Source: Candidatus Dormiibacterota bacterium (lineage in GTDB: Bacteria; Chloroflexota; Dormibacteria; UBA8260; Bog-877). From it: a DNA stretch of 7,017 nucleotides. The notes under the pieces are model-generated. The model was not told the origin of the DNA and searched no databases. It worked only from the letters and a program-made list of their open reading frames with translations. Position 1 is the first letter of the stretch. Every line of letters begins with the position of its first letter. Positions 1 to 7,017 of the stretch are shown in pieces. The stretch is from positions 1 through 7,017 of the forward strand of contig PLTL01000119.1 in assembly GCA_003164475.1 (NCBI GenBank), in the 5' to 3' direction. The translations under genes and the position numbers were made by a program.

Positions 1-2
1 CG

Positions 3-269
3 CGTCCCGTCGAGTGGGACGAGGTTGCCTTCGCTGAGTTGGAGCGCCTCGCTGCCGAGTTACCCCGTGCGGCCGCTCGTGCTCTGGTCGCGGCGGAGCG
101 GATGGGCGCGACCGGTTACGACGAAGGCCGCCCGACCCATGAGCCTTACGTCCGCTATCGCCCCCCGTACCAGCGCGGGGAACGCATCGGCATCTACTAC
201 ACGCTCACGCCGTGGGGGCTGCGGGTGGTCTGGGTCGTGGACGCCTGGCAGCTCCGGGAACTGCCCTAG
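3..269 (+). CDS. 3' end of a small protein, possibly RelE/ParE-like toxin family
   Basis: Open reading frame entering from the left edge and ending at a TAG (267-269); 88 codons are visible and the true start lies outside the window. The N-terminal visible part (PVEWDEVAFAELERLAAELP) followed by an Ala/Arg-rich helix resembles the two opening helices of RelE/ParE-type toxins. It is followed by a basic, Tyr-rich segment (YVRYRPPYQRGERIGIYY) and a final strand pair (LRVVWVVDAWQLREL), again as in a RelE fold. The TTG at 39 is unlikely to be the start because good coding character continues upstream of it. No antitoxin gene can be seen, since the upstream side is missing. Coding status is fairly secure. 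The family call is inference from the overall pattern only; no catalytic residue set can be confirmed. Confidence 0.55.
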   Translation, partial: RPVEWDEVAFAELERLAAELPRAAARALVAAERMGATGYDEGRPTHEPYVRYRPPYQRGERIGIYYTLTPWGLRVVWVVDAWQLRELP

Positions 270-452
270 CCGTCCGCTGCCATCGGACCTGGCGGCGGGG
301 CGGCGAGCGACTCCATGAGCGACAGCGTCCGGCTCTCAGCGCACGTCAGACCCTTCCGAGTCGCCCGCCCCAATGTTAACGCCCGTGAAGACCGGCAGGC
401 CGAGATTATCTCTATGGCCGCTGCTGTCGGTACGAGGCCCAGACTTGGCGGC

Positions 453-920
453 TCAGGAGTTGTTGCGGAACGCCTGGCAAGTGAGGTCGGTCGCAGGCTG
501 CGTGAGGGAGACTGACGAGTAAGCCTGGAGGTTGACGGCACTGCCCGAGCTATCGAAGGTGGCTAGCAAACTGTCGCCGTTGCTCGCCATCCACCCCTCG
601 GCGGTTTCACCCGCAGGCACCGATGAGCCGAACGCGGCAATGATCTGGTTTACAGCCAGATCGATGTCTGGGTTCGATGGTCCCATCACGGCGTTGATAG
701 CCGTCTCCGACTGGCCCAGTGACAGTCCGCACCAAAGGCTCTGTAAGGACGCGACGGGAGTCGGTGTTGGGGTGGGAGCCGGGGTGGCAGTCGATGAGGT
801 TGAGGGGATTGAGCCAGTCGTGGGTAATCCCGACGGGTTTGTGGCACTGGTCCCGCCGCAGGCTGCGAGGAGTACTCCAAGGATGCCCGCCACCAAGGCT
901 GTCTTTCCGAACGACCTCAT
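453..920 (-). CDS. Small secreted lipoprotein with BamE/SmpA-like C-terminal domain
   Basis: 155 residues, ATG start. Residues 1-20 form a type II signal peptide (basic MRSFGK, hydrophobic core, lipobox LLAAC), so Cys21 is the likely lipidated residue and the mature protein is anchored outside the membrane. Residues 22-58 are a Ser/Thr/Pro linker with a PTPTPTP run. The folded part (about 60-155) reads G-L-S-x-G-Q-S-E-T-A-I-N-A-V-M-G-P, then a stretch ending in a hydrophobic strand (LLATFDSSGSAVNLQ). This is the helix-turn then beta-hairpin pattern of BamE/SmpA/OmlA-type or related small periplasmic domains. Cys64 and Cys148 could form a disulfide. The gene lies 88 nt downstream of a second lipoprotein gene on the same strand, so co-transcription is possible. 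Upstream there is only a weak GGAA-type Shine-Dalgarno. The lipoprotein call is strong; the domain resemblance is tentative. Confidence 0.8.
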   Translation of the reverse strand: MRSFGKTALVAGILGVLLAACGGTSATNPSGLPTTGSIPSTSSTATPAPTPTPTPVASLQSLWCGLSLGQSETAINAVMGPSNPDIDLAVNQIIAAFGSSVPAGETAEGWMASNGDSLLATFDSSGSAVNLQAYSSVSLTQPATDLTCQAFRNNS

Positions 921-1008
921 ATTCCGTTCTTCCGTTGGTTGACCTGCGGGTTCTGGCGGGATTGTGCGTCGGACGAGTGGCCCCTAACGGGAATGACAAA
1001 AAGGGCGC

Positions 1009-1599
1009 TCAACTGAGGTTCCACTCCCCCAGGGAGCTGGCGAAGCCAGCATCCGGGATGTACTGGAACTTGCTCAGGACGGCACTCGAGGGAACCTCGA
1101 AAACTACGCAGCCTGACACGGTCTGTCCAGGCGGAAGGGTGGACTGACCAGAGAAACTCTGGCACTGAGAGACCGACTCGAAGGCCGAGGTGCCATCGTA
1201 GTCGTGGTTTCCACTGTCAATCAGCGTCACATCGTCGTCGATCGACTCCTGCTGGATGCCGGTCCCGGCGTTCGCGACCGTGAGGTTGACGGCGACCAGG
1301 CGATCTCCGCTGGGCAGCATGCTCAGCCCGTCGCTCTCGGTTGCCGGGTCGACCACGCTGCTGAGGGTCACCTTGTACTTCTCGCCCGACGACTCGCCGG
1401 TGAGCGTCGTGCTGGTCCCCACCGCGAGGAACTGAGAGCTGGGCGTCGGCGTGCTGGCCGGCACCGTCGTCGCCTGAGACCCGGTCGGGGAGGACTGTGC
1501 GGGGGCTGAGGTGGCCGGAGTCCCCATCGATATCGACCCGCACCCTGCGGCGGCCAGGATGGCAACCGCCCCAAAGACCAAGAAACCGAATCGCCTCAT
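1009..1599 (-). CDS. Secreted lipoprotein with DUF4352-like immunoglobulin-type domain
   Basis: 196 residues. The ATG is preceded by GGAGG at about 10 nt. Residues 1-19 are a type II signal peptide (MRRFGF, hydrophobic core, lipobox AAGC) with Cys20 as the likely lipid anchor. Residues 21-55 are a low-complexity Ser/Thr/Pro/Ala linker. From about 57 to 192 the protein follows the DUF4352 (telokin-like) plan: an opening strand with a small polar motif (VGTSTTLTG), then YKVTLSSVVDP, then the typical GDRLVAVNLTVANAGTG strand pair. Next come an acidic stretch giving a ligand-like value (DVTLIDSGNHDY), a loop bounded by Cys residues, and the closing LPPGQTVSGCVVFEVP motif. The two late Cys residues (SQC and SGC) probably form a disulfide. 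Proteins of this family sit on the cell surface with no known enzymatic role. The gene is upstream of the other lipoprotein gene and probably leads a two-gene unit. Confidence 0.85.
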   Translation of the reverse strand: MRRFGFLVFGAVAILAAAGCGSISMGTPATSAPAQSSPTGSQATTVPASTPTPSSQFLAVGTSTTLTGESSGEKYKVTLSSVVDPATESDGLSMLPSGDRLVAVNLTVANAGTGIQQESIDDDVTLIDSGNHDYDGTSAFESVSQCQSFSGQSTLPPGQTVSGCVVFEVPSSAVLSKFQYIPDAGFASSLGEWNLS

Positions 1600-1924
1600 C
1601 GGAGATGAACCTCCACGGCCACTGTCACCGAGCCCCGCCGTCGGGTGCCCATCGGTGCCGTGCCATGATCAGATTACGCCCCACCGGCTAATACCTGACG
1701 TTCCGTGCAGGTCACACGGCAGTAACAACGTCTCCCAGCGTCACAAAGTCAGCGATGCGTGGCCGGTCAGACGGGGTGATCGCCCTGATCATCGTGGGCG
1801 ATGGTGTTCGCTGGGAATCCGGAATTCTCTGTAGGGCGTCTCTATCGGGATCGCGGCCCGGTCAGCGGTGTCCTATGGCCTCCCGTGGCCCTCCATACTT
1901 CCGCGCGCGAGCGGGACCTGGTGG
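1600..1924. other. Gene-free stretch with one hairpin
   Basis: No convincing coding region on either strand. It lies between the 3' end of the 75-residue hypothetical gene and the start of the DUF4352-like lipoprotein gene, both on the minus strand, so it should hold the terminator of one and the promoter of the other. A perfect 7-bp inverted repeat (ATCGCCC at 1779-1785, GGGCGAT at 1796-1802, 10-nt loop) could be a terminator stem but has no T-run on either side. A possible minus-strand -10 (TAATCT, 1676-1671) lies about 75 nt upstream of the lipoprotein start, without a recognisable -35. Confidence 0.35.
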
Positions 1925-2152
1925 TCAGGGCCCTTCCACCTCCACCTTGCGAGTCTTGGCTGCAGTGTGTAGCTGCCGAAACAGCAACACCATGCGCTCC
2001 ACGAACTCAAGACTGTCGTTGCACGGCCAGTTGCGCCCGTCGCGGAGGGTCAGGTTGCCGTGCCCATCGGGGTAGATGTATAGCTTGTCGAGTTTCACCA
2101 TCGCGCCCTTCGGGGTCAGTTCGATGGCGGGCTTTTGGTGATGGGTTGCCAT
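1925..2152 (-). CDS. 75-residue hypothetical protein
   Basis: The start chosen is the ATG at 2152 (MATHHQKPAIELTP), because AGGAGGG sits 4-5 nt upstream of it. A second in-frame ATG at 2173 has no such site and would place the Shine-Dalgarno inside the coding region. The protein has a beta-rich first half (AIELTPKGAMVKLDKLYIYPDGHGNLTLRDGRNWPC), followed by one amphipathic helix (SLEFVERMVLLFRQLHTAAKT) and a short charged tail. There is no signal peptide or membrane segment. I do not recognise the family. The strong ribosome binding site and balanced amino-acid composition make it a real gene, probably transcribed alone. A possible -10 (TACGAT, 2233-2228) lies about 75 nt upstream. Confidence 0.7.
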   Translation of the reverse strand: MATHHQKPAIELTPKGAMVKLDKLYIYPDGHGNLTLRDGRNWPCNDSLEFVERMVLLFRQLHTAAKTRKVEVEGP

Positions 2153-2532
2153 GGCTCCCTCCTGTTGGGACATGTGGCTGCCGTCTTCCCGCTGCCCTCT
2201 TGCGAGGAACGCGGACCCACTTGTTCCATCGTAGCCGGCGGCGGACGGCGGCGCCTTTCCGCCCCGAACGCCGCTGGGGATCCGGGTGACGCGCTAGGTA
2301 CGGCGCTGAGTTCGGCGCCATTCCCGGAGCCCGCAGAGTGCTGCTTTGCTGCTCCGGTGACTTCATCCACAGTACTGGTTGACGAAGTTGCTTGCCTCGG
2401 TCTCGGCCGCCGCTGCCACCGACCGCGCCTTGGCCACGTCATTCCTCGCCCAGGGCGTCGGGAGATTATCGTGTCGAAAGGTGCCTGTCATCAGGGCGCG
2501 GAAGCCACCCTTCCTCGATGCCTAGCTTGTCC
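2153..2532. other. Gene-poor stretch of 380 bp
   Basis: Open frames exist on both strands but their translations are Arg/Pro/Ala-rich with no domain pattern, no plausible Shine-Dalgarno and strong mutual overlap, so none is annotated. The left end carries the Shine-Dalgarno of the 75-residue gene and a possible -10 for it (TACGAT on the minus strand, 2233-2228). No tRNA, clear terminator or long repeat was seen. Confidence 0.3.
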
Positions 2533-2877
2533 TCACGATGCGCCTTTGGCGCCCAGGTTTGCCGCATAGTCATAGCCACACTTCCCGCACCGCGTCTGCC
2601 CTTTGCGGACGTCCTCTCCGCATTGCGGACAGATGCGGCCCTTGCGTCGGGTCATAAACCAGATCACACTCAACACCAAGAACACGATTAGCCAGATCAT
2701 AAAGATCAGGAAGACCCCAATCCCGGTTCCCACGGTCGTGGCAGCATTACAGGTGCTGGTCGAGAGATTGCCACTGCACTTAACATTACTGTTGCTGGCT
2801 ATGCCCGTGCCGATCCAGACGGCACAGATGATGGTCCAAACCCAGATTGTCCAAGTCATCTTCCGCCAGTGGCGCAT
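2533..2877 (-). CDS. Two-helix membrane protein with C-terminal zinc ribbon
   Basis: 114 residues. The ATG is preceded by AGGAGG at 8 nt. Membrane helix 1 spans about residues 8-28 (Trp/Ile-rich) and helix 2 about 49-75. The ~20-residue loop between them carries Cys34 and Cys43, which could form a disulfide on the outer side. After a basic stop (TRRKGR) the C-terminus holds a four-cysteine ribbon, C83-P-Q-C86 and C97-G-K-C100, the usual double CxxC of a rubredoxin-like or zinc-ribbon domain, ending GYDY. By the positive-inside rule both termini face the cytoplasm. Proteins of this layout are common, uncharacterised, and often assumed to sense or bind partners through the ribbon. No partner gene is adjacent, so the function is unknown. 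Confidence 0.85.
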   Translation of the reverse strand: MRHWRKMTWTIWVWTIICAVWIGTGIASNSNVKCSGNLSTSTCNAATTVGTGIGVFLIFMIWLIVFLVLSVIWFMTRRKGRICPQCGEDVRKGQTRCGKCGYDYAANLGAKGAS

Positions 2878-2918
2878 TCGCTGAACCTCCTACTTCGTGA
2901 CGACGTCGATGCAGCGGG

Positions 2919-2924
2919 ATCATA
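2919..2924 (-). promoter_or_regulatory. Possible -10 box for the zinc-ribbon gene
   Basis: On the minus strand the hexamer reads TATGAT, five of six matches to TATAAT, about 42 nt upstream of the ATG at 2877. No good -35 is present at 16-18 nt; a TGAC element lies about 21 nt away, which is too far. The call rests on the -10 only. Confidence 0.35.
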
Positions 2925-3091
2925 GCGCTGGAATAGGGACTCTGCCGTCACAGGTTGGAGTGCCCGTTGTCGCTGCGGCTGCGGGCGCACCCTCAGACGG
3001 TGGACCTGGGCAAAGCGAGATCCACCATCGCCGGACGAGGCGTAGACGTGGGTTGCCGTTGGCGAGGCGGTAGTGGCGCCTTTCGCCCCTG

Positions 3092-4117
3092 TTACAGCCC
3101 CAGCATCCCGGCGGCGTTCTCCTCGAAGAGGGTGCCCCGGCGGATGTAGCGGCGGAGCGTGGTGAGCGACCGGTGCCGGGTCTGGTTGGCGATCGCGCGC
3201 TCGGTGGCGCCGGCCTGGGCGGCGGCGGTGGCGAACCCGGCCCGCAGCGAGTGGCCGGAGAGGTCTGGGATCTTGAGGCCGGCGAGGCGGGCGGCTCGGA
3301 CGAGGATCCGGGCGACCGCGCGGTCGCTCATGCGCTCGGGGAGGAGGTGGTCGCGGCGATCCATGGCCCGGAACAGCGGGCCCGAGTCGATCTCGGCGAG
3401 GTGACGCCAGCGCTGGAGGGCGATCACCGGGTCGGTCTCCTGGTGGCTGCCCTTGGGGATGCCGATCTCCTGGCCCGCCGCCTCGGGGTCGGTCTTGCTC
3501 CGTCGGATGCGGAGCAGCAGGCCGCCGTCGACCTCGCGGACGTCGGAGCAGTCGAGGGCAGCGATCTCGGCCCGGCGCAGGGCGCCGGCGAAGCCGAGGA
3601 GGAGGACGCAATGGTCGCGGACGTTGCGGAAGCTCTCCTCCGGAGTGGCCGACACCATCTCGCGCAGCTGGGCGACGCTCAGCGGCGCCGCCTCGGTGCG
3701 GGGAGCGACGCCGAGCTTTCGGCGGATACCCCGCATGACCAGACGGACCTCGAGCTCCTGGGTGGGGGCCGGTCGGACCCCGCCCGCCTCGTGGGCGAGG
3801 GTGATCGCCGCCAGCTGGAGCTGGATCCAGGAGGGAGTGAGAAGCACGGGCTTCCCCTTCACTAGATGGGTGGTCTCGGCGAGGTCGCTGACGTAACGGG
3901 TGAGGGTGCGGGGGGTGGTGGGCAGGGCGGTGAGGTCGTGGATGGCGCACCACGACGTGAACTGTTCCCACGCCCGCTGGTACTTGGCCCGGGTGGACGC
4001 GGCGAGCGACGCCTCGAGATGGGCCTCGACCTGGACGTCGAGGGCCGCGAGCCGGGCGGAGGCGGTCTCGCGAGGGGCCGAGTCCGGCGCGATCACTCCA
4101 GTCGCGGCGTTTTCCAC
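3092..4117 (-). CDS. Tyrosine recombinase / phage-type integrase
   Basis: 341 residues, GTG start, ends LGL-stop. It should cut and rejoin DNA at two short core sites through a 3'-phosphotyrosine intermediate. The N-terminal SAM-like core-binding domain covers about residues 26-128 (TRAKYQRAWEQFTSWC, then RTLTRYVSDLA). The catalytic domain runs from about 143 to 335. All expected catalytic residues are present: Arg181 (GALRRAEI, the RxxE motif), Lys208 (RRSKTD beta-hairpin), His289 and Arg292 (SGHSLRAGFAT), His315 (TRHRSLTT) and nucleophile Tyr324 (LRRYIRRG), nine residues after His315 as in the family. Length is normal and the gene looks intact. It is divergent from the XRE-ScpB-like gene across 144 bp that contain an inverted repeat. 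No tRNA or dif-like site is visible next to it. The HSLRAGF motif is typical of integrases of genomic islands and plasmids, not of XerC/XerD. Confidence 0.95.
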   Translation of the reverse strand: MENAATGVIAPDSAPRETASARLAALDVQVEAHLEASLAASTRAKYQRAWEQFTSWCAIHDLTALPTTPRTLTRYVSDLAETTHLVKGKPVLLTPSWIQLQLAAITLAHEAGGVRPAPTQELEVRLVMRGIRRKLGVAPRTEAAPLSVAQLREMVSATPEESFRNVRDHCVLLLGFAGALRRAEIAALDCSDVREVDGGLLLRIRRSKTDPEAAGQEIGIPKGSHQETDPVIALQRWRHLAEIDSGPLFRAMDRRDHLLPERMSDRAVARILVRAARLAGLKIPDLSGHSLRAGFATAAAQAGATERAIANQTRHRSLTTLRRYIRRGTLFEENAAGMLGL

Positions 4118-4151
4118 GGTGAAATCAGCTTAACACCGTCCGCGTACCTAG

Positions 4152-4178
4152 TGTCCGGAAAGCTTCTCTTTCCGGACA
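4152..4178. repeat. Perfect 11-bp inverted repeat in the integrase/regulator intergenic region
   Basis: Arms TGTCCGGAAAG (4152-4162) and CTTTCCGGACA (4168-4178) with the 5-nt centre CTTCT. It lies 34 nt upstream of the integrase start and 83 nt upstream of the XRE-ScpB-like start. It could be an operator for the XRE domain. On the minus strand it would cover the -35 region of a weak integrase promoter (CGGACA, 18-19 nt, TTAAGCT). Alternatively it could be a recombinase core-type site: 9-13-bp inverted arms around a 5-8-nt centre is the normal shape. An RNA hairpin is a third option, less likely without a T-run. Confidence 0.7.
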
Positions 4179-4223
4179 TATGTGAACGCCTAATCTACCT
4201 GTTCACAGAGCGCCACACCCCTG

Positions 4224-4253
4224 CTGACGCAGAGGCGCGGAACCCGCTACGAT
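4224..4253 (+). promoter_or_regulatory. Promoter giving a probably leaderless XRE-ScpB-like mRNA
   Basis: A -35-like CTGACG (4224-4229) and a -10-like TACGAT (4248-4253) are separated by 18 nt. Transcription would begin near 4260-4262, that is, on or next to the GTG start codon at 4262. No Shine-Dalgarno precedes that codon, which fits a leaderless transcript, a common arrangement in high-GC Gram-positive and related lineages. Confidence 0.5.
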
Positions 4254-4261
4254 CCGTATTC

Positions 4262-5137
4262 GTGGATCGAACGGCCGTTCCGTCGGAGCAGGACCGCGAC
4301 GCCGAGATTGAACTCAGCGGCGTCGCCGTCGAGATCCGGCAGCGCCGCAAGCTGCTCGGCCTGAGCCAGGTACAGCTCGCCGAGGTGAGCCACGTCTCCC
4401 GGACGGTGATCAACAAGGTGGAGCAGGGGGCCCGGGTGCCATCCATCCGCACCTACGCGCGGCTGCGAGCCTCCCTGGGCCTGGAGGCGCCGCCGGCAGC
4501 ACTCATCCCCGCGCCGGTGCCTACGCGCCTGGACGGCGACCTGGTCGCCGCACTCTCCGCGGGGCTCCTGATGACGCGGGAGGTCAGCCTGGGTGAGCTC
4601 GCGTCGGCGCTCGATCTCGCCATCCCCGCGGTGCGGGAGAACCTCGATCGGGTCGCAGAGCGGCTGCACGGGGTCGGCTTCTCGCTCACCGAGGACGGTG
4701 GGACGGTGCGGCTCTGGCCCCTTGCGGGCGCGCCGAGCGAGGTGGTCCGGGCTCTCACGGTGACCGAGGAGGACGCCCAACCCTCCCCCGAGCAGGTCCA
4801 GATCCTCGGCCTGGTCGCCTATTTCGGCCAGATGACCCGGGCACTGATCGAGCACTTTCGGCGGGAGGACTCCGCCTCCCTTCTCGACCGGATGGTGAAG
4901 CGCGGCCTTCTCGCCAAGGTCCGCTCGGACCGTGGGGTGGGCAGCCCCAACATCTACCGGGTAACCGCGAAAGCGCTCCGGGCAGCTGGATACCCCACCG
5001 TCGAGGCGATGCGGGCGGTGATTGAAGCCAGTCTCAGCGCGGCCGAGCAGATGTCGCTTGCCAGCGAGCGCGAGCAGCAGGTGGAGGCGCTCGTCGGCGC
5101 GGGGAGTCGTGTCCCAGCGGAGCTTGCGAGACCTTGA
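4262..5137 (+). CDS. XRE helix-turn-helix fused to ScpB-like double winged-helix domain
   Basis: 291 residues. GTG start chosen because a promoter-like pair ends just before it and coding upstream would overlap the antisense integrase. Residues about 22-75 are an XRE/Cro-type helix-turn-helix (IRQRRKLLGLSQVQLAEVSH, then VSRTVINKVEQGARVPSIRTYARLRASLGL), the sequence-specific DNA-binding unit. Residues about 93-155 form a first winged helix (SLGELASALDLAIPAVRENL, wing TEDGGTVRLWPL). Residues about 172-247 form a second one: PSPEQVQILGLVAYFGQMTRALIE, then LLDRMVKRGLLAKV and GSPNIYRVTAKALRAAGY. Both match the order and signature turns of ScpB, the kleisin-associated subunit of the SMC condensin. 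ScpB itself has no XRE domain and is about 180-200 residues long. The tail (250-291) is an amphipathic helix. The stop overlaps the start of the next gene. Either an element-encoded regulator on a ScpB scaffold or a condensin-linked segregation factor is possible; the former is more likely beside an integrase. Confidence 0.85.
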   Translation: MDRTAVPSEQDRDAEIELSGVAVEIRQRRKLLGLSQVQLAEVSHVSRTVINKVEQGARVPSIRTYARLRASLGLEAPPAALIPAPVPTRLDGDLVAALSAGLLMTREVSLGELASALDLAIPAVRENLDRVAERLHGVGFSLTEDGGTVRLWPLAGAPSEVVRALTVTEEDAQPSPEQVQILGLVAYFGQMTRALIEHFRREDSASLLDRMVKRGLLAKVRSDRGVGSPNIYRVTAKALRAAGYPTVEAMRAVIEASLSAAEQMSLASEREQQVEALVGAGSRVPAELARP

Positions 5138-5349
5138 GTCAGAAGCAGGGGCACCGGGGCCAGGCGACGTCCGCCCCGTACCAGGCAGCAGTGGCGGCAG
5201 CCCAGAAGCGGCACCGGGAGTGGCGGCGAGGGCAGACCGCGCAGGACGTACTCCGCCGACTGCCGCCTGAGCTTGCGGATAAGGTCGTGGCCACGCCGAT
5301 CGACCCCTTCTACGACGACGAGAAGCTGGAGGGCTTCCTGAGCGACGTC
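5134..5349 (+). pseudogene. 5' part of an unknown gene coupled to the XRE-ScpB-like gene, cut by an IS3 remnant
   Basis: TTG start at 5134 overlaps the TGA of the upstream gene (TTGA), a typical translational-coupling overlap; the only upstream site is a modest GGAG about 18-20 nt away. About 72 native codons remain. They encode a basic helical region (YQAAVAAAQKRHREWRRG), a LPPELADKVV helix start and an acidic segment (DPFYDDEKLEGFLSD). From about 5348 the reading frame continues into antisense IS3-element sequence and would run to 5715, so the original C-terminus is lost. There is no domain I recognise. The coupling implies that its product worked with the XRE-ScpB-like protein. Confidence 0.55.
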
Positions 5350-5463
5350 GCTGATCTTGAGCACCTTGGCGACATCACCGACCGTCTTCCCCTCGGCGAT
5401 CAGCCGTTCCCCCTCCCGCAGCTTCCGGACGATCTGATCAGGCGTGTGCTTCCTGCCCTTCAT
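5350..5463 (-). pseudogene. N-terminal fragment of IS3-family transposase OrfA
   Basis: 38 codons from ATG (5463), beginning MKGRKHTPDQIVRKLREGER and continuing through GKTVGDVAKVLKIS. This is the first two-thirds of the OrfA helix-turn-helix that binds the IS ends. The full protein normally continues with an E-x-T-Y/F-x-x-W segment and a leucine zipper. Here the frame leaves the family right after KIS, where it enters the antisense of the neighbouring gene. The fragment is non-functional. Confidence 0.75.
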
Positions 5464-5533
5464 GGTTCCTCCCGGCCAGGCTGGCCGTGGTGGAACCCTC
5501 ATATCACCTGGACCATTTCTGGGGGTCAGGTCA
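5350..5533 (-). mobile_element. Left-end remnant of an IS3-family insertion sequence
   Basis: On the minus strand the sequence begins with an IS3-type terminus (TGACCTGACCCCC, 5533 down to 5521), followed by a short leader, a Shine-Dalgarno (GGGAGG) and the start of orfA at 5463. It stops matching a transposase around 5348-5350, so about 184 bp remain out of an expected 1.2-1.5 kb. No orfB, no frameshift window and no right terminus are in the window. The inner edge abuts the truncated gene that follows the XRE-ScpB-like gene. Confidence 0.7.
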
Positions 5534-5609
5534 GCCCCGTTCCAGTGGGACGCGGCCCCCGCGCACGGAGGTCTGGAAGGCCTGCGTCCGCCAAGTTGGA
5601 GGAGTCGGC

Positions 5610-6257
5610 ATGGCTAACACTAATGTCCCCCAGCGTGTTGACACGATTCTGGTCCGAGTCACACGCGGCGCCTACGAGCTTGTCTTTTCGGTTCCTCCGG
5701 GGGAGGTGCATGTAGTTCGGTGCCAAGACCAGCACCAGAGCGTTGTCGAGGTGGCGAGATTCGATGCCGAGAGGTATGCGACCCCCCACCCTGTTAAGCT
5801 CACATGCACGACCACCAGCATGTGGAGAGTGCCTGCCAAGCTTCAGACAGCGTTTGGGCAGCTCGAACGCGGCGCGTTGCCGGAGGGAAGTGCCTCTGAG
5901 GAGGACGTGCGCAACAGAGGATCGTCCTATAGCCTTCCATTCGATCAGTACTCGGACGAGCTGCAAGGGTACGTCAGTGAGATCCACGTAGCTCTTGACG
6001 GGTGCGCCGCACGGGTTTGGCGTCTACTACGCTGGCGAGTAGCGGCCGAAGCGTCCGACACACTGTTCCAAACCGTCCTGGCAAGCGAGTGGTCTGGAGA
6101 CGGCGGCGCAACCTGGTACCCGCTGGCGTACCCGCTCCACGTTCGAGGCCGCGCCTATGGTGTGCCAAGGTGTGAAGGTGCACGAAACTGGCACGATCAG
6201 CGGTCACCAGAACTGGCACTGGAACGAGCACGAAACTGGCAGGGCTCTTCCGCCTGA
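5610..6257 (+). CDS. Hypothetical protein, 3' end replaced by insertion-element sequence
   Basis: 215 codons. The ATG at 5610 is preceded by GGAGGAG (5598-5604) at 5 nt, a better start than the in-frame GTG-type codons upstream, which lie in the IS3 remnant. The first ~187 residues appear native: a beta-rich opening (VDTILVRVTRGAYELVFSVP), a Cys-containing strand (VHVVRCQDQ), a mixed middle, and a Trp/Arg-rich part (ARVWRLLRWRVAAEASDTLF) followed by SEWSGDGGATWYPLAYPLHV. From codon 188 onward the translation (CEGARNWHDQRSPELALERARNW) comes from the repeats of the adjoining element, so the native C-terminus is probably missing. There is no signal peptide, membrane segment or recognised domain. 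Composition is less GC-rich than the integrase and regulator genes, suggesting a different origin. Confidence 0.6.
   Translation: MANTNVPQRVDTILVRVTRGAYELVFSVPPGEVHVVRCQDQHQSVVEVARFDAERYATPHPVKLTCTTTSMWRVPAKLQTAFGQLERGALPEGSASEEDVRNRGSSYSLPFDQYSDELQGYVSEIHVALDGCAARVWRLLRWRVAAEASDTLFQTVLASEWSGDGGATWYPLAYPLHVRGRAYGVPRCEGARNWHDQRSPELALERARNWQGSSA
6171..6193 (+). repeat. Left 23-bp terminal inverted repeat
   Basis: Starts TGTGAAGGTGCACG and ends AACTGGCA; it is the exact reverse complement of 6394-6416. The match stops at the next base on both sides. This terminal copy is the longest form of the box that repeats at 6211 and 6234. Confidence 0.9.
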
Positions 6258-6393
6258 TCGGATTGCCTGGGCGTCAAGAGACCGGGTTGACCCCCGTCCC
6301 GATCTCAGCAGGAGCGACGTTCGAGGCGCTAGAGACTTTTGGCTCAGTGCCAGTTTGATGCCCGATTCTCTGCCAGTTTCGCGCTCGCTCTCC

Positions 6394-6416
6394 TGCCAGT
6401 TTCGTGCACCTTCACA
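6394..6416 (-). repeat. Right 23-bp terminal inverted repeat
   Basis: Exact reverse complement of the left terminus. It contains the GTG at 6404 that is the only in-frame start for the truncated XRE-ScpB-like gene to its right. Confidence 0.9.
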
Positions 6417-7017
6417 GCGAGCGCCGCCAGCTGCTCGGCCAGAGCCAGGTCCAGCTGAGCCAGAGCGCGAAGGTCTCTCGCACCGTCATCAACGAGATCG
6501 AGGCGGGCACTCGCTTTCCCTCGGTGCGTACCTACGCGAGACTGCGGGCGGCGCTGGGCCTGGAGCCACCGGCGGCGGCGATGATCCCCCAGCGACTTCC
6601 GCTCGAGCTCGACCCGGACCGGGTCACCGCGCTGTGCGCCGGCCTGCTCGCCCGCCATGAGGCCAGACTCGCCGACCTGGCCTCTGCCCTCGACATCGCC
6701 ATCCCGGCGGTCCGGGAGAACCTCGAGCGCGTGGCCGAGCGGCTGCGCCCGGTCGGATACACCCTCACCGACGACGGCGGCACCGTCCGGCTCTGGCCGC
6801 TGCCCGGCCCGCCCAGCGAGGTGGTCCGGTGCCTCAGCGCGGTGGAGGAGACGGTCCAGCCGTCGCCCGAGCAGGTGGGGATCCTCGGCATCGTCGCCTA
6901 CTTCGGACAGATCACCCGGACCCAGATCGAGGCTTTCCGCGGGGAGGGGGCCGGGGCGGTGAACAGCGCCTCGGTGCTCGACCGCATGGTCCGCCAGGGG
7001 CTGCTCGCCAAGGTCCG
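6404..7017 (+). CDS. Second XRE-ScpB-like gene, 5'-truncated and running off the right edge
   Basis: Native homology begins at 6419 (ERRQLLGQSQVQLS), two bases after the insertion-element boundary. The frame is open back to a TGA at 6356 and the only start codon is a GTG at 6404 inside the element's terminal repeat, with no Shine-Dalgarno. Domains follow the 4262-5137 gene: XRE helix-turn-helix (VSRTVINEIEAGTRFPSVRTYARLRAALGL), first winged helix (LASALDIAIPAVRENLERVAERL, wing TDDGGTVRLWPL) and second ScpB-like winged helix (PSPEQVGILGIVAYFGQITR, then VLDRMVRQGLLAKV). By hand count about 119 of 174 aligned residues (68%) are identical. It carries a five-residue insertion relative to the other copy near FRGEGAGAVNSAS. 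About 26 N-terminal residues are missing, including part of helix 1, so DNA binding is probably impaired. It is either a pseudogene or a shortened protein started from element DNA; the C-terminus lies outside the window. Confidence 0.75.
   Translation, partial: MHLHSERRQLLGQSQVQLSQSAKVSRTVINEIEAGTRFPSVRTYARLRAALGLEPPAAAMIPQRLPLELDPDRVTALCAGLLARHEARLADLASALDIAIPAVRENLERVAERLRPVGYTLTDDGGTVRLWPLPGPPSEVVRCLSAVEETVQPSPEQVGILGIVAYFGQITRTQIEAFRGEGAGAVNSASVLDRMVRQGLLAKV

What the first reader, a model, noticed from the sequence alone, without database searches (positions are those of the whole stretch)
4262..5137. XRE DNA-binding domain fused to a ScpB-like condensin-subunit fold
The C-terminal 200 residues follow the two-winged-helix order and signature turns of ScpB (LxIVAYxGxxTRxxIE then LLxRxLL, GxPxxYxxT). 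The N-terminus is an XRE helix-turn-helix, which chromosomal ScpB lacks. This would give sequence-specific targeting to a kleisin-binding fold. Next to an integrase, it could be an element-borne regulator, a recombination directionality or segregation factor, or a locus that recruits or antagonises host condensin.
Basis: partly seen in the sequence, partly recalled or inferred. Interest (0 to 1): 0.75.

Follow-up and report, generated by a model that had tools for sequence, protein, structure and literature searches.

The report
Condensin-like helper beside a DNA recombinase
In little-known soil bacteria, a protein built from a DNA-reading domain and a chromosome-condensing (ScpB) fold sits next to a DNA-cutting recombinase, with paired recognition sites between the two genes, and probably helps it separate joined DNA copies.

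Summary
In detail: window 4262-5137 encodes an XRE helix-turn-helix fused to a ScpB domain (SMC_ScpB 57.4 bits, cut-off 27.4; ScpB chains head the Foldseek lists for two predicted models). It forms its own clade, found in our scans only in the class of one Candidatus Dormiibacterota MAG (11 of 110 genomes), and is not the host's ScpB. Its recurrent neighbour is a tyrosine recombinase: 10 of 13 loci with a readable 5' side, against 0 of 74 canonical ScpB loci (59 distinct). Nine of the ten pairs diverge, mostly around strong inverted repeats; five relatives share GATA(A/G)-N7-(T/C)TATC. The window recombinase is homologous to the pWW0 recombinase that I take for TnpS of Tn4651 (28.7% over 310 aa), whose divergent helper is an unrelated KfrA_N/coiled-coil protein. 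A pair also sits inside TniA/TniB-type transposons, and two such transposons lie about 12 bp apart at the recombinase start, as 'res-site hunters' would; the window is the empty site. Best reading: a resolution module in which XRE-ScpB takes TnpT's helper part. Condensin recruitment or antagonism has no direct support. Activity was not tested.

The parts
3092..4117 (-). TnpS-related tyrosine recombinase, 341 aa; candidate catalytic residues by inspection R181 (in GALRRAE), K208 (RRSKTD), H289-x-x-R292, H315, Y324
   Evidence: PF00589 54.6 bits; 28.7% identity over 310 aa, 92 bits, to the pWW0 recombinase taken for TnpS; 43.6% to a plasmid integrase of Alicyclobacillus; motif positions, catalytic roles recalled
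4113..4119 (.). 7-bp target (CCGTGGA on the - strand) duplicated at both ends of the 11.7-kb transposon in relative L054; the window is the empty site
4114..4138 (.). Site 1: 25 bp identical in window and L001 although neighbouring bases differ; imperfect inverted repeat CGGTG..CACCG; proposed recombination core (weak as a palindrome)
4152..4178 (.). Site 2: perfect inverted repeat, 11-bp arms, 5-bp spacer; proposed helper-binding site
   Evidence: 0 of 400 dinucleotide shuffles as good; the repeat finder
4181..4207 (.). Site 3: TGTGAAC-N13-GTTCACA, a box like its right half also upstream of XRE-ScpB in L002, L048, L049, L058; proposed operator
4262..5137 (+). XRE-ScpB protein, 291 aa: XRE at 4334-4483 (aa 25-74), ScpB domain at 4571-5005 (aa 104-248)
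6419..7017 (+). Second XRE-ScpB copy (67% identical over 199 aa), 5' end lost at a repeat cluster, cut by the window end

Best explanation
The recombinase, the intergenic sites and XRE-ScpB form a site-specific resolution module. The TnpS-type recombinase binds an inverted-repeat core between the divergent genes and recombines two copies of it, resolving transposon cointegrates or replicon dimers. XRE-ScpB, probably a dimer or higher oligomer through its ScpB winged helices, binds the neighbouring inverted repeats, represses the divergent promoters and acts as the accessory protein that assembles the synapse, the part that TnpT plays for TnpS. Shown: domain make-up, repeated adjacency, divergence, palindromes, homology of the window-type recombinase to TnpS, presence of a pair inside a TniA/TniB-type transposon, two nearby transposon insertions at the recombinase start. 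Inferred: binding, oligomer state, resolution, repression.
For: Adjacency 10 of 13 XRE-ScpB loci against 0 of 74 canonical ScpB loci, 59 distinct. Intergenic palindromes: 0 of 400 shuffles as good in 7 of 12 sequences tested (window, L001, L050, L058, L053, L054b, L055; window/L001 and L053/L054b/L055 are close relatives). Core GATA(A/G)-N7-(T/C)TATC in 5 of 9 sequences tested (L002, L048, L049, L050, L058), at most 1 of 2000 shuffles each; 1 match in 256,575 background bases, which include L056, the same place as L002. TnpS homology of the window type. TnpS/TnpT layout: divergent genes with rst, two inverted-repeat pairs, between them (PMC7157771, passages). In L054 a TniA-like/AAA transposon carries its own recombinase/XRE-ScpB pair beside its tni-like genes and sits at the counterpart of window 4113-4119; in L083 a relative (82.1% nt; transposase 71% aa; recombinase part 92.7% nt) sits about 12 bp away in the same orientation. 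Res-site hunters prefer res sites beside a resolvase gene, in one orientation (PMC7765201, passages). Identities of XRE-ScpB and recombinase rise together over 36 locus pairs, Spearman 0.76, pairs not independent, some sequences partial. Recombinase relatives lie on circular plasmids, one of 4.6 kb.
Against: The helper pWW0 encodes beside TnpS does not match XRE-ScpB. The second recombinase type, the one inside the transposons, has no clear match to TnpS (44 aa, E 0.061), so the homology argument covers the window type only. Most related recombinases lack XRE-ScpB: 4 of 23 places have it nearby, one of them across the transposon, though several lie at contig ends. Three of 13 XRE-ScpB loci (L056, L057, L165) have no recombinase. 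The window's own site 1 does not fit the GATAA core. No transposase was recognised around the window pair apart from an IS3-like remnant. The L054 transposon duplicates 7 bp, not 5, and its transposase end faces the recombinase, whereas Tn5053 elements put IRo there (that IRo is the non-tni end is recalled). Only one end of the L083 insertion is visible, so independence of the two insertions rests on divergence.
Confidence: 0.5

Rival explanations
1. XRE-ScpB is only a transcription factor: an XRE autorepressor whose ScpB part serves for dimerisation and extra DNA contacts, controlling the divergent recombinase gene.
For: Divergent layout and palindromes between the genes; XRE fold close to control proteins such as C.AhdI and C.BclI; winged helix 2 also aligns with MarR-type regulators.
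Against: In L051 the C-terminal part of a recombinase is co-directional and its stop overlaps the XRE-ScpB start, so no shared divergent promoter there; an intact tandem winged-helix ScpB domain is more than a simple repressor needs (inference).
Confidence: 0.25
2. The pair belongs to an integrative element: Int integrates it and XRE-ScpB is the directionality factor/repressor.
For: L057 has an XRE-ScpB remnant about 200 bp downstream of a tRNA-Pro; XRE regulators beside integrases are common in integrative elements (recalled).
Against: Window and L054 share only the two genes and short flanks, 3009-5095, at the blastn threshold used, so no common cargo between these two; relatives of the window recombinase lie on plasmids, some of 4.6 and 9 kb. 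Att repeats were not searched for systematically.
Confidence: 0.13
3. XRE-ScpB targets or blocks host condensin: it binds ScpA and brings SMC to the element, or acts as a decoy.
For: Genuine ScpB fold matching ScpAB co-crystal chains; residues R193, R200, T235, G243 kept.
Against: Change at columns invariant or nearly so in 69 canonical domains: F at alignment column 40 absent, F238 to A/L, P251 to R, A178 to Q/H. No contact data were available. A putative ScpB does not guarantee a ScpA complex: six archaeal ScpA proteins do not bind theirs, there because ScpA lacks the binding segment (PMC7055376, abstract passage).
Confidence: 0.08

Closest known systems
TnpS/TnpT/rst resolution system of Tn4651 (Tn3 family)
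   Same: Homologous tyrosine recombinase, divergent helper gene, inverted-repeat pairs between them
   Different: Helper is XRE-ScpB, not KfrA_N plus coiled coil; no Tn3-type transposase recognised in the window
Tn5053/Tn402 res-site hunters (tniABQ-res-tniR)
   Same: TniA/TniB-type transposon carrying a recombinase module next to its transposition genes and inserted beside another recombinase gene
   Different: Tyrosine recombinase plus XRE-ScpB where Tn402 has tniR; 7-bp duplication; other end facing the target gene
ScpB of SMC-ScpAB
   Same: Pfam domain over cut-off; tandem winged-helix fold
   Different: XRE added, invariant columns changed, equivalog cut-off missed, a separate canonical ScpB in the same genome G001
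XerCD/dif-type sites
   Same: Core of ..ATAA-spacer-TTAT.. with variable spacer (dif recalled, not fetched)
   Different: Near-palindromic arms with 7-bp spacer; XerC and XerD models score only 35.2 and 33.8 bits with the window recombinase

Membership tests
ScpB (PF04079 / TIGR00281) | SMC_ScpB profile over curated cut-off | tested here: met
   57.4 bits against 27.4
ScpB (PF04079 / TIGR00281) | NCBIfam ScpB equivalog cut-off | tested here: not met
   26.2 bits against 89.2
ScpB (PF04079 / TIGR00281) | Tandem winged-helix ScpB fold | tested here: met
   Top nine Foldseek hits are ScpB for both models
ScpB (PF04079 / TIGR00281) | Residues invariant in canonical ScpB | tested here: not met
   Several changed; some fold residues kept
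ScpB (PF04079 / TIGR00281) | Binds kleisin ScpA | not testable with these tools
   No complex prediction or assay on hand
XRE regulators | HTH_3 domain over cut-off | tested here: met
   42.9 bits against 23
TnpS/TnpT resolution system | Tyrosine recombinase homologous to TnpS (window type) | tested here: met
   Window 28.7%/310 aa, 92 bits; L049 31.6%, 108 bits; profile of 12 recombinases 162 bits; second type E 0.061 only. TnpS identity in pWW0 is recalled
TnpS/TnpT resolution system | Divergent helper with inverted-repeat site between | tested here: met
TnpS/TnpT resolution system | Helper homologous to TnpT | tested here: not met
   pWW0 helper is KfrA_N 93 bits plus coiled-coil hits; no match to the XRE-ScpB profile at E 10
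TnpS/TnpT resolution system | Resolves cointegrates | not testable with these tools
   Needs a recombination assay
Tn402/Tn5053 res-site hunters (relatives L054, L083) | TniA (rve + Mu-transpos_C) and AAA partner | tested here: met
   L054: Mu-transpos_C 54.1 bits, AAA_22 55.2 bits; rve 31.3, under its cut-off 32.6
Tn402/Tn5053 res-site hunters (relatives L054, L083) | 5-bp target duplication | tested here: not met
   7 bp in L054; L083 not visible
Tn402/Tn5053 res-site hunters (relatives L054, L083) | tniQ and serine resolvase tniR | tested here: inconclusive
   Third gene has no Pfam hit; a tyrosine recombinase stands in the module's place

The most novel reading that the evidence does not exclude
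XRE-ScpB still binds the host kleisin ScpA, so that SMC-ScpAB is loaded at, or steered to, the resolution site and loop extrusion brings the two sites together: condensin used as the synapsis engine of a mobile recombinase.
Probability: 0.07. Interest if true: 0.92.

Novelty: new variant of a known kind. Interest (0 to 1): 0.6.

Why it matters
It shows a chromosome-condensation subunit fold taken over as the recurrent, DNA-binding partner of tyrosine recombinases, and suggests that the helper slot of TnpS-type systems is exchangeable (TnpT in Tn4651, XRE-ScpB here). It offers a testable case of whether ScpB folds can work in recombination synapses, and suggests that tyrosine-recombinase sites, not only serine-resolvase res sites, may draw tni-type transposons. 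In the held library (open-licence PMC papers only) the searches 'ScpB domain'+transposon, ScpB+tyrosine recombinase+XRE, and ScpB+paralog+mobile genetic element+recombinase gave no paper; a looser one listed 15 of 157 papers, none of the 15 holding ScpB.

Tried and rejected
Integron-like platform: the 11.7 kb between recombinase and XRE-ScpB in L054 first looked like inserted cassettes; terminal inverted repeats and a 7-bp duplication show a transposon. Vertical inheritance of one insertion in L054 and L083: judged unlikely from 82.1% nt in the transposon against 92.7% in the recombinase, not excluded.

Deciding whether the palindromes belong to recombinase or helper: 480 bp upstream of 14 recombinases without XRE-ScpB gave a GATAA-type site in 2 (L095, L096) and a palindrome of score 8 or more in 6; of 8 XRE-paired ones all list such a palindrome, but L049's lies 407 bp upstream, outside the intergenic space. 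This does not settle it.

Phage or plasmid origin of XRE-ScpB: no viral-contig hit, no plasmid hit, one weak ScpB-only phage hit. Sigma-70 promoter scan of 4060-4330: none. The archaeal ScpB paper was searched for ScpA-contact residues: none in the two passages shown. ScpB structures align with rmsd about 9-18 over the two winged helices, so their relative placement in the models is not trusted.

Limits and rows dropped: for the adjacency count I left out L054a (split by the transposon), L052, L162, L163, L164 and the second window copy (5' side not visible, or a fragment) and the duplicates L001, L002. The recombinase profile used there was built from 12 recombinases, among them six from XRE-ScpB loci; as a check it found all 7 plasmid stretches tried. 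Canonical loci were 2.0-3.6 kb long, the XRE-ScpB stretches 2-5 kb. In one search, 5 of 74 canonical loci gave no extracted domain; 69 remain, 55 distinct. The phylum scan scored only 6 candidates per genome, the class scan up to 22; the protein searches scored 7999 candidates each.

Full report
WHAT IS THERE. The ORF at 4262-5137 reads through 291 codons. It carries an XRE domain (HTH_3 42.9 bits) and an almost complete ScpB domain (PF04079 57.4 bits, cut-off 27.4, profile 9-155 of 160). ScpB structures are the top nine Foldseek matches of the predicted model and of a distant family member. The ScpB equivalog model is not satisfied (26.2 of 89.2 bits).

WHERE IT LIVES. The two genome-contig hits lie in one Candidatus Dormiibacterota MAG (a scan for close relatives). 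That genome (G001) holds one canonical ScpB (153.3 bits) and four XRE-ScpB genes. The protein database gave 77 relatives at E up to 1e-3 and 120 at E up to 1e-10 with a profile, 7999 candidates scored each time; the one that a source names by organism is Dormibacteraeota, and several JGI names read 'ScpB/XRE', so automatic annotation already sees the two domains. Over the class of G001, matches that include the XRE part occur in 11 of 110 genomes (G001, G072, G207, G210, G212, G213, G215, G217, G221, G232, G274; G207 only, the rest; G207, G212 and G213 are fragments). In 400 genomes drawn from the phylum, six candidates scored per genome, matches reaching into the XRE domain from its first half are in G001, G072, G210 and G274 only, all of that class. 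Plasmids gave none, viral contigs none, phages one weak ScpB-only hit. On a FastTree of 22 XRE-ScpB and 69 canonical ScpB domains (55 distinct) the XRE-ScpB side is exclusive, with modest support 0.635; some fold residues are kept and several canonical invariants changed.

THE PARTNER. Profile searches of 13 XRE-ScpB loci with a readable 5' side found a tyrosine recombinase in 10 (window, L048, L049, L050, L051, L053, L054b, L055, L058, L161), not in L056, L057, L165; the same test on 74 canonical ScpB loci (59 distinct) found none. L050 shows only the first 60 or so residues at a contig end. Nine of the ten are divergent; in L051 the C-terminal part of a recombinase lies upstream and co-directional. 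An eleventh pair, L054a, is split by a transposon. Two recombinase lineages are involved, the window type and a second type (L053, L054b, L055, L161) that shares only 25-29% identity with the window type. Identities of the two partners rise together (Spearman 0.76 over 36 non-independent pairs, some partial). Conversely, of 23 places in 17 of 110 genomes with a relative of the window recombinase, 4 have XRE-ScpB nearby, one of them across the transposon, so the recombinase also exists without it. In L048 the recombinase frame is broken.

THE SITES. Between the genes the window has a 25-bp block identical to L001 (4114-4138), an 11-5-11 perfect inverted repeat (4152-4178) and a 7-13-7 inverted repeat (4181-4207). 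Of 12 intergenic or upstream sequences tested, 7 have a best palindrome that none of 400 dinucleotide shuffles equals; in L002 3 of 400 do, L048 16, L049 198, L057 196, L161 (mostly masked) 400. GATA(A/G)-N7-(T/C)TATC stands in L002, L048, L049, L050 and L058, with differing spacers save that L002 and L058 share one, and not in window, L053, L054b, L055. Conserved arms around a variable spacer are what a tyrosine-recombinase core looks like (established knowledge). Recombinases without XRE-ScpB mostly lack such sites, so the palindromes may belong to the helper instead.

WHAT IT WORKS LIKE. [quoted passage not shown] I fetched pWW0; its record calls the divergent genes at 29463-30461 and 30642-31613 'DNA-binding protein' and 'site-specific integrase', and that these are TnpT and TnpS of Tn4651 is recalled. 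The window recombinase is homologous to this TnpS (28.7% over 310 aa, 92 bits), L049's more so (31.6%, 108 bits), whereas the second type has only a 44-aa match at E 0.061; the helper is KfrA_N plus coiled coil and does not match XRE-ScpB. Xer models score 34-35 bits with the window recombinase. Nearer relatives are integrases on circular plasmids, up to 43.6% identical (999 records, 40 listed), one on a 4.6-kb plasmid; none of the six neighbourhoods I read, five for the window type and one for the second, is annotated with ScpB. So the window recombinase is TnpS-related, but its helper is of another origin.

TRANSPOSONS. L054 carries an 11.7-kb element with TGTGA termini, a TniA-like transposase (Mu-transpos_C over, rve just under cut-off), an AAA ATPase, a third gene without Pfam match, an RHS protein and its own recombinase/XRE-ScpB pair. 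It lies in the counterpart of window 4113-4119, with CCGTGGA duplicated; the window is the uninterrupted form. L083, from another genome, has a related element (transposase 71% aa) whose end lies about 12 bp away beside the same recombinase, in the same orientation, and which also runs into a second-type recombinase (32 of 32 aa). L053 runs from its pair into the third transposon gene (43 of 52 aa). A third TniA relative, L105, shows no recombinase or XRE-ScpB in the 14 kb held. Nested insertion beside a recombinase gene is the habit of Tn5053/Tn402 res-site hunters, which use the target's resolvase (PMC7765201, passages). This is the best indirect sign that the intergenic region is a resolution site.

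VERDICT. A resolution module of TnpS type with an XRE-ScpB helper is the best-supported reading (0.5). A plain repressor (0.25), an integration factor (0.13) and a condensin-directed protein (0.08) remain. Steps shown: sequence, fold, adjacency, sites, insertions. Steps inferred: binding, oligomer state, recombination, regulation. Novel as a variant: a known kind of recombination system with a helper not found in the papers I could search.

Noticed in passing
window 6174-6416: Cluster of 14-20 bp repeats (gaaggtgcacgaaactggca and its inverse, two plus three copies) like the ends of a small mobile element; the 5' end of the second XRE-ScpB copy is missing at its edge. L056 1451-1476 shares one end.
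   Followed up: partly
L162 65-1189 (G210:C163): XRE-ScpB fragment runs in frame into RHS-like repeats (by eye); in L054 an RHS protein of 1795 aa is the neighbour of XRE-ScpB in the transposon.
   Followed up: no
window 1-310 and L084 5133-5444: A stretch 93.6% identical at DNA level in G214, holding a short ORF, on the same side of the recombinase but with different DNA between; the ORF has no Pfam match.
   Followed up: no
P0017 and P0075 (contigs of the same length, 35386), L086 1314-1901: P0075, an XRE-ScpB end fused to a PF14355 protein, resembles by eye an ORF beside a related recombinase in L086; that ORF itself has no Pfam match.
   Followed up: no
window 5344-5550: Start of an IS3-type OrfA on the minus strand (MKGRKHTPDQIVRKLREGERL), truncated; the family name is recalled.
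   Followed up: no
L165 2202-2930 (G221): A remote XRE-ScpB-like protein beside a phosphate-binding-protein-like gene (name by eye), with no recombinase.
   Followed up: no
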